A stretch of 64,000 bases of DNA from the NCBI RefSeq assembly GCF_000244895.1, contig NZ_CM001441.1, positions 1,240,001-1,304,000 of the forward strand, written 5' to 3'. Below, one piece after another: positions 1 through 64,000 of the stretch. Made by a program: the position numbers and the translations under genes. The stretch comes from Desulfosporosinus youngiae DSM 17734 (GTDB taxonomy: Bacteria > Bacillota > Desulfitobacteriia > Desulfitobacteriales > Desulfitobacteriaceae). The notes below the pieces were generated by a model. It was given only the letters and a program-made list of their open reading frames with translations, was not told the DNA's origin and did not search any database. Within the stretch, counting starts at the first letter, position 1; each line of letters opens with the position of its first letter.

Positions 1-14
1 TTAAATGTAAGGAT

Positions 15-596
15 ATGAGAAATATGAACGTGATGATTTTAACAAGCAGCCCTAATATTGATGGGTTGACAGCCGCCTGTGGAAACGCTGCTAAAACTGG
101 GGCAGAGGAGGCAGGTGCAAACGTTGTGATGGTTAATCTAAATCAGCAAAGGATCGGTAACTGCCAAGCCTGTGACAATGGTTGGGGATCATGCCGAAAC
201 GAGCACCAGTGTCAGATAAAGGATGACTTTCAGAACTTGCATGCATCTATGGCTAAGTTTGATGCTTTTGTTGTTATAACCCCAGTTTATTGGGGGGATA
301 TGAGTGAGTCGGCGAAAGCTTTCACCGACCGCTTAAGACGCTGCGAAGCCTTGAAAAAACAAAATTCGTTTATTGAAGCCAAACAAGTGATATCCGTAGC
401 CGCAGCAGGTGGGAGCGGCAACGGAATCATTTCATGTCTTACCTCAATGGAAAGACTCTTCACTCACGTAAGAGCCGATAAGTTTGACTTTATAGGAGTC
501 ACTCAGAAAAATAAAAACTATAAACTGAACACCATTCGCGAAGGTGCTAAAGAAATGGTATCTGTTCTAAGCCGTAAAGGAAGTAAGGTAGACTGA
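15..596 (+). CDS. Flavodoxin-fold NAD(P)H-dependent FMN oxidoreductase family protein
   Basis: Predicted cytosolic flavoprotein of 193 residues. The N-terminus MNVMILTSSPNIDGLTAA is the phosphate-binding loop and first strand of the flavodoxin-like FMN reductase fold, and a VVITPVYWGDMSESAKAFTDR segment near residue 90 is the typical second FMN loop. A Cys-rich stretch (CQACDNGWGSC then HQC, residues about 50-65) matches members that resemble iron-sulfur flavoproteins. Two starts are possible: ATG at 15, or the ATG at 24, which sits at a better distance from the AAGG at 9-12. The upstream neighbour lies outside the window. Substrate unknown; family assignment is firm, specific function is not. 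Confidence 0.8.
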   Translation: MRNMNVMILTSSPNIDGLTAACGNAAKTGAEEAGANVVMVNLNQQRIGNCQACDNGWGSCRNEHQCQIKDDFQNLHASMAKFDAFVVITPVYWGDMSESAKAFTDRLRRCEALKKQNSFIEAKQVISVAAAGGSGNGIISCLTSMERLFTHVRADKFDFIGVTQKNKNYKLNTIREGAKEMVSVLSRKGSKVD

Positions 597-601
597 AATA
601 A

Positions 602-635
602 AAGCCATCACACTAATTTTGTCAGGTGATGGCTT
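602..635 (+). terminator. Inverted repeat after the flavoprotein gene
   Basis: A perfect 10-bp stem (602-611 pairs with 626-635) encloses a 14-nt loop just after the stop at 596. It has no good T-run, so it may be a weak terminator or an mRNA 3' stabiliser. Confidence 0.55.
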
Positions 636-712
636 CATAATTGATATCAATCAACCTTTTATGCAATTCCAAGGCATACCCTTTTTAGATTAACAAAGCA
701 AGCCTAAACGAA

Positions 713-1036
713 CTAGTTGCCGCTTTCTTTCTTTTTAATATAGTCGGCGACGGCTGTGGATTGCATTTCTTCCCAGCTTTTAAATTTAGTTGTTTTCGCA
801 ATAAATTTATCAAAATCTTTGTCAAGGAGCGCCATAAATTCTTGAAAACTATTTACTTGAAATTTACCGACAACTAGTAGTTCACCAAAATTAGCAAATT
901 GAGTATAAGCACTCATAAAAGCTGGAGTAAACAGATCAGTAAAGCTTACCATACTGAGTGCTTGTTTGGATTTTTTGGAGTTTTCCTCCAGGCTCTCTGC
1001 CAAATTATCAAGGTCGGACTGTTTATTGTCATCCAT
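713..1036 (-). CDS. Hypothetical protein, 107 aa
   Basis: Small acidic-to-mixed soluble protein with no recognised family. The reverse strand shows a GAGGGTGG ribosome binding site just upstream of the ATG at 1036. The N-terminal third is polar and charged, likely helical; the centre (FTDLFTPAFMSAYTQF) is aromatic-rich; the C-terminus is lysine-rich. No membrane segment or signal peptide is seen. It lies 90 bp downstream of the next reverse-strand gene (1132-1341), so the two could be co-transcribed. Confidence 0.6.
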   Translation of the reverse strand: MDDNKQSDLDNLAESLEENSKKSKQALSMVSFTDLFTPAFMSAYTQFANFGELLVVGKFQVNSFQEFMALLDKDFDKFIAKTTKFKSWEEMQSTAVADYIKKKESGN

Positions 1037-1131
1037 ACATTAACCACCCTCATTTAGCTTCATTTTGTGCATTTTTGAACAACTAAGATCATTATAATAT
1101 AAAAAACGATGTAGGAAAAGTGAATTTTAGG

Positions 1132-1341
1132 TTATTCGGAGTCGTTCTTAGGTGGGTTTTCCATGATGTTCCAAAAAGCACCGCCTTGCTTGAAGGCATC
1201 AGTGCTCAGAATTTCCAATTCTCCTTCTCGTAACGCAGTATTAAAGAACTGCTCGATAGTTATACCAAGTTTAGTACATACATAATTTAGACGTTTACGA
1301 TCTTCATCGGAAACTGGAATTACAAGATATTGAGTCTTCAT
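1132..1341 (-). CDS. Small hypothetical protein, possible DNA-binding or antitoxin-like
   Basis: 69 residues starting MKTQYLVIPVSDEDRKRLNY. The chosen start is the ATG at 1341 because AGAGGTG sits 6 nt upstream; a GTG at 1350 in the same frame would overlap that ribosome binding site. The pattern of an N-terminal strand followed by two helices (DEDRKRLNYVCTKLGI, TIEQFFNTALREGE) resembles a ribbon-helix-helix-like fold, but this is only an impression. No function can be assigned. Confidence 0.6.
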   Translation of the reverse strand: MKTQYLVIPVSDEDRKRLNYVCTKLGITIEQFFNTALREGELEILSTDAFKQGGAFWNIMENPPKNDSE

Positions 1342-1576
1342 ATATATCACCTCTATATAAGTGATTCGCTGGAAAGATGAAAAAACCTGCTAAGAAAATG
1401 CAAAAAATCAAAACTCCGCCCATCTAATAGGAAAAAAACCTTGGAAAAAATCAGCGCTTTCTGTTAGTATAACGTATAGGGTCAAACTGTTTTATGTATA
1501 CAATAATCAAAATAGTTTTATGGGTCATTCCATTTATGTTGGTATTATGAATTAGAATCTAGGGGGTTACTTAGAG

Positions 1577-3154
1577 ATGGATACCAGTTCCCACGTAGAT
1601 CGACTGTTTGCAATAAAGCCTCCTGCCGGCAGAAATCTGCCGGTAAGCAAGCTTGTGGAAATTGCATTAGCCCGACAAGAAGGTGTGCTGACTGATACCG
1701 GTGCACTATGTTGCACGACCGGCAATTACACTGGCCGCTCTCCCAATGATCGATATATCGTTGATGAGGCTTCTGTTCATAGTCAAATCGCTTGGGGAAA
1801 CGTTAACAAACCAATCAGTCTTGAGATATTTGATAGACTCTATCAACGGGCTTTGGAGTATTTGGAAACTAAGGACTATTTCGTGTTTGACGGGTTTGCT
1901 GGAGCTGATGAAAAATACAGTATGCCACTTAGAGTAATCAATGAGTATGCTTGGCATAACATTTTTGTCCAACAGTTGTTTATTAGACCAACATCTCAGC
2001 AATTGGAGGTTCATCAACCAGAATTCACTATGATTTGTACTCCCGGTCTAAAAGCAGATCCGGAGTCTGATGGTACTAACTCAGAAGCATATATTATTCT
2101 GTCCCTTGAGAAAAAGATCATTATCTTAGGTGGTACTGAGTACGCTGGAGAAATGAAAAAATCCATTTTTAGCGTTTTAAATTATTTGATGCCTTTACGT
2201 GAAGTTTTGCCTATGCATTGTTCCGCAAATGTTGGAGCAGATGGGGATGCTGCACTCTTCTTTGGTCTTTCAGGTACGGGCAAGACAACTCTGTCAGCTG
2301 ATCCGGAGAGAAGTTTGATTGGTGATGATGAGCATGGCTGGTCCGGAAATGGCATTTTCAATTTTGAAGGGGGCTGCTATGCCAAGTGCATTGATCTATC
2401 TCAAGAAAAGGAACCCCAGATTTGGAAGGCCATCCGATTCGGAACGGTCATTGAGAATGTTATTTTAAATTCGGATTCTAGGGTGCCGGATTTCACAGAC
2501 AACTCTCTTACCGAAAATACACGTGCGGGTTATCCTGTAAACTATATTGATAATGCCTTGATACCTAGCCTGGCAGGTCATCCGCGTGTAGTTGTGTTTT
2601 TGACGGCAGATGCATTCGGAGTGCTGCCGCCGATCTCAAAACTTACTAAAGAGCAGGCCATGTATCATTTCCTATCCGGCTACACGTCAAAGCTTGCAGG
2701 TACAGAGCGGGGAGTTACGGAACCGCAAGTCACATTTTCGACTTGTTTCGGGGAGCCGTTTCTGCCATTGAGTCCGGCGGTTTACGCGAATATGTTAGGA
2801 AAACGAATTGATGAGCATAAAGCTAGAGTTTATTTAGTCAATACCGGTTGGTCTGGAGGTCCCTATGGAGTCGGGAAACGCATGAATCTAACGTATACCA
2901 GAGCTATGATAACGGCAGCCTTGAACGGAGAGTTAGAGAAGGTTCATTATCACGCGGACCCGGTCTTTGGCATTTTGATTCCCGAAGAAGTAAATGGAGT
3001 ACCTGCTGAAATCCTAACTCCGCGTAATACTTGGGACGACACTGAGGCTTATGACAAAACTGCACGCTCTCTGGCGGAGAGCTTTCGTCACAATTTTGAG
3101 AAGTTTGTTGATGTTTCAGCGGATATTCGTTCCGCCGGACCTAGTATTACATAA
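1577..3154 (+). CDS. pckA: Phosphoenolpyruvate carboxykinase (ATP)
   Basis: Catalyses oxaloacetate + ATP to PEP + CO2 + ADP, in gluconeogenesis or, in anaerobes, in the reverse CO2-fixing direction. The 525-residue length is typical of the ATP-dependent family. The kinase-1a loop GLSGTGKTT is at residues 230-238 (Lys236), followed by [10 protein letters not shown] with the metal-binding kinase-2 acidic residues. The conserved [15 protein letters not shown] segment occurs near residue 420. The ATG at 1577 follows AGGGGG. The gene is monocistronic, with a strong hairpin terminator beginning 34 bp after the stop. Confidence 0.97.
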
Positions 3155-3187
3155 TTAGATAACTACTTTACGGGACTAAAAATACGA

Positions 3188-3217
3188 CTAAAAGGACAGC
3201 ATTTGCTGTCCTTTTAG
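3188..3217 (+). terminator. Rho-independent terminator of pckA
   Basis: A 14-bp perfect stem (3188-3201 with 3204-3217) contains AAAAGGACAGCA and its complement ending in CTTTTAG. The A-tract/T-tract arms make it likely bidirectional. Confidence 0.85.
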
Positions 3218-3285
3218 CGTGAGAGGGGGACGGGGTTGTTGACACATTCTTGGAGTGTGTCGACAACCCTGTCCCCCTCTCACGC
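3217..3285. repeat. 69-nt near-perfect palindromic (REP/MITE-like) element
   Basis: Two 30-nt arms (3217-3246 and 3256-3285) pair along their whole length, with only two G-T wobbles, around a 9-nt loop. The arms begin GCGTGAGAGGGGGACGGGG. It abuts the pckA terminator directly and is far longer than a terminator needs. It has the look of a dispersed palindromic repeat; no second copy exists in this window. Confidence 0.7.
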
Positions 3286-3377
3286 CCGAGCACAAGGTAA
3301 AATATTGACGATGACCGTCAGAAAACAAGCTCTAAATACGTATTAATATATAGATAAATCATTGGGGGAGTTTAATT

Positions 3378-3515
3378 ATGAACGGACTAGACTTTTTGCT
3401 GACATCCATTTGTTTCACTTTTTTAGGCTTTGGGTTATGCTATATTACTCTTTCAAGTAATGCCAGACTTAAAGCCCAAAACGATGATAAAGCTTCACAT
3501 ATTATACACAAATAG
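3378..3515 (+). CDS. Small membrane protein, 45 aa
   Basis: A short reading frame with a strong GGGGGAG ribosome binding site 7 nt before the ATG. It encodes MNGLDFLLTSICFTFLGFGL and onward: one hydrophobic helix (residues about 5-27) followed by a polar, basic tail ending HIIHK. It stands alone between hairpins. No family is recognised; the ribosome binding site plus a clean transmembrane profile support it. Confidence 0.5.
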   Translation: MNGLDFLLTSICFTFLGFGLCYITLSSNARLKAQNDDKASHIIHK

Positions 3516-3591
3516 GTCACCGAAATGAAACATCTTTAGTTTATATTAAATAATGTAGATCTCTAAAAAATAAGGAAAGGAGATGTTAAGT

Positions 3592-3675
3592 ATGAAATTA
3601 ATTATTATCTTAGTAATTGTTATGATGATTCCCTCTTTGCTGAGAGCGTTACCCATTAATGAGTATTCAGACTAA
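3592..3675 (+). CDS. Tiny hydrophobic peptide, 27 aa
   Basis: A strong AAGGAGATG ribosome binding site precedes an ATG that encodes MKLIIILVIVMMIPSLLRAL then PINEYSD. It is almost entirely one membrane helix with a short acidic tail. It lies 76 bp after the preceding 45-aa membrane peptide and before the 3821-3858 terminator, so the two may share a transcript. Function unknown; it could be a membrane micropeptide or the hydrophobic peptide of a type I toxin system. Confidence 0.4.
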   Translation: MKLIIILVIVMMIPSLLRALPINEYSD

Positions 3676-3820
3676 TTAAAGAATGATAAGTGTTTTGATA
3701 AACTACATGAATGATTTCCCGTTGATTAACGGTATGATATAGAGGTCTTTCTTCTGAAACATAACGGTGTTTGAATCGGAAAATACTCTGATAATTCTTG
3801 GCTTAATATTTAAGTCGAGC

Positions 3821-3860
3821 AAAATACCCCTGAAAGCGTTAGCTTTCAGGGGTATTTTTA
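3821..3860 (+). terminator. Bidirectional rho-independent terminator
   Basis: A 17-bp perfect stem (3821-3837 with 3842-3858) with a GTTA loop, an A-run before and a T-run after. It can serve both the small forward ORFs and the reverse gene at 3892-4392. Confidence 0.9.
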
Positions 3861-3891
3861 GGGGTGAATGTCAAGGATTTTTTCTGATATC

Positions 3892-4392
3892 TTAGGCCGA
3901 CTCCTCATTCGCGTTCCATTTATCTTTCCATCCCTCCCATTTAGGAGCGGATGCTAATTGTCTTTTCATGGATTTACACTGTATGGTCCAAGGTCCAATG
4001 CTTAGGGTAGGCATTTCCAAAGATAAATGAGTCATAATAATCCTTAGGTGTCTTCTAAAAGCTTTACTCCCTCTATCAGTGACAATATCGAAGTCCTCAA
4101 TCATTCCAATAACTTCACTGATATTCGAACAAATAGACCCATTGGCCTTATTTTTATGGGACACAAAATAGCCTACAACATCACAATTGTTTTCCTCTTC
4201 ATCACTTGGTGATTCCTCTTCGTCGAATTGAAGTCCATTAATTGTATCAATTGCTTCCCGTAATTCTTTCGCTTTTTGAATTACCTCGAGCAGGTCATTT
4301 CCTTGAGTTTTACACCCTTCTACTTCAAGTATTTCTGCAAACCAGAGTCCTTCTTCATTAAGTGGGCTGGCAATTAAGGTACAACTTTTCAT
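3892..4392 (-). CDS. HicB-like antitoxin-domain protein with extra C-terminal domain
   Basis: 166 residues. The N-terminal part (WFAEILEVEGCKTQGNDLLE, residues about 17-36, then a helix rich in KAKELREAI) matches the partial RNase-H-like fold of the HicB/UPF0150 family. An acidic low-complexity linker (DEEESPSDEEEN) leads to about 95 residues that I do not recognise and that lack an obvious Arc-type or helix-turn-helix motif. GGAGG lies 9-10 nt upstream of the ATG. No hicA partner is adjacent, so this is a solitary HicB-like protein, possibly not an antitoxin at all. Confidence 0.65.
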   Translation of the reverse strand: MKSCTLIASPLNEEGLWFAEILEVEGCKTQGNDLLEVIQKAKELREAIDTINGLQFDEEESPSDEEENNCDVVGYFVSHKNKANGSICSNISEVIGMIEDFDIVTDRGSKAFRRHLRIIMTHLSLEMPTLSIGPWTIQCKSMKRQLASAPKWEGWKDKWNANEESA

Positions 4393-4755
4393 TGCTTAAA
4401 CCTCCATTTAAAGATTTTAAATAAATAATTCAAGATCAAAAATGCTAATTCCTTCCATATTGAAAATTAATCTCGTCATCCTTCGATTAAATGAACGTTG
4501 GTTTTTGTAGATTTATCCTTGTCTGACTTCTTTCGCTTGAATTAGAAGATAATCGTGAGGATAAGTGTGTAGTTGTACATTTCGTAATTGTATATTTATA
4601 CTTTTTCAATTTCCCGGACTTACTACTACAACCTATTATTAATAAATGTCGAACTTGGTATTGTGATAGATGCCATTCGTCATTTCGAAAATTTTCCAAA
4701 ATATTAATTTGGTTTAGAGACAAACTAAACTTAAAGCTGAAAGGAGTCGTTAGGT
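4393..4755. other. Intergenic region with no supported gene
   Basis: AT-rich spacer between divergent genes at 4392 (reverse) and 4756 (forward). It must hold both promoters. A 78-codon reverse frame at 4487-4723 has no ribosome binding site and no protein-like composition. Confidence 0.5.
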
Positions 4756-5286
4756 ATGAATAAGATAAAGGACCGCATTACTTTAAGTGTTCTGGCAGGT
4801 GGAATTGGTGCTACGATGATGATGGTAATTGATTTGATTTTTACATTGATCGGAATATCCAAACGGTCATATCGTACCCTGGCTGCAGGAGTTTGGGTCT
4901 CATCTCGAAGACAAGCAAGTTCCTGGCAGGGTCAATTACTAGGAACCATTATGAATTTAGCCTTAAGTATGGGTGGGGCTTTTACTTTAGTTAATATATT
5001 GACTAAATTTGGTAAGGACAACATAGTACTTAAAGGATTATTTTTCGGCGTCTCATTTGGCGCTGTTATCAATGCTATGCTTGCTGTTCTTACAAGTAAA
5101 AAAATAAAGGCTAAAGATGCGGGAACTAACTTAGCCTATGTAGTTTCTAATGCCATGTTCGGTATTACTGCGGCTTTAGCGGCCTCAAAATTAGGTCATG
5201 ATTCACTTTTCGGTGTAGAACACCAAAATGATTGGTTTCAAAGCTCTTCGGAAACTAAGGTGATTACTGGAATCGCAGCAAGATAA
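4756..5286 (+). CDS. Conserved integral membrane protein, 176 aa
   Basis: Four hydrophobic segments are visible at residues about 10-33, 60-85, 92-112 and 126-144, separated by short basic loops such as KRSYR and SSRRQASSWQGQ. An AAAGGAG ribosome binding site precedes the ATG. It has no signal peptidase site and no known catalytic motif; it resembles small membrane proteins of unknown function common in spore-forming clostridia. It is monocistronic, ending at the terminator at 5316. Confidence 0.7.
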   Translation: MNKIKDRITLSVLAGGIGATMMMVIDLIFTLIGISKRSYRTLAAGVWVSSRRQASSWQGQLLGTIMNLALSMGGAFTLVNILTKFGKDNIVLKGLFFGVSFGAVINAMLAVLTSKKIKAKDAGTNLAYVVSNAMFGITAALAASKLGHDSLFGVEHQNDWFQSSSETKVITGIAAR

Positions 5287-5315
5287 GAAGAATGCAGCGA
5301 ATTTAAATACAATCT

Positions 5316-5340
5316 GACGCCTAAGGCGTCTTTTCTTTTC
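5316..5340 (+). terminator. Rho-independent terminator
   Basis: Stem GACGCC/GGCGTC (5316-5321 with 5325-5330), loop TAA, then a T-rich tail. It ends the 4756-5286 transcript. Confidence 0.85.
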
Positions 5341-5388
5341 TTAATTGTTCAGGAAAGGTATATTTTGACTTGAATGCCTGATGTAGGT

Positions 5389-5410
5389 GCGTGCAGCAGC
5401 ACGCTTTTTT
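5389..5410 (+). terminator. Second rho-independent terminator
   Basis: Stem GCGTGC/GCACGC (5389-5394 with 5399-5404), loop AGCA, followed by six T. No gene lies between this and the preceding terminator, so it is a tandem back-up. The remaining spacer to 5593 shows nothing else. Confidence 0.8.
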
Positions 5411-5593
5411 CATTTCTGTAAAGGGATTTAAGCAATTAGCAGAGAATTATATAATAATATAAGAATCTTCACATCAGAAATGTAACATTGCGCTTAAAAG
5501 GGAAAAAGAATGTTTTAATTGGAACAATGTGAATAAGCATGAAAAACTGCAATTATTCGAAAAGCAACAGAAGGAAACAAAGGAGGAGAAATC

Positions 5594-7141
5594 GTGAAGT
5601 GTACGTGTGGACATGAAACTGGAGCTTCCGAAAAATGCCCTAACTGCGGGTTACCTATCCAAATTGAAAATGTATTAGCTACATCACCAGACAAAGGGAT
5701 TACGAAGAAACTCATTCTCTCAATTCTAGCTGTTTGTTTGGGTATAGCTGCATGCGGCTACTATTTTAAGACGGTATATCAACCTAATCAAAGATTAACC
5801 ATGGCTGCTGCGCTGCTTGATGATGGGCAACAATCCGAAGCAGAGGAAATACTGCAATCCTTCATCTCGGATTACCCCCGGCACGCGAAGGTTCCTTTTG
5901 TTTATGGAAAGCTATTTGAGCTTAATTTTAGTGATAAGGATGAGGCCAAAGAGATTTTACTGATTTTAAAAGAGGAATATCCTCTTTCAGAGGAATATGC
6001 CAACAGCTTAGCTAAATTGGCTGCCCAAGAAATCGATACTTTCGGACCTCTTTACCAAGAGTACTTTAATACTGGGTTTGGAAAAGATAAATATTACACT
6101 GACGCTAAAAGCCTTCTTAACGAGCTTAATGCTCTCAGTGAGTCAAGTGCCTTTATAACAACGGGCGGTAAAGATCTCATTGCCAAGCTAAACGAAATTG
6201 TGAATCCTTCCTTTGGGGCTATCGAGTTCAAGCTTGCCTTAAGCGATTATGCCAGGATCTTATCGATAACACCAGCTGATGAACCGAAGGTTACCCTAAC
6301 CAGTAGTGAGGGAACAGCGGCTAGAGTGCACTACGACAAAAAGACTGGAATTATTAGCTCGAATGATTTAGTACCGGATAATTATATATTAGAAGTTAGC
6401 CTAAAAAGAACCAATGGCGAGTATCTGGGCGGAGAGGAACTTACCATCTTGCCAGGGCGGAAATATAAAGACACCACTTACTTGTTTATAAAAGACAAAT
6501 CCGGCGCAAGTTCTGATAATATTGATCGAAGATATTTGGCCCTGGAAACTAACAGGCAGAGCATCACCGCAGCTCAAATCACTACATCTTCGGATTCTCC
6601 AGTACCGACAGAGATCACGGATGAGGTATTGCCTCCGGGATACAGCATTCCTGAAAATGATCATTATCTCTTCGACTTAGATAACGACTCGCAAAATGAG
6701 CTAATATCTTATTATCAAAAAACTCGAACTCTCGCAGTCTTACGTTGGACCGGCAAAACATTTGAGAAGCAAGCAATAGTTCAGATTGGAGGAAGTGATT
6801 CTAAGCTTGATTTTGCTATGTATCCCATAAGCATTAAATTATATAATTTTGAAGGGATACCCTTCCCGGTTTTAGGGCTAATAACTACAAGTGGTGAAAT
6901 TGGGAGTTATCCTGAATTAACGCTAGCTACTTGGAATGGCAAAGATGGATATGACATCCTTTGGGATGCTGCGGCAGGTGATCATGGCGATTGGCAGATC
7001 TCTAAGAATAAAATTATTATGAGTCAAGACAATTTTGCCGTAAAATCACAGACGAACGCCAAAACGCGATTTATCCAAGAGTACGAATACAATGGGACCG
7101 CCTTTGTTTTAAGCAATGCGTATTCATCTGCCAAAAAGTAA
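5594..7141 (+). CDS. Zinc-ribbon membrane-anchored protein with TPR-like and beta-rich exported regions
   Basis: 515 residues from GTG at 5594 (AAGGAGGAG upstream). Layout: a cytoplasmic zinc ribbon (CTCGHE then CPNCG; Cys3, Cys5, Cys15, Cys18), one transmembrane helix at about residues 37-56 (LILSILAVCLGIAACGYYF), a helical tandem with TPR-like character at about 65-140 (DDGQQSEAEEILQSF), then a beta-rich region. Near residue 355 the motif DLDNDSQNEL is a Ca-binding FG-GAP/VCBS-like loop. Zinc-ribbon, single-helix, extracytoplasmic layouts occur in Firmicute envelope proteins. No enzyme signature. Function unknown, likely envelope sensing or structure. Confidence 0.7.
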   Translation: MKCTCGHETGASEKCPNCGLPIQIENVLATSPDKGITKKLILSILAVCLGIAACGYYFKTVYQPNQRLTMAAALLDDGQQSEAEEILQSFISDYPRHAKVPFVYGKLFELNFSDKDEAKEILLILKEEYPLSEEYANSLAKLAAQEIDTFGPLYQEYFNTGFGKDKYYTDAKSLLNELNALSESSAFITTGGKDLIAKLNEIVNPSFGAIEFKLALSDYARILSITPADEPKVTLTSSEGTAARVHYDKKTGIISSNDLVPDNYILEVSLKRTNGEYLGGEELTILPGRKYKDTTYLFIKDKSGASSDNIDRRYLALETNRQSITAAQITTSSDSPVPTEITDEVLPPGYSIPENDHYLFDLDNDSQNELISYYQKTRTLAVLRWTGKTFEKQAIVQIGGSDSKLDFAMYPISIKLYNFEGIPFPVLGLITTSGEIGSYPELTLATWNGKDGYDILWDAAAGDHGDWQISKNKIIMSQDNFAVKSQTNAKTRFIQEYEYNGTAFVLSNAYSSAKK

Positions 7142-7251
7142 AAATTGGATAGAGTAGATCATTATATTAATTACGACAAATTTCCCCTTACTTCGCAAGA
7201 AAGTTATGAGATGATTGGGGCGCATCAATAGCTAGAAAGAGAGTAAGGGGC

Positions 7252-7986
7252 ATGAAGAAGAGAATCATTTATTTATTATTCGCAGCACTGGTGTTCACTA
7301 TGGGCACTTTTGGTATTCCGGAAACAGTAGAGGCAGCACAGGGAACCGTCATCACTAAATCAGTGGTCAAAGTTCATCCCGTGAACCTTAAAGGAATTAA
7401 AAAGCTAAAGAATGGTACAGTCAACGCTGTGATACTCGGGGACTCTATTGCTGTTAGTCAAGGGGCCTTTGAACCATATATAACAGGATGGGATTCCTAT
7501 CTCAATAAATCGTTAGCTAAGAAGTATTCAAACAAGATAGAGTGGGACAACAAAGCTGCATCAGGAACGCTGGTTGATTATTGTCTGGAAAGAGCAACCG
7601 AGATCGAAAGTGAAACAGACGTGGTATTTATTTGCGTTGGAAGAAATGATAGAAATGTTTATACCCCGGATGAGTTCAGCAAAAAATACACAAAGTTAAT
7701 TCGTGTTATTAAGCGCAAGGCACCTAAAGCGGATATCTTTTGCATTGTTGAGCCTCCTATGGTTTCTCAAGATGAATCTAAGTTTTTGGCTATCAGAAAA
7801 GCAATTAAAAATGTATCAGTTAAGTCAGGGGTAAATCTCTTAGATGTGTGGAGCGCGTTCCCTAAAAATCAAGATGCATTGGATGAGCTATTAGCGGACG
7901 GACTTCATCCCAATAAAAAGGGATATAAGATAATGTCAAACTACATGTATACAGGATTAGTTGAAGTGATCAATAGAGTCAATTGA
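7252..7986 (+). CDS. Secreted SGNH/GDSL-family hydrolase
   Basis: Exported esterase/acetylhydrolase-type enzyme of 244 residues. A signal peptide covers about residues 1-28, ending VEA-AQ. Block I is GDS with nucleophile Ser65, the GxND block III is GRND at 130-133, and block V DGLHP gives Asp216 and His219, so the catalytic set is complete. Substrate cannot be read; acetylated wall or exopolysaccharide is common for the family. GAGAGTAAGGGG lies upstream of the ATG. It is separated by 110 bp from the zinc-ribbon membrane protein and could be co-expressed with it. Confidence 0.88.
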   Translation: MKKRIIYLLFAALVFTMGTFGIPETVEAAQGTVITKSVVKVHPVNLKGIKKLKNGTVNAVILGDSIAVSQGAFEPYITGWDSYLNKSLAKKYSNKIEWDNKAASGTLVDYCLERATEIESETDVVFICVGRNDRNVYTPDEFSKKYTKLIRVIKRKAPKADIFCIVEPPMVSQDESKFLAIRKAIKNVSVKSGVNLLDVWSAFPKNQDALDELLADGLHPNKKGYKIMSNYMYTGLVEVINRVN

Positions 7987-8103
7987 AACATCGTGATATG
8001 AGGCGATTCTTCACATCGATGTGCATTTGGCCTGTGCATGGATGGCATTGGGAGAAGGACGGCTAAACTCGTCACTCCCATGCCCCGTCTAGGAAGATAA
8101 AGA

Positions 8104-8145
8104 AGCCATCTCTTTGTAACCTTTTTACGAGAGATGGTTTTCTCT
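8104..8145 (+). terminator. Terminator of the SGNH hydrolase gene
   Basis: A 10-bp stem (8104-8113 with 8130-8139) with a T-rich tail. The 309-bp spacer from 7987 to 8295 otherwise contains only a short GGGAG...CTCCC hairpin near 8050-8080 that fits no riboswitch I know. Confidence 0.75.
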
Positions 8146-8295
8146 TTTGCCCATTTTCACCAGTTTTTGAAGGTGATAATGATACAGTCGCAGAATAATG
8201 TAAATGTCAAGATGAACTATAGAAGAAGTTAGGGTTAATGAGGAAGTTGATTTAAGTACAAGTGAGCAGGATAATAGCAGAAAGGTAGTTTTAGA

Positions 8296-8922
8296 ATGGG
8301 AAGAATTAGTAAGACTATAACTGCATATGACAAAAATTGTAATGAATTTAATGAGAAGTTTTCAGAGTTTACACCTTACATCCAAAAGATAACAGAGTTC
8401 ATTAATTTGCTTGAGCCTGGAATGAACGTGTTAGACTTAGGTTGTGGACCAGGAAATGTATCCAGACAATTAATGCTGTCCGGCAAAAGATACGTTATTC
8501 AAGGAATTGATCTTTCTGAAGAAATGGTCAAATTGGCTCGAAAAAATGTTCCGGCGGGAGATTTTAGTTGCAGAGATATCAGAGAAATCAGTTATAGAGA
8601 CGAATCATTTGATGTAATATTTTTGTCCTTTTGCATAGTTCATTTAAATGAAACAGAAATGCTGGACCTTTTGCAAAAGGTTTCAAACTATTTGAGAGAG
8701 AAAGGGAAACTGTATTTAAGTTTTATGGAAGGAAAGAATGATGGTTTCGAGAAAACCAGTTTTTCTGAAGAGGAAATTTACTATTATTATCACTCGGCAC
8801 AAAGGGTCGAAAAAATACTAAATGATAATCATCTAGCAATCATTGAGATAACTAAACAAGCTTACCAGGAGAGCGATGGGTCTGTCACGACAGATGTATT
8901 TATCTTTGCTGAAAAGTATTAG
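8296..8922 (+). CDS. Class I SAM-dependent methyltransferase
   Basis: 208 residues with the Rossmann SAM-binding motif I VLDLGCGPGN (Asp47, Gly49-Gly53), an acidic motif II IDLSEEMVKLAR near residue 75, and motif post-II DVIFLSFCIVHLNE near residue 112. These are typical of Methyltransf_11/25-type small-molecule methyltransferases. Substrate cannot be inferred. The ATG follows AGAAAGGTAG. Stand-alone gene. Confidence 0.85.
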   Translation: MGRISKTITAYDKNCNEFNEKFSEFTPYIQKITEFINLLEPGMNVLDLGCGPGNVSRQLMLSGKRYVIQGIDLSEEMVKLARKNVPAGDFSCRDIREISYRDESFDVIFLSFCIVHLNETEMLDLLQKVSNYLREKGKLYLSFMEGKNDGFEKTSFSEEEIYYYYHSAQRVEKILNDNHLAIIEITKQAYQESDGSVTTDVFIFAEKY

Positions 8923-8991
8923 ACTTCGTGCTCCAATCCCTCGGAACTTTAGCGAATAGCAATAGTAGAGATGGATGATAGGAGGATTAGA

Positions 8992-9612
8992 GTGAACAAT
9001 AGGTTAGATCCGCTACATGTGGGCATATTATTAATCTTTTTCGGCGTTTTGATTTGGTCAGCTATAAACCCAAAGGATTTGTTTACGTGGTTTTTAGAGG
9101 TATTGCCTGCGCTCATTGGGTTGATTGTCCTAACCGCTACGTATAACAGATTCAGATTTACAAATCTTATCTATTTTTTAGTGTTAATACACGCCATTAT
9201 ACTAATAGTAGGTGGACACTACACGTATGCTGAAATGCCGCTATTCAATTGGTTAAGAGATACATTTCATCTTGACAGGAACTATTACGATAGGCTAGGG
9301 CATTTTGCTCAAGGTTTTATACCCGCTATTATTGTCAGGGAAATATTGCTGCGTAAATCAGGATTAACAAGAGGGAAATTGTTATCATTCGTTATAATCA
9401 GCATTTGTCTTGCCATTAGTGCATCCTATGAATTAATAGAATGGGGAGTGGCAGAGGCCACTGGCAGTGCGGCCGACGCATTTTTAGGTACTCAAGGGGA
9501 TGTTTGGGATACACAATGGGATATGTTTATGGCACTTTTAGGAGCAATACTATCATTAGTATCAATGAGCAATCTTCATAACAAGTTCTTAAAAGAGTTG
9601 ATAGATCATTGA
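8992..9612 (+). CDS. DUF2238 (YjdF-type) membrane protein
   Basis: A five- to six-helix membrane protein. Start chosen at the GTG at 8992 because GGAGG (8981-8985) lies 6 nt upstream; the in-frame ATG at 8971 would place that site inside the gene. The conserved DRLGHFAQGF and SASYELIEWGVAEATG blocks and the QGDVWDTQWDM segment are hallmarks of this family. Its function is unknown; the His/Glu/Asp pattern in the membrane suggests a metal site. Confidence 0.85.
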   Translation: MNNRLDPLHVGILLIFFGVLIWSAINPKDLFTWFLEVLPALIGLIVLTATYNRFRFTNLIYFLVLIHAIILIVGGHYTYAEMPLFNWLRDTFHLDRNYYDRLGHFAQGFIPAIIVREILLRKSGLTRGKLLSFVIISICLAISASYELIEWGVAEATGSAADAFLGTQGDVWDTQWDMFMALLGAILSLVSMSNLHNKFLKELIDH

Positions 9613-9665
9613 AAAGAGGTTTCTGCTAAGCAGACCTAAGGGAATAATGATTTGGGGGGAAATAG

Positions 9666-10355
9666 ATGAAGACGATTGGTTTAATCGGAGGAATGAGTTG
9701 GGAATCGTCATCTGAATATTATCGTATTCTTAATGAAGAAGTTAAGCATAGGCTTGGAGGTTTGCATTCGGCCAAATGCCTTCTATACAGCATAGACTTC
9801 GAGGAAATAGAGATCTGTCAAAGAAATGGAGAATGGGAAAAGGCCGCACTGATTCTGATAGATGCAGCTCAAAGCCTTGAGTCGGCTGGGTCCGATTTTC
9901 TCGTCATTTGCACCAATACTATGCACAAGGTTGCTGAGGAGATTCAGGCGGCTATTAATATTCCAATACTTCACATTGCGGATATTACAGCGCAGCATGT
10001 TCTGGCTAACGGAATTAAAACTGTAGGCTTATTGGGAACAAGATATACTATGGAACAGGATTTTTATAAAGCGCGTTTAGAGGCCAGGGGAATAAACGTT
10101 TTGATTCCAAAAGAAACGGATAGAGTAATGGTAAATACCATAATATATAATGAGTTATGTCTGGGACAGATCATTGAAGAATCAAGAGACAGCTATAAGA
10201 GAGTTATTGTAGACTTGATTGGGCGGGGTGCACTGGGAATCATTCTAGGGTGTACGGAAATTGGTTTATTAGTCAAACCTGAGGATTCGGCAGTACCGTT
10301 ATTTGATACGACGTTGCTTCATGCAGTAGGCGCAGTAAACTTTGCGCTAGAATAA
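9666..10355 (+). CDS. Aspartate/glutamate racemase family protein
   Basis: 229 residues, the usual length for the Asp/Glu/hydantoin racemase superfamily. The two catalytic cysteines are present: CTNTMH (Cys82) and GCTEI (Cys196). The N-terminal IGLIGGMSWESSSEYY is diagnostic of the aspartate racemase/YgeA branch, which in some bacteria is a broad-specificity racemase. GGGGGGA precedes the ATG. Monocistronic in appearance. Substrate (Asp, Glu or another amino acid) is inferred only from family. Confidence 0.88.
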   Translation: MKTIGLIGGMSWESSSEYYRILNEEVKHRLGGLHSAKCLLYSIDFEEIEICQRNGEWEKAALILIDAAQSLESAGSDFLVICTNTMHKVAEEIQAAINIPILHIADITAQHVLANGIKTVGLLGTRYTMEQDFYKARLEARGINVLIPKETDRVMVNTIIYNELCLGQIIEESRDSYKRVIVDLIGRGALGIILGCTEIGLLVKPEDSAVPLFDTTLLHAVGAVNFALE

Positions 10356-10443
10356 TTTCCATAAGGCATATCAAATAATTCATAGTCATCGTTAATTGGA
10401 TCTGAAATATTTGAATGTAATTAACCAAAGCGGAGGAATTGAT

Positions 10444-10512
10444 TTGGAAATAAATAAGAGAAACGCTAGGTTATTTTTAGAGGATATAGTTGCTTTCGCA
10501 ACTATATCGTGA
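10444..10512 (+). CDS. Possible 22-aa leader peptide or gene remnant
   Basis: A TTG start behind a strong CGGAGGAATT ribosome binding site opens a frame encoding MEINKRNARLFLEDIVAF then ATIS, ending at TGA 10510-10512. The MarR-type operator palindrome (10483-10508) lies inside it. It may be a translated leader of the marR transcript or the start of a lost gene. Confidence 0.3.
   Translation: MEINKRNARLFLEDIVAFATIS
10483..10508 (+). promoter_or_regulatory. Palindromic operator upstream of marR-type gene
   Basis: Perfect 11-bp arms GATATAGTTGC (10483-10493) and its complement (10498-10508) flank a 4-nt spacer, 34 bp before the regulator start. Length and symmetry fit a MarR-family dimer site, so autoregulation is likely. 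Confidence 0.7.
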
Positions 10513-10541
10513 TACAATTCGGGAAAAGGTGAAATCGACAT

Positions 10542-11000
10542 ATGTCAGATAAACGTGAAAATAAACGATCCTATATAAAAGCGATTTCGGCTATTTACAG
10601 ATACAGCCAAACATATATTGGAGAGAATATCAAAAAATATAATATCGGGAAAGGACAGTGGAGTTTTTTAACCCAGCTGCTTTTTAATGAGGACGGCTTG
10701 ACCCAGGAAGAGCTGAGCGAGAAGCTGCATATTGACAAAGCTAATACGGCCAGAGCCGTAAAAAAACTGGAAGATGAAGGCTATGTTTATTGGGAAGAGG
10801 ATCCTAAAGACGCCAGAAAGAAACGGATCTATGTAACAGATAAGTCTTTGGGATTTGAAAAAGAATTTCATCAGGTTTTTAAAAATCTGAACAAACTATT
10901 GTCCCAAGGCTTTACGGAAGAAGAAAAAGAGATTACTAAGAAATTACTATTTAGAATGTTGGATAATATTATCGAATACAGAAGCGGTCAAGGTAAATGA
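10542..11000 (+). CDS. MarR-family transcriptional regulator
   Basis: 152-residue winged helix-turn-helix repressor. The recognition region LTQEELSEKLHIDKANTARA (about residues 50-69) is followed by the wing DPKDARKKRIYVT, the canonical MarR signature. Flanking helices at both ends supply the dimer interface. The operator 34 bp upstream suggests autoregulation. The next gene (trmO, 11055) is 54 bp downstream and may be co-transcribed. The inducing ligand is unknown. Confidence 0.92.
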   Translation: MSDKRENKRSYIKAISAIYRYSQTYIGENIKKYNIGKGQWSFLTQLLFNEDGLTQEELSEKLHIDKANTARAVKKLEDEGYVYWEEDPKDARKKRIYVTDKSLGFEKEFHQVFKNLNKLLSQGFTEEEKEITKKLLFRMLDNIIEYRSGQGK

Positions 11001-11054
11001 AGGGATAACAGAGGGGTAAAAACGATAATTGGTGGTGTTGCCACGGAAATTATT

Positions 11055-11450
11055 ATGCGGCCAATAGGGTATATTCGCTCCCCTTTTAAGGAAAAAAAGG
11101 AGATTCCCAGACAAAATATTTTAGCAGCAGGTCAAAAGGCAAGGATAGAACTATTGGATGAATATCAGGAAGGCATCGAAGATATTCAGGCAGGGTCCTA
11201 CGGGATTATCCTATTCTATTTCCATCAATCAGACGGTTATAGTTTAAAGACGGTTTCCCGAAAAACCCAAGAATATTTAGGGGTTTTTTCCACAAGATCT
11301 CCTAACAGGCCAAATGGAATTGGTATGTCCATTGTTAAGTTCACCAAAATCGAAGGTAGCAGCCTCGAATTTCAAGGTGTGGATATGCTGGACAATACCC
11401 CTGTGTTGGATATTAAACCTTATGATCAGGCTCTGAATCCTAAGGATTAG
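11055..11450 (+). CDS. trmO: tRNA (N6-threonylcarbamoyladenosine37-N6)-methyltransferase TrmO family
   Basis: 131-residue member of the UPF0066/TrmO (TsaA) family. It starts MRPIGYIRSPFKEKKEIPRQ, the typical N-terminal strand, and contains the family signature STRSPNRPNGIGMS (about residues 78-91) that forms the SAM site, then LDNTPVLDIKPY near the C-terminus. It methylates t6A37 in tRNA-Thr in E. coli. This is a compact version without the C-terminal extension. In clostridia such short forms are often linked with metal or corrinoid genes; here a cobalamin riboswitch follows 120 bp downstream. Confidence 0.88.
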   Translation: MRPIGYIRSPFKEKKEIPRQNILAAGQKARIELLDEYQEGIEDIQAGSYGIILFYFHQSDGYSLKTVSRKTQEYLGVFSTRSPNRPNGIGMSIVKFTKIEGSSLEFQGVDMLDNTPVLDIKPYDQALNPKD

Positions 11451-11571
11451 GGAATAACCGGCAGATCGTGTCTTTTCAGGTTCAAGCCTTTGACTAATGG
11501 ACGGGGATCTGATCATATGAAGAAGAATGCTGGCATTATGCTGTAACATGATTAGTGAAAAATTTAATAGT

Positions 11572-11740
11572 AAAAATAGGTTTCGGCAGATATCTGTTAT
11601 CTTCCGATTAAAAAGGGAAGTGGGTGAAAATCCCACGCGGTCCCGCCGCTGTATATAGAGGAGTTTTTACAAAATGCCACTGGGCAACTGGGAAGGCTGT
11701 AAAAATGTTGATACTTGAGCCAGAAGACCTGCCTATTTTC
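11572..11740 (+). ncRNA. Cobalamin (adenosylcobalamin-type) riboswitch
   Basis: The B12-box GCCACTG at 11675-11681 is followed by GGCAACTGGGAAGGC. Upstream are the AAAAATAGG...GGGAAGTGGGTGAAAATCCCACGC core and GGTCCCGCCGCTGT, and the closing strand GAGCCAGAAGACCTGCCTATTTT pairs with the 5' end. This is a complete class I cobalamin aptamer. A terminator at 11811-11850 forms the expression platform, and the transporter genes start at 12112. Binding of cobalamin is expected to switch the importer off. Confidence 0.95.
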
Positions 11741-11810
11741 ACATACCGAAGGTACTCTACGAGCGATAGGGGTGGTATAGGTGGATTAGTCAACTCGAGT
11801 AGTTGAACAA

Positions 11811-11850
11811 CTCTTAGCTTCTAAAAGATTGTAGAAGCTAAGAGTTTTTT
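11811..11850 (+). terminator. Riboswitch-controlled terminator
   Basis: 12-bp perfect stem (11811-11822 with 11833-11844) followed by TTTTTT. A small competing hairpin (CAACT...AGTTG, 11791-11805) sits just before it and may belong to the switching region. Confidence 0.88.
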
Positions 11851-12111
11851 ATTTGAAAGTTTTCACAGGTTAACTAAAGCTTTCGTCTCACCGGAGGATA
11901 ACTAAAAGGCTAATCTGTGCGAAGACAGTGTCTGCAAGTAGGGCTAATTCGTGGGTCGACAGTGTCTTCGTGTGGTGGGTGCCAGCGAAGTTTTCTTCAG
12001 AGAACAAAAAAGGAAGACTACTTGATTGAATGATAAGGAGGGGTATAAATGTAACAAAGAAAAAACACTATTGACGAATTTTGAAGTAAGTTAAAAAGAG
12101 AGGAGAACATA

Positions 12112-13629
12112 ATGGAAAAGATAATGAAAAAAATAGTAAAAACCAGCCTTGCCTTATTTCTTGTGATGGCGTTACTCATTTCGTTCGCCGGGTGTGGCCC
12201 ATCAAGCGCAGAGGGAAGCTTTACGGGTAGGGCAGCAGGCTATCATGGAGAGCTTACGGTAACAACCGAAGTCGATAAAGATGGAAAAATTGCCAATATT
12301 GCCGTGGGTGAGAATAGCGAAACAAAAGATATCGGAACCATTGCCATAGAGAAAATTCCCCAACGCATTATTGAAGCACAGTCCTTGGCTGTCGATGTTG
12401 TTTCCGGTGCTACACTCACAAGCAATGGAATCATCAATGCCGTTGCCAATTCATTGGAGACTGCCGGCAAGAACCCTTCAAAATACGGGTATCTTGTGCC
12501 TGAGGAAGAAACGGAAAAGGTAACTGCTGCAATCAACAAAGAGGCAATGCCTGTAAAGCAGGAAATTACAGACTCTATAACCATAACAGATGCTAAAGGC
12601 CGCAAAGTAACCATTGGCCTGCCGATTTCGTCCTATGCCATAAGTACGATGGATGTCATGGACTATATTATACCCCTTAAAGGTAAGGATGCCTTTAAAA
12701 TGCTGGTGGCTTCAGGAGAGGATGGTGGCCATGGCATACAAAAATATGAGAAACTGTACAGGCCCAGTGTGGGTAATTACATGGAGCACGTGGGACAGAT
12801 ATCCGACCATAATGCTCCTTTTGACCTGGAAATGATTCTGGCTATGGATCCCGATGTGCTCATTGTCAATTCTGCAATGTCCGCTCATAATTACGCCCTG
12901 GAAATAGAAGCACAGCTGACAAAGGCAGGAATCCCCATCGTTCTTATCAATGTCCCCGGCAAAAATCTGGATAAGTCTGTTCAGCAAACCATGAAGCTGC
13001 TTGGTCAGGTATTCCAGGAGGAAAAGAAGGCTGCCGAAGTGTCGGCTTTCCTCGATAAGCAGTACGGATTGATCGCTTCCAAAAATCTTTCCCAACGTAA
13101 GGACAAGCCCACAGTCTACTATGAAAAGTCGGGATATTCCGAAGTTTATGGATCGACCGCAACCAGTGCTGCGGGTTGGGGTTTACCTATCAGGATTGCT
13201 GGTGGTGATAACATTGCCGACGCCCTTCTTTTGGATACTGCAGCTTCAGGCGGGGGCGGCAGTAATCTTGATCCTGAGTATGTTCTAAAGGCTGATCCGG
13301 ATTACATTATCCTTAGTGGAACCAATGACGGATGGCTGGATTCTATTAAAGAAACAAAAAAATGTGAATTTGATATCCTCAACAGAATTGGCTGGCGTGA
13401 TTTGACGGCTATTAAAAATGGTAATCTGTACGAATTTGCCCATGCAACAAGCAGATCGATTTACGCTTTCTATCCCTGCCTGAAAATGGCTAAGCTATTC
13501 TATCCGGAAGAATTTAAAGAGGTTGACCCGGACGCGGTTCTCGATGAGTTCTTTGACCGATTTATGGTTCTGGACAGTGATATCACCACCTGGTTTATGA
13601 CTCTTAAAGATTGTACTTCAGATAAGTAA
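12112..13629 (+). CDS. Lipoprotein: FMN-binding domain fused to ABC-transporter substrate-binding protein
   Basis: 505 residues. The lipobox SFAGC (Cys28) makes it an anchored extracytoplasmic lipoprotein. Residues about 35-120 form an FMN-binding domain like those of Rnf/Nqr subunits, with the flavinylation motif SGATLT (98-103; Thr103 the probable FMN attachment site). Residues about 140-500 form a class III periplasmic-binding fold (LAMDPDVLIVNSA, KADPDYIILSG). It is encoded behind a cobalamin riboswitch and followed by a FecCD permease and ATPase, so it likely captures corrinoids (or a metal chelate). The FMN domain is unusual and suggests redox handling of the ligand at the surface. GAGAGGAG precedes the ATG. 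Confidence 0.9.
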   Translation: MEKIMKKIVKTSLALFLVMALLISFAGCGPSSAEGSFTGRAAGYHGELTVTTEVDKDGKIANIAVGENSETKDIGTIAIEKIPQRIIEAQSLAVDVVSGATLTSNGIINAVANSLETAGKNPSKYGYLVPEEETEKVTAAINKEAMPVKQEITDSITITDAKGRKVTIGLPISSYAISTMDVMDYIIPLKGKDAFKMLVASGEDGGHGIQKYEKLYRPSVGNYMEHVGQISDHNAPFDLEMILAMDPDVLIVNSAMSAHNYALEIEAQLTKAGIPIVLINVPGKNLDKSVQQTMKLLGQVFQEEKKAAEVSAFLDKQYGLIASKNLSQRKDKPTVYYEKSGYSEVYGSTATSAAGWGLPIRIAGGDNIADALLLDTAASGGGGSNLDPEYVLKADPDYIILSGTNDGWLDSIKETKKCEFDILNRIGWRDLTAIKNGNLYEFAHATSRSIYAFYPCLKMAKLFYPEEFKEVDPDAVLDEFFDRFMVLDSDITTWFMTLKDCTSDK

Positions 13630-13639
13630 ATAATACAGC

Positions 13640-13680
13640 AAAGGGCTGTGGGAAAAGCAGCAAGCATTCCAGAGCCCTTT
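13640..13680 (+). terminator. Hairpin between binding protein and permease genes
   Basis: 8-bp stem AAAGGGCT/AGCCCTTT (13640-13647 with 13673-13680) with a long loop and a weak T-run. It probably lowers permease expression relative to the binding protein, or protects the upstream mRNA end. Confidence 0.5.
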
Positions 13681-13728
13681 GGCCATCGTTTATTTACTGA
13701 AAAAACATATAGCGAGGTAATATAAATA

Positions 13729-14790
13729 ATGGAATATCAAATAAGGCCTGAAGAGAGTGTAAACCGAAAGCTGTATAACAGCCTGATAAAGAAAAGGGTT
13801 ATCTTGATCATGGTACTGCTGATTGGCTTGGCTTTCTTACTGATCCTGAATATTTCCATGGGTTCATCCTCCATAAGTATTCAGGAAATATTGAGAGTGT
13901 TGTTTACAGGTGAAGGGGACGGTCATAACCCAATGATCATCAGGCAGATACGCTTGCCCATGGCTCTTATGGCCGTTGTTATCGGGGCGTCCTTGGCTAT
14001 TGGCGGCTGTGAAATTCAAACCATACTGCGCAATCCTATAGCGAGTCCCTTTACCCTGGGAATATCTGCTGCAGCCTCCTTTGGGGCAGCCATGGGACTG
14101 ATATTGAATGCAAATCTGTTTCATGTTTCAGATACCCTGGTAGTGACGGTGAATGCTTTCGTCTTCTCGCTTCTTGTGGCCGTGGCGATCTACTTATTCT
14201 CCCGTCAGAGTTCAATCGGCAAGACTGCTATTATTTTATTTGGTATAGCCTTGAATTTTCTTTTTAGTGCTCTCACCATGATTTTGCAGTATGTTGCCGA
14301 TGAAGATGAACTTCAAAGTTTGATTTTCTGGAATTTTGGCAGCTTGCTGAAAACTACCTGGGATAAGTTTTTTATTGTCTTGGTTGTACTTGCAGTATGT
14401 TTTTTTATTATGTATAAAGATGCCTGGAAACTGACCGCCATGACTCTTGATGATACGAAGGCGAGGAGTTTAGGTGTAGATACTGCTAAAGTACGAAGAA
14501 GAGTCATTTTTATAACTTCCCTGCTTACCGCCGTAGCCGTCTGTTTTGTGGGAACCATAGGGTTTGTGGGTCTTATCGCCCCTCATATTGCCCGGCAGCT
14601 TGTGGGTGAAGATCAACGGTTTTTTATGCCCCTTTCTGCATTAACCGGTGCTTTTATAATGTCCTTTGCGTTTGTTATAAGCAAAGTCATTATAAAAGGA
14701 GTCATACTGCCCATAGGATTGGTAACGGCTGTCATTGGAATTCCGTTTTTTGTCTCCATAATATTTGGTAAAATGAGGAGTATGCAATGA
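13729..14790 (+). CDS. FecCD/BtuC-type ABC transporter permease
   Basis: 353 residues with about ten hydrophobic segments. The family signature is seen in RQIRLPMALMAVVIGASLAI, then GCEIQTILRNPIASPFTLG (the conserved RNPLAxP-type turn) and, near the C-terminus, GTIGFVGLIAPHIARQLVG, the coupling helix that contacts the ATPase. It imports siderophores, haem or cobalamin in known members; the riboswitch upstream points to corrinoids. The stop overlaps the next gene start (ATGA at 14787), indicating translational coupling. Confidence 0.93.
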   Translation: MEYQIRPEESVNRKLYNSLIKKRVILIMVLLIGLAFLLILNISMGSSSISIQEILRVLFTGEGDGHNPMIIRQIRLPMALMAVVIGASLAIGGCEIQTILRNPIASPFTLGISAAASFGAAMGLILNANLFHVSDTLVVTVNAFVFSLLVAVAIYLFSRQSSIGKTAIILFGIALNFLFSALTMILQYVADEDELQSLIFWNFGSLLKTTWDKFFIVLVVLAVCFFIMYKDAWKLTAMTLDDTKARSLGVDTAKVRRRVIFITSLLTAVAVCFVGTIGFVGLIAPHIARQLVGEDQRFFMPLSALTGAFIMSFAFVISKVIIKGVILPIGLVTAVIGIPFFVSIIFGKMRSMQ

Positions 14791-15572
14791 TAAGAGTCAA
14801 TAATCTGAGCTTTTCCTATCAAAAAAGCAAACGGTCCCATAAAATATTTGATGGCTTAAGTCTTACTTTTGCCAAAGGTCTCAATGTAATCCTCGGACCT
14901 AACGGCGCCGGAAAATCGACCTTGCTTAAATCGATTTTCGGATTGCTGAATTATCACGGAAACATATTATACGGTACTGAAAGCATAACCGCCATGAATA
15001 CGGAAGAGAAAATAAAGCTTATGTCTTATTTGCCTCAAATGGATGTGGAGATATCCACCCTCACGGTGTTGGAAATGGTTATTTTAGGGAGATTGCCTGA
15101 ACTTGGCTATAAAGTAACGGATGAAGATTTGAATATCGTCATGGATACCCTTGAATCTCTGAATATCACAGCTCTGGCAACCCGTAACTTCAGTGAATTA
15201 AGCGGAGGGCAAAAAAAACTTGTCTTTATTGCCCAAACCCTGGTTAGAAAACCGAAATTAATTCTGCTCGACGAACCTGTAAATTCTCTCGACTTGCAAA
15301 AACAAGTAGAATTGTGTCAGCTTCTCCAGAAAATCGTAGATAAACAGAAGGTAGATATTATTGTTGTCTTGCATGACATCAACCTTGCAGCCAGGTATGC
15401 CCAGCATATCGTCGTTATGGATGAAAAGGGTTCAGTTTACAGTACGGGTAAGCCAGGTGATATCATTAAGCCCCAGATGCTGGAAGAAGTTTATGGGGTG
15501 ATAGCCAATGTAACCTATGATGAACAGGGCATCCCCATGGTTTCGCCGCTATGTTCAGTACGCAAAGTCTGA
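14787..15572 (+). CDS. BtuD/FecE-type ABC transporter ATP-binding protein
   Basis: 261 residues. Walker A GPNGAGKST at 37-45, Q-loop near LPQMD (residue 82-86), signature LSGGQ at 138-142, Walker B LILLDEP at 158-164, and H-loop VLHDIN. It energises import by the FecCD permease with which it overlaps by 4 bp. Third and last gene of the cobalamin-riboswitch operon; no clear terminator was found after it. Confidence 0.94.
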   Translation: MIRVNNLSFSYQKSKRSHKIFDGLSLTFAKGLNVILGPNGAGKSTLLKSIFGLLNYHGNILYGTESITAMNTEEKIKLMSYLPQMDVEISTLTVLEMVILGRLPELGYKVTDEDLNIVMDTLESLNITALATRNFSELSGGQKKLVFIAQTLVRKPKLILLDEPVNSLDLQKQVELCQLLQKIVDKQKVDIIVVLHDINLAARYAQHIVVMDEKGSVYSTGKPGDIIKPQMLEEVYGVIANVTYDEQGIPMVSPLCSVRKV

Positions 15573-15835
15573 GGGTTTTCCATAGTACGGGTGTGTCCTC
15601 AAAGTCAAAGGAATTGATTATAGGGTAGCGCAAATAAGCAATGGGTTTAGTATATTTCCCGATTGTTAACAGTCTGGCCTTTTTACTTATCCAAGAATGT
15701 TTTCACGATCTCAGAGGGAAATAGGTGGGAAACGTGGAAGGTATAAAAGTAAATAGATGAAAGAACAAAGGAGATTTCAACGATTCTAACATCTATGAAC
15801 ATAAAAAAGTATAGAATAGTGGAGCGAGTTTAGCT

Positions 15836-16423
15836 ATGAGCAGAAAAAAACAAAGGGTAAGATATGATCTTGACAGCGGGGATATAAGAAGCTTAACAAT
15901 TGAAGAAATAAAGGTGATACTTCGTGCGGCTGATGAACTTATAGCAACTGGGGGCCGGAGTATGCTGGCCAAGATTCTGAAGGGATCTAAAGACAAGAAA
16001 GTGCTGGAGCATGGACTGGATCTATGTCCGGTGTATGGATACTATCGGGAACTGACCCTACAGGATATAACCCATCGGATCGATTGGATGATAATGAAAG
16101 GCTACCTTGAAATTGAATACACGGGCAGGCTGCCAGTGATTGTTTTCTCAAAAATAGGCTGGGAAATTGAGAGAGAAACCTATGCGGAGGAATTATTACA
16201 AACGTTTGAACGACTTCTGGAAGGTAAAGACTACAGCTTTGTTCAAGAGTTGAAGGACAGGAACAGAGGGATGATTATACTGTTTCTTGAGAAAATCAAA
16301 CAGACCGGCAATGCCAGGTATGTACCAATTCTGAAAGTCTGGAAGGAAATTGAATACAAAAAGATGAAGGCTGAAATTCAGAGGGTTATTGATTATCTGG
16401 TGAAAGAGGGAACTATATTTTAA
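15836..16423 (+). CDS. RQC-minor-1 family DNA-binding protein
   Basis: 195 residues. The central part, from GGRSMLAKILKGSKDKKVLE to LDLCPVYGYYRELTLQDI and IDWMIMKGYLEIE, is a winged-helix RQC domain of the type usually attached to RecQ helicases, here as a stand-alone protein. The C-terminal 60 residues are helical and charged. Such minor RQC proteins are found scattered in Firmicutes, and their role is unknown. It opens the accessory region ahead of a toxin-antitoxin-like pair and a broken integrase. Confidence 0.75.
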   Translation: MSRKKQRVRYDLDSGDIRSLTIEEIKVILRAADELIATGGRSMLAKILKGSKDKKVLEHGLDLCPVYGYYRELTLQDITHRIDWMIMKGYLEIEYTGRLPVIVFSKIGWEIERETYAEELLQTFERLLEGKDYSFVQELKDRNRGMIILFLEKIKQTGNARYVPILKVWKEIEYKKMKAEIQRVIDYLVKEGTIF

Positions 16424-16435
16424 ATAAAGGTTCAG

Positions 16436-16711
16436 GTGAACATTCCAGACGATTTTGTGCCAATTGTTAATAGCTTAGGGGTTGGGACTTCGTTGGATGA
16501 CAGGATCAGGCTGTCACTTGCTATCGGGCTTTTTGTAAGTAAAGCCGTCTCATTAGCCAAAGCAGCGCAGCTCTCAGGGCGGTCATTGTTGGGTTTCATG
16601 GAGATTTTGAGAAGCCGAGGATTGCATTGGGGTGAGTATTCGGAAGAGCAACAATGCCAGGATGATGAGTCTCTTAGGAAGTTGCTCGATGAAATGGAAT
16701 CTGTGAAATGA
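16436..16711 (+). CDS. UPF0175 family protein (putative antitoxin)
   Basis: 91 residues, GTG start at 16436 behind AAAGG, 12 bp after the previous gene. The sequence LSLAIGLFVSKAVSLAKAAQLSGRSLLGF carries the UPF0175 helix-turn-helix-like core. UPF0175 proteins are commonly encoded immediately upstream of DUF3368 PIN-domain proteins as a toxin-antitoxin-like pair, exactly the arrangement here (4-bp overlap with the next gene). Confidence 0.8.
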   Translation: MNIPDDFVPIVNSLGVGTSLDDRIRLSLAIGLFVSKAVSLAKAAQLSGRSLLGFMEILRSRGLHWGEYSEEQQCQDDESLRKLLDEMESVK

Positions 16712-17046
16712 TTAGGGTTGTTTGCAATTCCAGCCCGATCATAGGCCTTTCCACGATCGGAAAGCTGGATTTATTATGGACTCTATTTGATGATGTTATG
16801 ATTCCGGAAGCAGTATTTGAAGAAATTGTCTACGGAAATTTGGTTCGGTATACTAGTGCGATTGAATTGGAGAAGGCAGTTCTGGAACAGAAAGTCTTCG
16901 TTTTTAGGGTGGAAAACCAGTCAATGGTAGAGCAATTTGATATTCGGACAGTAGTGCGGAAAGCCAGTGTTCATGCGGTAATAGAGTTGTTTCCAACGAA
17001 AAAAGGCGCTAGATTCAGTTATTGGTTATCCCCACGCTATATTTGA
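16708..17046 (+). pseudogene. DUF3368 PIN-domain protein, probably degenerate C-terminus
   Basis: The N-terminal VVCNSSPIIGLSTIGKLDLL and IPEAVFEEIVYG are typical of DUF3368 PIN-like nucleases (N/D-S-SP-I first strand). From about residue 80 on, the expected EGEA...A..L....LLDD active-site segments are not recognisable, and the frame ends at 112 residues where the family usually has about 150. Frame damage in the second half is likely, so the toxin is probably inactive. It overlaps the UPF0175 gene by 4 bp. Confidence 0.65.
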
Positions 17047-17100
17047 ACTAGGGTAATGCCGTAATCTTTTGCGAAATAAAAACGCAAAGGAGCGGTCATC

Positions 17101-17398
17101 ATGGAAGGCCCAAAGTCAGCAAAACATACTAATAGAAGAGAGCGAATCGGTCTAAGTTGGAGTTTATCGGTTGAAGCATTCCTCAACGAAAAACGTGCAG
17201 AGAATCTTACCGAGCAGAGTCTGGTCTACTATGAACAAGCACTTGAGTTACCTCCAAGCATTCGCTCTCAAGATCAAAGTCGATGCCCCAGAATACTTTT
17301 ACAAAGAGCACCTTAATCTGTGGATTCGCCATTTGAAAGAGATTCGAAAGAATAAGGCAACTTCAATTAACAGCAAATTGCGTGCAGTTCGTCCATAA
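17101..17398 (+). pseudogene. Tyrosine recombinase (phage integrase) N-terminal fragment, frameshifted
   Basis: Two overlapping frames join into one SAM-like N-terminal core-binding domain: LSVEAFLNEKRAENLTEQSL, YYEQAL in the first frame continuing as SYLQAFALKIKVDAPE and NLWIRHLKEIRKNKATSINS in the second. This is the usual start of a phage or transposon tyrosine recombinase. The catalytic domain (R...HxxR...Y) is missing. It marks an eroded mobile element next to the toxin-antitoxin-like pair. Confidence 0.7.
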
Positions 17399-18045
17399 AC
17401 TCACTTTTTTCATTTAGCTATTTCGTCAATGGGGTGGCACTAAACACGTTATGTTACTGTGTTGACTTAGATACCTCGTATAGATCGAGAATGGATCAGC
17501 AAAGGTCGTATCTAAACACTGGTGAACGTATTTTTGCCGCACTAGGCATAGGCAGAATGGCATGTGGGGTATTTCTTAGCAAGAGGCGGCATCCTTTTCT
17601 TACATCAATAATAATTTTGTAAAGCACCGGTTCAACTTGACGGGGGGCTACCCTAGGGGAAAATGACCTTAATATCAAAAGAATATTTTCTTGAATTATT
17701 TTTATCAATACTATTGACAAAATCTATACTTCTTGATATTATCAACTCAATAGGGGGCTGGAAGAAAATTCAAGAAGAATCATAGCATAATTAGAATCGG
17801 TATTTTGCCGATTCTTTTATTATTACGACTTATAAAGAAAATTAGGGTGGAATTCCATCCGAAATAGAGGAAAAGAGCAATGGACCTTTTTATACGGGGT
17901 CGGTTGCTCTTTTTGTTTATTTCGGGTTGATACTGGAAATTTCCAGTCCATCAACCTGAATTGTTTGTCTGCCTAGGATGAGGCAGGTGAAGGCGGTCAT
18001 GTCTAAAAATGAAAAGCCAAAAGTTAAGAGAAAGAAGGGTTAAGT
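17399..18045. other. Gene-poor spacer with two terminators and a palindrome
   Basis: No supported gene. A terminator-like hairpin AGAATCGG/CCGATTCT lies at 17793-17815 with a T-rich tail. A second has a 10-bp stem AAAAGAGCAA/TTGCTCTTTT at 17871-17913. A compound palindrome at 17925-17956 has a perfect 16-bp centre (ACTGGAAATTTCCAGT, 17932-17947) extended by GGTTGAT/ATCAACC after a 2-nt bulge. A 14-codon lysine-rich frame at 17999-18043 is too weak to call. Confidence 0.55.
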
Positions 18046-18369
18046 ATGTTATTTCTTGCTAAAGCTGAATTAAATCAAGTGCCTCCATTTACACCGGAAC
18101 AGTCTAAGGAAATAATGGTACAAGGATGGGAAAACGCCATAAACTACCAGAAACAGGGGAAGATTCTAGCTCAAGGAGCATTTGCTGGAAGAAAAGGTGG
18201 TTGCGTGATTTGGGATGTTGATTCCTTTGAGGAACTCCATTCATTAATATCACAATCTCCTATATTTCCATTTCTTGATATGGAGATTATTCCCTTAATC
18301 AGTATTGAAAATTGCATGGAGAACACTAAACGTGTTTTGAACGCAAAGATAACACAAAAAATCATGTAG
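18046..18369 (+). CDS. Muconolactone isomerase-like dimeric alpha/beta-barrel protein
   Basis: 107 residues. The pattern MLFLAKAELNQVPPFTPEQSKEI...QKQGKILAQGAF, then CVIWDVDSFEELHSLISQSPIFPFLDMEIIPL matches the MIase/YCII-like ferredoxin fold in which the SFEELHxLLxxLPLFPYMxxEVxPL motif is conserved. No aromatic-degradation genes are nearby, so the catabolic name should not be taken as function. A ribosome binding site (AAGAAGGG) precedes the ATG. Confidence 0.65.
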   Translation: MLFLAKAELNQVPPFTPEQSKEIMVQGWENAINYQKQGKILAQGAFAGRKGGCVIWDVDSFEELHSLISQSPIFPFLDMEIIPLISIENCMENTKRVLNAKITQKIM

Positions 18370-18423
18370 TGTAAGACAAAGCCTTTCACCCTAGCTTCAT
18401 CTAGTTGAGGACATATAAACAAA

Positions 18424-18454
18424 GTGGAGGCCCCTGTAAAATGAGGGCTTCCAC
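18424..18454 (+). terminator. Hairpin terminator
   Basis: 10-bp stem (18424-18433 with 18445-18454, one wobble) of GTGGAGGCCC type; a T-rich stretch follows after ATT. It ends the 18046-18369 transcript. Confidence 0.65.
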
Positions 18455-18654
18455 TATTTGAGTTTAACTATGTAAGACATTTTTCAATGCTTTGGTTTTT
18501 TGATTTATCTATTTAAGATTTATCGTATATTTACTGGCAGGAAGGGATTTGGGAGTCTAAAGAAAAATGCTAGGATTCTCTTATGTTTCTAAAGAAATGA
18601 GTCTTTCAAATTTGCCGTAATATGGATAAAGCATTGCAAAAGGAATGAATAAAA

Positions 18655-19488
18655 ATGGAATCATTAAAGACGATTCTAAGCCATGGGAAAACGATCCCTA
18701 CCTCCAAAAGCTCAGAGCAAGACAAAGCAAATAAATACGGCCTTTATCATACCGGAGCAAACTATCGATTGCCACAAAAAGAGCAAACGTATGATTGCCC
18801 TAAGTGCCAAGACCGAGAGATCGTTGAAATAGGAGTTGATTCACTAGGTTTATCAATTTACTCAGACTGTACATGCAAGGCGAAAAAGAGTGCGGCACGA
18901 AAACTTAAATCATCCGGGCTAAGAGGCAATCAGCTAGCCTACCGCCTCGAAGATTACCAAGTCAACGACAACAACCAGGATATGCTCGAAGGAGTCAAGC
19001 GATATCTCAAGGCCTGGCCCGAAAAGATCAACTCCGAGTCGGAATCAAAGGGATTCTGCCTGATCGGGAACCCTGGGATTGGCAAAACGATGTTATCTTG
19101 TATAATAGCGAGTGATATGTTGTCTAAAAGCGTGCAAGTTGTCTTTGTATCGTCGGCAGATCTTCTGGCGGAGTTAAGGCAAGCGCAGCTCTCCAGAGAC
19201 AAAGAGAACATGGAAGAAAAGATTGAAACTTTAGGTAAAGTGCAGGCTCTTATCCTTGACGATATCGGCAAAGAGAAGCCTACGGAATGGGTGCAGAATA
19301 TGTATTATCGCTTGATTGACCTGAGATACAGAAACAACCTCTTAACTGGTTTTAACTCGAATTATTATCCAAAGGAATTAGCCCAGAGACTTGGAGAGGT
19401 CTGGGATGCAACAATGTCCAGGTTAATTGGATTAACGAGAGAGCATTTCCTTTGTGCTACGGACTTTGACCACAGGATAGAGGGGTAA
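18655..19488 (+). CDS. DnaC/IstB-like helicase loader ATPase (phage replication)
   Basis: 277 residues. An N-terminal zinc-binding module (CPKC at 48-51, CTC at 72-74) precedes an AAA+ domain with Walker A GNPGIGKT (138-145), Walker B ALILDDIGKE and a C-terminal arginine region TMSRLIG. This layout matches DnaI/DnaC loaders that place replicative helicase on single-stranded DNA. It opens the tailed-phage remnant. No intact initiator precedes it, so the replication module is partial. Confidence 0.85.
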   Translation: MESLKTILSHGKTIPTSKSSEQDKANKYGLYHTGANYRLPQKEQTYDCPKCQDREIVEIGVDSLGLSIYSDCTCKAKKSAARKLKSSGLRGNQLAYRLEDYQVNDNNQDMLEGVKRYLKAWPEKINSESESKGFCLIGNPGIGKTMLSCIIASDMLSKSVQVVFVSSADLLAELRQAQLSRDKENMEEKIETLGKVQALILDDIGKEKPTEWVQNMYYRLIDLRYRNNLLTGFNSNYYPKELAQRLGEVWDATMSRLIGLTREHFLCATDFDHRIEG

Positions 19489-19515
19489 GGGGATTAGAGG
19501 GAAGGAGATAAAACA

Positions 19516-19863
19516 ATGAGCAAAATAATTCAGTCCATAAACCCCAAAAACGTTGAGAAAACCAGGTGCGGGTTAGAATCTCCACATTGGCAGCGTCAGC
19601 ACGGTGTTTCTGACGAACAAGTAAACTGCAAACGGTGCCTTATAAATATCGAGCACGAGAAACGGGAAGTTATAAGGAAGACCAATAGCCGGTTGGTAAG
19701 GCTCCTTGAGCTAATCGAGATATACAATGTCGCAGGAGTGCTTAAAGAAGAATTTGAGGCATTTGCCGGTTGTTGTGAGGAGCCGATTGATACCGTCGAA
19801 GGTCTGATTACTGCTATGGAAGAAGAGATGAGCTGCTGGGATCTGGAGGAGGTTGAGTCATGA
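19516..19863 (+). CDS. Hypothetical phage-region protein with Cys motif
   Basis: 115 residues; strong GGAAGGAG ribosome binding site. The first half holds H..H and CKRCL motifs (TRCGLESPHW, VNCKRCLINIEHE) of the sort seen in small phage zinc-binding proteins; the second half is helical and acidic. Its stop overlaps the start of the next gene (ATGA at 19860), showing coupling with the ASCH protein. Function unknown. Confidence 0.6.
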   Translation: MSKIIQSINPKNVEKTRCGLESPHWQRQHGVSDEQVNCKRCLINIEHEKREVIRKTNSRLVRLLELIEIYNVAGVLKEEFEAFAGCCEEPIDTVEGLITAMEEEMSCWDLEEVES

Positions 19864-20306
19864 AAGCAATATCACTACTACAGCCCTGGGCATCGTTGAT
19901 AGCTACCGGTGCTAAGAAAATAGAGACTCGTAGCTGGGCAACAAAATACAGGGGGCCATTGGCGATTCATGCAAGCAAAGGTTATAAGGCAAAGAATCTG
20001 GATATGGCATGGAAAGAACCTTTCTTTGCGGCTTTAGAATCACTACGAGTAACTGAGGAGAATGGCGATGTGTCTATTCGATTCCCGCACGGAAGTATCA
20101 TAGCAACTTGTAATCTGGTCGATTGTGTCAAGATGACTCCTGAGTTTATTGATTTCGTTAAGTCAGCTAATGGCCATGAGTATGATTTTGGGGAGTATGC
20201 GGTAGGGCGATATGCTTGGATACTGGAGGATATCAAGGCCCTGGATAATCCGGTACCGGCTAAAGGCAAATTGAGTATTTGGGAGTGGGACGGTGAATTA
20301 TTATGA
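19860..20306 (+). CDS. ASCH-domain protein
   Basis: 148 residues. MKAISLLQPWASLIATGAKK, ETRSW and GPLAIHASKG are the conserved strands of the ASCH/PUA-like RNA-binding fold, with YAWILED near the end. ASCH proteins are frequent in phage genomes and may bind RNA or modified nucleotides. Couples to the previous gene by 4-bp overlap and to the broken zinc-ribbon frame at 20303. Confidence 0.85.
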   Translation: MKAISLLQPWASLIATGAKKIETRSWATKYRGPLAIHASKGYKAKNLDMAWKEPFFAALESLRVTEENGDVSIRFPHGSIIATCNLVDCVKMTPEFIDFVKSANGHEYDFGEYAVGRYAWILEDIKALDNPVPAKGKLSIWEWDGELL

Positions 20307-20407
20307 CCGATGATAACGCCTGCCCATAGTGCGGGTCAACGGTTATCCATACTGGCGGCTGTGTCCAATGCCTAGACCCGGCATGTGGATGGAGTCGGTG
20401 TGGATAA
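20303..20407 (+). pseudogene. Small zinc-ribbon phage protein with in-frame TAG
   Basis: Starting at the ATG in the ATGA overlap, the frame reads MTDDNACP, TAG (20327-20329), then CGSTVIHTGGCVQCLDPACG and WSRCG. Cys-Pro-x-Cys-Gly and a second Cys pair form a zinc ribbon in which the TAG replaces the residue between Pro and Cys, usually Tyr or similar. A point nonsense mutation in a decaying prophage is the simple reading. Confidence 0.55.
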
Positions 20408-20455
20408 AGCTGTGGACAACCTGTTAGTTAAATGTGAATAAAGGAGGTAAGAGGC

Positions 20456-20950
20456 TTGGAGACAACTGAAGCCGCAACTGAGGAAAAGAAAAAGCGTGTA
20501 AAGCCATTGTGGTACCGACAAACGATTCGTCGGTTTACGACATACACCCAGGACAAACTTCGTCTGCAGATACTTATAGAGCAGCTTGAGCACGAATTTC
20601 CCAGTAATACGGCTCAGATTAGCCTAAGCCCCGGACGCTCCATTGGAATGACAGGGGATCAGACAGGTAGCTATGCCAACAGGAGAGTGGAGCTTGAAAC
20701 GGAGATTCGGGAGCTGAGGCATAAGATCCATGAGGTTGATATGATTCTTGGCTCTCTGGGGAAAACGGAGAGAGCGCTGATCGATCTTAAGTATATGCAG
20801 CGGTTCAATAAGGATTTCTGGATAGCCGGGGAAATTGGGATGGCCGTGAGGTCGTATTATCGGCTGAAGGATGAGCTTATTATTTTGGCTGCGCAGATGT
20901 TTGGGTATGTGAAGAGGGAGCAGATTAGTTTTGAGGAGTTGGGGTGGTGA
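20456..20950 (+). CDS. ArpU/RinA-like phage late transcriptional regulator (DUF1492-type)
   Basis: 164 residues, TTG start at 20456 behind AAAGGAGG. The N-terminus is basic and helical; the C-terminal half (LGKTERALIDLKYMQRFNKD then AVRSYYRLKDELII) has the sigma-4-like helix-turn-helix typical of phage late-gene or packaging regulators in Firmicutes. Position between replication genes and terminase fits that role. Family assignment moderate. Confidence 0.65.
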   Translation: METTEAATEEKKKRVKPLWYRQTIRRFTTYTQDKLRLQILIEQLEHEFPSNTAQISLSPGRSIGMTGDQTGSYANRRVELETEIRELRHKIHEVDMILGSLGKTERALIDLKYMQRFNKDFWIAGEIGMAVRSYYRLKDELIILAAQMFGYVKREQISFEELGW

Positions 20951-21087
20951 TTTTAAAGAAATTAATTTGATCAGACAGGAAAATGTATTTGCTTGTTGAA
21001 ACTCTGTAGAAATAGTAATTTTATTAATGCATATACAGTTGTTTTAAAATGAAATTTTAGTTGAGTTTTTAGAATGAGAGTTGGAGA

Positions 21088-21878
21088 ATGATAAAATTTT
21101 TAATTCTAATTATTATATTCATTTTGTATCTATTTTTTGAACGAAAATGGCGGTATTTTTTCGAGTCTTCATTAAGTAGAGAAAATATTGGGACGTTTGA
21201 TAAGAAGTTTTTGTCGGTGACTCAAAAAGTAGCTAATATATTTTAAAATAGGATATGGGCATCAAATATAATATTTATTTTAGGCGTTGTTTTAGGGATT
21301 GCATTAATGGTAATTGACTTTTATATAATTTCACCAGGAAGATTTTTGTTTGGAGTGGGAGTAATCTTATGTGTGCTATCAACTTTTACTTCTGCCTGTA
21401 TTTCAGGAGACACTTGGATTATTAAATTATATTATTGGACGAAAACTAAAAGTAAAAATATAGGTTATGTTATATTGAAAGGTCTTGTGTATGAGTTTTT
21501 TATCATAGGTCATTCTGTGGCCTTTATAATTGTGGTTTGGTATATAGTAATACAAATTGCGGGTGATTCACCTTCGCCAATGAATCTAAGAATTGTTTTT
21601 ATACCCTTCCTTTGTTTGCAGCATTTTGGGTATATCTGTGGGATAATGCCTTTCAAATTAATATCCGAAGATTAATAATGTATGTAATAGTTGCATTAGC
21701 TTATTTAATTTTAAAGGATCCATATTCTCAAATTCAAGAACAGTCATTAGAACAAAGAATGAATAACATGTTTTTAGATATTTCAGTAGTAATTTTTATT
21801 ACATTCGATAGACTTGGAAAAACTGTTCATGACTTAATCAAAGAAGCGAAGAGTAAGATTGAAAGTAAATCAGAGTAA
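21088..21878 (+). pseudogene. Multi-pass membrane protein broken by a stop and a frameshift
   Basis: The frame from ATG 21088 encodes 52 residues (MIKFLILIIIFILYLFF...) and meets TAA at 21244. The same frame then continues open through IWASNIIFILGVVLGIA and the membrane segment 21307-21675. Near 21600-21615 the sensible coding shifts to another frame (FAAFWVYLWDNAFQINIRRL) and runs to 21878. Joined, it gives a roughly 260-residue membrane protein of unknown family. AT-rich compared with neighbours, suggesting acquired DNA. Confidence 0.6.
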
Positions 21879-21966
21879 ATTGTTTTTCTAAAGTGTTTTT
21901 TGGCAGTAATTTGGCATAAACCTGTCAGTGTTTAAGCTTTAATCTGTGGTACTATGGTAGAAAGAG

Positions 21967-21990
21967 AGCCGTCCGAACGGGGCGGCTTTT
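21967..21990 (+). terminator. Rho-independent terminator
   Basis: Stem AGCCGTCC (21967-21974) with GGGCGGCT (21980-21987), followed by TTTTG. Confidence 0.75.
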
Positions 21991-22033
21991 GTATTATATA
22001 TGAGAAATATTTAATATCAAAGGCTTAACAATT

Positions 22034-22798
22034 ATGCAGGAATATATTTCCTTTTTGTCGAATGAATTTTCAGATAAAAAAGGAGGGAGGACAAAAGTTA
22101 GGATGAGAAAGATATTTGATACTATCAAGGAACTATTTAGGAATAAAATATTTGTATCAGCTACAAAAGTAATTGTTGGCTTCTTTCTTAGCTCAATATG
22201 TACGCTGTTGTTCTACGATCAATTTATGAAACCTGTTAATTGGCTTAAAGCTGCAGTTAGTCAATTTGAAGTTAATATGCCATCAGGTTCTGAAATAACT
22301 TGGGGAGATAGGATAATAATAAACGCAAAGCATCCAGATGATGTAGAATATGTTCAGTATAATTGGGATCAAGATATTTCCATAAAGGAATACAATCATG
22401 TCGTTGAAGTGGAATTTCCTGAAGAGATAGGAGAACATGTCCTTAATTTTCATCTAGTTGATAAACAAGGAAAGCATAAAAGCTATAATTCGGTGAATTA
22501 CAGATTTAATGAAGTTTTGAATGCACCGAGACTAATACTTTCTCAAGTAAAAGACCAATATTATCCTTTCGAGGTTATTACTTTACAAGCTATAGATAAA
22601 GATGGAGTTCACCATATAGGCTATGCGTGGGATAGAGAGGAAACAACACCAATATATGGTGAACTTGCACATGTTCAAGTTCCGAACTTCATAGGACCTC
22701 ATAAACTGCTTTATTATGCGAAGGATGAAAATAGCAATTCGAGTAAATGGAAAATTTTAAAGGTTAACGTTATCCCTTTGCCGAGTGCAAATGAATAA
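22034..22798 (+). CDS. Membrane-anchored hypothetical protein with two beta-sandwich-like repeats
   Basis: 254 residues at most. Start uncertain: ATG 22034 has a poor ribosome binding site, while ATG 22103 (MRKIFDTIK) follows AGGAGGGAGG at a long 12-nt distance. One transmembrane helix (VIVGFFLSSICTLLFY) leads to an outside part with two related units: NWDQDIS...GEHVLNFHLVDKQG and AWDREETTPIY...GPHKLLYYAKDENSN. These look like tandem bacterial Ig/PKD-type modules. AT-rich cargo in the prophage region; no known function. Confidence 0.6.
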   Translation: MQEYISFLSNEFSDKKGGRTKVRMRKIFDTIKELFRNKIFVSATKVIVGFFLSSICTLLFYDQFMKPVNWLKAAVSQFEVNMPSGSEITWGDRIIINAKHPDDVEYVQYNWDQDISIKEYNHVVEVEFPEEIGEHVLNFHLVDKQGKHKSYNSVNYRFNEVLNAPRLILSQVKDQYYPFEVITLQAIDKDGVHHIGYAWDREETTPIYGELAHVQVPNFIGPHKLLYYAKDENSNSSKWKILKVNVIPLPSANE

Positions 22799-22829
22799 TT
22801 CTAGTCGTTATATAAATATTATTTAATCG

Positions 22830-22851
22830 AAAGAGCCTTCAGGCTCTTTTT
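22830..22851 (+). terminator. Rho-independent terminator
   Basis: Stem AAAGAGCC/GGCTCTTT (22830-22837 with 22842-22849), loop TTCA, T-rich tail. Confidence 0.85.
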
Positions 22852-22929
22852 CTATTTCCTCAAAGGCGGTGATGCAATTAGCTAAGCCAGCTTTTATATG
22901 TGTCGGATTTACTTAGATAGGTAAAGGGA

Positions 22930-23082
22930 TCGCAGCCAATTGCGGGAACTGCGGCAACTATGATGGGATAATTTGTCTTGTAAAGGATGAGCTCAATGAG
23001 TTGTATGAGGAGAGTTCCAGCTTTAAAGCGATTGACCGACTGATGCGGACGAATAAAGGCATATCGGGCACAATGTTCTAGC
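22930..23082 (+). pseudogene. Fragment of a small Cys-containing phage protein
   Basis: An open frame without its own start reads IAANCGNCGNYDGIICLVKD then ELNELYEESSSFKAIDRLMR and ends TMF at a TAG. An upstream in-frame TAA removes the N-terminus. The Cys pair and helical tail look like small phage proteins found near terminase genes. Low-certainty remnant. Confidence 0.35.
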
Positions 23083-23111
23083 CCAGGCAATAACACCTAG
23101 GCTAAAACTTG

Positions 23112-23237
23112 TTAAAATAATAATCTGCTGCGGCAAGGTTGTGGCGGTGGCGTTAAGATTGGTCTCAGAAATAAAAATAGTCCTCCAATAATTATAAGCA
23201 GTAAGATAATAATTATTGGCAATGCCACACAAAGCAT
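23112..23237 (-). CDS. Small membrane protein, 41 aa
   Basis: The reverse strand has AAAGAGGTG 6 nt before an ATG at 23237. It encodes MLCVALPIIIILLLIIIGGL then FLFLRPILTPPPQPCRSRLL F: one hydrophobic helix and a proline-rich basic tail. No family recognised. The ribosome binding site and clear membrane profile argue for a real small protein. Confidence 0.45.
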   Translation of the reverse strand: MLCVALPIIIILLLIIIGGLFLFLRPILTPPPQPCRSRLLF

Positions 23238-23859
23238 ATACTTCACCTCTTTATCTTAGATTCCCATAAGATTGAGAGGTTTCTTGATTTATACTATGCA
23301 GCATGTCCATAAAGTGTTCATTGGATGATACGAGAGAACAAAGGTGTGAGGGTTGAGTTGTGGCGTTAAAAAAGAGACCAGCTTCTTCTGTCTTAAAATT
23401 TTTATATTCCTTTCATTAATCTTTTTTATATTTTTTTTGGTTTAAATAAACAATAAATCACAATTAAAAGATTAATAATTGCCGTTATCAGTCTGATTAT
23501 CTCATTTTAGATCTATTTGGCATTTAAGTGGAGAAGTCAATAACTCGACTAATGCGGGAGTAATAAGGTGATTTAAGTCCTTCGTTATTAATTATTATTT
23601 TCTATTTACTTCACATTTTTTGTGTTTTCGGCTAGGAATGCATTTTTTATCAGGAGAATACCTTGATTATTTGGTCCTGAGATAATTTTTACCCGATAAA
23701 GAACTTTTTTGTTGGTAAAAGGACAAAGCAGCTTCGAACTGAATCGAAACTGCTTTAATTTATAGATCCCTGTTATTTATTTTTATTTTATAATTGTATC
23801 CTGTTTCAGATTTTGAGAAAATGTACTATTTAGGCACATTTCCCCGCCATCTGGCTTGG
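23238..23859. other. AT-rich intergenic stretch with one hairpin
   Basis: No supported gene on either strand. A hairpin AAAGCAG-CTTCGA...TCGAA-ACTGCTTT at about 23724-23756 looks like a terminator. The rest is AT-rich and featureless to me. Confidence 0.4.
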
Positions 23860-23955
23860 CTACCTGATAATTACAACTACGACAATGATGGTGATGCGTA
23901 GCTTTAATTTCATGGATAGTAACCAAGCTATCAAGGACACAATTCTCCTAATCAT
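23860..23955 (-). CDS. Tiny membrane peptide, 31 aa
   Basis: AAGGAGG lies 9 nt upstream of an ATG at 23955 on the reverse strand. It encodes MIRRIVSLIAWLLSMKLKLR then ITIIVVVVIIR, a basic amphipathic start followed by a hydrophobic run. It could be a membrane micropeptide; length makes chance possible. Confidence 0.35.
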   Translation of the reverse strand: MIRRIVSLIAWLLSMKLKLRITIIVVVVIIR

Positions 23956-24070
23956 AGCGTTGCGACCTCCTTATTCAGTTTTGAAAGATCATTTAACCAT
24001 TTATACTAACATTATTTGATTTTCAGAAGTTGTAATATATGGCAAAGGAGCAACATGGATATGCGGATAC

Positions 24071-24095
24071 AAAAAAGCAGCCGGTTAAGGCTGCT
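24071..24095 (-). terminator. Terminator of hicAB
   Basis: Stem AGCAGCC/GGCTGCT (24076-24082 with 24089-24095); on the reverse strand it is followed by six T. It lies 26 bp after the hicB stop. Confidence 0.85.
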
Positions 24096-24121
24096 GAAAT
24101 TATTATATTCCTTTTGTTTAG

Positions 24122-24520
24122 TTACTGAATACCAAGTTGATCTTTTAAAGCACTTTGTAGGACTTGGGAGAAGTTTATACCCTCGCGTTCTGCCATAATA
24201 TTAAGCCATTGCGGAATTGTAAGGGTTTTCTTAATTGCCTTGTTATCGTTAAATTTTCGATATTCAAGGGTATCAGCGCTAATCAAAGTCACAAAAGAAC
24301 CATGTTCAGGCTTAATGCTATCAGGTGAAGAAGGTGATGGAATGATTTCTTTAGACTCTTCTAGATCATAGAGACGCAAGCATAATACATCTTGTGCCAT
24401 TTCATAAGCATCATGCAAGTTATCACCTTGAGTATAGCAACCTTCGATGTCCGGAAATTTCACAAAATAAGATCCATTGGATTCTAAGGTGAATATCGCT
24501 GGATATAAATAATTGGTCAT
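24122..24520 (-). CDS. hicB: HicB family antitoxin
   Basis: 132 residues. The N-terminal NYLYPAIFTLESNGSYFVKF, PDIEGCYTQGDNLHDAYEMA is the HicB partial RNase-H fold that neutralises HicA. The C-terminal AIKKTLTIPQWLNIMAEREG with NFSQVLQSAL is a DNA-binding ribbon-helix-helix-like segment giving autoregulation. AAAGGAG precedes the ATG. It follows hicA by 54 bp on the same strand, behind the promoter at 24780-24808. Confidence 0.92.
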   Translation of the reverse strand: MTNYLYPAIFTLESNGSYFVKFPDIEGCYTQGDNLHDAYEMAQDVLCLRLYDLEESKEIIPSPSSPDSIKPEHGSFVTLISADTLEYRKFNDNKAIKKTLTIPQWLNIMAEREGINFSQVLQSALKDQLGIQ

Positions 24521-24574
24521 TGAGGTTCTACTCCTTTCATTTTTATATTCTATCTATTTATCGGGATGTGGGGT

Positions 24575-24757
24575 TTATTTCAACCCCGCATCCTTGAGTA
24601 TACTGTCTAGTGTTCCGTCCGCTAATTCTGTCTTGTGTCTAGGTACTGGGAAGGACTTTCCGGTGATTGGACTGTAGTATATATCGTGTCTCTTTCCCCG
24701 GCGTTTGAGAGTTATTTTGTTTTGACTTAGTAGTTTAAGTAGTTCGCCGGTTTTCAT
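24575..24757 (-). CDS. hicA: HicA family mRNA-interferase toxin
   Basis: 60 residues from the ATG at 24757, chosen because GAAGGAGGGG lies just upstream; longer in-frame starts extend back through the promoter. MKTGELLKLLSQNKITLKRR, GKRHDIY and FPVPRHKTELADGTLDSILK match the double-stranded-RNA-binding-like HicA fold, with catalytic His in GKRHDIY. It cleaves mRNA when free of HicB. Toxin-first order is typical. Confidence 0.93.
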   Translation of the reverse strand: MKTGELLKLLSQNKITLKRRGKRHDIYYSPITGKSFPVPRHKTELADGTLDSILKDAGLK

Positions 24758-24779
24758 GTTATCCCCTCCTTCTAAGTAC

Positions 24780-24808
24780 ATTATAACACGTATTAACACG
24801 TGTGTAAA
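24780..24808 (-). promoter_or_regulatory. hicAB promoter with repeat operators in the spacer
   Basis: On the reverse strand, TTTACA (24803-24808) is separated by exactly 17 bp from TATAAT (24780-24785). The spacer contains two copies of CGTGTTA as direct repeats, one forming ACACGTGT. This places likely HicB operator sites directly between -35 and -10. Confidence 0.8.
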
Positions 24809-24909
24809 GAGGGGTTTTCTAATTTCGTTAAACATTTTCTGAGGGCTAGAGTAGACTATTTTTATTTTTGGTTTATGTCAGTGGATGTAAATAAAGGTGT
24901 GAGGGTAGA

Positions 24910-25263
24910 GTGAATCCCTGTAACCAAGATGAAGTTGGAAGGTGGGTACAAAGCCTAATCGACAGTAACAATATTCATGCTTTTTATGTCTCTAGCTATT
25001 GGCTGCGACTAAGGGCAGAAGTTTTGCTTGAATTTAAGAATGAATGCCGGCATTGCAAAGCGCGAGGTTTTTATAAGCGAGCTGACACGGTTCACCATGT
25101 TCAGTACGTTAGGCGGTATCCAAGGTTAGCTCTGAGCAAGGTCTACATTTTTGAGGGCAAAGAATACAAGAATCTGATACCTCTTTGCCACAATTGTCAT
25201 GAAGAGGTGCATGGGTATCGGCAAAAGAAAAAGAAGAAACCTTTGACGGAGGAGAGATGGTAG
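24910..25263 (+). CDS. HNH endonuclease (phage)
   Basis: 117 residues, GTG start. Zinc-coordinating CRHC (46-49) and CHNC (93-96) flank the HH pair at 62-63 (VHHV) and HEEVHG, the normal HNH core. Such genes sit just upstream of the terminase small subunit in many siphophages and assist packaging; here the downstream terminase genes are broken. Confidence 0.88.
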   Translation: MNPCNQDEVGRWVQSLIDSNNIHAFYVSSYWLRLRAEVLLEFKNECRHCKARGFYKRADTVHHVQYVRRYPRLALSKVYIFEGKEYKNLIPLCHNCHEEVHGYRQKKKKKPLTEERW

Positions 25264-25447
25264 GCGACATGAAGAATCTAGAAAAGTTTAGAGATACATT
25301 ATGCGGTGCAGCCGACATCATTGATAAGCTTATTGAATTAAAAGCTAAAGAGGATGAAGGGAAAATATTGAAAAGGAATGTGAATCCATACTTGGCAGGT
25401 TCATGATTAAGATGATAGAGCTGCAGGCGCTTCAAGGAAAATTGTAG
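25257..25447 (+). pseudogene. Small phage packaging-region protein, frameshifted
   Basis: The first frame reads MVGDMKNLEKFRDTLCGAAD then IIDKLIELKAKEDEGK; after about 25365 the sensible coding moves to another frame, KECESILGRFMIKMIELQAL ending at TAG 25445-25447. Reconstructed, it is a helical protein often found between HNH and terminase genes in Firmicute phages. Disrupted by a one-base indel in an A-rich run. Confidence 0.55.
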
Positions 25448-25556
25448 AGTACCCCCCGTCTGAAAAAATTGTAAATTAATTTTCGGGGTGTTGACTCGGT
25501 AGGGTCATAGACAGTCTGCCTAGGCTTACGCGCGTGAGGGGTGGTGGGGGGGTGAT

Positions 25557-25899
25557 TTGGCCGCAAATGCAAAAACTAAGAAATACCTAAACTCGGAGTT
25601 GTATGCTGAAGTAAAAAATGATTTATTAAACCAGCTTGAGCGAAATGGAACTTTTGGCAAATACTAAACAGATCTCGTTGGTGACTACATGGATATGTGG
25701 GTTACTAAATGCCTCCTAGTTGAGGATATCCAGCGCCGTGGCGTAACAATAAAATACGACAACGGTGGGGGGCCAGAAGGGTATAAAGAAGAATGATAGT
25801 ATTGAACAACGTATTAAAATCAATGCTCAAATGCTGAAACTCTTAGCAGAGTTAGGGATCAAGCCGGCGCAATCTGGCGGTGAGGATGATGACCTCTAA
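25557..25899 (+). pseudogene. Phage terminase small subunit (P27-like), broken
   Basis: TTG start behind a G-rich site. The frame encodes LAANAKTKKYLNSELYAEVK, NDLLNQLERNGTFGKY, meets TAA (25665-25667), then continues in frame as TDLVGDYMDMWVTKCLLVED and on to GGGPEG. A second lesion shifts the frame, after which NDSIEQRIKINAQMLKLLAE ends EDDDL at 25899. It overlaps the large-subunit remnant. One nonsense and one frameshift mutation make it non-functional. Confidence 0.65.
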
Positions 25900-27031
25900 G
25901 ATCAATCCGCATACCCTCCAATACATCGAAGCTGTAGAAAGCGGAACCATTGAAGCCTGTGAAGAGCAACACTTATTAGTTGCCCACGTAAGGTCATGTT
26001 TCCATAACGAGGACATATATGTCGATGATGAACAGCTGGAAAACTATTTAGGCCTAATAAAGTATTTTCCTTATGATCAACTATTTGATTGGGAAGAATT
26101 CGTTTTCGCTTTACACTGCTGTACTTATAAAGCCAATGGGCTGCCGCGTTGGCCAGATTTATTTTTGCTTATTGGTCGGGGAGCAGGCAAGGATGGATAT
26201 ATTGCCTTTGAAGGCTTTGCTTTATCATCTAAATATAACGGTATCAAACATTATGACGTTGATATCTGTGCCAATAGTGAACTTCAAGCTAAGGCTCCCT
26301 TTGATGATATCTACGGAGTGCTGGAAGAACCGAAAACACTAAGAAGCTAAAAAGACATTTTTACTGGAACAAAGAAGAAATCATTAACACCAAAACAAAA
26401 TCAAAGATAAAATACCGGACGAATAATCCAAAAGGAAAAGATGGATTACGTTCCGGTGTTGTTGTTTTTAATGAAATTCACCAATACGAAGATTATGCAA
26501 ACATCAATGTCTTTACAACCGGCTTAGGGAAAAAGCCTCATCCTCGAAGAACCTATGCCACAACAAATGGCGATGTTAGAGGTGGACCATTAGATCACCT
26601 CGTCGACAGGGGTGAGTATGAGGACTGGAAACTCAATCCTGCGCAATTCAGCGCTTTCATGACGAAGCGCATGAATATTCCTGATGGTAATAAGGAAATC
26701 CAGGTGACTTCATGGGATAACATCAGGCATCTTGCGGTGAGGTTCCTGATCTAACCGGGAGAACAGGAGTCGTCGGGATTGACTATGCCAGCATAACAGA
26801 CTTTGCGAGTGCCGGAATACTCATTCGGGTAGGAGAGATTAGATACTGGATCACCCATTCTTGGGTATGTACACAGTCTTTAGATCTTCCAAGAATTAAG
26901 GCTCTTTTAAGGGAATGGGAAAAGCAGGGCTTGCTAACATTCGTTGATGATGCAGAAATTAGTCCGGATTTAATTTCTAGTTGGATCACTGACCAGGCAA
27001 TTAAGTATAATCTGGCAAAACTTGCATTATA
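25880..27031 (+). pseudogene. Phage terminase large subunit, frameshifted and internally deleted
   Basis: The first 156 codons give the N-terminal ATPase part, including LLIGRGAGKDGYI (Walker A-like). The frame stops at 26350; coding resumes in another frame with GVVVFNEIHQYEDYANINVF (Walker B FNEIH), then a segment is missing before FMTKRMNIPDGNKEIQVTSW. A further shift near 26730 leads to GVVGIDYASITDFASAGILI (nuclease domain start) and on to YNLAKLAL at the stop. At least two frameshifts and one likely deletion. Confidence 0.8.
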
Positions 27032-27099
27032 ACTTTGCTGACATCGTTTTGCCGCGAAGAGGGCCTTTCAACTAAAACCATAGAAAGGAGGAACTAGTT

Positions 27100-27264
27100 T
27101 TGGAGCCAACAACCTTAACCCTTCCCGCCATTAATATTGTACCCTATCTTAATATGTTTACCAGTTGGTTAACCGAAAACCTGCCTACCCTGCTTAGTGC
27201 TGCCGGTGGAATCGCCCTTGTCGGCTTCGCCTTCCGCAAAGCCAAAAGCTTCCTCTTTGGCTAA
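27100..27264 (+). CDS. Filamentous-phage major coat-like protein, 54 aa
   Basis: TTG start behind AAAGGAGG. The product MEPTTLTLPAINIVPYLNMF...ENLPTLLSAAGGIALVGFAF RKAKSFLFG has the layout of an inovirus pVIII coat: a short amphipathic N-terminal half with Glu residues, one membrane helix (about 30-45), and a basic C-terminus (Arg46, Lys47, Lys49) that would contact ssDNA. A strong terminator follows at 27294, as after gene VIII in Ff-type phages. Context (Zot downstream) drives the call. No N-terminal signal peptide is evident, which is a caveat. Confidence 0.6.
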   Translation: MEPTTLTLPAINIVPYLNMFTSWLTENLPTLLSAAGGIALVGFAFRKAKSFLFG

Positions 27265-27293
27265 GCCAAACCCACAACCCCAGGAAATTTAAT

Positions 27294-27335
27294 AAAAGTG
27301 CGTAGACGTTGCCCAAGCGTTTATGCACTTTTGTG
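27294..27335 (+). terminator. Terminator directly after the coat-like gene
   Basis: 15-bp stem (27294-27308 with 27318-27332, two G-T wobbles), loop TTGCCCAAG, T-run in the 3' arm. It lies 29 bp after the coat stop and before the adsorption-protein gene, so it would give high coat and low minor-protein expression. Confidence 0.85.
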
Positions 27336-27354
27336 TATAAAGGAGCTTAAGGAT

Positions 27355-28383
27355 GTGAAGAAAAAACTATTATCTAGTTTTTTAATTGCCTTGATTCTTG
27401 TATCAAGTGTTTTTGGACCAGTAAAAACGGCTGATGCGTCTTTGCCTAATGCCGCTATTAAATTAGCGAAACCACTTTTGGCAAGATTAATTACATTAGT
27501 GGCTGCAGGGTTAAATGTTTCATCAATTACCAGTGCTGAGGATATAGCAGGTAGATATTATGAATCAGGTATCACTGCTCCTAGTTGGGATGCCGAGGGC
27601 AATTTGACGATTGATCTACAAGCCATAGATAATGCACAAAATTGGCTAAACGCAACATATCCTGGACTCCCTGCAACGATTAAAGTCGATGGGGGGTTGT
27701 CCTATATTGGACAAACATTACCTGCGTTTGAAGAATATACACCTATTAGTTCGCCAAGAACGTTATTCCATGATCAAAATTTCAGTGCTGATGGATTGTA
27801 TCAAATTAACATATTAAACTTTGGAGCTATTACAACATGGATGGATTATGAGTCAGGATCGGGAGGACCTGGCAGTTATAATTTTCCTCCTATACCTAAT
27901 GGATTAACCCATTATATTATTGCCGGCAGTACAAGTGTACCTGCACAATATCAAAATCCATATTCTTTAGTATTGATAACTATGGTTACACCTGCGGATA
28001 AATATTATAAAAATGGAAGTACCTTATTTGGAATTTCTTCAGAAGCATATGATAGATATTATTTAGATGCAAACAATAATTGGGTATATTTGGATCATTC
28101 AAATAGTACAAGTAATGCTTTAAAAAATTTTGACGGTGTAATATACGAATCAACTGAACCAGTGTATGCTGATACTTCTTTAACAACTTTAATTGCACCG
28201 ACTCCTCCTCCTTCCGAACCGGGGCATGAAAATGACTGTGTTATGACGATAAGTGATGGTGAAACATTAGATTATTATGATCTTAATTTATCTATGTATT
28301 CAGCCTTTGCACAATGGGGTTACCCTGGTGGATCTAGTAATTTGGTTTATCCTTATAGTGATTATTTAGGTCTGTATAATTAG
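27355..28383 (+). CDS. Secreted adsorption (pIII-like) protein, N-terminal part
   Basis: 342 residues from GTG at 27355, chosen for AGGAG 9 nt upstream. The signal peptide KKKLLSSFLIALILVSSVFG is followed by a surface-type region rich in Tyr, Ser, Asn and Pro, with no enzyme motif. It stops at TAG 28381-28383, immediately followed in the same frame by ATG 28384 and another 273 codons that lack a ribosome binding site. The two frames are probably one gene whose product is a roughly 616-residue minor coat/attachment protein. AT-rich relative to flanks. Confidence 0.6.
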   Translation: MKKKLLSSFLIALILVSSVFGPVKTADASLPNAAIKLAKPLLARLITLVAAGLNVSSITSAEDIAGRYYESGITAPSWDAEGNLTIDLQAIDNAQNWLNATYPGLPATIKVDGGLSYIGQTLPAFEEYTPISSPRTLFHDQNFSADGLYQINILNFGAITTWMDYESGSGGPGSYNFPPIPNGLTHYIIAGSTSVPAQYQNPYSLVLITMVTPADKYYKNGSTLFGISSEAYDRYYLDANNNWVYLDHSNSTSNALKNFDGVIYESTEPVYADTSLTTLIAPTPPPSEPGHENDCVMTISDGETLDYYDLNLSMYSAFAQWGYPGGSSNLVYPYSDYLGLYN

Positions 28384-29205
28384 ATGAGATGGAATATAGA
28401 GAGTAGCCCTAGTATAGTAGAACCAGGAAAAAAAGATCTTACTATTTGGCCAAGCTTTCATGATCTAGCAGGCATTTGGACTGAATATGACCATTTTTGG
28501 CCTTTTACCTTTGAAGCGACATCAGGAACAAATATAAATCTAACGATTGATGCTTCTCCCATGAGTACAATACAAGCACAAATGCAGTATTTTGGATCAT
28601 ATCCCAAAACGGATTTAATCATAGGTCCAGCGGCTACAGAAACAGTCATAACGGGAGAGCCAACAAATTGGAATCAAATAAATGATATCGTAGCAAATCC
28701 TGTTGAAACGACCGAACCACCACCAGAAGAAGAGCCAACAGAGATATTAGGATTTTTAGCAAGTTTTTTCACATGGTTTAATCAAGTTTGGACCTGGTTA
28801 AATACCTTTTGGAATTGGGTCCAAACATTGCCGACACTTATTGCAAGCGCGATTAATACAGGACTAATAGCTCTACTTGTACCGACAGATTTAACCCCGA
28901 TAAAAGAAGACTTCTCAGCAGTCAATGAAGCCTTCGCCAATGCATTCCCATTTTCTATAGCAGCCGACTTACACGGGCTATTCTTCCCGCCTGACGGTGG
29001 CCTTCAATATCCCTGTATAGGGTACACCATGACGGACCCTGACCAAGTATCACGGTATCATGTAGTCTTTGATTTTGGGGATATTCCTTCTGGTCATAAG
29101 GCCATGTCAGATAAATTAAGGCATATATTAACCCTTGGTCTATGGCTTGGTTTTGAAGTAGGAATTTTAGCAATGGCATTAAAAAGGGGAGGTAAGATAT
29201 CGTGA
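28384..29205 (+). CDS. Adsorption (pIII-like) protein, C-terminal part with proline linker and membrane anchor
   Basis: 273 residues directly continuing the preceding frame after one TAG. It shows a Pro/Glu-rich linker (TTEPPPEEEPTE), a Trp-rich hydrophobic region (FFTWFNQVWTWLNTFWNWVQ) and a C-terminal membrane helix (LGLWLGFEVGILAMAL) with basic end KRGGKIS. A proline linker plus C-terminal anchor is what minor coat protein pIII carries. No ribosome binding site precedes the ATG, arguing that it is not independently translated. The TGA stop overlaps the next gene's GTG. Confidence 0.6.
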   Translation: MRWNIESSPSIVEPGKKDLTIWPSFHDLAGIWTEYDHFWPFTFEATSGTNINLTIDASPMSTIQAQMQYFGSYPKTDLIIGPAATETVITGEPTNWNQINDIVANPVETTEPPPEEEPTEILGFLASFFTWFNQVWTWLNTFWNWVQTLPTLIASAINTGLIALLVPTDLTPIKEDFSAVNEAFANAFPFSIAADLHGLFFPPDGGLQYPCIGYTMTDPDQVSRYHVVFDFGDIPSGHKAMSDKLRHILTLGLWLGFEVGILAMALKRGGKIS

Positions 29206-29465
29206 TTATAGCTTCTATAATTTCACTACTTTGTGGATTCCTAATTTGGTTTGCGGAACTCTTACCTCAGTATCATCTTTTTGAGGTGGGATCACTCTTT
29301 GATTCAGTGAGTCAAGTATGGGAGCAAGCCTATTCCTGGTCGGGGGTTATTCCAATAGGAACCATATTGAATATATTCCAAACAGCCCTAGCCATGCTAA
29401 CCGTCTTCATCGTCTACTCAACCTTCATGCTCGTCATTAACCTAATTCGAGGGAGTGGAGCCTAA
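29202..29465 (+). CDS. Small hydrophobic pVI-like virion-assembly protein
   Basis: 87 residues, GTG start overlapping the previous stop (GTGA), GGGGAGG upstream. Two to three membrane helices: IIASIISLLCGFLIWFAELL, then a short loop and TILNIFQTALAMLTVFIVYS. Inovirus gene order places a small hydrophobic pVI between pIII and the Zot/pI ATPase, matching this one. No sequence-level family recognised, so the role is inferred from position and size. Confidence 0.55.
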   Translation: MIIASIISLLCGFLIWFAELLPQYHLFEVGSLFDSVSQVWEQAYSWSGVIPIGTILNIFQTALAMLTVFIVYSTFMLVINLIRGSGA

Positions 29466-29466
29466 C

Positions 29467-30198
29467 ATGAGCAAAACCAATCACCGAGCCAAAAAAGTCG
29501 AAGGACTCATAGGAATTGTCGGCATCCCCGGGAAAGGAAAAACCTACTTCCTGCAAAAACTGGCCTTACAATACAAAGCCAAAGGCTATCTAGTAGTCTT
29601 AGGGAATTGCCAATGGACCTTAGAAGGAGCTATCCATTTTAACACAGAAGAAGAACTCTTAGGAATCTACCTGGACCCAGTGACCTATGATGAGCGTCTA
29701 GCTGTCTTTGTGGATGAAGCCCAAGCCTTATGGCCTTCGAGAGAATGGTCCAAAACAAAGAAAGACATTCGCGACTGGTTTGCTATGTTTCGGCATGGTG
29801 GTGTCGTTGCTTTTTATTACACGACTCAATCTCTAGGTGATATAGAACTTATGATTAGAGCAAAGACACAATTCATTTGGTCATGCGGCTATATTTGGGG
29901 ACTTAAATTGTTCCACCATACTATGTATGCAAAGGCTGAATTTGAAAAGCAGGATAATGGTCAGACTATAAAACCTTTTGTTTATGCACGTAATTGGTTT
30001 TTCGCCAGGGATTTGAAGACGAATTATAATACTTATGCATGTTATGAGCGTATTAAGAAATTAGGACAACAGAATCAACAAATCTCAAAGTTGTTAAACG
30101 AAAATTCCGCGCGAGACTGCTCGCATGAGCATCCGCGCGGAATTTCATTAATACGAAGTTTTTGTTCATTCATTAAGAACATTATATGTATTAGATGA
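29467..30198 (+). CDS. Zot-domain (pI-like) filamentous phage assembly ATPase
   Basis: 243 residues from ATG 29467, chosen because TGGAG is 6 nt upstream. The zonular occludens toxin domain is clear: IGIVGIPGKGKTYFLQ (Walker A at 19-26), LAVFVDEAQALWPSR (Walker B Asp83, Glu84), FAMFRHGGVVAFYYTTQSLG and DIELMIRAKTQFIWSCG. Zot/pI ATPases drive extrusion of filamentous virions through the membrane. The last about 45 residues read through the GC-rich hairpin at 30102-30145 and lack a clear transmembrane anchor, so the C-terminus may be altered. Confidence 0.88.
   Translation: MSKTNHRAKKVEGLIGIVGIPGKGKTYFLQKLALQYKAKGYLVVLGNCQWTLEGAIHFNTEEELLGIYLDPVTYDERLAVFVDEAQALWPSREWSKTKKDIRDWFAMFRHGGVVAFYYTTQSLGDIELMIRAKTQFIWSCGYIWGLKLFHHTMYAKAEFEKQDNGQTIKPFVYARNWFFARDLKTNYNTYACYERIKKLGQQNQQISKLLNENSARDCSHEHPRGISLIRSFCSFIKNIICIR
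30102..30145. repeat. GC-rich double hairpin at the end of the Zot gene
   Basis: 12-bp perfect outer stem (30102-30113 with 30134-30145, AAATTCCGCGCG) containing an inner GCTC...GAGC stem. It lies inside the reading frame, in otherwise AT-rich DNA, near the downstream edge of the inovirus-like cassette. It could be a terminator-like 3' structure or, speculatively, a packaging-signal-like hairpin. Confidence 0.65.
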
Positions 30199-30250
30199 AT
30201 CGCATGATCTAAAAAGAGCTGTATTGTGTTTCGTAAAGAGAATTAAAAAG

Positions 30251-31099
30251 CTAAAATGGTAGCTTTAGACCTATGTAACGGGCTTGTTCACATATTTTCT
30301 CTAGTCTTATTTCCAAGTCAGAATCTTTATGCCAGTACTCTTCAATTTCCCTAATCTTCTGATAATAACCCATTAGCGAATTAATTGCGTAGGATATTTG
30401 ATGAGGCTGGAGCAAAGGGAAATTTGTTCTTTCATCAAAAAAGTGGTTTCTTAGACTTAAATCCCATTGGATTCTTCTTATGAACTTAAATCGCTTTGCA
30501 TCCAGGGATACATAGCTATTTAAAATATATCTCTGAAGTTTATCGCGAAGGGTTAGAAAGGATTCTTTTAAGTATTGATGTCGGGGAATAAAATAGTCAT
30601 GTGCAACCTTATTCTCGATATTAATTGAATCCGTCCAGAATGTTGGTGTTGAATTTATGGCTTTTGTAATTTCGTGAGTTAGTTCTAGGCCATTTGATTT
30701 AAAATTAAATAAATCTATGTTTAATGCTAAAATCGCATTTCTCATAAAGTCTTCAAATATTAAAGTTAGTTGCTTATCAAAGACGAAAATGTTATTGGCA
30801 TTTTTTTTGCGCTCGTATTCTATGCGAAGGAAATCGATTAGGTAAACGGTAACTATTATATTGAACAGGCCCGAAATGTAACCTTTTAGTTCATCATATA
30901 TGTTGAATTTCCAACTAGTAGATAACAAACCACCTATGATTATTGAGCATAATAATCCAATATACCAAATGTCTCGAAAACGTTTATAAAATCTTGTTAT
31001 TAGCCGGAGTATTTGACGCTTTTTTAGCAATAGCTTGACCCAATAGAATTCGACGAATAGCCGAATTCTTCGTTGGACTAATTTTATCGTTTTGAACAT
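30251..31099 (-). CDS. Membrane protein of unknown function, 282 aa
   Basis: Start at ATG 31099 because GGAGGAGG precedes it closely; a longer frame to 31150 would include that site. A basic N-terminus leads to two membrane helices (IWYIGLLCSIIIGGLLST, GLFNIIVTVYLIDFL), then a long charged helical cytoplasmic part with many Arg/Lys/Glu and aromatic residues (IRRIQWDLSLRNHFFDERTN). AT-rich and convergent with the Zot gene. No family recognised; an accessory cargo gene of the integrated region is likely. Confidence 0.6.
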   Translation of the reverse strand: MFKTIKLVQRRIRLFVEFYWVKLLLKKRQILRLITRFYKRFRDIWYIGLLCSIIIGGLLSTSWKFNIYDELKGYISGLFNIIVTVYLIDFLRIEYERKKNANNIFVFDKQLTLIFEDFMRNAILALNIDLFNFKSNGLELTHEITKAINSTPTFWTDSINIENKVAHDYFIPRHQYLKESFLTLRDKLQRYILNSYVSLDAKRFKFIRRIQWDLSLRNHFFDERTNFPLLQPHQISYAINSLMGYYQKIREIEEYWHKDSDLEIRLEKICEQARYIGLKLPF

Positions 31100-31323
31100 T
31101 TTACCTCCTCCTATTTCATTAAAGCCTTTAATAAGAGATATGTTCGACAAAACGACAACAAAACCTGCACATTTTGGCGTTTTTATTAAGTGTCAAGATA
31201 TCTCATATCATAAAAAGTATATAATTACTTCATAGGTGTAGTATAATTTTTGTTGACTATTTTATATTTTTTAGTGTTAACAAAGGAAAAAGAAAAAAGG
31301 CCCGAAGGCCTTGTGTTTCTAAG

Positions 31324-31410
31324 TGGTGCGGTCGAGAGGACTTGAACCTCCATGCCCTTGCGAGCACTAGAACCTGAATCTAGCGCGTCTGCCAGTTCCG
31401 CCACGACCGC
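31324..31410 (-). tRNA. tRNA-Leu (anticodon CAG)
   Basis: On the reverse strand the acceptor GCGGTCG pairs with CGACCGC, A73 and CCA are encoded, the anticodon loop TTCAGGT sits in the CTAGA/TCTAG stem, a long variable arm follows (class II tRNA) and the T-loop is GGTTCAAGTCC. It borders the prophage region with its 3' end facing it, a usual integration point; I saw no duplicate of its 3' end in the window. Confidence 0.95.
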
Positions 31411-31518
31411 GTGACATTGATTATTATATGAGAAGATGGATAGTTTGTCAATAATTTTTTGACTAATTATTCTATGAGAGATTATCTATGATAGAATATT
31501 AAATTATACTTGTTACTG

Positions 31519-31551
31519 AAAGGCTCCAGCATGAATCATGCTAGGGCCTTT
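31519..31551 (+). terminator. Hairpin before the DUF1294 gene
   Basis: Stem AAAGGCTCCAGCATG (31519-31533) with its near-complement (31537-31551), one mismatch. No gene lies between this and the tRNA. Confidence 0.55.
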
Positions 31552-31642
31552 CGTATGGGAGCACGAAAAGAAGAAAATTCGAATTAGCTCCAAGGTTATG
31601 AATTAGCTCCAAGGCTATATAGGTAGGGAGGAGAATAGGGTA

Positions 31643-31936
31643 ATGAGTATTGAGGTTTTCTTAGGGATTTACGTTCTCTGGAATAGTTTTGTCTTTATGA
31701 CGATGGGAAGAGATAAACGCCGGGCTAAAAGGCACCAATGGAGGATACCAGAAGCAAGATTGCTCCTCATGGGAGCCGCTTTGGGGGGAGTTGGCCTTTA
31801 TGCCGGAATGAAGTATTTTCATCATAAGACCAGTCATTCAAAGTTTATAATTGGTGCGCCCCTCCTAATTGCGGTCAATCTCTTAATGATTGGCTTTTTT
31901 TACTACGTTGGAAATTATCGGCTGGTGATTTTTTAA
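31643..31936 (+). CDS. DUF1294 small membrane protein
   Basis: 97 residues with helices at both ends. The DUF1294 signature is GRDKRRAKRHQWRIPEARLL followed by GGVGLYAGMKYFHHKTSHSK F and a final hydrophobic helix. Function unknown. GGGAGGAG precedes the ATG. Ordinary chromosomal gene between the tRNA and the purine island. Confidence 0.88.
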   Translation: MSIEVFLGIYVLWNSFVFMTMGRDKRRAKRHQWRIPEARLLLMGAALGGVGLYAGMKYFHHKTSHSKFIIGAPLLIAVNLLMIGFFYYVGNYRLVIF

Positions 31937-32072
31937 TCTTCTCTCAAAATGATAATTCCTTAGAAGGATATTTATCATTCTGAATCGAATATGAAAATAA
32001 TCAGGTAAAAGAAAACTAATTGTCATATTAACAGACTTTGTGAGAAATAATAGCGTTAATGGGGGTAACCTA

Positions 32073-33842
32073 ATGGTTGAACTTATGGCCGTTAAAGATT
32101 ATGCACAGCAGATAGCTGAAGCAATTGCTACTGTTGTGAAAATCGATGTTGAAGTAGCGGATCATAATCTGATGCGTATCGCTGGAACAGGCAGGTATCA
32201 CAAAGGGGTAGGGCTATCCATGGATCGCCAAGGGTACGTGTATCAGGAAGTTTTGCGGACCGGACACCAATTTGTCATAGAAACCCCAGGGAACCATCCT
32301 CTTTGCTCCCCATGTAAAGCAAGAGGAAATTGTTCGGAGAAATACGAAGTCGTTTCTCCTATCAATGTTGATGATAAGTCGGTTGGAGTGATTGGGCTTA
32401 TTTGTTTTACTGAGGCTCAGGCTAAACTCATTGAGGAAAACCAACAGTCTTATCTTATTTTCTTAACTAAAATGGCGGAAACTATTGCCTTGAAAATGAA
32501 GGAGCAAGAGTTTTTGGCGGGTCTCGTTTCAGCGAACCATTATCTTAATTCGATTATCGACTGCCTGGATGAAGGGTTGATAACGGTCGATCTCGATGGA
32601 AATGTCCTTCATTATAATCAAGCTGCCAAGCGCTTGTTCAGCACCAATTTGCTTACCCCGAGAAGTCATCTGAAAAGCTTATTCTCTGCACAGATTGTCT
32701 CAGATATCCTTGGAGTAGGTAATAATGCGGATCAAGTCATCGAGCGGGAAGTGCATGTAGAAACCAAGAAAAATCGTGTTCAGATGATTTTGCGAGCGTT
32801 GCCTATAGATGGTGAAAAGGGAGTGAAGAGTATTGGTGTAACCCTGCGCCCACTTGATGAAATTGGCCGAATTGTGCACCGGCTTTCTTTACAAGACGCG
32901 GGATATACCATTGATGATATTTTAGGCGTCAGTGAATCAATAGCTCAGGTTCGCGAACGGGCCCAAGCGGTTGCTGAAAGTAAATCGACGGTTTTAATTC
33001 GCGGAGAAAGTGGGACGGGAAAAGAAATGTTAGCTCGTTCGATTCATAATCTGAGTTCCAGGCAGCAAGGCATGTTTATGGCGATTAATTGTACGGCCAT
33101 TCCGGAAGCTTTGCTGGAGAGTGAGCTCTTTGGGTATGAGGAAGGTGCCTTTACCGGAGCGCGCAAAGGAGGGAAAATCGGGAAGATTGAATTAGCTAAT
33201 AAAGGAACACTTTTTCTCGACGAAATAGGGGATATGCCTTTGTTTTTGCAGGCTAAAATTCTACGGGTACTTCAGGAGAGACAAGTTGAACGCATTGGCG
33301 GAATAGCCCCAATCCCTGTTGATGTCCGGGTTATTGCGGCGACACATCGGAACCTTGAGCAGATGATGGCTAAAGGAGAGTTTCGCCAGGATCTTTATTA
33401 TCGAATCAATGTCATTCCTATGGATATTAAACCTTTACGTGATCGAAAAGAAGATTTGCAGATTTTGTGTGAACACTTTATTAAGGGGTTCAATCAACAG
33501 CTCGATAAAACTATTCAATTGATGTCGGAGGGATTTCGAAAACACCTTTACGAATATAGTTGGCCAGGCAATGTCCGTGAATTGCAAAACGTGATTGAAT
33601 ACGCAATGAATTTGGCAGTAGGAACCACCTTATCTGAAGAGCATCTATCTCCAAGACTAAAGAATATTGAAATCCGAGATGATTTGGATAAGTTTAACTT
33701 GGAAAAAGTTGAGCGTGAGACGATTCTGAGTTGTTATCGAACGTTCGGAGCAGGTGTGCAAGGTAAAGAAAGGGCTGCTAAGGCTTTGGGAATCGGAATA
33801 GCGACCCTTTATCGAAAACTTGCACGGTATAACATTGAATAA
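32073..33842 (+). CDS. Sigma-54-dependent transcriptional activator 1
   Basis: 589 residues from ATG 32073 (GGGGGT upstream; a GTG at 32040 is less likely). N-terminal sensor of about 150 residues carries CSPCKARGNC (Cys78, Cys81, Cys87). A PAS-like domain follows (LDEGLITVDLDGNVLHYNQA). The AAA+ domain has GESGTGKE and the sigma-54 contact loop GAFTGA, and a Fis-type helix-turn-helix ends the protein (AAKALGIGIATLYRKL). It directly precedes the xdh operon and is the probable activator binding TATC-N5-GATA sites at 33.85 and 41.14 kb. A paralogue lies at 54093. Confidence 0.93.
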   Translation: MVELMAVKDYAQQIAEAIATVVKIDVEVADHNLMRIAGTGRYHKGVGLSMDRQGYVYQEVLRTGHQFVIETPGNHPLCSPCKARGNCSEKYEVVSPINVDDKSVGVIGLICFTEAQAKLIEENQQSYLIFLTKMAETIALKMKEQEFLAGLVSANHYLNSIIDCLDEGLITVDLDGNVLHYNQAAKRLFSTNLLTPRSHLKSLFSAQIVSDILGVGNNADQVIEREVHVETKKNRVQMILRALPIDGEKGVKSIGVTLRPLDEIGRIVHRLSLQDAGYTIDDILGVSESIAQVRERAQAVAESKSTVLIRGESGTGKEMLARSIHNLSSRQQGMFMAINCTAIPEALLESELFGYEEGAFTGARKGGKIGKIELANKGTLFLDEIGDMPLFLQAKILRVLQERQVERIGGIAPIPVDVRVIAATHRNLEQMMAKGEFRQDLYYRINVIPMDIKPLRDRKEDLQILCEHFIKGFNQQLDKTIQLMSEGFRKHLYEYSWPGNVRELQNVIEYAMNLAVGTTLSEEHLSPRLKNIEIRDDLDKFNLEKVERETILSCYRTFGAGVQGKERAAKALGIGIATLYRKLARYNIE

Positions 33843-33848
33843 TGGTAT

Positions 33849-33957
33849 TATCAAAACGATAGTATCATATTAAAATGATATTTGTATTATCATTATGATA
33901 ATACAAATATTCTTGTTATTTGTGGGATAGATTATTATGGTGGATATCAATATGATA
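33849..33957 (+). promoter_or_regulatory. Candidate upstream activator sites for the xdh promoter
   Basis: Three sites of the form TATC-N5-GATA occur at 33849-33861, 33888-33900 and 33945-33957. The middle one is the core of a perfect 33-nt palindrome (33878-33910). A looser TATCAT...ATGATA pair is at 33863-33880. All lie within 180 bp upstream of the -24/-12 promoter at 34021, as expected for enhancer-like activator sites. Confidence 0.7.
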
Positions 33958-34020
33958 AACAGAATGCGAGGGTTTGCTTGAAAAACGCTGATTTACACCA
34001 TTTTTCGACATGTAAGATTG

Positions 34021-34037
34021 TTGGCATGATTTTTGCA
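34021..34037 (+). promoter_or_regulatory. Sigma-54 (-24/-12) promoter of the xdh operon
   Basis: TTGGCATGATTTTTGCA: GG at 34023-34024 and GC at 34035-34036 are separated by exactly 10 bp, as the sigma-54 consensus requires. It lies 62 bp before the first gene. Confidence 0.88.
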
Positions 34038-34098
34038 CGTTTACAAAAGCTATAGCTACAGTGAGGTCTAATAATTAGTTTGGACGGGAGGAAACAAA

Positions 34099-36459
34099 AT
34101 GGCATATACGGTTGTAGGGAAAAGTGTCAGAAGAGTTGATGCTGTAGCCAAAGTGACAGGTAAGGCCAAGTATACGGATGATTTTTCTGAACAAACTATG
34201 CTGATTGGAAAGATTCTACATAGTCCTTATGCTCATGCGATTGTTAAATCGATCGATGTCAGTAAAGCAAAGGCCCTGCCTGGAGTAGAGGCTGTTTTAA
34301 CATATAAAGATCTGCCTCAAATTCGATATGCTACGGCCATGCCCGGAGTTATAGAGGCTATTGCTACGGATGAAGTGGATGTAGCCGAGCTTAAATATGG
34401 AACGGCAGGACATCCCTTTTCGCTGGATGTTAGTCATCGGGATAAAGAGGACCGTTATATCTTGACACCGAAGGCACGATTTGTTGGAGATAATATCGCA
34501 GCCGTGGTTGCGACGGATGCTCTTACTGCTTCGAAGGCCTTAAAGCTGATTGAGGTTGAATACGAGGTGTTGGAAGCTTTAACAAGCACTGATGCAGCTC
34601 TTAAAGAAGGAGCTCCTCTAATCCATGACGACTGCGAACGAAATATTCTGGCATCGAATGGATATGAAATTGGAAATGTTGAAGAAGCCTTCAAAGAATC
34701 GGACCATGTTATCGAAGGGGAGTACGAAACAAGCATTGTTCAGCATTGTCATATGGAAAACCAAGTTTCTCATGCCTATGTCGATTCGGATCGAAGAATT
34801 GTCATTATGACCTCGACTCAGATTCCTCATATTGTTCGTAGAATCGTCGCCCAGTCGCTCGGGATTTCCTGGGGCCGGGTGCGGGTGATTAAGCCTTATA
34901 TTGGGGGCGGGTTCGGTAATAAGCAGGATGTTTGTATTGAACCTCTGAATGCGGCCATGACCTTAGCTGTGGGCGGACGTCCGGTAAAGCTTGAGCTTAC
35001 TCGGGAAGAGGCCATGATTGATACTCGAACCCGTCATGCATTTAAGTTTAAAATTAAGACCGGAATTAACAACGATGGGAAAATCAACGGTATACATATA
35101 TCGGCTGTTTCGAATACCGGAGCCTATGCTTCGCACGGCCATTCGATTGCGGGAAGCGGAGGCGGCAAATTCCGCTATCTCTATCCGACCAAGGCTTTAA
35201 AATATGACCCTATAACGGTTTATACTAATTTGCCGGTGGCTGGGGCGATGCGAGGATATGGAACGCCACAAATATTTTTTGCCTTTGAATCCCATATCGA
35301 GGATATCGCCAAAAAACTACAGATGGATCCCATCGAAATACGGAAGAAGAACCTTGTCAATGCGGGTTTCGTAGAACCATTAAGTAAAAATACGATTTGG
35401 AGCTGTGAAATCCGTGAGTGTATTGATAAGGGCCGGGAATTGATCAAGTGGGATACCAAGAAGGCTTTGTATAGGGAACAAAGTGGAGATAAACGCCGGG
35501 GATTGGGCATGGCTTGCTTTAGTTATGCTTCCGGAACTTATCCGGTTGCATTAGAGCTTGCCGGGGCAAGGATTGTTATGAACCAAGATGGTTCGGTTCA
35601 GTTGCAGTTGGGTGCGACAGAGATTGGCCAGGGAAGTGACACGGTCTTTGCGCAAATGGTCGCAGAAGTTCTGGGAATTCCGATGTATATGGTGCATGTG
35701 ATATCCACCCAGGATACAGATATTACCCCCTTTGATACAGGGTCTTATGCTTCGAGGCAAACCTACGTATCAGGGATGGCTATTGAAAAAGCGGCCTTAG
35801 AGGTTAAGAAAAAGGTTCTTGATGTTGCCCATAGGATGACGGATATACCTGCTCATCGCTTAGATCTCAAGGAAGAGCACGTTGTGTTTAAAGAATCAGG
35901 TGAAAAAGTCCTGGCCTTGGAAATTGTCGCAATGCAGTCTTATTATGATAGAGTTCACGCCCAACCAATTACCAGTGATGTCTCAAATAATGCACGCATC
36001 AATGCGATCCCCTTTGGGGTAACCTTTGCGGAAGTGGAAGTGGACATCAAGACCGGGAAAATTAAGGTTTTAGAGATCTATAATGTGCATGATTCGGGTA
36101 AAATTATTAATCCTCTCTTGGCGGAGGGGCAGGTTCATGGCGGAGTTAGTATGGCAATCGGCTATGCTTTGTCCGAACAACTGCTCTTTGATGAGAAAAC
36201 AGGTAAGCCTTTAAATAATAATTTATTAGATTATAAACTTCCTACGATCATGGATACTCCGGATATCGGAGCAGCTTTCGTGGAAAAAGAAGATCCTACA
36301 GGACCTTTTGGCGTTAAATCTCTTGGCGAACCTCCCATTGTTTCTCCTGCTCCCGCTATCCGCAATGCTGTGCTGGATGCAACGGACGTGGCCTTTAATC
36401 GGATTCCTATGAATCCACAACGCGTTTTTGAAAAGTTCAAAGAAGTGGGATTAATCTAG
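34099..36459 (+). CDS. xdhA: Xanthine dehydrogenase, molybdenum-binding subunit
   Basis: 786 residues, full length for the large subunit of three-subunit molybdenum hydroxylases. N-terminal GKSVRRVDAVAKVTGKAKYT is the usual start; IKPYIGGGFGNKQD and AMRGYGTPQ bind molybdopterin cytosine dinucleotide; the catalytic glutamate is Glu744 in SLGEPP. It oxidises hypoxanthine/xanthine-type purines at the Mo centre. Operon with FAD and 2Fe-2S subunits follows at 15-bp and overlapping spacing. First gene behind the sigma-54 promoter. Exact substrate within the purine group is inferred from context. Confidence 0.93.
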   Translation: MAYTVVGKSVRRVDAVAKVTGKAKYTDDFSEQTMLIGKILHSPYAHAIVKSIDVSKAKALPGVEAVLTYKDLPQIRYATAMPGVIEAIATDEVDVAELKYGTAGHPFSLDVSHRDKEDRYILTPKARFVGDNIAAVVATDALTASKALKLIEVEYEVLEALTSTDAALKEGAPLIHDDCERNILASNGYEIGNVEEAFKESDHVIEGEYETSIVQHCHMENQVSHAYVDSDRRIVIMTSTQIPHIVRRIVAQSLGISWGRVRVIKPYIGGGFGNKQDVCIEPLNAAMTLAVGGRPVKLELTREEAMIDTRTRHAFKFKIKTGINNDGKINGIHISAVSNTGAYASHGHSIAGSGGGKFRYLYPTKALKYDPITVYTNLPVAGAMRGYGTPQIFFAFESHIEDIAKKLQMDPIEIRKKNLVNAGFVEPLSKNTIWSCEIRECIDKGRELIKWDTKKALYREQSGDKRRGLGMACFSYASGTYPVALELAGARIVMNQDGSVQLQLGATEIGQGSDTVFAQMVAEVLGIPMYMVHVISTQDTDITPFDTGSYASRQTYVSGMAIEKAALEVKKKVLDVAHRMTDIPAHRLDLKEEHVVFKESGEKVLALEIVAMQSYYDRVHAQPITSDVSNNARINAIPFGVTFAEVEVDIKTGKIKVLEIYNVHDSGKIINPLLAEGQVHGGVSMAIGYALSEQLLFDEKTGKPLNNNLLDYKLPTIMDTPDIGAAFVEKEDPTGPFGVKSLGEPPIVSPAPAIRNAVLDATDVAFNRIPMNPQRVFEKFKEVGLI

Positions 36460-36474
36460 TAAGGCGGTGATGAG

Positions 36475-37356
36475 ATGTACGATATTAAAGGATATTACGA
36501 TGCAGAAACAGTAAGTGAAGCTGCTGCGATGCTTGCGGAAAACTCCGATCTGAAACTTATTGCGGGTGGGACGGATGTTCTCATCAAAATGCACGGAGGG
36601 CAGCTTGAAGAGGCTGAACTCCTGAGCCTTCGCAAGATTAAATCCTTGGAAAGTATTCGTGTTGCAGATGATGGGACCTTGGTTATCGGTGCGATGGCCA
36701 CCTTTTCAATGATTTTCAACAATCCTATTCTTCGGGAGGTCATTCCGATTTTAACCCAAGCGGCTGTCTCTATGGGAGGTCCGCAAATCAGAAATATTGC
36801 AACCATTGGCGGAAATGTGTGCAATGGAGCGACGTCTGCAGATAGTGCTTCTTCATTGTTTGCCCTGAATGCCCGGTTGAAATTACAGCATAAGAACGGG
36901 GAACGCATCGTTCCGATCCGCGAATTCTATTTAGGACCGGGCAAGGTTGCTTTGAATCCGGGGGAAATTCTCACCGAAATTCTTATTTTACCAGAGGATT
37001 ACAAAGGGTTTGGCGGACAATATATCAAGTTTGCTATGCGGGAAGCGATGGATATCGCGACGCTTGGAGTGGCGGCCGTATGCAAACTGCAGAGCGGATA
37101 TTTTGCTGAGGTTAGAATTGGGCTTGGGGTTGCGGGTCCGACTCCCTTAAGGTGTCTTGAGGCGGAAGAGTATGCCAAAGGGAAGCCTGTTTCATCTGAA
37201 ACTTTAGCGGAGATTGGTAAGTTGGCGGTTAAATCAACAAAGGCGCGAACCTCATGGCGGGCCTCGAAAGAGTATCGGGAGCATCTTGTGGAAGAACTCA
37301 CGCAAAGAGCTCTGAAAATAGCCATTGTCAACGCAGGAGGTGCGGAACTTGTTTAA
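36475..37356 (+). CDS. xdhB: Xanthine dehydrogenase, FAD-binding subunit
   Basis: 293 residues of the CoxM/XdhB type. LKLIAGGTDVLIKMHGG is the first FAD phosphate loop and IATIGGNVCNGATSADSASS the second; PTPLRCLEAE lies near the C-terminal domain. It passes electrons from the 2Fe-2S subunit to NAD+ or a carrier. GGCGGTGATG precedes the ATG. The 2Fe-2S subunit gene begins inside its last codons. Confidence 0.93.
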   Translation: MYDIKGYYDAETVSEAAAMLAENSDLKLIAGGTDVLIKMHGGQLEEAELLSLRKIKSLESIRVADDGTLVIGAMATFSMIFNNPILREVIPILTQAAVSMGGPQIRNIATIGGNVCNGATSADSASSLFALNARLKLQHKNGERIVPIREFYLGPGKVALNPGEILTEILILPEDYKGFGGQYIKFAMREAMDIATLGVAAVCKLQSGYFAEVRIGLGVAGPTPLRCLEAEEYAKGKPVSSETLAEIGKLAVKSTKARTSWRASKEYREHLVEELTQRALKIAIVNAGGAELV

Positions 37357-37855
37357 ACGAATTGCCTTTACGGTAAATGGGAAATCTTACAATTTTGAGG
37401 TGGATGTGCGCGAATCGCTGCTCGATGTTTTGAGAAGTCACTTAGGCTTTACCGGTGCCAAACAAGGGTGTGGGGTCGGAGAATGCGGGGCTTGCAGCGT
37501 ACTCATTGATGATACTCCTTATGATACCTGCATCTACCTGGCAGTTTGGGCAGATGGTAAGGATATTAGAACCATTGAGGGTGTAGCTGAGAAAAATGGA
37601 GAGCTTTCTGATGTCCAGAAAGCATTTGTTGAAGAGGGGGCTGTCCAGTGTGGTTTCTGTACCCCCGGACTGGTGCTGACGACTACGGCTCTGAAAGAGA
37701 GTGGCAAAGACTACACTAGAGATGAACTGAAGCGGGAACTCTCGGGCCATTTATGCCGTTGTACGGGCTATCAGAGTATTTTGAAAGCAGCTGAAAAGTC
37801 TTTGGAAGGGCATGTTTGTACCTGCGTAGATAGTCCCCATTATAGAGGCGAGTAA
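37349..37855 (+). CDS. xdhC: Xanthine dehydrogenase, 2Fe-2S subunit
   Basis: 168 residues from TTG at 37349, chosen because AGGAGG lies 8 nt upstream inside the end of the FAD-subunit gene. Two [2Fe-2S] sites are complete: the plant-type CGVGECGACSVL...C and the helical CGFCTPG...CRCTG. The C-terminal tail adds CTC, which is not needed for the known clusters. Third subunit of the Mo hydroxylase. Confidence 0.93.
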   Translation: MFKRIAFTVNGKSYNFEVDVRESLLDVLRSHLGFTGAKQGCGVGECGACSVLIDDTPYDTCIYLAVWADGKDIRTIEGVAEKNGELSDVQKAFVEEGAVQCGFCTPGLVLTTTALKESGKDYTRDELKRELSGHLCRCTGYQSILKAAEKSLEGHVCTCVDSPHYRGE

Positions 37856-37938
37856 GGAATTTACTTCTGAAGGGGTTTTAGCTTCTTCTGAAGATCAAAT
37901 AAATGAAAACAACTAAAAGAATTGAGGAATGATGAATA

Positions 37939-40900
37939 ATGATGAGTGACAAAATGATCCCGATTCCCTTTCAGAAACTGATTAATTGGACATTTGAGGA
38001 ATATAAACGGTCTCAAACAATTTTTGGTGTATCCGACGTGAAGTTTTTTCGAAAAAATAGTGGCGGACAGATTCAGCTTTTCGGCGAAACTATGGACACT
38101 CCGGTAGGCCCGGCTGCTGGTCCGCACACTCAGCTCGCTCAAAATATTATTGCCTCTTATTTAAGCGGGAGCCGTTTCTTCGAACTAAAATCAGTCCAAA
38201 TCATGGATGAATTAGAGATTCCGAAGCCTTGTATTCTGGCTGAGGATGAATGTTACAACACTGAGTGGTCTACAGAGCTTCCGATTATGGGTGCTTTTGA
38301 CGAGTATGTAAAAGCCTGGTTTGCACTTCATGTTTTACAAAAAGAGCTGTTTGGTCAAAGCGATCGCGGCTTTATGTTTAATATGAGCGTAGGGTATGAC
38401 CTAAAAGGAATCCAATCTCCTAAAGTCGATCAATTTATTGAGGGGCTTAAAGATGCTTCGGGAACCGCCGTTTTTAAGGAGTGTCTGGCTTCTTTGCTTG
38501 AGAACATTGATCAGTTTAAGAACATTGATAGATCCTATATTGAACAGATTTCCCCAAATATTTGCACATCCATCACTTTGTCGACCATGCATGGCTGTCC
38601 GCCGGCGGAAATTGAAGCCATCATAAAGTATTTGCTCAGTGAGAAGAAGCTGCATACCTTTGTTAAGATGAATCCGACCCTTTTGGGTTATGAGTATGTA
38701 AGGAATACCTTCGATAAAATGGGATATAAGTATATTCTGCTCAGGGAAGAATCCTTTACCCATGACCTCCAATTTACGGATGGAGTAGAGATGCTAAAAC
38801 GTCTTAAAGTATTTGCCAAAGAGCAGCATAAAGACTTTGGCGTTAAGATGTCCAACACGCTGCCGGTGAAAATTGGCCGATCGGAGTTGCCGGGCGAAGA
38901 AATGTATATGTCCGGACGAGCGCTTTACCCCTTAACCATTAACCTGGCTTATAAGTTAGCCTCTGAATTCGAGGGGGATCTCAAAATTTCCTATTCGGGC
39001 GGAGCGGATGCCTTTAATATTGACCGCATCTTTGAAACGGGTATTCAGCCGATTACAGTAGCTACAACCCTTTTAAAACCGGGAGCCTACATGCGCTTTA
39101 AGCAAATGGCTGAAATCTTAGATCCGCTTATGACGAATAAAGAAGCCGGTAAACTTGATATGAACAAATTGCAAGCTCTGGCAGAAAGCGCATTTAATGA
39201 TGCCAATCATCTTAAAGAAAAGAGAGATTTGATCAACCGGAAAACTGAGCTTAAGCTGCCTGTGCTTGACTGCTTCATTGCGCCTTGTACAGTGGGGTGT
39301 CCTATTGAACAGGATGTTCCGGAGTATCTGCGCTTGGTAGGAGAAGGACGGTATGAGGAAGCCTTCGATGTCATTGTTTCCAAAAACCCATTCCCCTTCA
39401 TTACGGGGACAATTTGTACTCACAATTGTATGACCAAGTGTACTCGTTTGGACTATGATGAATCCGTTCATATCCGCGGACAGAAATTAGTGGCTGCTGA
39501 AAAAGGATATGATGCCTACATGCAGAAGATTCCTGCGCTTAAACCCGAGTCCTCCGCCAAAGTTGCCGTCATTGGAGCGGGTCCTTCCGGTCTGGCTGCC
39601 GCGTATTTCCTTGCCAAAGGCGGCCTGGAGGTCACTGTTTTTGACAAACGGGCGAAAGCCGGCGGTACGGTTGAATACGTGATCCCGGAATTCAGAATTT
39701 CGAGAGAAGCCATTAACAAGGATATTAAGCTTATTGAAAAGATGGGCGTCAAGTTTGAATTTGGAATTGATCCGAATTTTTCCGTGGCGGATTACAAGGC
39801 AAAAGGATTCAAGTATGTCTATGTAGCAATCGGTGCAGGGAAAACCAATAATCTCGATATCCAAGGGGATACAGAGCAAGTAATGGGAGCGATTCCCTTC
39901 TTGGAGTCTTTTAATGCCAACAAAGATGCTCTGAAACTTGGCAAGAACGTGGCGGTTGTCGGGGGCGGTAATTCCGCAATGGATGCAGCCCGTGCTGCTC
40001 TGAGAGTGGAAGGTGTAGAGAATGTCTACATTGTTTATCGCAGAACCAAAGACTACATGCCTGCAGACCATGAGGAATTAATCTATGCGGAGGAAGATGG
40101 GGTAATCTTTAAGGAACTTCTGGCTCCGATTTCCTTAACAAAAGGTGTCTTGAAATGTCAGAAGATGGCATTGGGTCAACCGGATGCCTCGGGACGAATG
40201 AGACCGGTCGCTGTAGAGGGCGAGTTCGAAGAATTGCCGGTTGATACCGTTCTCTCGGCGATCGGAGAACTTATTGATTATGATGTCTTGAAAAATAATG
40301 GCATCGAAATAGGAGAAAAGGGTAAAATCCTCGTTAACGATGAAACTCTGGAAACCAGCGTGGAAAATGTCTTCATTGGCGGAGATGCCCTTGTTGGCCC
40401 CTGGACTGTGGTCGGGGCTGCCAAGCATGGCACAATGGCGGCTAAAGCCATTCTGGAAAAAGAGCAGCGTGAATTCAAACAGGAGTATACATCAAACATC
40501 TCCTTTGATCATCAAAAACAGTTATTAGAGATCGCTGAAAAGAAAGCAGTAATGAAGCCTGTTGCTGATCACAAACTGGAATCTGACAGATGTTTAGAGT
40601 GCAACAAAGTGTGCAATATCTGTGCCGAGGTTTGCCCGAACCGTGCTAACCTGATGATTCCGGTTAATGGTAAAGGTTTAACCAATATGAATCAGATCCT
40701 GCACGTGGATGGGATGTGTAATGTCTGCGGTAACTGCGGAACATTCTGCCCATATTCCAGTGAACCCTATAAGGTCAAATTAACTCTGTTCTGGACTGAG
40801 AAGGATTTCAATGACAGTCCTAATATCGGCTTCTATTTCTTAGACAATGGATCTAAGGGTGAATTTATGCTTCGCTTAGATGAGAAAATAACTAAGGTGA

Positions 40901-41007
40901 AGTTTGATGAATCAGGCAATACGGATGTGCCGATGGATGAGAAGATGGCGGCTTTTGTCTGGACCGTTTATAAAGACTATGAGTATCTGTATAAAGTATT
41001 AAACTAA
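37939..41007 (+). CDS. ygfK: YgfK: iron-sulfur flavoprotein of purine catabolism (annotated as putative selenate reductase subunit)
   Basis: 1022 residues. About 1-400 is a dihydroorotate/dihydropyrimidine dehydrogenase-like barrel region (GPAAGPHTQLAQNI, SGGADAFNIDRI). A CTVGCP...CTHNC...C Fer4_20 segment near 430-500 precedes a glutamate-synthase-small-subunit-like module with AVIGAGPSGLAAAY (Gly546) and VVGGGNSAMDAARAAL (near 676). Two C-terminal 4Fe-4S motifs are present (CNKVCNICAEVCP, CNVCGNCGTFCP). In E. coli and urate-degrading anaerobes ygfK belongs to the purine cluster and is thought to reduce a purine ring. The selenate-reductase name is historical. Confidence 0.92.
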   Translation: MMSDKMIPIPFQKLINWTFEEYKRSQTIFGVSDVKFFRKNSGGQIQLFGETMDTPVGPAAGPHTQLAQNIIASYLSGSRFFELKSVQIMDELEIPKPCILAEDECYNTEWSTELPIMGAFDEYVKAWFALHVLQKELFGQSDRGFMFNMSVGYDLKGIQSPKVDQFIEGLKDASGTAVFKECLASLLENIDQFKNIDRSYIEQISPNICTSITLSTMHGCPPAEIEAIIKYLLSEKKLHTFVKMNPTLLGYEYVRNTFDKMGYKYILLREESFTHDLQFTDGVEMLKRLKVFAKEQHKDFGVKMSNTLPVKIGRSELPGEEMYMSGRALYPLTINLAYKLASEFEGDLKISYSGGADAFNIDRIFETGIQPITVATTLLKPGAYMRFKQMAEILDPLMTNKEAGKLDMNKLQALAESAFNDANHLKEKRDLINRKTELKLPVLDCFIAPCTVGCPIEQDVPEYLRLVGEGRYEEAFDVIVSKNPFPFITGTICTHNCMTKCTRLDYDESVHIRGQKLVAAEKGYDAYMQKIPALKPESSAKVAVIGAGPSGLAAAYFLAKGGLEVTVFDKRAKAGGTVEYVIPEFRISREAINKDIKLIEKMGVKFEFGIDPNFSVADYKAKGFKYVYVAIGAGKTNNLDIQGDTEQVMGAIPFLESFNANKDALKLGKNVAVVGGGNSAMDAARAALRVEGVENVYIVYRRTKDYMPADHEELIYAEEDGVIFKELLAPISLTKGVLKCQKMALGQPDASGRMRPVAVEGEFEELPVDTVLSAIGELIDYDVLKNNGIEIGEKGKILVNDETLETSVENVFIGGDALVGPWTVVGAAKHGTMAAKAILEKEQREFKQEYTSNISFDHQKQLLEIAEKKAVMKPVADHKLESDRCLECNKVCNICAEVCPNRANLMIPVNGKGLTNMNQILHVDGMCNVCGNCGTFCPYSSEPYKVKLTLFWTEKDFNDSPNIGFYFLDNGSKGEFMLRLDEKITKVKFDESGNTDVPMDEKMAAFVWTVYKDYEYLYKVLN

Positions 41008-41018
41008 TGCACATATTG

Positions 41019-41049
41019 AGAGAGGCCGAACTTTCGGGTTGGCCTCTCT
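41019..41049 (+). terminator. Hairpin after ygfK
   Basis: 9-bp stem AGAGAGGCC/GGCCTCTCT (41019-41027 with 41041-41049). T-run weak, but it lies 12 bp after the stop and before the next regulated promoter. Confidence 0.65.
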
Positions 41050-41138
41050 GGATCTCAAATTAAATAGGGTAAGGTAGTTTGCTTTCGGTGGATTTTTTAT
41101 TCGTGATCGAAAAAATTGACCCTTATATTAAAAAATCT

Positions 41139-41279
41139 TATCATTAAGGTATAGGTGTTTATCATAATGATAAGATCTACATAACCATCTTTTACCTCAA
41201 AACTCGGCATTTTTTCGAAAAGAGAGTCTGAAGTTCGAATAAAATTTATTATTATGATAAAGATAATTCGAGATCAAAG
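41139..41279 (+). promoter_or_regulatory. Candidate activator sites for the permease promoter
   Basis: A perfect TATC-N5-GATA site at 41160-41172 (inside CTTATCATAATGATAAG-type symmetry) and two degenerate copies at 41139-41151 and 41267-41279 lie 56-200 bp upstream of the sigma-54 promoter. They match the sites before the xdh operon, so the same activator likely acts at both. Confidence 0.65.
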
Positions 41280-41334
41280 TAGAAAAAAGTCGTGTTTTAG
41301 GCAACTTTAGTCTAATCTGTCGAGTTGGCACGAA

Positions 41335-41351
41335 TATTGCTACTGAAAGAA
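41335..41351 (+). promoter_or_regulatory. Sigma-54 promoter of the purine permease
   Basis: GTTGGCACGAATATTGC: GG at 41317+20 (41337-41338... read as TTGGCAC) and GC 10 bp later (ATTGC ending 41350... 41351). The match to TGGCAC-N5-TTGC is near perfect. It leaves a leader of about 210 nt before the gene. Confidence 0.88.
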
Positions 41352-41569
41352 AGCATAGGCGCGAATTGCTCCTGGCAAGGACCCTTGACCCCAAATTCAA
41401 TGCTTCGCAGCAGACCTTGGTTACAGAGGCTTTTAAGTTTTCTGAAGAGGTCAAGGCGAAGTAGACCCCTTGAATTAGTTGCGGGACTTACTCAAGGACA
41501 AGCATCATAAGGAGGTGAACATCGTTTACATTTAATTTACCGCACTGAAAATAAGGAGGAAAGTTAACA

Positions 41570-42919
41570 ATGGCAAATACCAATAATGGAGTCGCACCAG
41601 TTGACGAAATGCTACCTGCCGGAAAACTTTTTTTGTATGGATTACAGCACGTACTCGCCATGTATGCTGGAGCGGTTGCGGTACCTTTGATTATTGCAGG
41701 AGCAGCAAAATTGACTCCGGCGCAAACTGCCTTTCTGATTAACGCAGATTTATTCACTTGTGGAATTGCTACTCTGCTCCAAACCTTAGGAATCTGGAAA
41801 ATCGGAATCAAAATTCCGGTAATTCAAGGGGTAACATTTGCTGCTGTAACGCCCATGGTCATCATGGCTCAGACGGGCGGAATGACGATGATCTTTGGCG
41901 CTGTTATTGTAGCTGGTCTATTTACGTTTTTAGCGGCACCTTTCTTTAGTAAGTTAATTCGCTTCTTCCCGCCAATTGTTACGGGAACTATTATCACCAT
42001 CATCGGGGTGTCTCTCTTGCCAGTAGGTATAAACTGGGCCGGGGGCGGAGTAGGTAATCCGAATTTTGGTTCGTTAACCTTTATTTTCATTGCGACAGTC
42101 GTACTTGTAAGTATTCTTCTGATCAACAAGCTATTTACAGGCTTTCTCTCTCACATCGCCGTATTGCTTGGGTTAATTATCGGCCTTATAGTAGCCATCC
42201 CCTTTGGCCTGGTCAGCTTTGCGGATGTGGCTGATGCTCCTTGGATAGGCATTACAACACCATTTTACTATGGATTACCTATCTTTGATATCGGCGCGAT
42301 TATCTCCATGATTTTGGTTATGTTAGTTGTTATGGTTGAATCTACGGGTGATTTCCTGGCTATTGGTGAAATGGTCGGTAAAAAGATTGGGCAAGAGGAA
42401 CTTACTGCAGGTTTAAGAGCAGATGGATTAGCGACTGCTCTCGGTGGTGTCTTTAATGCCTTCCCTTACACTGCATTTGCCCAGAACGTAGGCTTGGTCG
42501 GCTTAACCGGCGTAAAGAGCCGTTTCGTAGTAGCAACTTCCGGTTTGATCCTGGTTGTTTTGGGACTATTCCCCAAGATGGCTACGATTATCGCCTCCCT
42601 GCCTAATGCAGTTCTTGGCGGAGCTGGAATCGCAATGTTCGGTATCGTTGCTGCAAGTGGAATCAAAACTCTTGCTAAGGTGGACTTCGAAAAAAACCAT
42701 ACCAACATTTTTATTGTTGCCATTAGTATAGGTATTGGTGTGATTCCGGTTATGGTTCCAAACTTCTTCCAAAACTTCCCGGCCTGGAGCCAGACGATCA
42801 TGCACAGTGGTATCACATTAGGTTCAATCACGGCAATTATCCTCAATGCTTTCTTTAATGGAAGCCAAGGGGCAGGAGACTTAGACGAACTCAAAGCGAA
42901 CGCAGGAATTCGTGAGTAA
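41570..42919 (+). CDS. NCS2-family purine (xanthine/urate) permease
   Basis: 449 residues with about 12-14 membrane helices. Family marks are QHVLAMYAGAVAVPLIIAGA, the QGVTFAAVTP substrate-site loop, VESTGDFLAIGEMVGK and FNAFPYTAFAQNVGLVGLTG (helix 8-10 motifs), all closest to xanthine/uric-acid transporters rather than UraA. Proton- or cation-coupled purine uptake is expected. AAGGAGGAAAG precedes the ATG. Own sigma-54 promoter and terminator. Confidence 0.92.
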   Translation: MANTNNGVAPVDEMLPAGKLFLYGLQHVLAMYAGAVAVPLIIAGAAKLTPAQTAFLINADLFTCGIATLLQTLGIWKIGIKIPVIQGVTFAAVTPMVIMAQTGGMTMIFGAVIVAGLFTFLAAPFFSKLIRFFPPIVTGTIITIIGVSLLPVGINWAGGGVGNPNFGSLTFIFIATVVLVSILLINKLFTGFLSHIAVLLGLIIGLIVAIPFGLVSFADVADAPWIGITTPFYYGLPIFDIGAIISMILVMLVVMVESTGDFLAIGEMVGKKIGQEELTAGLRADGLATALGGVFNAFPYTAFAQNVGLVGLTGVKSRFVVATSGLILVVLGLFPKMATIIASLPNAVLGGAGIAMFGIVAASGIKTLAKVDFEKNHTNIFIVAISIGIGVIPVMVPNFFQNFPAWSQTIMHSGITLGSITAIILNAFFNGSQGAGDLDELKANAGIRE

Positions 42920-42929
42920 TGTGCCTGGG

Positions 42930-42958
42930 GGGAGAGAGAATCCTCTCTCCCTTTTTTC
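42930..42958 (+). terminator. Terminator of the permease gene
   Basis: 9-bp stem GGGAGAGAG/CTCTCTCCC (42930-42938 with 42943-42951) and six T. Confidence 0.92.
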
Positions 42959-43054
42959 CATGCTATACTAGTCAGAGTATAAACTTGCGTTATATACTAC
43001 TTTGAAAAATACTTCTCAAAACTCCTGAAGAATCTTACAGACCCAAGGAACCTA

Positions 43055-43094
43055 TTTTCATCATTTGCTGGTGCCACGGCAGGCGGCTACTCTT
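43055..43094 (+). repeat. 3'-end fragment of the 295-bp repeat
   Basis: TTTTCATCATTTGCTGGTGC and the following GGCGGCTACTC match the last 45 bases of the intact repeat at 59640-59934. It sits just before the split copy, giving a tandem arrangement of an end fragment and a full copy. Confidence 0.7.
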
Positions 43095-43101
43095 AAAAAT
43101 T

Positions 43102-43240
43102 AAAGGCCCGAAAGACATGCAGAAGAATCCCTAGACCTGCAAGCAGGGCAGCTTCGTCCACAGAAGCGAACCCATTGCATGGAGAGGCGGTAAAAGCCCA
43201 CAAGACGGTGCGGGGAGACGGAGCCACGGGTTCACATCAG
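43102..43240 (+). repeat. Left half of the split 295-bp repeat
   Basis: Matches 59640-59779 at most positions, including AAGCAGGGCAGCTT, GAAGCGAACCCATTGCATGG and AGAGGCGGTAAAAGCCCAC. It ends TTCACATCAG, where the IS110 element begins. The right half resumes at 45181. The homology is at nucleotide level with compensatory-looking changes, suggesting a structured RNA. Confidence 0.85.
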
Positions 43241-43562
43241 ACCAGCTAATAGAAGTCAAGAACTTTTTCAATGAATTCACCCTTTTCACCTGTTTGAAAG
43301 AATGGTATTGCAAACAAAGCCATTGAAAAGCCGAACAATGACTAAAATAAGGGTCTCTAGTCGCTCGGCGCTAGCCAGGCAAACTCTCTTTGGTCGTGGG
43401 TGATTCTTTGGGGCAGAAGAGACTTTGCAGTCTTTAAGCGTCTGGCTACTGTGCTCGTGTCAATGGGATGCCAGCGAGCATATCCTTGGCCCTAAAGGCC
43501 TCCGGTATCCCTCGTGTCACCCTTGACACGAATTAGACAATCTGTCTTCATTGAACATGGTA

Positions 43563-44858
43563 TCAGGCCACAGCTTCACGAATCTTTGTTGCTCTCCAAG
43601 CTTGGTGGTCCTCGGGCTTTCTAAGTTCGTAGGGTTTTTGGTCACGTAGTACAGCAAAGATATAATGAAGAAGTTTGTGCATGACAGCAACGAGGGCTAC
43701 TTTTTTCTTCTTAGTGACACATTTCGAGGTATAGAATTCCCGCAAGACAGGATTAAGTCCACCCTTACTTGTTGTCCTGATACAGGCCATAGCGATCGTA
43801 AAAAGAACTCTTCTTCCAAATCGTGTACCTCGTTTGGAGATCTTGATTTTGTCACCCTTGAATTTGCCAGACTGATTAACGGAGGGATCAATCCCAAAGA
43901 AGGCTGTAAAGGCTTTGGGCGATTTAAAGAGACTAACGTCTCCAATCTCTGCAATAAGCGTAGCCGCTGTTAAAAAACCAATGCCAGGCATTTCATCGAG
44001 AAGCTCAATATTCCGTCTTGCTTCTACTGGAAACTCATTAGACTCAATCATTTTATGGATTTGTGCTTCAATCCCATTGATACTGGCCTGTATGCTCTCG
44101 ATACCATCAATATGAACGTTGATTTTAGCATCAAGTAGCGAGAATTCGCTGGGCAGTGAAGAACTAAGTTGAGCGCATTCCTGAAGTTTTCTCGCTTTCT
44201 CAGAAGCCCACTTAGTACCGTGTCGGCTTGTTTGTGAGATTAAGGAAGTAAGTGTCTCTATATCCGCCTCCTTAACGGCTCTTGGCGAAGGGTAGTTCTT
44301 TAGAACCGTTAAAGCTGTTTTTCCAAGGGCTCCAGAGAATACATGAACGAATCCCGGAAAAAGCAGGTAAAGATCCGTACAAAGTCGGTTCTTCATCTCC
44401 GTGAGCAGATCAGAATAAGTGTAGTAATCCCTCGTCATCATCCGTAGCGCTAGAATTTGGGGTTCAGGAACTATTGAAACCTTTATATCCTGATATTTAG
44501 CGAGCTTAGCAATAGCTACGGCGTCGTTTTTATCATTTTTCACTTTTCTTATGTCGATATTCTTGGTAGAATGAACACACAAAGGGTTAAGTACAAAGCC
44601 CTTGAAGTCATTCGATTTCAAGAAGAAGAAGAGTGGTAAATGAAAGATACCCGTAGATTCTACGAAGTAGATGGGCTTTCGTTCTAACCGCTCTTCTTCC
44701 TTTTTTAGAATCTCGAGCAGTTTATGAAAACCGGCAGGACTATGATCAATCCTGAAAGGCTTACGGATGAGTTCACCATTGGGAGCAAGCATAGCAACGA
44801 TAGAGAACTCGGAAGAAGCATCAATTCCGATAACGAAGTCATTCAAAAAATGGGACAA
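43563..44858 (-). CDS. IS110-family DEDD transposase (serine-containing recombinase)
   Basis: 431 residues from TTG at 44858 (GAAAGGTTGTG upstream); the frame is open to 44942 if a GTG is used. N-terminal DEDD RuvC-like domain: FVIGIDASSEFSIVAMLAPN (first Asp), YFVESTG (Glu), VKNDKNDAVAIAKLAKY (two Asp). C-terminal Tnp_20 domain: DEMPGIGFLTAATLIAEIGD, SPKAFTAFFGIDPSVNQSG with the catalytic Ser region SGKFKGDKIKISKRG. All motifs look intact, so the element may be active. Confidence 0.92.
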   Translation of the reverse strand: MSHFLNDFVIGIDASSEFSIVAMLAPNGELIRKPFRIDHSPAGFHKLLEILKKEEERLERKPIYFVESTGIFHLPLFFFLKSNDFKGFVLNPLCVHSTKNIDIRKVKNDKNDAVAIAKLAKYQDIKVSIVPEPQILALRMMTRDYYTYSDLLTEMKNRLCTDLYLLFPGFVHVFSGALGKTALTVLKNYPSPRAVKEADIETLTSLISQTSRHGTKWASEKARKLQECAQLSSSLPSEFSLLDAKINVHIDGIESIQASINGIEAQIHKMIESNEFPVEARRNIELLDEMPGIGFLTAATLIAEIGDVSLFKSPKAFTAFFGIDPSVNQSGKFKGDKIKISKRGTRFGRRVLFTIAMACIRTTSKGGLNPVLREFYTSKCVTKKKKVALVAVMHKLLHYIFAVLRDQKPYELRKPEDHQAWRATKIREAVA

Positions 44859-45057
44859 AAAAACACAACCTTTCGAAAACGATAAATCAGAGTATCCACA
44901 AATAAGAATGGCAAACAGCCTTGCTTTTGAAACGGGTAACACTAAACGTCGTGACCCAACCAGCTAACCATTGAATCATTCTTGTGGAGTGACACGCTGA
45001 TGTACGGATAAGTCCTAAAAAGGGATCCAAGGTACTGCACACGTCTATCTCTCTGAC
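44859..45057 (-). ncRNA. Candidate bridge RNA region of the IS110 element
   Basis: The non-coding end upstream of the transposase (44859-45178) is where IS110-group elements encode the guide (bridge) RNA. A TATAAT box occurs at 45065-45070 on this strand, placing a start near 45057. Extent and fold are not established; call is by family knowledge and position. Confidence 0.4.
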
Positions 45058-45180
45058 AAAAATGATTATAGCATTTATGTTTGGGATAGTGTGGTCAAAC
45101 CCATCTGAACAATGATGATTGTGTTTTCAAAGAACGTTCGGAGAGGTTTTAACCCACAAACCCTATACTTATCTTACAAG

Positions 45181-45310
45181 GTATTACCCGGAGGTTTGGC
45201 GAAGTCCCGCACCGGCGAGTGGGCCAGCCTCGGAATGCTGAGGTAAGCGGATGTGGGCGAAACTGCCCGACCCGAGGGCACTCTCTTTTTCATCCTCTGC
45301 TGGTACCTGA
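45181..45310 (+). repeat. Right half of the split 295-bp repeat
   Basis: Matches 59780-59934: GTATTACCCGGAGGTTTGGC, GAAGTCCCGCACCGGCGAGT, then GGGCCAGCCTCGG and CATCCTCTGCTGGT. It lacks the terminal GCCGCC...GGCGGC hairpin of the intact copy and ends CCTGA followed by ATAAAC. It lies 30 bp before the next gene and may form part of its leader. Confidence 0.85.
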
Positions 45311-45340
45311 ATAAACAACTCAACGAAGGGGCTTTAAAAA

Positions 45341-46552
45341 ATGACCGTCGATTTATCCGTTGATTTTTGCGGAATAAAACATGAGAACCCCTTTATCCTG
45401 GCTCCTTCGCCCAGTACAGATAATTTGGAGCTCTTGATTCAGGCTTTTGAATCAGGTTGGGCTGGGGCAGTCTTGAAGACCGTTGCTTTTAATTCCAGAA
45501 TTGTCAGCCGTGTATTCCCTATGGTTACGCGTGTGGAACAAGAAGCAGCTTTTATTGGCTTACAAAATATTGATCTTGTTTCGGAACACTCGGTAGAAAC
45601 TATTGAACAAAATGTGCGAATTCTCAAAGAACGGTTTCCGAATAAGATCGTCATCCCTAGTATCATGGCTTTCACTAAGGATGACTGGCAAACCTTAACC
45701 AAGCGTTTTATTGCCGCAGGTGCCGATATTATTGAATGCAGTATCTGGCATCCCCATGGAACTGAATGGACCCTGTGTACGAAGGTAGAAGAGCCTGTAG
45801 GGACTGAGCAAATCGCGAGTTGGGTCAAGGAAGCGGCGGAAGATGTTCCTGTTGTCATAAAATTATCTGCGCTGGATTCAGATATAATAGCTACAGCTGA
45901 AGCGGTCGAGCGCAGCGGTGCTGACGGAGTCAGTGCCATCAACACCATAAAAAGTATTACCGGTGTAAACTTGGATACCCTGATTCCTTATCCCAACATA
46001 GCCGGACTTTCAACCTATGGGGGACTTTCCGGTCCCGCTTTAAAACCGATTGCTCTGCGCTGTACGGCCGAAATCGCTCAGAAAGTGGATCTGGATATTG
46101 CGGCAAGCGGTGGAATTACAACTTGGCAGGATAGTGCCGAATTCCTTCTTCTGGGGGCCAGTACCTTACAAATATGTACGGCTGTTCTGCGTTTTGGCTT
46201 AGGAATCATTGAAGACCTGAAACAAGGGCTGGAAAGTTGGATGGTCGAAAAAGGGTTTCAGAGCCTAACGGATGTCATTGGAAAGTCACTGCCATACTTG
46301 GTAGAACATTCTTGGCTGCCGAGAGGGATTCAAGTGGTTGCTCATATTCAAAAAGAAATCTGTGATACCTGCGGGGCTTGCTACACTGCTTGCCGGTCCG
46401 GCGGACATAATGCAATAATCTGGACTAATGGATTTCCTGAGGTTGAAGCAGATAACTGCATTGGCTGCGGTATTTGCCGCGCCATATGTGCTTTGAACGC
46501 GATAATTTTGATCCGACCTGGCAGAGAACTAAAATGTTCGCCTTTAGTTTAG
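45341..46552 (+). CDS. PreA-like dihydropyrimidine dehydrogenase/dihydroorotate dehydrogenase family protein with ferredoxin domain
   Basis: 403 residues. The TIM-barrel part resembles PreA (VDFCGIKHENPFILAPSPST, KIVIPSIMAFTKDDWQTLTK, VIKLSALDSDI, LDIAASGGITTWQDSAEFLL, GAS), with an FMN phosphate site in SGGI and GAS. The C-terminal 60 residues carry two 4Fe-4S motifs, CDTCGACYTACR and CIGCGICRAICA. PreA with PreT reduces pyrimidines using NADH; in this island a purine-derived or hydantoin-like ring is a plausible substrate. GAAGGGG precedes the ATG. Confidence 0.85.
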   Translation: MTVDLSVDFCGIKHENPFILAPSPSTDNLELLIQAFESGWAGAVLKTVAFNSRIVSRVFPMVTRVEQEAAFIGLQNIDLVSEHSVETIEQNVRILKERFPNKIVIPSIMAFTKDDWQTLTKRFIAAGADIIECSIWHPHGTEWTLCTKVEEPVGTEQIASWVKEAAEDVPVVIKLSALDSDIIATAEAVERSGADGVSAINTIKSITGVNLDTLIPYPNIAGLSTYGGLSGPALKPIALRCTAEIAQKVDLDIAASGGITTWQDSAEFLLLGASTLQICTAVLRFGLGIIEDLKQGLESWMVEKGFQSLTDVIGKSLPYLVEHSWLPRGIQVVAHIQKEICDTCGACYTACRSGGHNAIIWTNGFPEVEADNCIGCGICRAICALNAIILIRPGRELKCSPLV

Positions 46553-46638
46553 TAATCAAATAGAGGCGCGCTTGTCGGATATTAAAATAGGTTTAAGCTC
46601 ACGAACAGATTATTTATAATAGAGAGGATGAATGTTAT

Positions 46639-47967
46639 ATGCTATTGATTGCTAATGGTACGGTTTTAACCCTCGGTAAAAGTAATCAGGTTATTCAAAA
46701 CGGCGGGGTTCTAATTCAAGACAGTAAGATCTTAGAAGTAGGTTCGACCCAAGATTTAAAAACCCGGTTTCCCGATGCGGAGTTTATTGACGCGCGCGGA
46801 AAGCTTATTATGCCAGGAATGATTAATACCCATATGCATCTCTACAGCACATTTGCACGGGGAATGGATGCTAAAAGCAAGGCCCCTCAAAACTTTGGAG
46901 ATATCCTAGAGGGACTTTGGTGGAAACTTGATAAGCTTCTGACCCTTGATGATGTTTACTACAGTGGCCTGACTCCTTTGATTGAGTGTATCAAGACAGG
47001 GACGACGACGATTATTGACCATCATGCCAGCCCGATGGCGATTACAGGAAGTTTGGCTACTTTAGCTAAAGCGGCTAAAGAAATGGGAGTACGTGCTGCC
47101 TTCTGTTATGAAGTCTCAGACCGGGATGGAGACGCGATTGCTCAAGAGGGTATTAAAGAGAATGCCGATTTCATTGCGGCGTGTCAGGCTCAGCCGGACT
47201 CTATGGTTGCAGGAATGTTCGGGCTTCATGCTTCGCTGACCTTATCCGATCAAACCTTGACTAAATGCGGCGAGGAAGCCAAGCGACTGGGCGCAGGATT
47301 CCACGTTCATGTTGCCGAAGGAAGAGAAGACTTAGAGGATAGTCTCTCTAAATATGGCGTGCGGGTTGTCGAGCGATTAGAAAAGTTCGGGATTTTAGGA
47401 CCGAAAACCATTGCGGTACACTGTGTCCATATCGATGATCATGAAATCGATCTTTTAAAAACAACTCAAACTCAGGTTGTCCATAATCCGGAATCAAATA
47501 TGGGCAATGCCGTAGGGGTAACCCCGGTTCTAAAAATGCTCGCTGAAGGGGTTAAAGTGGGTCTGGGTACCGATGGCTACACATGCGATATGTTTGAAAG
47601 CGGCAAAGTTGCCAACGTACTTCATAAACACGCCGCAGCCAATCCAAGTGTCGCCTGGGGCGAGGTGCCGCAAATGCTCTATGGAAACAACCCTGAGATC
47701 GCCGCGGATTTGTTCGGAGGGAAATTTGGAGAATTGGCCGAAGGATTTTGGGCGGATGTTATTGTGGTTGATTATGTGCCGCCAACTCCTCTGAATTCAA
47801 ATAACTGGACAGGGCATCTGCTCTTTGGAGTTTCAGGCCGGTCGGTTGAAACAACGGTTATTAACGGACGTGTACGCATGCTTGACAGGAAACTCGTCGA
47901 TATTGATGAAGAAGCTATTGGTGCTCGTTCCAGAGAATTAGCCCAAGCACTTTGGAATAGAATTTGA
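46639..47967 (+). CDS. ssnA: SsnA-type amidohydrolase
   Basis: 442 residues of the metal-dependent amidohydrolase superfamily. Metal ligands: HMH at 65-67 (INTHMHLYSTFARGMD), FHVHVAEG, AVHCVHI and GLGTDGYTC. The GMDAKSKAPQNFGDILEGLW segment is characteristic of SsnA, a conserved member of the ygf/purine cluster whose proposed role is hydrolysis or deamination of a purine-derived ring. GAGAGGATG lies upstream. Followed by the PLP-enzyme gene after 10 bp, so an operon. Confidence 0.92.
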   Translation: MLLIANGTVLTLGKSNQVIQNGGVLIQDSKILEVGSTQDLKTRFPDAEFIDARGKLIMPGMINTHMHLYSTFARGMDAKSKAPQNFGDILEGLWWKLDKLLTLDDVYYSGLTPLIECIKTGTTTIIDHHASPMAITGSLATLAKAAKEMGVRAAFCYEVSDRDGDAIAQEGIKENADFIAACQAQPDSMVAGMFGLHASLTLSDQTLTKCGEEAKRLGAGFHVHVAEGREDLEDSLSKYGVRVVERLEKFGILGPKTIAVHCVHIDDHEIDLLKTTQTQVVHNPESNMGNAVGVTPVLKMLAEGVKVGLGTDGYTCDMFESGKVANVLHKHAAANPSVAWGEVPQMLYGNNPEIAADLFGGKFGELAEGFWADVIVVDYVPPTPLNSNNWTGHLLFGVSGRSVETTVINGRVRMLDRKLVDIDEEAIGARSRELAQALWNRI

Positions 47968-47977
47968 GGTGATCTTG

Positions 47978-49219
47978 ATGAAGAATGTGTTAGGACTCCG
48001 CTGTATTGATTGCGGAAAACAAGTTCCTGCTCAAGCGGGAACATATACCTGCCCTACCTGCGGCAAAAAAGGCGGGATCATGGATGTTGAATACGATTAT
48101 AAAGTCATCAATCAGCTGACTTCTCGTGAGCAATTAAGCCAGTCCAAAGACTATTCAATTTTTCGTTACCTGCCTTTTCTTCCGATTGGTCCCGATTCCG
48201 CTCGTCCTCATCTAAGAGTAGGCTGGAGTCCTCTTTATAAACCACAGGGGTTAGGGAAGAGTCTGGGAATGAGTAATCTGTATGTTAAAGATGACGGACA
48301 AAATCCGACAGCTTCCCTGAAGGACCGCGCTTCGATCATTGCTGTTATTAAAGCAGTGGAGGAAAAGGCTCCGACGGTTGCAGCTTCGTCCACGGGAAAT
48401 GCCGCCTCTTCCTTAGCAGGCAGCGCGGCTGCTATGGGTATTAAATCGGTTATTTTCGTCCCAAGCCGCGCACCCCAAGGGAAAGTCGCTCAGCTGCTGA
48501 TCTTTGGAGCGACGGTGATTAGTGTACAGGGTTCATATGAGGATACCTTCAGACTTTCGGCGGAAGCGATCGAACGCTTTGGGTGGTATAATCGAAATGC
48601 CGCTATTAATCCTTACTTAGTTGAAGGTAAGAAGACAGTTGCTCTGGAGATTGCAGAGCAGTTGAACTGGGAAGTACCGGATTGGGTAATCCTTTCGGTT
48701 GGGGACGGCTGCACCATTGCAGGTGTTTGGAAAGGTTTCAAAGACCTTTATAATGCCGGGTGGATTGATCGTTTGCCTAAAATCGCAGGAGTTCAATCCA
48801 CAGGATGCTGCCCTCTCGTCGATGCCTTCCTGGAAGATCGTCCTTGGGTTCCTAAGGAAGAGAATACCATTGCCGACAGTATCGCGGTTGGTGTGCCCCG
48901 CAATCCGGATAAGGCTTTAAACGCTGTACGCGAATCGGGCGGCACTATGATAGCCGTTTCTGATGAAGCTATCCTGGCGGCCATGCGTGAACTGGGCAGA
49001 ACGAGCGGTATTTTTGGAGAACCTGCCGGTGTGACCGGTACAGCGGGACTCAAGGTCCTGGTGGAAAAAGGGATTATCGGAGCCGACGAAAAGGTTGTTT
49101 CGATTGTGACGGGTAATGGATTAAAGGATGTTCAAAATGCGATTAAGGCTGTTGGCGAACCCATCAAAGTTGATCCATCCTTGGAAGAATTGTTGGTTAA
49201 ATTAAAAGGTAAAGTCTGA
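47978..49219 (+). CDS. Threonine-synthase-like fold-type II PLP enzyme
   Basis: 413 residues from ATG 47978 (GAGGTGAT 4 nt upstream; a GTG at 47969 overlaps that site). An N-terminal zinc ribbon (Cys9, Cys12, Cys25, Cys28) precedes the PLP fold. PLP lysine is Lys115 in NPTASLKDRAS; SSTGNAASSLAG is the phosphate/substrate loop; SVGDGCTIAGVWKGF and VTGNGLKD follow. Overall like threonine synthase, but sited within the purine cluster next to two other PLP lyases, so a beta-elimination or replacement in the pathway is more likely than threonine synthesis. Confidence 0.8.
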   Translation: MKNVLGLRCIDCGKQVPAQAGTYTCPTCGKKGGIMDVEYDYKVINQLTSREQLSQSKDYSIFRYLPFLPIGPDSARPHLRVGWSPLYKPQGLGKSLGMSNLYVKDDGQNPTASLKDRASIIAVIKAVEEKAPTVAASSTGNAASSLAGSAAAMGIKSVIFVPSRAPQGKVAQLLIFGATVISVQGSYEDTFRLSAEAIERFGWYNRNAAINPYLVEGKKTVALEIAEQLNWEVPDWVILSVGDGCTIAGVWKGFKDLYNAGWIDRLPKIAGVQSTGCCPLVDAFLEDRPWVPKEENTIADSIAVGVPRNPDKALNAVRESGGTMIAVSDEAILAAMRELGRTSGIFGEPAGVTGTAGLKVLVEKGIIGADEKVVSIVTGNGLKDVQNAIKAVGEPIKVDPSLEELLVKLKGKV

Positions 49220-49366
49220 TCGACGCTTGATGCGCGTGGCACAAGCGCGATAAGCAGAGTTCTAGTCGCGTTAGGCAAGGCTTGGAACGTGAGTTGCAAT
49301 AAGTGAAGCAAGAGGATGAGGAGCGAAGAAGGAGTTCCGAGCCTCGAAAATTAAGGAGGTCCACTT

Positions 49367-50845
49367 ATGAAAAGTCTGATTGATTTAACAATTAATGAAG
49401 AGCAGCTTAAGAAAACGGTTCAAAGTGTTAAGGAAAAGGACATTGTTATTCCGACTTTAGCACAAATGAAAGACCCCAATAAAATACCTGAATCCGTCAA
49501 GGAAAAATTAAAGAAGACTGGGCTATGGGACGTCAATCCGATTAACTTATTCAGAATCTCCTGGAAAAATCAGCCTGTTAAAGAAGGCGGTTTATATAAT
49601 CAGTTGCCGAACTATATCGAAATTCCCCCTGCAATTTCTGGGGTTAAGGCTAGAATCTTTGCTATGTCAGGAAAGTATTTTCCAACGGGCGCCCATAAAG
49701 TTGGAGCAAGCTTTGCCTGCTTAGTCCCTCGTTTAGTCAGCGGACAGTTTGATCCAAAATACCATGAGGCAGTATGGCCTTCTACCGGTAACTATTGCCG
49801 CGGCGGGGCTTATAATTCCGCTTTATTGGGCTGCAAATCAATTGCTATATTGCCGGAGAATATGAGCAAAGAGCGTTTTGAGTGGCTGAAAACAGTTGCC
49901 GGAGAGGTTATAGCAACCCCTGGCAGCGAAAGTAATGTTAAGGAAATATACGATAAAACCTGGGAACTCCGAAGAACCCGTGATAACGTAGTCATCTTTA
50001 ATCAGTTTGGAGAATTGGGTAATCACTTATGGCATTATGAAGTCACCGGCAATGCTATGCACGAAATTATCAAAGCGGAAATCGGCCCGAAGGGAAAAGT
50101 TGCGGGTGTATGCTTAACATCGGGTTCGGCGGGTACGCTGGGCAGCGGAGATTACTTAAAAGATCAATATCCACAGGCTAAGATCGCCGTAGGCGAAGCC
50201 TTACAATGCCCGACGTTACTGAATAATGGTTTTGGCGAACACCGGATTGAAGGGATTGGGGATAAACATATCCCTTGGGTTCATAACGTTAAAAACACAG
50301 ATATGGTGATAGCCATTGATGACAATGACAGCTTAGGATTGTTCCGTCTTGTTAATGAACAGGCAGGACAAGACTATTTAAGAGAGCAGGGAGTTTCTGA
50401 AGAGGTTATCGCCAAGCTTTCCTGGATTGGAATTTCCGGTGCGGCAAATATCCTTTCCTGTATTAAGTTTGCCAAATACTATGAGTTGACTGAGAATGAT
50501 ATTGTGATGACAGTTCTTACAGACTCTGCTGAAATGTATCAATCAAGGTTACGTGAGATGGAAGAGGAAAGAGGGAATAAATACAGCTCTCTTAATGCCG
50601 CTGTTGATCATAACAAAAATGTTTTAGGTATTAGAACAGATTCGATGGAAGAGTTAACCTATCTGACCAGAAAGCGCATCCACAACCTTAAGTACTACAC
50701 TTGGATTGAACAACAAGAGTATGATGTAAATGATCTGAATGCCCAATGGTACGATTATGATGAATACTGGGGTAAGCTGCACCAAATGGGACCTGAACTG
50801 GATCGTCTGATTGACGAATTTAATGCCAGAGTACAAGGAGCATGA
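49367..50845 (+). CDS. PALP-family PLP-dependent enzyme, 492 aa
   Basis: Fold-type II PLP enzyme longer than cysteine synthase. The probable Schiff-base lysine is Lys111 in YFPTGAHKVGASFA; PSTGNYCRGGAYNSALLGCK is the substrate loop and LTSGSAGTLGSGDYLKDQYP the phosphate-binding region. Its C-terminal 100 residues are helical and unique (MEEERGNKYSSLNAAVDHNK). Such proteins occur with ygeX-like genes in anaerobe purine clusters; reaction not established. AAGGAGG precedes the ATG; a hairpin terminator follows at 50881. Confidence 0.82.
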   Translation: MKSLIDLTINEEQLKKTVQSVKEKDIVIPTLAQMKDPNKIPESVKEKLKKTGLWDVNPINLFRISWKNQPVKEGGLYNQLPNYIEIPPAISGVKARIFAMSGKYFPTGAHKVGASFACLVPRLVSGQFDPKYHEAVWPSTGNYCRGGAYNSALLGCKSIAILPENMSKERFEWLKTVAGEVIATPGSESNVKEIYDKTWELRRTRDNVVIFNQFGELGNHLWHYEVTGNAMHEIIKAEIGPKGKVAGVCLTSGSAGTLGSGDYLKDQYPQAKIAVGEALQCPTLLNNGFGEHRIEGIGDKHIPWVHNVKNTDMVIAIDDNDSLGLFRLVNEQAGQDYLREQGVSEEVIAKLSWIGISGAANILSCIKFAKYYELTENDIVMTVLTDSAEMYQSRLREMEEERGNKYSSLNAAVDHNKNVLGIRTDSMEELTYLTRKRIHNLKYYTWIEQQEYDVNDLNAQWYDYDEYWGKLHQMGPELDRLIDEFNARVQGA

Positions 50846-50880
50846 CAAGTTAATAATTCTATTTAGAATCTAATGATCTT

Positions 50881-50920
50881 AGAGGCAGCGGTTCTTGCTC
50901 AGGAACCACTGCCTCTTTTT
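50881..50920 (+). terminator. Terminator/attenuator between PLP enzyme and deaminase genes
   Basis: Stem AGAGGCAG-GGTTC with GAACC-CTGCCTCT (50881-50894 with 50903-50916, one C/A mismatch) and five T. The next gene starts 17 bp later without an obvious promoter between, so partial read-through is likely. Confidence 0.85.
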
Positions 50921-50936
50921 AGAAAGGGTGAAAGAT

Positions 50937-52319
50937 ATGTCAATCTTAATAAAGAATGCTTCCTATATAATTACCTTCAATGACCATGACGAACTATTGG
51001 AGAAAGCTGATCTTCTCATAGAAGACAACAAAATTATTGCCCTTGGACAAAACCTGAGCTTACCTTCTTCGGAGAAACCTCAAATTATTGATGCTCATGG
51101 AAAGGCCGTGCTGCCCGGATTAGTAAATACTCATCACCACCTCTATCAGACCCTGTTTCGTGGGCTGCCGGAGGTCCAAGGTATGCCGCTGTTTTATTGG
51201 CTTGTCAACCTTTATGAATTTTGGCGTCATATCATTCCGGACGCGGTTTATTACGGAGCAATGGTTGGTTTTAGTGAGCTTCTGCGCACAGGATGTACTT
51301 TGACAACAGATCATCATTATGTTTTCCCGAAAGGACAAGCAAGCAATCTGATTGATACTCAAATTACCGCGGCCCATGAGATCGGAATTCGTTTTCATGC
51401 GACCCGCGGTTCAATGTCCTTAGGGAAAAGCGAAGGCGGGCTGCCCCCTGATGAGGTGGTTCAAGACTCTGAGACCATACTCAAGGATTCTCAGCGCCTG
51501 ATTGAGAAGTATCACGATCCTTCACCCTTTGCGATGACAAGACTAGCGCTTGCCCCCTGTTCCCCATTTTCTGTAACCCTCGACTTAATGCGTCAATCCC
51601 AAATTTTAGCGCGGGAAAATGGAGTTATGCTGCATACACATTTGGCCGAAACGCTTGATGAGGAAAAGTTTTGTTTGGAACGATATGAACGCCGTCCGGT
51701 CGAATTGATGGAAGATGTGGGTTGGATAGGACCTGATGTTTGGTTTGCTCATGCAATTCATCTTAGTGAGCGGGAAATCGGGCTTCTGGCTCAGAGTGGA
51801 TCGGGAGTTGCCCACTGTCCAAGCTCGAATATGAAACTGGGAAGTGGTATTTGCCCTACGTCAGACCTGGTCAAAGCGGGTGCTAAACTGGGGATTGCCG
51901 TCGACGGAAGTGCCAGTAATGATGGTTCGAATATCTGGGAAGAAGTTCGGAGAGCCTATCTTTTGAACCATTTACGCTATAAAGATGAAGGTCTTTCCGC
52001 CTATGAGACTCTGAAATGTGCTACGCGCGGGGGAGCGGATGTTCTTGGCCGTCCGGATACCGGGCGTCTGGAAGCGGGCAAAGCTGCGGATATTATTCTG
52101 ATTGATCTCCAGGATGTGGCCTACGCAGGCTCTCATGACCCATTAGTCTCCATTGTGTGCTGCGGAAATCATAGCTTAGTCGATACCACGATTGTCAACG
52201 GGAAGGTGGTTGTACGAAAAGGACAGCTTCTTACCCAAGATACTGAGGAAATACGCAGCAAAGCACATCAAGTCGCATCCGAAATAGTACGGAAAGAGCG
52301 AGGCTTGAAAAAAGCATGA
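50937..52319 (+). CDS. 8-oxoguanine deaminase-like amidohydrolase
   Basis: 460 residues from ATG 50937 (AAAGGGTG upstream; a TTG at 50895 would lie in the terminator). HHH at 66-68 in LVNTHHHLYQTLFRG, HTHLAETLDEE, FAHAIHLSEREI and AVDGSASNDGSN are the metal and active-site motifs of the atrazine-chlorohydrolase/8-oxoguanine deaminase branch (TDHHYVFP is typical). It would deaminate a purine such as 8-oxoguanine to urate, feeding the pathway. Confidence 0.88.
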   Translation: MSILIKNASYIITFNDHDELLEKADLLIEDNKIIALGQNLSLPSSEKPQIIDAHGKAVLPGLVNTHHHLYQTLFRGLPEVQGMPLFYWLVNLYEFWRHIIPDAVYYGAMVGFSELLRTGCTLTTDHHYVFPKGQASNLIDTQITAAHEIGIRFHATRGSMSLGKSEGGLPPDEVVQDSETILKDSQRLIEKYHDPSPFAMTRLALAPCSPFSVTLDLMRQSQILARENGVMLHTHLAETLDEEKFCLERYERRPVELMEDVGWIGPDVWFAHAIHLSEREIGLLAQSGSGVAHCPSSNMKLGSGICPTSDLVKAGAKLGIAVDGSASNDGSNIWEEVRRAYLLNHLRYKDEGLSAYETLKCATRGGADVLGRPDTGRLEAGKAADIILIDLQDVAYAGSHDPLVSIVCCGNHSLVDTTIVNGKVVVRKGQLLTQDTEEIRSKAHQVASEIVRKERGLKKA

Positions 52320-52390
52320 TCGAGGGACGGTCTAAATTGTGAGCGAGCCGGCAACCGAAATTGCAAATCGATAGATAGAGTGTTGAAATA

Positions 52391-52430
52391 CTCACTAGAT
52401 ACGAAGGAATATCTAGTGGGTTTCTTTTTC
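52391..52430 (+). terminator. Terminator of the deaminase gene
   Basis: 11-bp stem CTCACTAGATA/TATCTAGTGGG (52391-52401 with 52410-52420, one wobble) followed by TTTCTTTTTC. Confidence 0.88.
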
Positions 52431-52539
52431 TAAATGATCGGTTTCCTATGAGGTATAATCTTTTTACGTTTCTTCGCAGGGCCAAAGCAGAGGTACTCCA
52501 TCCCAAAACCTGTCAATGGACCGTCCTCTGATGCGTTAG

Positions 52540-52556
52540 TTGGCACGAAAATTGCA
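52540..52556 (+). promoter_or_regulatory. Sigma-54 promoter of ygeX
   Basis: TTGGCACGAAAATTGCA: GG at 52542-52543 and GC at 52554-52555, 10 bp between; nearly identical to the permease promoter. Confidence 0.9.
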
Positions 52557-52701
52557 TAAGATAATGGTTGTGGTGTCATGGTCAATGAATTGGTTTAGGG
52601 GGAGATAGAAGGTCAATAGCTAAAACAAGAAATTGTTTTTCAATACCGTATTAAATGTTCCGTTTTATTGCACAATATGAAAAAAGGGAGAGGTATAAAT
52701 C

Positions 52702-53925
52702 ATGAATGATAGAATTCAATGGACGAAAAATAGCATGCTGAAGAAATATGGGACTGGTGTTCCAACTGAACTTTTTAACAAACAGGCGATTGATAAGGCG
52801 ATCAATTTTCACATGACATTTCCGGATTACCAACCTACGCCCCTTCGTCAACTAAGCAAGCTGGCTAACAATTTAGGCGTTGGCGGAATCTATGTCAAAG
52901 ATGAGTCGTATCGATTCGGACTAAATGCGTTTAAGGCTCTTGGTGGTTCATATGCGATTGGGAGATACTTGGCTCAGCGGCTCAACAAAGATATTAACGA
53001 ACTGCCTTTCGAAGTTCTGACATCGCCGGAGGTTAAGAAACAGTTAGGCGATATCACCTTTGCTACTACGACTGACGGAAATCATGGCCGGGGAATTGCC
53101 TGGACTGCCCGGCAATTACGTCAAAAATCCGTGGTCTATATGCCCAAAGGTTCTTCTCAATACCGGCTCGAACGAATTAGGTCAGAAGGCGCATTTGCTG
53201 AGATCACGGATATGAATTATGATGATGCCGTACGTATGACAGCTGAAGAAGCCGAAAAGCATGGCTGGGTTGTTGTTCAGGATACTGCCTGGGAAGGGTA
53301 CGAGGAGATTCCTACTTGGATCATGCAAGGGTATGGAACAATGTCGGCAGAGTCCCTGGACCAGTTGAATACGCTTGGTGTAGAAAAACCGACCCATATT
53401 TTTGTGCAGGCTGGAGTCGGTGCTTTAGCAGGATCTGTACAAGGCTATTTTGCCTCTTTATTTAAGGAAAATCGTCCCAAAACCGTCATTGTCGAAGCAG
53501 ATCAAGCGGATTGTTTATACAAATCAGCGCTTGCAGCCGACGGTAACCCCCGGGTAGTTGGCGGTGAAATGGCTACGGTGATGGCAGGACTCGCTTGTGG
53601 AGAACCAAATCCTATTGGTTGGAATATCCTGCGGGATTACAGTGATATGTTTGTTTCTTCTCCTGACTGGGTAGCGGCGAAAGGTATGAGAGTGCTGGCT
53701 AATCCTTTGCTTGGGGATCCAAAAGTGATCTCCGGCGAATCCGGAGCAGTGACCACAGGATTGCTCAGTGTGCTCATGATCGATGATTCTTTTAAAGAAG
53801 CACGAGAAGCACTCCAGCTGGACGAGAAGTCTCATGTTTTGGTATTTAACACAGAAGGGAATACTGATCCATATAAATATCGGAGTATCGTATGGGATGG
53901 AGAGTTGCCTTCAGGGGGACGTTAA
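52702..53925 (+). CDS. ygeX: Diaminopropionate ammonia-lyase
   Basis: Cleaves 2,3-diaminopropionate to pyruvate and two ammonia using PLP. 407 residues, matching E. coli YgeX. PLP lysine Lys78 in YRFGLNAFKALGGSYA; TTTDGNHGRGIAWTARQL is the substrate loop; VQAGVGALAGSVQGYF the phosphate loop; GLACGEPNPIGWNILRDYSD is specific for this family. GGGAGAGG precedes the ATG. Own sigma-54 promoter and terminator. It gives the pathway its carbon exit at pyruvate. Confidence 0.96.
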   Translation: MNDRIQWTKNSMLKKYGTGVPTELFNKQAIDKAINFHMTFPDYQPTPLRQLSKLANNLGVGGIYVKDESYRFGLNAFKALGGSYAIGRYLAQRLNKDINELPFEVLTSPEVKKQLGDITFATTTDGNHGRGIAWTARQLRQKSVVYMPKGSSQYRLERIRSEGAFAEITDMNYDDAVRMTAEEAEKHGWVVVQDTAWEGYEEIPTWIMQGYGTMSAESLDQLNTLGVEKPTHIFVQAGVGALAGSVQGYFASLFKENRPKTVIVEADQADCLYKSALAADGNPRVVGGEMATVMAGLACGEPNPIGWNILRDYSDMFVSSPDWVAAKGMRVLANPLLGDPKVISGESGAVTTGLLSVLMIDDSFKEAREALQLDEKSHVLVFNTEGNTDPYKYRSIVWDGELPSGGR

Positions 53926-53944
53926 TCTAAGCTTGAATGATAAG

Positions 53945-53985
53945 AAAAGGAAGCACTCTTTTGAGATAAGGTGCTTCCTTTTCCA
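53945..53985 (+). terminator. Terminator of ygeX
   Basis: 12-bp perfect stem AAAAGGAAGCAC/GTGCTTCCTTTT (53945-53956 with 53971-53982); A/T-tract arms. Confidence 0.92.
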
Positions 53986-54092
53986 TTTCAAAATGCTGTA
54001 TACTTAGAAGAGTTATTGAGTAGGAACTAAGCGAAATAGGGCGGAAAATTGCATATAATGTATGTTATAGCTAATAATATGGGGTGTAAAGC

Positions 54093-55859
54093 ATGTTGAA
54101 TTACCTGCGCAATATTAAGAGTACGGTCCAACAAACTGCTGACGCAATTGCCGCAGCTTTGAAAATTGAAGTTGAAATTGCGGATGCCAACCTAATCCGG
54201 ATCGCCGGAACAGGAAAGTATAAAAGCCAATGCGGCGGACCTATGGACGATGGTTTTGTCTATCGGCATGTTATTAAAACAGGAAAGCCGGTTATTATTG
54301 ACAATCCTGGCTTTAATGAACTCTGCCAGCCTTGTCCCTGTAAGGGAAACTGTATGGAGTTTGCAGAAGTGGCTATACCCATACGCATTGGAGAACAAAT
54401 CATAGGGGTTATCGGATTAGTCAGCTTTGATGAGGAACAAACAAAGCGTCTAATAGATAACAAGCAATCCCTCCTGCTTTTTTTGGAAAAGATGGCTGAT
54501 CTCCTCGTAGGAAAGGCGGCAGAAATTCAACAAAACCATGACCGGGAGCTTCTGACAAGCCAATTAGTGACCGTGCTGAATTTGTTGCATGATGGAATTT
54601 TGTTAGTTAATGATCAGCAGCAGGTGACCCACTATAATACGTTGGCCGCTAAATTGTTGGACATTGATGCGCAACAGGAACAGGCTTTATATCACTTGTT
54701 GGATAATAAAAAGCTTTGGCTTGCCGTAGAACGCGGTGAAACGTTTTCTGGAAACATCCAAGGAAAGAGGGTGGCCACACAACTTTACTGTGATGTCATG
54801 CCTATTAAAAAGGACGGAACTATTGAAGGTGCAGTCATTGCTCTGAGAGATCTTCAGCAAATTAAGAGATTAGTCAAAGCTGCTACTGTCAATGATATTG
54901 AAACCCATTTCTCTCAAATTATCGGAGAGTCCAAGAAGATGAGAGAAATAAAAGCTCTGGCCTTGCATGTAGCGCCTAGTAAGGCAACCCTCTTGATTCA
55001 GGGAGAAAGCGGAACAGGGAAAGAACTGTTCGCCAGAGCAATTCATCAGAGCAGTAAAAGAAAAGGGCATACGTTTATCGCTATCAACTGCGGCGCTATC
55101 CCTGAGAATTTGCTGGAGAGTGAATTGTTCGGATATGAAGAAGGATCGTTTACGGGTGCTAAGCGTGGCGGAAAACTGGGGAAGTTTGAACTCGCACATA
55201 ATGGTACGCTTTTTTTAGATGAAATTGGGGATATGCCGCTTCACTTGCAGGTAAAGATCTTGAGAGTACTGCAGGAACGAAGAGTTGAGCGTATTGGCAG
55301 TACCCGCTCAATTCCCGTAGACGTTCGTGTGATTGCCGCTACTCACAGGGACTTGGATAACATGGTTAAAACGGGGGAGTTCAGAGAAGATCTCTACTAT
55401 CGTTTGAATGTTATTCCCTTAACGATCCCTCCGCTGCGTGAACGTTTAGAGGATGTCCCGATTCTAACCCAATTTTACTTAGATTATTACTCCGTCGTGA
55501 CTGATAGGTCGGTTAGCGGTATTACTTCGGAAGCAATAGACATTTTATCCCGCTATACATGGCCGGGAAATGTACGGGAATTAGGGAATGTCATAGAATA
55601 CTGCGTGACTATGGTGGCCGGGGGTATGATCACGGCAGATACGTTACCGAAAAGAATCAAAATCGAAGAGCAAACCGAGAGCAAAGATTTGTCTTTAAAT
55701 CTCAAAGTGTTGGAGCGGGAGGCTATCAAGAGGGCATTAACCTTCGTAAATGCTAATGGACATAAGGAAGATGCGGCTAAATTATTAGGAATTAGCAGGG
55801 CATCTCTCTATCGTAAGATTAAGGAATACGAAATCGGTGAGAATCGAACCTTTTCCTAA
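54093..55859 (+). CDS. Sigma-54-dependent transcriptional activator 2
   Basis: 588 residues, same architecture as the 32073 protein: an N-terminal sensor with [10 protein letters not shown] (Cys78, Cys81, Cys83, Cys87), a PAS-like domain ([20 protein letters not shown]), AAA+ with GESGTGKE and GSFTGA (the usual GAFTGA with Ala to Ser), and a C-terminal Fis helix-turn-helix ([17 protein letters not shown]). The TATAAT at 54054-54059 sits near its promoter. It precedes ygeY-ygeW and probably acts at the 55910-56004 sites. Ligand unknown; the Cys cluster hints at a metal or redox input. Confidence 0.93.
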
Positions 55860-55909
55860 AAATTACGCTCCAAATTCTGGTTAATACCCGTTTCAAAGCT
55901 AGACTTTTG

Positions 55910-56004
55910 TATCAAAATGAGACTGAACCCGAAGATTGTCGAATTGGCAATAGTTTCAGAGATTTAGTCGTTTCAATTGGTTGAGTAAGTGTCTCAAAAT
56001 GAGA
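55910..56004 (+). promoter_or_regulatory. Candidate activator sites for the ygeY promoter
   Basis: TCTCAAAATGAGA at 55992-56004 (TCTC-N5-GAGA) and TATCAAAATGAGA at 55910-55922 share spacing with the TATC-N5-GATA sites elsewhere but have a different outer half-site. They lie 85-180 bp upstream of the -24/-12 promoter. Confidence 0.65.
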
Positions 56005-56088
56005 TTAGAGCATTGTGATAATAGAATGATTTCCGGGGAAAGATAACGTCTAATCACAATAAAAAAACGTTTTATGCCCGGTTAAGGT

Positions 56089-56106
56089 TTGGCATGGTTC
56101 TTGCAA
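56089..56106 (+). promoter_or_regulatory. Sigma-54 promoter of ygeY-ygeW-carbamate kinase
   Basis: TTTGGCATGGTTCTTGCAA: GG at 56091-56092 and GC at 56103-56104 with 10 bp between. It lies 89 bp before ygeY. Confidence 0.9.
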
Positions 56107-56194
56107 TGTTTAAATCCATGTAAACCAAAATCATCGAATCAGTGATTAGGCCATCACCAATTAATTAAGGTATTGAAAGGGGATTAATTTAACA

Positions 56195-57442
56195 ATGGAA
56201 TTTGCTAAAGTTCTCGAACTGGCTAAAAAATACGAGCCGGAAATGAGTCGGTTTCTACGAGACCTTATCGCCATCCCAGGTGAAAGCTGTGATGAAAAAG
56301 GGACTGTACTTCGCATCAAAGAAGAGATGGAAAAAGTCGGCTTTGATAAAGTTGAGATTGACCCACAAGGGAACGTTCTTGGTTATATCGGTCATGGAAA
56401 ACACCTAATTGCTATGGATGCTCATATTGATACTGTTGGTGTAGGAAATTTAGATAACTGGCAGTATGATCCCTATAAGGGCTTCGAAGATGATGAGATC
56501 ATTATCGGCCGTGGTGCTTCTGACCAAATCGGCGGAATGGCATCCATGGTTTATGCAGGTAAAATTATTAAGGATCTCGGTTTAGAAGATGATTATACAC
56601 TGGTTGTTGTCGGCTCCGTTCAAGAGGAAGATTGTGATGGATTATGCTGGCAGTACATTATTAATGAAGATAAAGTTGTACCGGAATTTGTAGTAATTAC
56701 TGAACCGACAGATGGAAAGATTTATCGCGGACATCGTGGCCGGATGGAAATTAAGGTAATGACAAAAGGAGTCAGCTGCCATGGTTCTGCTCCTGAGCGC
56801 GGTGACAATGCTATTTACAAAATGGCTCCGATTCTCCAAGAACTTCGCAGCCTGCATGAAAACCTCATGGACCATCCATTCCTCGGCAAAGGCAGCCTGA
56901 CAGTTTCTGAAATCTTCCATACATCCCCTTCACGCTGTGCAGTGGCTGACAGCTGCTGGATTTCCGTTGATCGCCGCTTAACCGCAGGAGAAACATGGGA
57001 ATATGCAGTTCAGCAAATCAAAAACCTTCCTTCAGTTAAAGCTGCTAATGCGGAAGTAACCATGTACATGTATGATAGACCTTCCTATACGGATCTGGTT
57101 TATCCAACCGAATGCTATTTCCCAACTTGGCTGATTGAAGAAGGACACCCTGTCACCAGCACTCTTACAGATGCTTATAAAGGATTATTCGGTAAAGATC
57201 CGGTCGTTGACAAGTGGACTTTCTCTACAAACGGAGTTTCCATCATGGGACGTTATGGCATCCCTTGTATTGGTTTCGGACCAGGACATGAAGACCAGGC
57301 ACATGCTCCCAATGAGCGGACCTGGAAAAAGGAACTGGTTGATTGTGCAGCTATGTATGCAGCAATTCCTACAATTTATGTTAAGGAATATGCTGATAAA
57401 ATGCCGAAAGATACAGAGAATTTAGTAGGGATTAAAAAGTAA
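56195..57442 (+). CDS. ygeY: YgeY family M20 metallohydrolase
   Basis: 415 residues of the ArgE/DapE/M20 peptidase family. Metal ligands: [10 protein letters not shown] (His77, Asp79), [18 protein letters not shown] and [12 protein letters not shown] near the C-terminus. Annotated widely as a selenium-metabolism-linked hydrolase because of its co-occurrence with ygfK and xdh. Likely hydrolyses an amide produced after purine ring opening, upstream of diaminopropionate. AAAGGGG precedes the ATG. Confidence 0.93.
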
Positions 57443-57526
57443 GCAGCACGACGAAATTTATTGGGTTTGTAGTCATGATTGGCTACTTTAATAAGTAAAA
57501 CATTATTAATTAGGGGGAAATAATAA

Positions 57527-58531
57527 ATGAATACTGTATTTAGAGGAAGACATTTTCTGAATTTAGAGGACTTTACTAAAGAAGAATTAGATACAATGCT
57601 TGACGTCTCTTTGGATCTTAAGAGAAAGTTTGCAATGGGCGAAGATACACCTTACCTGACCAATAAAACCGGATTTTTGATGTTCTTTGAGCAATCTACC
57701 CGCACCAGAAACTCAATGGAAGCCGGTATGGCTCAATTGGGTGGTCATGCAGGATTCTTGGATTCCAGCAGCATGCAAGTTGCTCATGGTGAGACTGCTA
57801 AAGATACCGCTATTATTCTTTCCCGTTTTGGACACATGATTGCTTGCCGTTATTGTAACTGGGGTCGCGGAAATGCCTACTTAAATGAAATGGCAAAATG
57901 GTCTTCTGCACCGATCATGAACTTACAATGTGACCTTTACCACCCATTCCAAGGTTTAGCAGATCTAATGACGATTAAAGAGAAGCTCCCCGATTTACGC
58001 CGCAAAAAGATTTCGATCATCTGGGCTTACGCTGAGAGCCATAAGAAACCAATTTCAGTGCCTGTAACTCAAGTTCTGCTCTTCCCTCGTTATGGCATGG
58101 ATGTATGGCTTGCTTATCCAAAAGGCTGGGAGCTTCCTGAGTGGGTTATTGAACAAGCTAAAGCTAATGCCGAGAAACATGGCGGTACTCTCACAATTAC
58201 TCACGACGAGGCTGCAGCTTACAAAGATGCCGATATCGTTATTCCTAAGAGCTGGGGCAACTGGGTTACCGACCAAACAGGTGCTTCCGTTACCGGTGCA
58301 ACTGCAGTTATTGATGATGCTCTTGTTGCCAATAAGAGCTGGAAGTGTACTGAGGCTAAAATGGCTACTGCCAGCAAAGATGTCATGTATATGCATGCTT
58401 TACCTGCTGACCGCAACAACGAAGTTGAAGATGCTGTTATTGATGGACCACATTCCATCGCTTATGATGCTGCAGAAAACCGTTTGCATACAGCTAAAGC
58501 TGTTATGACATTGTTGGTAGGTGGAAAATAA
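57527..58531 (+). CDS. ygeW: YgeW family knotted carbamoyltransferase
   Basis: 334 residues of the aspartate/ornithine carbamoyltransferase superfamily. The carbamoyl-phosphate loop is QSTRTRNS (Ser57-Thr-Arg-Thr-Arg61); the second domain carries WAYAESHKKPISVP and HALPADRNNEVED. The knotted YgeW branch is known to work in the phosphorolytic direction with carbamate kinase in purine clusters, transferring a carbamoyl group from a ureido compound to phosphate. Followed after 2 bp by carbamate kinase. Confidence 0.94.
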   Translation: MNTVFRGRHFLNLEDFTKEELDTMLDVSLDLKRKFAMGEDTPYLTNKTGFLMFFEQSTRTRNSMEAGMAQLGGHAGFLDSSSMQVAHGETAKDTAIILSRFGHMIACRYCNWGRGNAYLNEMAKWSSAPIMNLQCDLYHPFQGLADLMTIKEKLPDLRRKKISIIWAYAESHKKPISVPVTQVLLFPRYGMDVWLAYPKGWELPEWVIEQAKANAEKHGGTLTITHDEAAAYKDADIVIPKSWGNWVTDQTGASVTGATAVIDDALVANKSWKCTEAKMATASKDVMYMHALPADRNNEVEDAVIDGPHSIAYDAAENRLHTAKAVMTLLVGGK

Positions 58532-58533
58532 TT

Positions 58534-59484
58534 GTGAGTACTTTAGCTGTCGTAGCAATTGGTGGAAATTCTCTGATTCGTGATAACGCGCATGCGACCG
58601 TTGAGGATCAATATGAGGCTGTTGTTGAAACAGCCAAACATATTGTGGGAATGATCGAGCAGGGCTATGAAGTGATTGTTACTCATGGCAATGGTCCACA
58701 AGTAGGGTTTATCTTAAGAAGGTCTGAAATCGCTAAGGATGTTGCAGCAATGCATCAGGTGCCTCTGGTCAGCTGCGGAGCAGATACCCAAGGAGCTATC
58801 GGCTATCAAATCCAGCAAGCACTGGATAATGAATTCAGGAAACGGGGTATGGACAAAACGGCTGTTACAGTTGTAACTCAAGTCGTTGTCTCAGAAAATG
58901 ACCCTGCTTTTCAAAAACCTACGAAACCCATCGGCTCTTTTTACACCAAAGAGCAGACTGAAGAGATCCAAAAAAATAACCCCTCATGGGTTATGATTGA
59001 AGATGCTGGCAGAGGGTATCGCCGGATGGTCGCTTCTCCTCTTCCTCAAGAGATTGTGGAAAAGAATGTAATCAATAAACTGGTACGCGATGGCTATTGT
59101 GTTATCAGTGTTGGCGGCGGCGGAATTCCTGTCATCAAACGTGAAGACGGGTTATTACAAGGGATTGACGCAGTTATCGATAAAGATTTTGCTACCAGTC
59201 TTTTGGCTGCGGATATTAAAGCAGACGTTCTAATTATTTCAACAGGCGTGCCTACGGTATATTTGAATTATGGCAAGCCTGATGAAAAAGCGTTAGATAA
59301 GGTAACTCTGTCTGAGCTTAAGCAGTACGTGGCTGAAAACCATTTTGCTCCGGGAAGCATGCTGCCAAAGATTCAGGCTGTTATCAACTTTTTAGAAAAT
59401 GGCGGAAAAGAAGCGATCATCACCAATCCTGAATCGCTGGAAGAAGCTGTTGCCGGTAAGACCGGAACCCATATATATCCGTAA
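58534..59484 (+). CDS. arcC: Carbamate kinase
   Basis: 316 residues. AIGGNSLIRDN, VTHGNGPQVGFILRR, SPLPQEIVE, SVGGGGIPV and TGVPTVYLNYGKP are the amino-acid kinase fold motifs of ArcC/YqeA. Converts carbamoyl phosphate + ADP to ATP, CO2 and ammonia, giving the energy yield of the pathway. GTG start, 2 bp after ygeW, same operon. Confidence 0.95.
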   Translation: MSTLAVVAIGGNSLIRDNAHATVEDQYEAVVETAKHIVGMIEQGYEVIVTHGNGPQVGFILRRSEIAKDVAAMHQVPLVSCGADTQGAIGYQIQQALDNEFRKRGMDKTAVTVVTQVVVSENDPAFQKPTKPIGSFYTKEQTEEIQKNNPSWVMIEDAGRGYRRMVASPLPQEIVEKNVINKLVRDGYCVISVGGGGIPVIKREDGLLQGIDAVIDKDFATSLLAADIKADVLIISTGVPTVYLNYGKPDEKALDKVTLSELKQYVAENHFAPGSMLPKIQAVINFLENGGKEAIITNPESLEEAVAGKTGTHIYP

Positions 59485-59554
59485 AACAGGGGCGGGTATA
59501 GGTGAAAATCCAAGGGATCTTTACTTCAGCTAGTTCCTGAATCGGTTAAATTAA

Positions 59555-59591
59555 ATACTTGAGATGGAGTTTAATTCTTCATCTCAAGTAT
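59555..59591 (+). terminator. Hairpin after the ygeY-ygeW-arcC operon
   Basis: 12-bp perfect stem ATACTTGAGATG/CATCTCAAGTAT (59555-59566 with 59580-59591). No T-run; it may stabilise or end the transcript. Confidence 0.6.
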
Positions 59592-59639
59592 AGGCCGCTA
59601 ACAAATAAATGTTTAGAGTGTTAGGCCAGCCCACACTGG

Positions 59640-59934
59640 AAAAGACCCTAAAGACCTGCGGAAGAATCCCCAGACCCGTAAGCAGGGCAGCTTTGTCCAC
59701 GGAAGCGAACCCATTGCATGGAGAGGCGGTAAAAGCCCACAAAACGGTGCGGGGAAACGTAGCCACAGGTTCACATCAGGTATTACCCGGAGGTTTGGCG
59801 AAGTCCCGCACCGGCGAGTGGGCCAGCCTCGGAGTGCTGCGGTGAGCGGATGTGGGCGAAGCTGCCCGACCCGGGAACGCTCTCGCTTTCATCCTCTGCT
59901 GGTGCCGCCTTAGCGGCATGGGCGGCTACTCCTG
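59640..59934 (+). repeat. Intact copy of the 295-bp structured repeat (possible HEARO/omega-RNA-type element)
   Basis: GC-rich, many internal hairpins (GCGGTAAAAGCCC, TTTGGCGAAGTCC, GCCGCC...GGCGGC at the end), ends CCTGA followed by ATGA. The only open frame through it is not protein-like. A second copy is split by the IS110 at 43102-43240/45181-45310 and a fragment is at 43055-43094. Length, structure, stand-alone copies and the trailing ATGA fit a HEARO-type (IscB/IsrB guide-like) RNA element; no partner nuclease is in the window. The identity is a hypothesis; the repeat is certain. Confidence 0.75.
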
Positions 59935-60244
59935 AATGACAAGAGCAAACCGTTAGTAAAGTAGCTTTTTGAGATTAAGATGAGCGCAGAGACGATTCCT
60001 CTCGGGAAGCGATCTGCGTCATTCTGTATCCAAGGGCAGTAGTTTCAATGTTGGTTGCCTTTAACCTGAACGGCAGTTAGAGATTTGGCAGTCAGTGATC
60101 AGACGAAGGATAACTGCCCAAAAGATACCTACTTAAAATGTTAAACGATAAAAGACAGATAGATTCTTCAGATTAACAACTGAGGAAGTTTCCATAATAT
60201 TTGTGCCCCAGGATGAGGAGATTTCCCTTAAGGAGAAATGAAAC

Positions 60245-61639
60245 ATGGGTATAGTATTAAACGGTGGAACTATTGTTACGGCTGCAGATGTATATCAAGC
60301 AGACGTCCGCATTGAAGGCGAGAGAATTGCAGCCATTGGCTGCGATATCAAGCAACCTGGTGACCAGGCAATAGATGTGGATGGCTGTTTTTTGTTTCCA
60401 GGAGGTATTGATCCTCATACCCACTTTGATCTCCCGATGGGAGATTTTTCGACATCTGATGACTTTGAATCTGGTACAAAAGCTGCTGTAATGGGCGGGA
60501 CTACAACTATCATCGATTTTGCCACTCAATTTAAAGGAGAAACCCTAAAAGAAGGTTTAATGAATTGGCATAGAAAAGCTAAAGACAAATGTTTTGCGGA
60601 CTATGGTTTTCATATGGCGATCACAGATTGGAACGAATCCATTGCGCAAGAAATGTCAGAGTTGATTCACCAGGATGGCGTACCATCCTTTAAGCTTTAT
60701 ATGGCTTATAAGAGCATCTTGCAAGTTGACGATGGGGCCTTATTGCAAGCTTTACGCCAAGCAGGAGAATTTGGGGCGCTTGTCTGTGTGCACTGTGAGA
60801 ATGGCGACATCGTCTATGATTTAGTTCATGAACATGTAGCAAAGGGCAAAACCTCTCCGTTCTATCATCCGCTGTCACGACCGCCGGTGGTTGAAGAGGA
60901 GGCGACTTCCCGGGTGATTACCCTTGCTCAGTTAGCGGGGGCTCCGCTCTATATTGTCCATCTGACCAGCAGCGGTGCACTTCAGGCGGTGAATAATGCG
61001 AGGATGAAAGGGCAGGAAGTTTACGCGGAAACCTGCCCCCAGTATCTTTTGTTAGATGACAGCTATTATAGTGCAGAGGGTTTTAATGGTGCCAAATATG
61101 TGATTTCACCGCCTTTGCGTCCAGTTCAGCATCAGGAAAGGTTATGGTCGGGCTTGAAAGCCGGGGTTTTAGATGTTGTAGCTACGGACCACTGCGCGCT
61201 TAACTATATAGGTCAAAAAGATAAGGGCTTAAATGATTTCAGCAAAATCCCAAATGGTGCGGCCGGAGTTGAAACCCGCATGGGATTGTTGTATACCTAT
61301 GGAGTTTCAGCCGGTAAGTTAACCTTAAACGAGTTTATAGCCCTGACTTCTACCAATGCGGCAAAACTTTTTGGATTATTTCCCCGAAAAGGAACGATAG
61401 CTCCTGGAAGTGATGCCGACCTTGTTGTTTGGGACCCACGTATCTCCACCGTAATAAGGGCGGACGAACTGCACCAGCAAGTCGATTATACCCCTTTTGA
61501 AGGTTTTAAACAGAGTGGTCAAGCGATCCACGTTTTCCTGCGTGGAAAACAAGTTGTCCAGGGCGGACAGCTAAGGGTAGATAAACCCACTGGGATCTAT
61601 TTATCCCGTAAGCCATTCCTTAAGAGAAAGGTTGGGTAA
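60245..61639 (+). CDS. hyuA: Dihydropyrimidinase/hydantoinase
   Basis: 464 residues. HTH at 58-60 in GGIDPHTHFDLP, carbamylated Lys150 in SFKLYMAYK, VHCENGD, IVHLTSSGAL and VVATDHCALNY form the binuclear metal centre of D-hydantoinase/dihydropyrimidinase. It opens cyclic amides; homologues (HyuA) belong to the conserved urate/purine-degradation set. AAGGAG precedes the ATG; 2 bp before the fused dehydrogenase gene. Confidence 0.93.
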   Translation: MGIVLNGGTIVTAADVYQADVRIEGERIAAIGCDIKQPGDQAIDVDGCFLFPGGIDPHTHFDLPMGDFSTSDDFESGTKAAVMGGTTTIIDFATQFKGETLKEGLMNWHRKAKDKCFADYGFHMAITDWNESIAQEMSELIHQDGVPSFKLYMAYKSILQVDDGALLQALRQAGEFGALVCVHCENGDIVYDLVHEHVAKGKTSPFYHPLSRPPVVEEEATSRVITLAQLAGAPLYIVHLTSSGALQAVNNARMKGQEVYAETCPQYLLLDDSYYSAEGFNGAKYVISPPLRPVQHQERLWSGLKAGVLDVVATDHCALNYIGQKDKGLNDFSKIPNGAAGVETRMGLLYTYGVSAGKLTLNEFIALTSTNAAKLFGLFPRKGTIAPGSDADLVVWDPRISTVIRADELHQQVDYTPFEGFKQSGQAIHVFLRGKQVVQGGQLRVDKPTGIYLSRKPFLKRKVG

Positions 61640-61641
61640 CA

Positions 61642-64000
61642 ATGTATAGTATTGATATTAATGGTACAGTCCACACTGTACAAGAGGATAAAAACCTTCT
61701 GGATTTTTTGAGAGATGATTTACAGGTTACTTCACTGAAAAATGGGTGTGGAGAAGGAGCCTGCGGCGCTTGTATGCTTTTGGCCGATGGGAAGGCGATG
61801 CGTGCTTGTATATTGACAGTTGCTAAGGCTTCCGGTAAAAAGCTTCTGACCATTGAAGGTTTATCTGAGCACGAAAAGGAAGCTTATACTTGGGCATTTG
61901 CTGAAGCCGGCGCTGTTCAATGCGGTTTTTGTATACCTGGAATGATTATAAGTGCTAAAGCTTTACTGGATAAGAATCCGAACCCAACTGACCAAGAGAT
62001 TAAGCAGAGTATTCGCGGAAATATTTGCCGCTGCACAGGCTATATAAAAATTGAAAAAGGAATATTCTTAGCAGGACAAGTTTTACGAGGAGAAATTAAT
62101 CCCAAATCTCTACAGTCCGGGGCTGGAGTCGGCACCAGCATCCAACGTGTGGATGCCCGTGAAAAAGCCATGGGAACAGGACAATATGTGGATGATATGC
62201 ATGTGGATAATATGCTTCACGCTGCGGTCTTAAGGGCAAAATATCCCCGGGCTGTTCTCAAATCAGTGGATGTTTCCGAGGCTCGTGCTTATCCTGGTGT
62301 AGAAGCGGCTTTAACCGCGGAGGATATCCCGGCAGACCGCCATCATGGACATATTTTCCATGATTGGCCGACAATGGTTTCGATCGGAGAAGAGACAAGG
62401 TATGTAGGAGATGCTATTGCTATTGTTGCCGCTCAAACCAAAGAACAAGCCAGAGAAGCCGTTAAATTGATCAAAGTGGAGTATGAAGAGCTTAAACCGA
62501 TACTTAGCCCGACGGAAGCCCTTGAGGATCAGGCTCCCCGGATTCATGAGAAAGGGAATTTGTTGAGCGTAACTAAGATTAAGCGCGGGAATACTGAGGA
62601 AGCCCTGGCTAAATCCGCGCATGTGGTCACGAACCGCTATTCAACCCCCCCGACTGAACATGCCTTCATGGAACCGGAAAGTGCCTTAGCTATCCCTCAG
62701 GAAGACGGTGGAGTTACTGTTTATGTAGGGGATCAAAGTGTTTATGATGACCAGCATGGCATTATGGCAATGCTCGGTCTGCCTGAAGAAAAAGTCCGTA
62801 TAATCAGTAAGCTGGTAGGCGGCGGATTTGGCGGCAAAGAGGATTTAAGTGTCCAGCACCATGCGGCTCTGCTTGCTGTTAAAACCCAAAAACCTGTCAA
62901 GCTTACCTTCACGCGCCAGGAAAGTATCTTAGTTCATCCCAAGCGACATGCCATGGAATTGGAAGTTACCACCGGATGCGATGAAAAAGGAAAATTGACG
63001 GCTATGGTTGCCAGGATTGTCGCCGATACCGGAGCTTATGCTTCATTAGGCACGGCTGTTCTGCAGCGGGCATGCACCCATGCCAGCGGTCCTTATCAAA
63101 TCGACAATGTAGAGATTACCGGACTTTGTGTTTATACCAATAATCCACCGGCAGGTGCCTTTCGAGGTTTCGGTGTTCCCCAGTCCTCTTTTGCGGCTGA
63201 GACCAATATGGATCTCTTAGCTGAAAAGGTAGGAATTTCCCCATGGGAAATTCGCTACCTCAACGCCTTAGAACCAGGGATGGTAAATTCAACGGGTCAG
63301 ATTGCGGATGAAGGTACGGCAATCAAGGAAACATTACGGGCGGTTCGTGAAGTTTATGAGTCCCACCCTTATGCGGCAGGAATTGCTTGTGCTATGAAAA
63401 ACACCGGAATTGGGGTAGGTCTTCCGGATACGGGACGGGTAAAAATAAAAGTCTCCAATGGAAAAGCCTTAGTTCTCACGAGTGCAGCCTGTATCGGGCA
63501 GGGTTTTGCCACGATCGCAACTCAGATTGTCCATGAAGCCACTGGATTGCCACTGGAAGTGATTGAAGTTGGTGCGCCCGACACTTGTCTGACTCCAAAT
63601 TCCGGTACAACAACGGCTTCGCGCCAAACCATGTTCAGTGGTGAGGCTGTGCGCCAAGCAGCTCTAAAGTTACAACAAGCCATGCATGATTCCTCAATTG
63701 CGGACTTAGAAGGCCAGGAATTTTATGGAGAATATTTTGGGAAGACTGACCCCATGGATTCAGATAAGCCGAACCCGATTAGCCACGTTGCCTATAGCTA
63801 TGCGACACATGTTGTTTTACTCAATGAGCAGGGCATGGTTGAAAAGGTTGTGGCTGCTCATGATGTGGGAAGGGCTATTAACCCGAAAGTCATCGAGGGA
63901 CAGATTGAAGGCGGAGTATGCATGGGTTTGGGATATGCTTTGCGCGAGGATTTCCCTCTCGTTAATGGTGTGCCGGCGGTTAAGTATGCCAAATTAGGGC
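61642..64000 (+). CDS. Fused molybdenum hydroxylase (selenium-dependent xanthine dehydrogenase type), partial
   Basis: An uninterrupted frame of 786 codons runs off the window end. N-terminal about 155 residues carry both 2Fe-2S sites (CGEGACGAC, CGFCIPG...CRCTG), fused directly to a Mo-binding subunit starting GTSIQRVDAREKAMGTGQYV with KLVGGGFGGKEDLSVQHHAA and AFRGFGVPQ. This Fe-S/Mo fusion is the XdhD/selenium-dependent xanthine dehydrogenase type, distinct from the three-subunit enzyme at 34.1 kb. It lacks a FAD domain. Co-transcribed with the hydantoinase. The catalytic glutamate lies beyond the window. Confidence 0.93.
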   Translation, partial: MYSIDINGTVHTVQEDKNLLDFLRDDLQVTSLKNGCGEGACGACMLLADGKAMRACILTVAKASGKKLLTIEGLSEHEKEAYTWAFAEAGAVQCGFCIPGMIISAKALLDKNPNPTDQEIKQSIRGNICRCTGYIKIEKGIFLAGQVLRGEINPKSLQSGAGVGTSIQRVDAREKAMGTGQYVDDMHVDNMLHAAVLRAKYPRAVLKSVDVSEARAYPGVEAALTAEDIPADRHHGHIFHDWPTMVSIGEETRYVGDAIAIVAAQTKEQAREAVKLIKVEYEELKPILSPTEALEDQAPRIHEKGNLLSVTKIKRGNTEEALAKSAHVVTNRYSTPPTEHAFMEPESALAIPQEDGGVTVYVGDQSVYDDQHGIMAMLGLPEEKVRIISKLVGGGFGGKEDLSVQHHAALLAVKTQKPVKLTFTRQESILVHPKRHAMELEVTTGCDEKGKLTAMVARIVADTGAYASLGTAVLQRACTHASGPYQIDNVEITGLCVYTNNPPAGAFRGFGVPQSSFAAETNMDLLAEKVGISPWEIRYLNALEPGMVNSTGQIADEGTAIKETLRAVREVYESHPYAAGIACAMKNTGIGVGLPDTGRVKIKVSNGKALVLTSAACIGQGFATIATQIVHEATGLPLEVIEVGAPDTCLTPNSGTTTASRQTMFSGEAVRQAALKLQQAMHDSSIADLEGQEFYGEYFGKTDPMDSDKPNPISHVAYSYATHVVLLNEQGMVEKVVAAHDVGRAINPKVIEGQIEGGVCMGLGYALREDFPLVNGVPAVKYAKLG

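Follow-up and report, generated by a model that had tools for sequence, protein, structure and literature searches.

The window analysed here is a stretch of 64,000 nucleotides (C1:1240001-1304000) from the 5.66-Mb single-contig genome of Desulfosporosinus youngiae DSM 17734. It holds an IS110-family element that splits one copy of a dispersed repeat, and a second, intact copy of this repeat lies near 59.6 kb (Table 1). The gene upstream of the element encodes a xanthine/uracil family permease and the gene downstream encodes a dihydroorotate-dehydrogenase-like protein with 4Fe-4S domains, so the element is intergenic. Elsewhere in the window, a strong Rfam match marks a cobalamin riboswitch at 11561-11750 on the plus strand.

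Table 1. Features of the element and its target repeat in the window (LE, left end; RE, right end; LTG and RTG, left and right target guides; LDG and RDG, left and right donor guides)
Feature	Position	Strand	Basis or remark
IS110-family element	43241..45180	-	1940 bp including one core dinucleotide; junctions read directly
Element ends	LE at 45180, RE at 43241	transposase strand minus	Terminal bases conserved in relatives
Core dinucleotide AG, RE side	43239..43240		CT on transposase strand; junction reading
Core dinucleotide AG, LE side	45179..45180		CT on transposase strand; junction reading
Split repeat, left part	43102..43240	+	91% identical to the 59.6-kb copy
Split repeat, right part	45179..45307	+	First two bases are the AG core; 91% identical to the 59.6-kb copy
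Intact repeat copy (unoccupied target)	59641..59906	+	AG core/insertion point near 59778-59780
DEDD transposase/recombinase ORF	43563..44942	-	459 aa from GTG; Pfam matches, IS621 alignment, motifs
Predicted bridge RNA, left end	44900..45075 (limits approximate)	-	Conserved in the window element and six relatives; common two-loop fold
Predicted LTG, GCAGUACCU	45030..45038	-	Target sense GTAATAC-CT: 7 matches, 1 G.T, 1 mismatch
Predicted RTG, ACAUCAG	44997..45003	-	Exact complement of target CT-GATGT
Predicted LDG, UUAGCUGGU	44959..44967	-	Identical to the element's right terminal sequence TTAGCTGGT
Predicted RDG, GCAAG	44920..44924	-	Complementary to core plus LE start CTTGT; last pair G.T
Second conserved structured block, right end	43456..43530	-	Long hairpin; alignment and fold of seven elements plus a solo homologue (L002)

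Both junctions can be read directly in the window. At RE the repeat runs through ...GGTTCACATCAG, which ends in the AG core, into ACCAGCTAATAG..., and at LE the element runs through ...CTTATCTTACAAG, again ending in AG, into GTATTACCCGGAGG... The copy at 59.6 kb is uninterrupted at this point (...GGTTCACATCAGGTATTACCC... and ...CACATCAGGTATTACC...). Comparing the filled with the empty site, we found that the AG/CT core alone is duplicated, in keeping with the shared core of about 2 nt of the IS110 group. The initial annotation had stated that the insertion point is legible to the base with the 59.6-kb copy as the empty site, and this holds, with AG on both flanks. It had also described the insert as 1938 bp plus a repeated AG, which is right because the AG starts lie 1940 bp apart. 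Nor are the limits of the element guesswork, since relatives align up to its bases 1 and 1940, with identical terminal bases. Since the transposase ORF lies on the minus strand and has IS110-type matches, the core is CT on the transposase strand, as in IS621 and as had been proposed; the putative guide RNA is also IS621-like by sequence.

The transposase ORF matches DEDD_Tnp_IS110 (PF01548, 2.6e-26) and Transposase_20 (PF02371, 4.4e-25), both above the Pfam cut-off, and it aligns with the solved transposases of IS621 (8wt6) and ISCro4. The GID, VESTG, KNDKND and QSGK motifs are all present, giving the domains and the catalytic residues (D, E, D, D and Ser) of the IS110 family. The true start probably lies further inside the ORF, before FLNDFVIGID. 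Candidate segments matching target and donor lie in the left end, on the upstream side of the transposase gene, as does the guide RNA of the IS110 group, and not in the right end, where the IS1111 group has it. We saw by eye no subterminal inverted repeats (about 7 to 17 bp, an IS1111 trait) in the terminal sequences CTTGTAAGATA and TATTAGCTGGT. The element departs from the usual long left and short right end, which is typical of the IS110 group but not strictly defining: each of the non-coding ends is longer than 230 nt, with 322 nt on the right, and elements with two long ends are on record (PMC11187229). By these sequence features, the element is a new IS110 member that would work by the published bridge-RNA mechanism.

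The length and conservation of the right end had made it a suspected site of the guide RNA; this was rejected, the target and donor matches having been found in the left end. What the right end does hold is a second conserved block with a long hairpin that shows a few compensatory changes. A solo homologue of the block, without a transposase and without element ends, lies at C1:1461313 (L002). By analogy, the block is possibly a regulatory RNA as described for ISPpu9.

The target repeat and traces of the element

The repeat that received the element is about 290-300 nt long and has at least 40 copies in this genome. It is present in 21 of 30 genomes of the genus and 36 of 74 genomes of the order, with dozens of copies per genome in Desulfosporosinus and its relatives. 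The loci surveyed were the split copy (43102-43240 plus 45181-45307), the copy at 59641-59906 and many others (L004-L033, L062-L089). In a fold shared by 46 copies, 98.1% of the pairs are kept and 44 cells change on both sides, compared to 9.4 in shuffles and no more than 6 in slid versions. Most of this compensatory signal is borne by one 10-bp helix, which encloses the insertion point in a nearly invariant part of the repeat. The repeat is not in Rfam; it behaves as a covarying, structured RNA-like family and may be an undescribed multi-copy RNA. Most repeats are followed by a hairpin tail, TTTTCATCCTCTGCTGGTGCCGC..GCGGCATGG..GGCTACTCT (59884-59940 in the window), and many have one in their upstream flank as well (L009, L015 and L021, for example), as if arranged hairpin-repeat-hairpin. 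In some genomes tandem copies lie about 340 nt apart (G001:C15).

When the genome was searched with the DNA of the whole element, the sole intact copy in the 5.66 Mb was the element itself; the other hits were a match of 42 bp at C1:3383433 and an 82% match to part of the right end at C1:1461313. At C1:3383433, an end of the element lies within another repeat copy, joined at the identical base (AAG/GTATTACC; here and below a slash marks the junction). This scar (L003) keeps at least 32 nt of LE, and on its far side it meets the repeat at GGAGAGG, seven bases that repeat and element have in common. A divergent repeat copy at C1:3018545, similar to the one with this 32-nt scar, carries no scar. 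There are two shorter scars. One (L010/L061), revealed by alignment of the repeats, has TTACA between CACATC and AG-GTATT, exactly at the core (CACATC-TTACAAG-GTATT), and the other (L060) has TTACA between CACATC and AG-GTACT, at the same base. These two identical 5-nt scars could stem from one event spread between repeats by recombination. In a pattern search, the diagnostic junction TTACAAGGTAYTACC was found at four places in the genome, which are the intact element, the 32-nt scar and the two 5-nt scars, and at none in 29 other genomes of the genus.

It is unlikely that the TTACA insertions at L010 and L060 reflect ordinary variation of the repeat instead of footprints left by the element. 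Such a reading would fit with their length of just 5 nt and with the variable length of the repeat at other points. However, the 5 nt lie exactly at the core and equal the element end, no insertion occurs there in any other of the 46 aligned copies, and L003 is unaffected by this explanation.

We found no traces of the element's ends outside the target repeat in this genome. The other IS110 elements of the genome (L048-L055) are distant, about 25-32% identical; among their loci L053 alone held a repeat copy, and that copy is uninterrupted. The initial annotation had suggested that the repeat is a preferred multi-copy target and had proposed a genome-wide look for other copies of the element, with copies at unrelated sequences counting against the idea. 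The look supports it: all four traces of the ends lie in the repeat at one base and none of this element lies at unrelated sequence, though related elements with other guides do go elsewhere. Since there is only one intact copy, the multi-copy habit rests on the three further repeat copies scarred at the identical base. The repeat may be a safe landing pad, as had also been suggested, in that it is intergenic here, but insertion may not be cost-free, because the repeat has itself the look of a structured RNA under conservation.

The predicted bridge RNA and its guides

We located the guides in an alignment of seven left ends, those of the window element and of six complete relatives, in which the segments lie at corresponding places. 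In IS621, LTG runs in the same sense as the left target with its core, and RTG complements the core plus right target (PMC11208160, PMC11208158). The RDG motif and arrangement of the window element are as published for IS621 (PMC11208158). With the window element's guides, its own target GTAATAC-CT-GATGT scores 14.5 of 16. We removed the element and scored the 7,335 CT sites of the window; with a guide register read while the target was already in view, 14.5 was reached only by the rejoined site and the 59.6-kb copy. By sequence, then, the predicted target loop matches both sides of the core with the best score among these sites, and the predicted donor loop matches the RE-core-LE junction, exactly in LDG and through GCAAG in RDG. 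A guide-derived 10-mer, TACCTGATGT, occurs 82 times in the element's own genome, compared to 5 times for the reversed control, and 27 of 30 fetched repeat loci contain it.

The alignment of left ends from the window element and its six relatives folds into two looped stems, a target and a donor stem. Taken singly, the left end of the window element folds no better than shuffled sequences do (z -1.2). The aligned left ends also show little covariation, and the main basis of the structural model of the bridge RNA is therefore its likeness to IS621. LTG of the window element lies one base further from the GGATCC anchor than those of the relatives, and base pairs of the IS621-type handshake are only partly present. 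Neither with gathering nor with permissive thresholds did Rfam yield a credible match to the bridge RNA, the right-end block or the target repeat.

Relatives with other guides and the proposed mechanism

Relatives with transposases about 76-79% identical to that of the window element, and with the same terminal bases and donor guide, are spread over Desulfosporosinus and further genera of its family; a transposase scan of the genome contigs by itself returned two of them. These relatives sit in Shine-Dalgarno sequences, AAG/GAGG: the left-end junctions outside this genome read AAGGAG or AAGGGAG in 24 of 28 cases. Since the element end supplies AAG, the joined sequence is again AAGGAGG, and the Shine-Dalgarno sequence is rebuilt. 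An ORF of at least 60 codons follows within 5-20 nt after the junction in 11 of these 28 cases, compared to 10.6% of random positions. The LTGs of the relatives read UUCCUCCU, CCUCCCU, ACCUCCU and similar, which is the complement of Shine-Dalgarno, and five copies of one relative in a single genome all lie at TCCTC/CT with the same LTG. The repeat-type target sequence is AATACCTGATGT and the Shine-Dalgarno-type is TTCCTCCT. When scored with the window element's guide, the relatives' sites reach 5.5-11. With different LTGs, different sites and these scores, guide and target differ together between relatives, while the type of recombinase, the ends and the donor guide stay constant. RTG matches are weak in the Shine-Dalgarno-type relatives, and the score of one relative (L036) is poor if no one-base bulge is permitted. 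In the transposase tree, the window element branches outside the other elements with moderate support; the tree did not settle the order in which the two kinds of targeting, Shine-Dalgarno and repeat, arose.

Solo left ends, from 5 to about 60 nt, are common beside Shine-Dalgarno sites or in the repeat (L120, L128-L134, L003, L010, L060), and solo right ends are rare. Either the solo left ends are kept as part-suppliers of Shine-Dalgarno sequences, or the loss of elements is asymmetric. In another Desulfosporosinus, a Shine-Dalgarno-type relative apparently lies inside the same repeat family at a different point (L119/L150; G004:C52, G004:C38). Judging from two contig ends, the junction there would be CAG/GAGTGAACTCATTGCATG, with the repeat resembling a Shine-Dalgarno sequence plus ATG.

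We considered that the site may have no guide, the element having landed once in the repeat by chance and the other traces having arisen by recombination between repeat copies. This would fit with the single intact copy and with the two identical scars, given that homologous recombination can exchange repeats. But the three scars lie in different repeat backgrounds (the L003 type, with its unscarred sister L032, a GTATT copy and a GTACT copy), among 7,335 sites none matches the guide better, and the relatives' guides differ along with their sites, which makes a chance landing quite improbable. It is less probable still that the recombinase protein, and not an RNA, recognizes the repeat as structured DNA or a cruciform, as might be proposed by comparison with IS110/IS1111 elements in REP or attC sites: the site does lie near the apex of the repeat's predicted fold and other family members also target foldable repeats (PMC1525189), but recombinases about 76-79% identical use Shine-Dalgarno sites without such structure, and it is the guide segment that changes with the target.

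The reading we favor, with a probability of roughly 0.88, is that this IS110 element is guided by its own left-end bridge RNA to the dispersed repeat and that the guides of its relatives are aimed at Shine-Dalgarno sequences. We infer that the left end of this IS110-group element is transcribed into a bridge RNA and that this RNA guides insertion. Its donor loop would recognize the junction at which the ends meet in the circular element, TTAGCTGGT-CT-TGTAAG (the circular form being TTAGCTGGT-CT-TGTAAGATA), and its target loop would recognize 5'-AATAC-CT-GATGT-3' in the most conserved, apical part of the repeat. The recombinase would then exchange strands at the shared CT. With about 80 sites offered by the repeat in this genome, the element would have a multi-copy target, probably mostly outside genes. 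In the relatives, recombinase, ends and donor guide are retained and the target guides are those for Shine-Dalgarno sequences, so target choice would have changed via the guide segments.

Meaning and relation to known systems

A broader picture, for which we see an even chance, is that this IS110 clade of the Desulfitobacteriaceae follows two "low-harm" strategies, the guide being the sole difference between them. The majority would enter a Shine-Dalgarno sequence and rebuild it with their own end (ACAAG/GAGG), the downstream gene staying translatable, and a single branch would target the unvarying core of the dispersed, covarying structured RNA repeat that Rfam lacks. In this view, the guide of the element may have become adapted to the part of a multi-copy RNA that is best conserved. 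What the locus offers is a clean natural pair for IS110 guide reprogramming, with closely related recombinases, the same ends and donor guide, and target guides that differ along with their matching targets. It also offers a possibly translation-neutral insertion through the rebuilt Shine-Dalgarno sequence, and a pointer to an unnamed structured repeat RNA family that is worth a study of its own. Because the mechanism is already published, the gain is in examples and testable variants and not in a new principle. In our literature search, we met no account of this element or of the target repeat, nor any IS110 element said to insert into Shine-Dalgarno sequences.

There are precedents for natural redirection, for the targeting of repeats and for targets that resemble Shine-Dalgarno sequences. 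With IS621 and the bridge-RNA IS110 elements (PMC11208160, PMC11208158), the window element shares the DEDD recombinase, the CT core and, as predicted, a left-end bridge RNA with the LTG/RTG and LDG/RDG layout. RDG ends in CAAG, as IS621 pairing requires, and both elements have a multi-copy repeat as target, REP in IS621. Unlike IS621, the window element has a longer protein and a longer right end with a second structured block; its target is a structured repeat of about 300 nt of the Desulfitobacteriaceae and not REP, and its RTG match is 7 nt and not 4. In ISEc11 and ISXne4, a case of natural redirection (PMC11187229), the target-matching RNA segments and the targets of close relatives have likewise changed together. 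Those elements are of the IS1111 type, whereas here the elements are of the IS110 type and the targets are a structured repeat and a Shine-Dalgarno sequence. The mycobacterial IS110-family element IS900 has the target motif CATGNNNNNNTCTCCTT (PMC8141618), which by our own reading complements AAGGAGA-N6-CATG, a Shine-Dalgarno sequence plus start codon. The IS900 target resembles the sites of the relatives found here, while the window element itself uses another target. Finally, ISPpu9 and other REP-targeting IS elements (PMC1525189, PMC8450116) are, like the window element, IS110-type elements confined to a dispersed repeat, although the repeat here is a different one. In ISPpu9 there is a small RNA upstream and another downstream, and the window element may have two as well.
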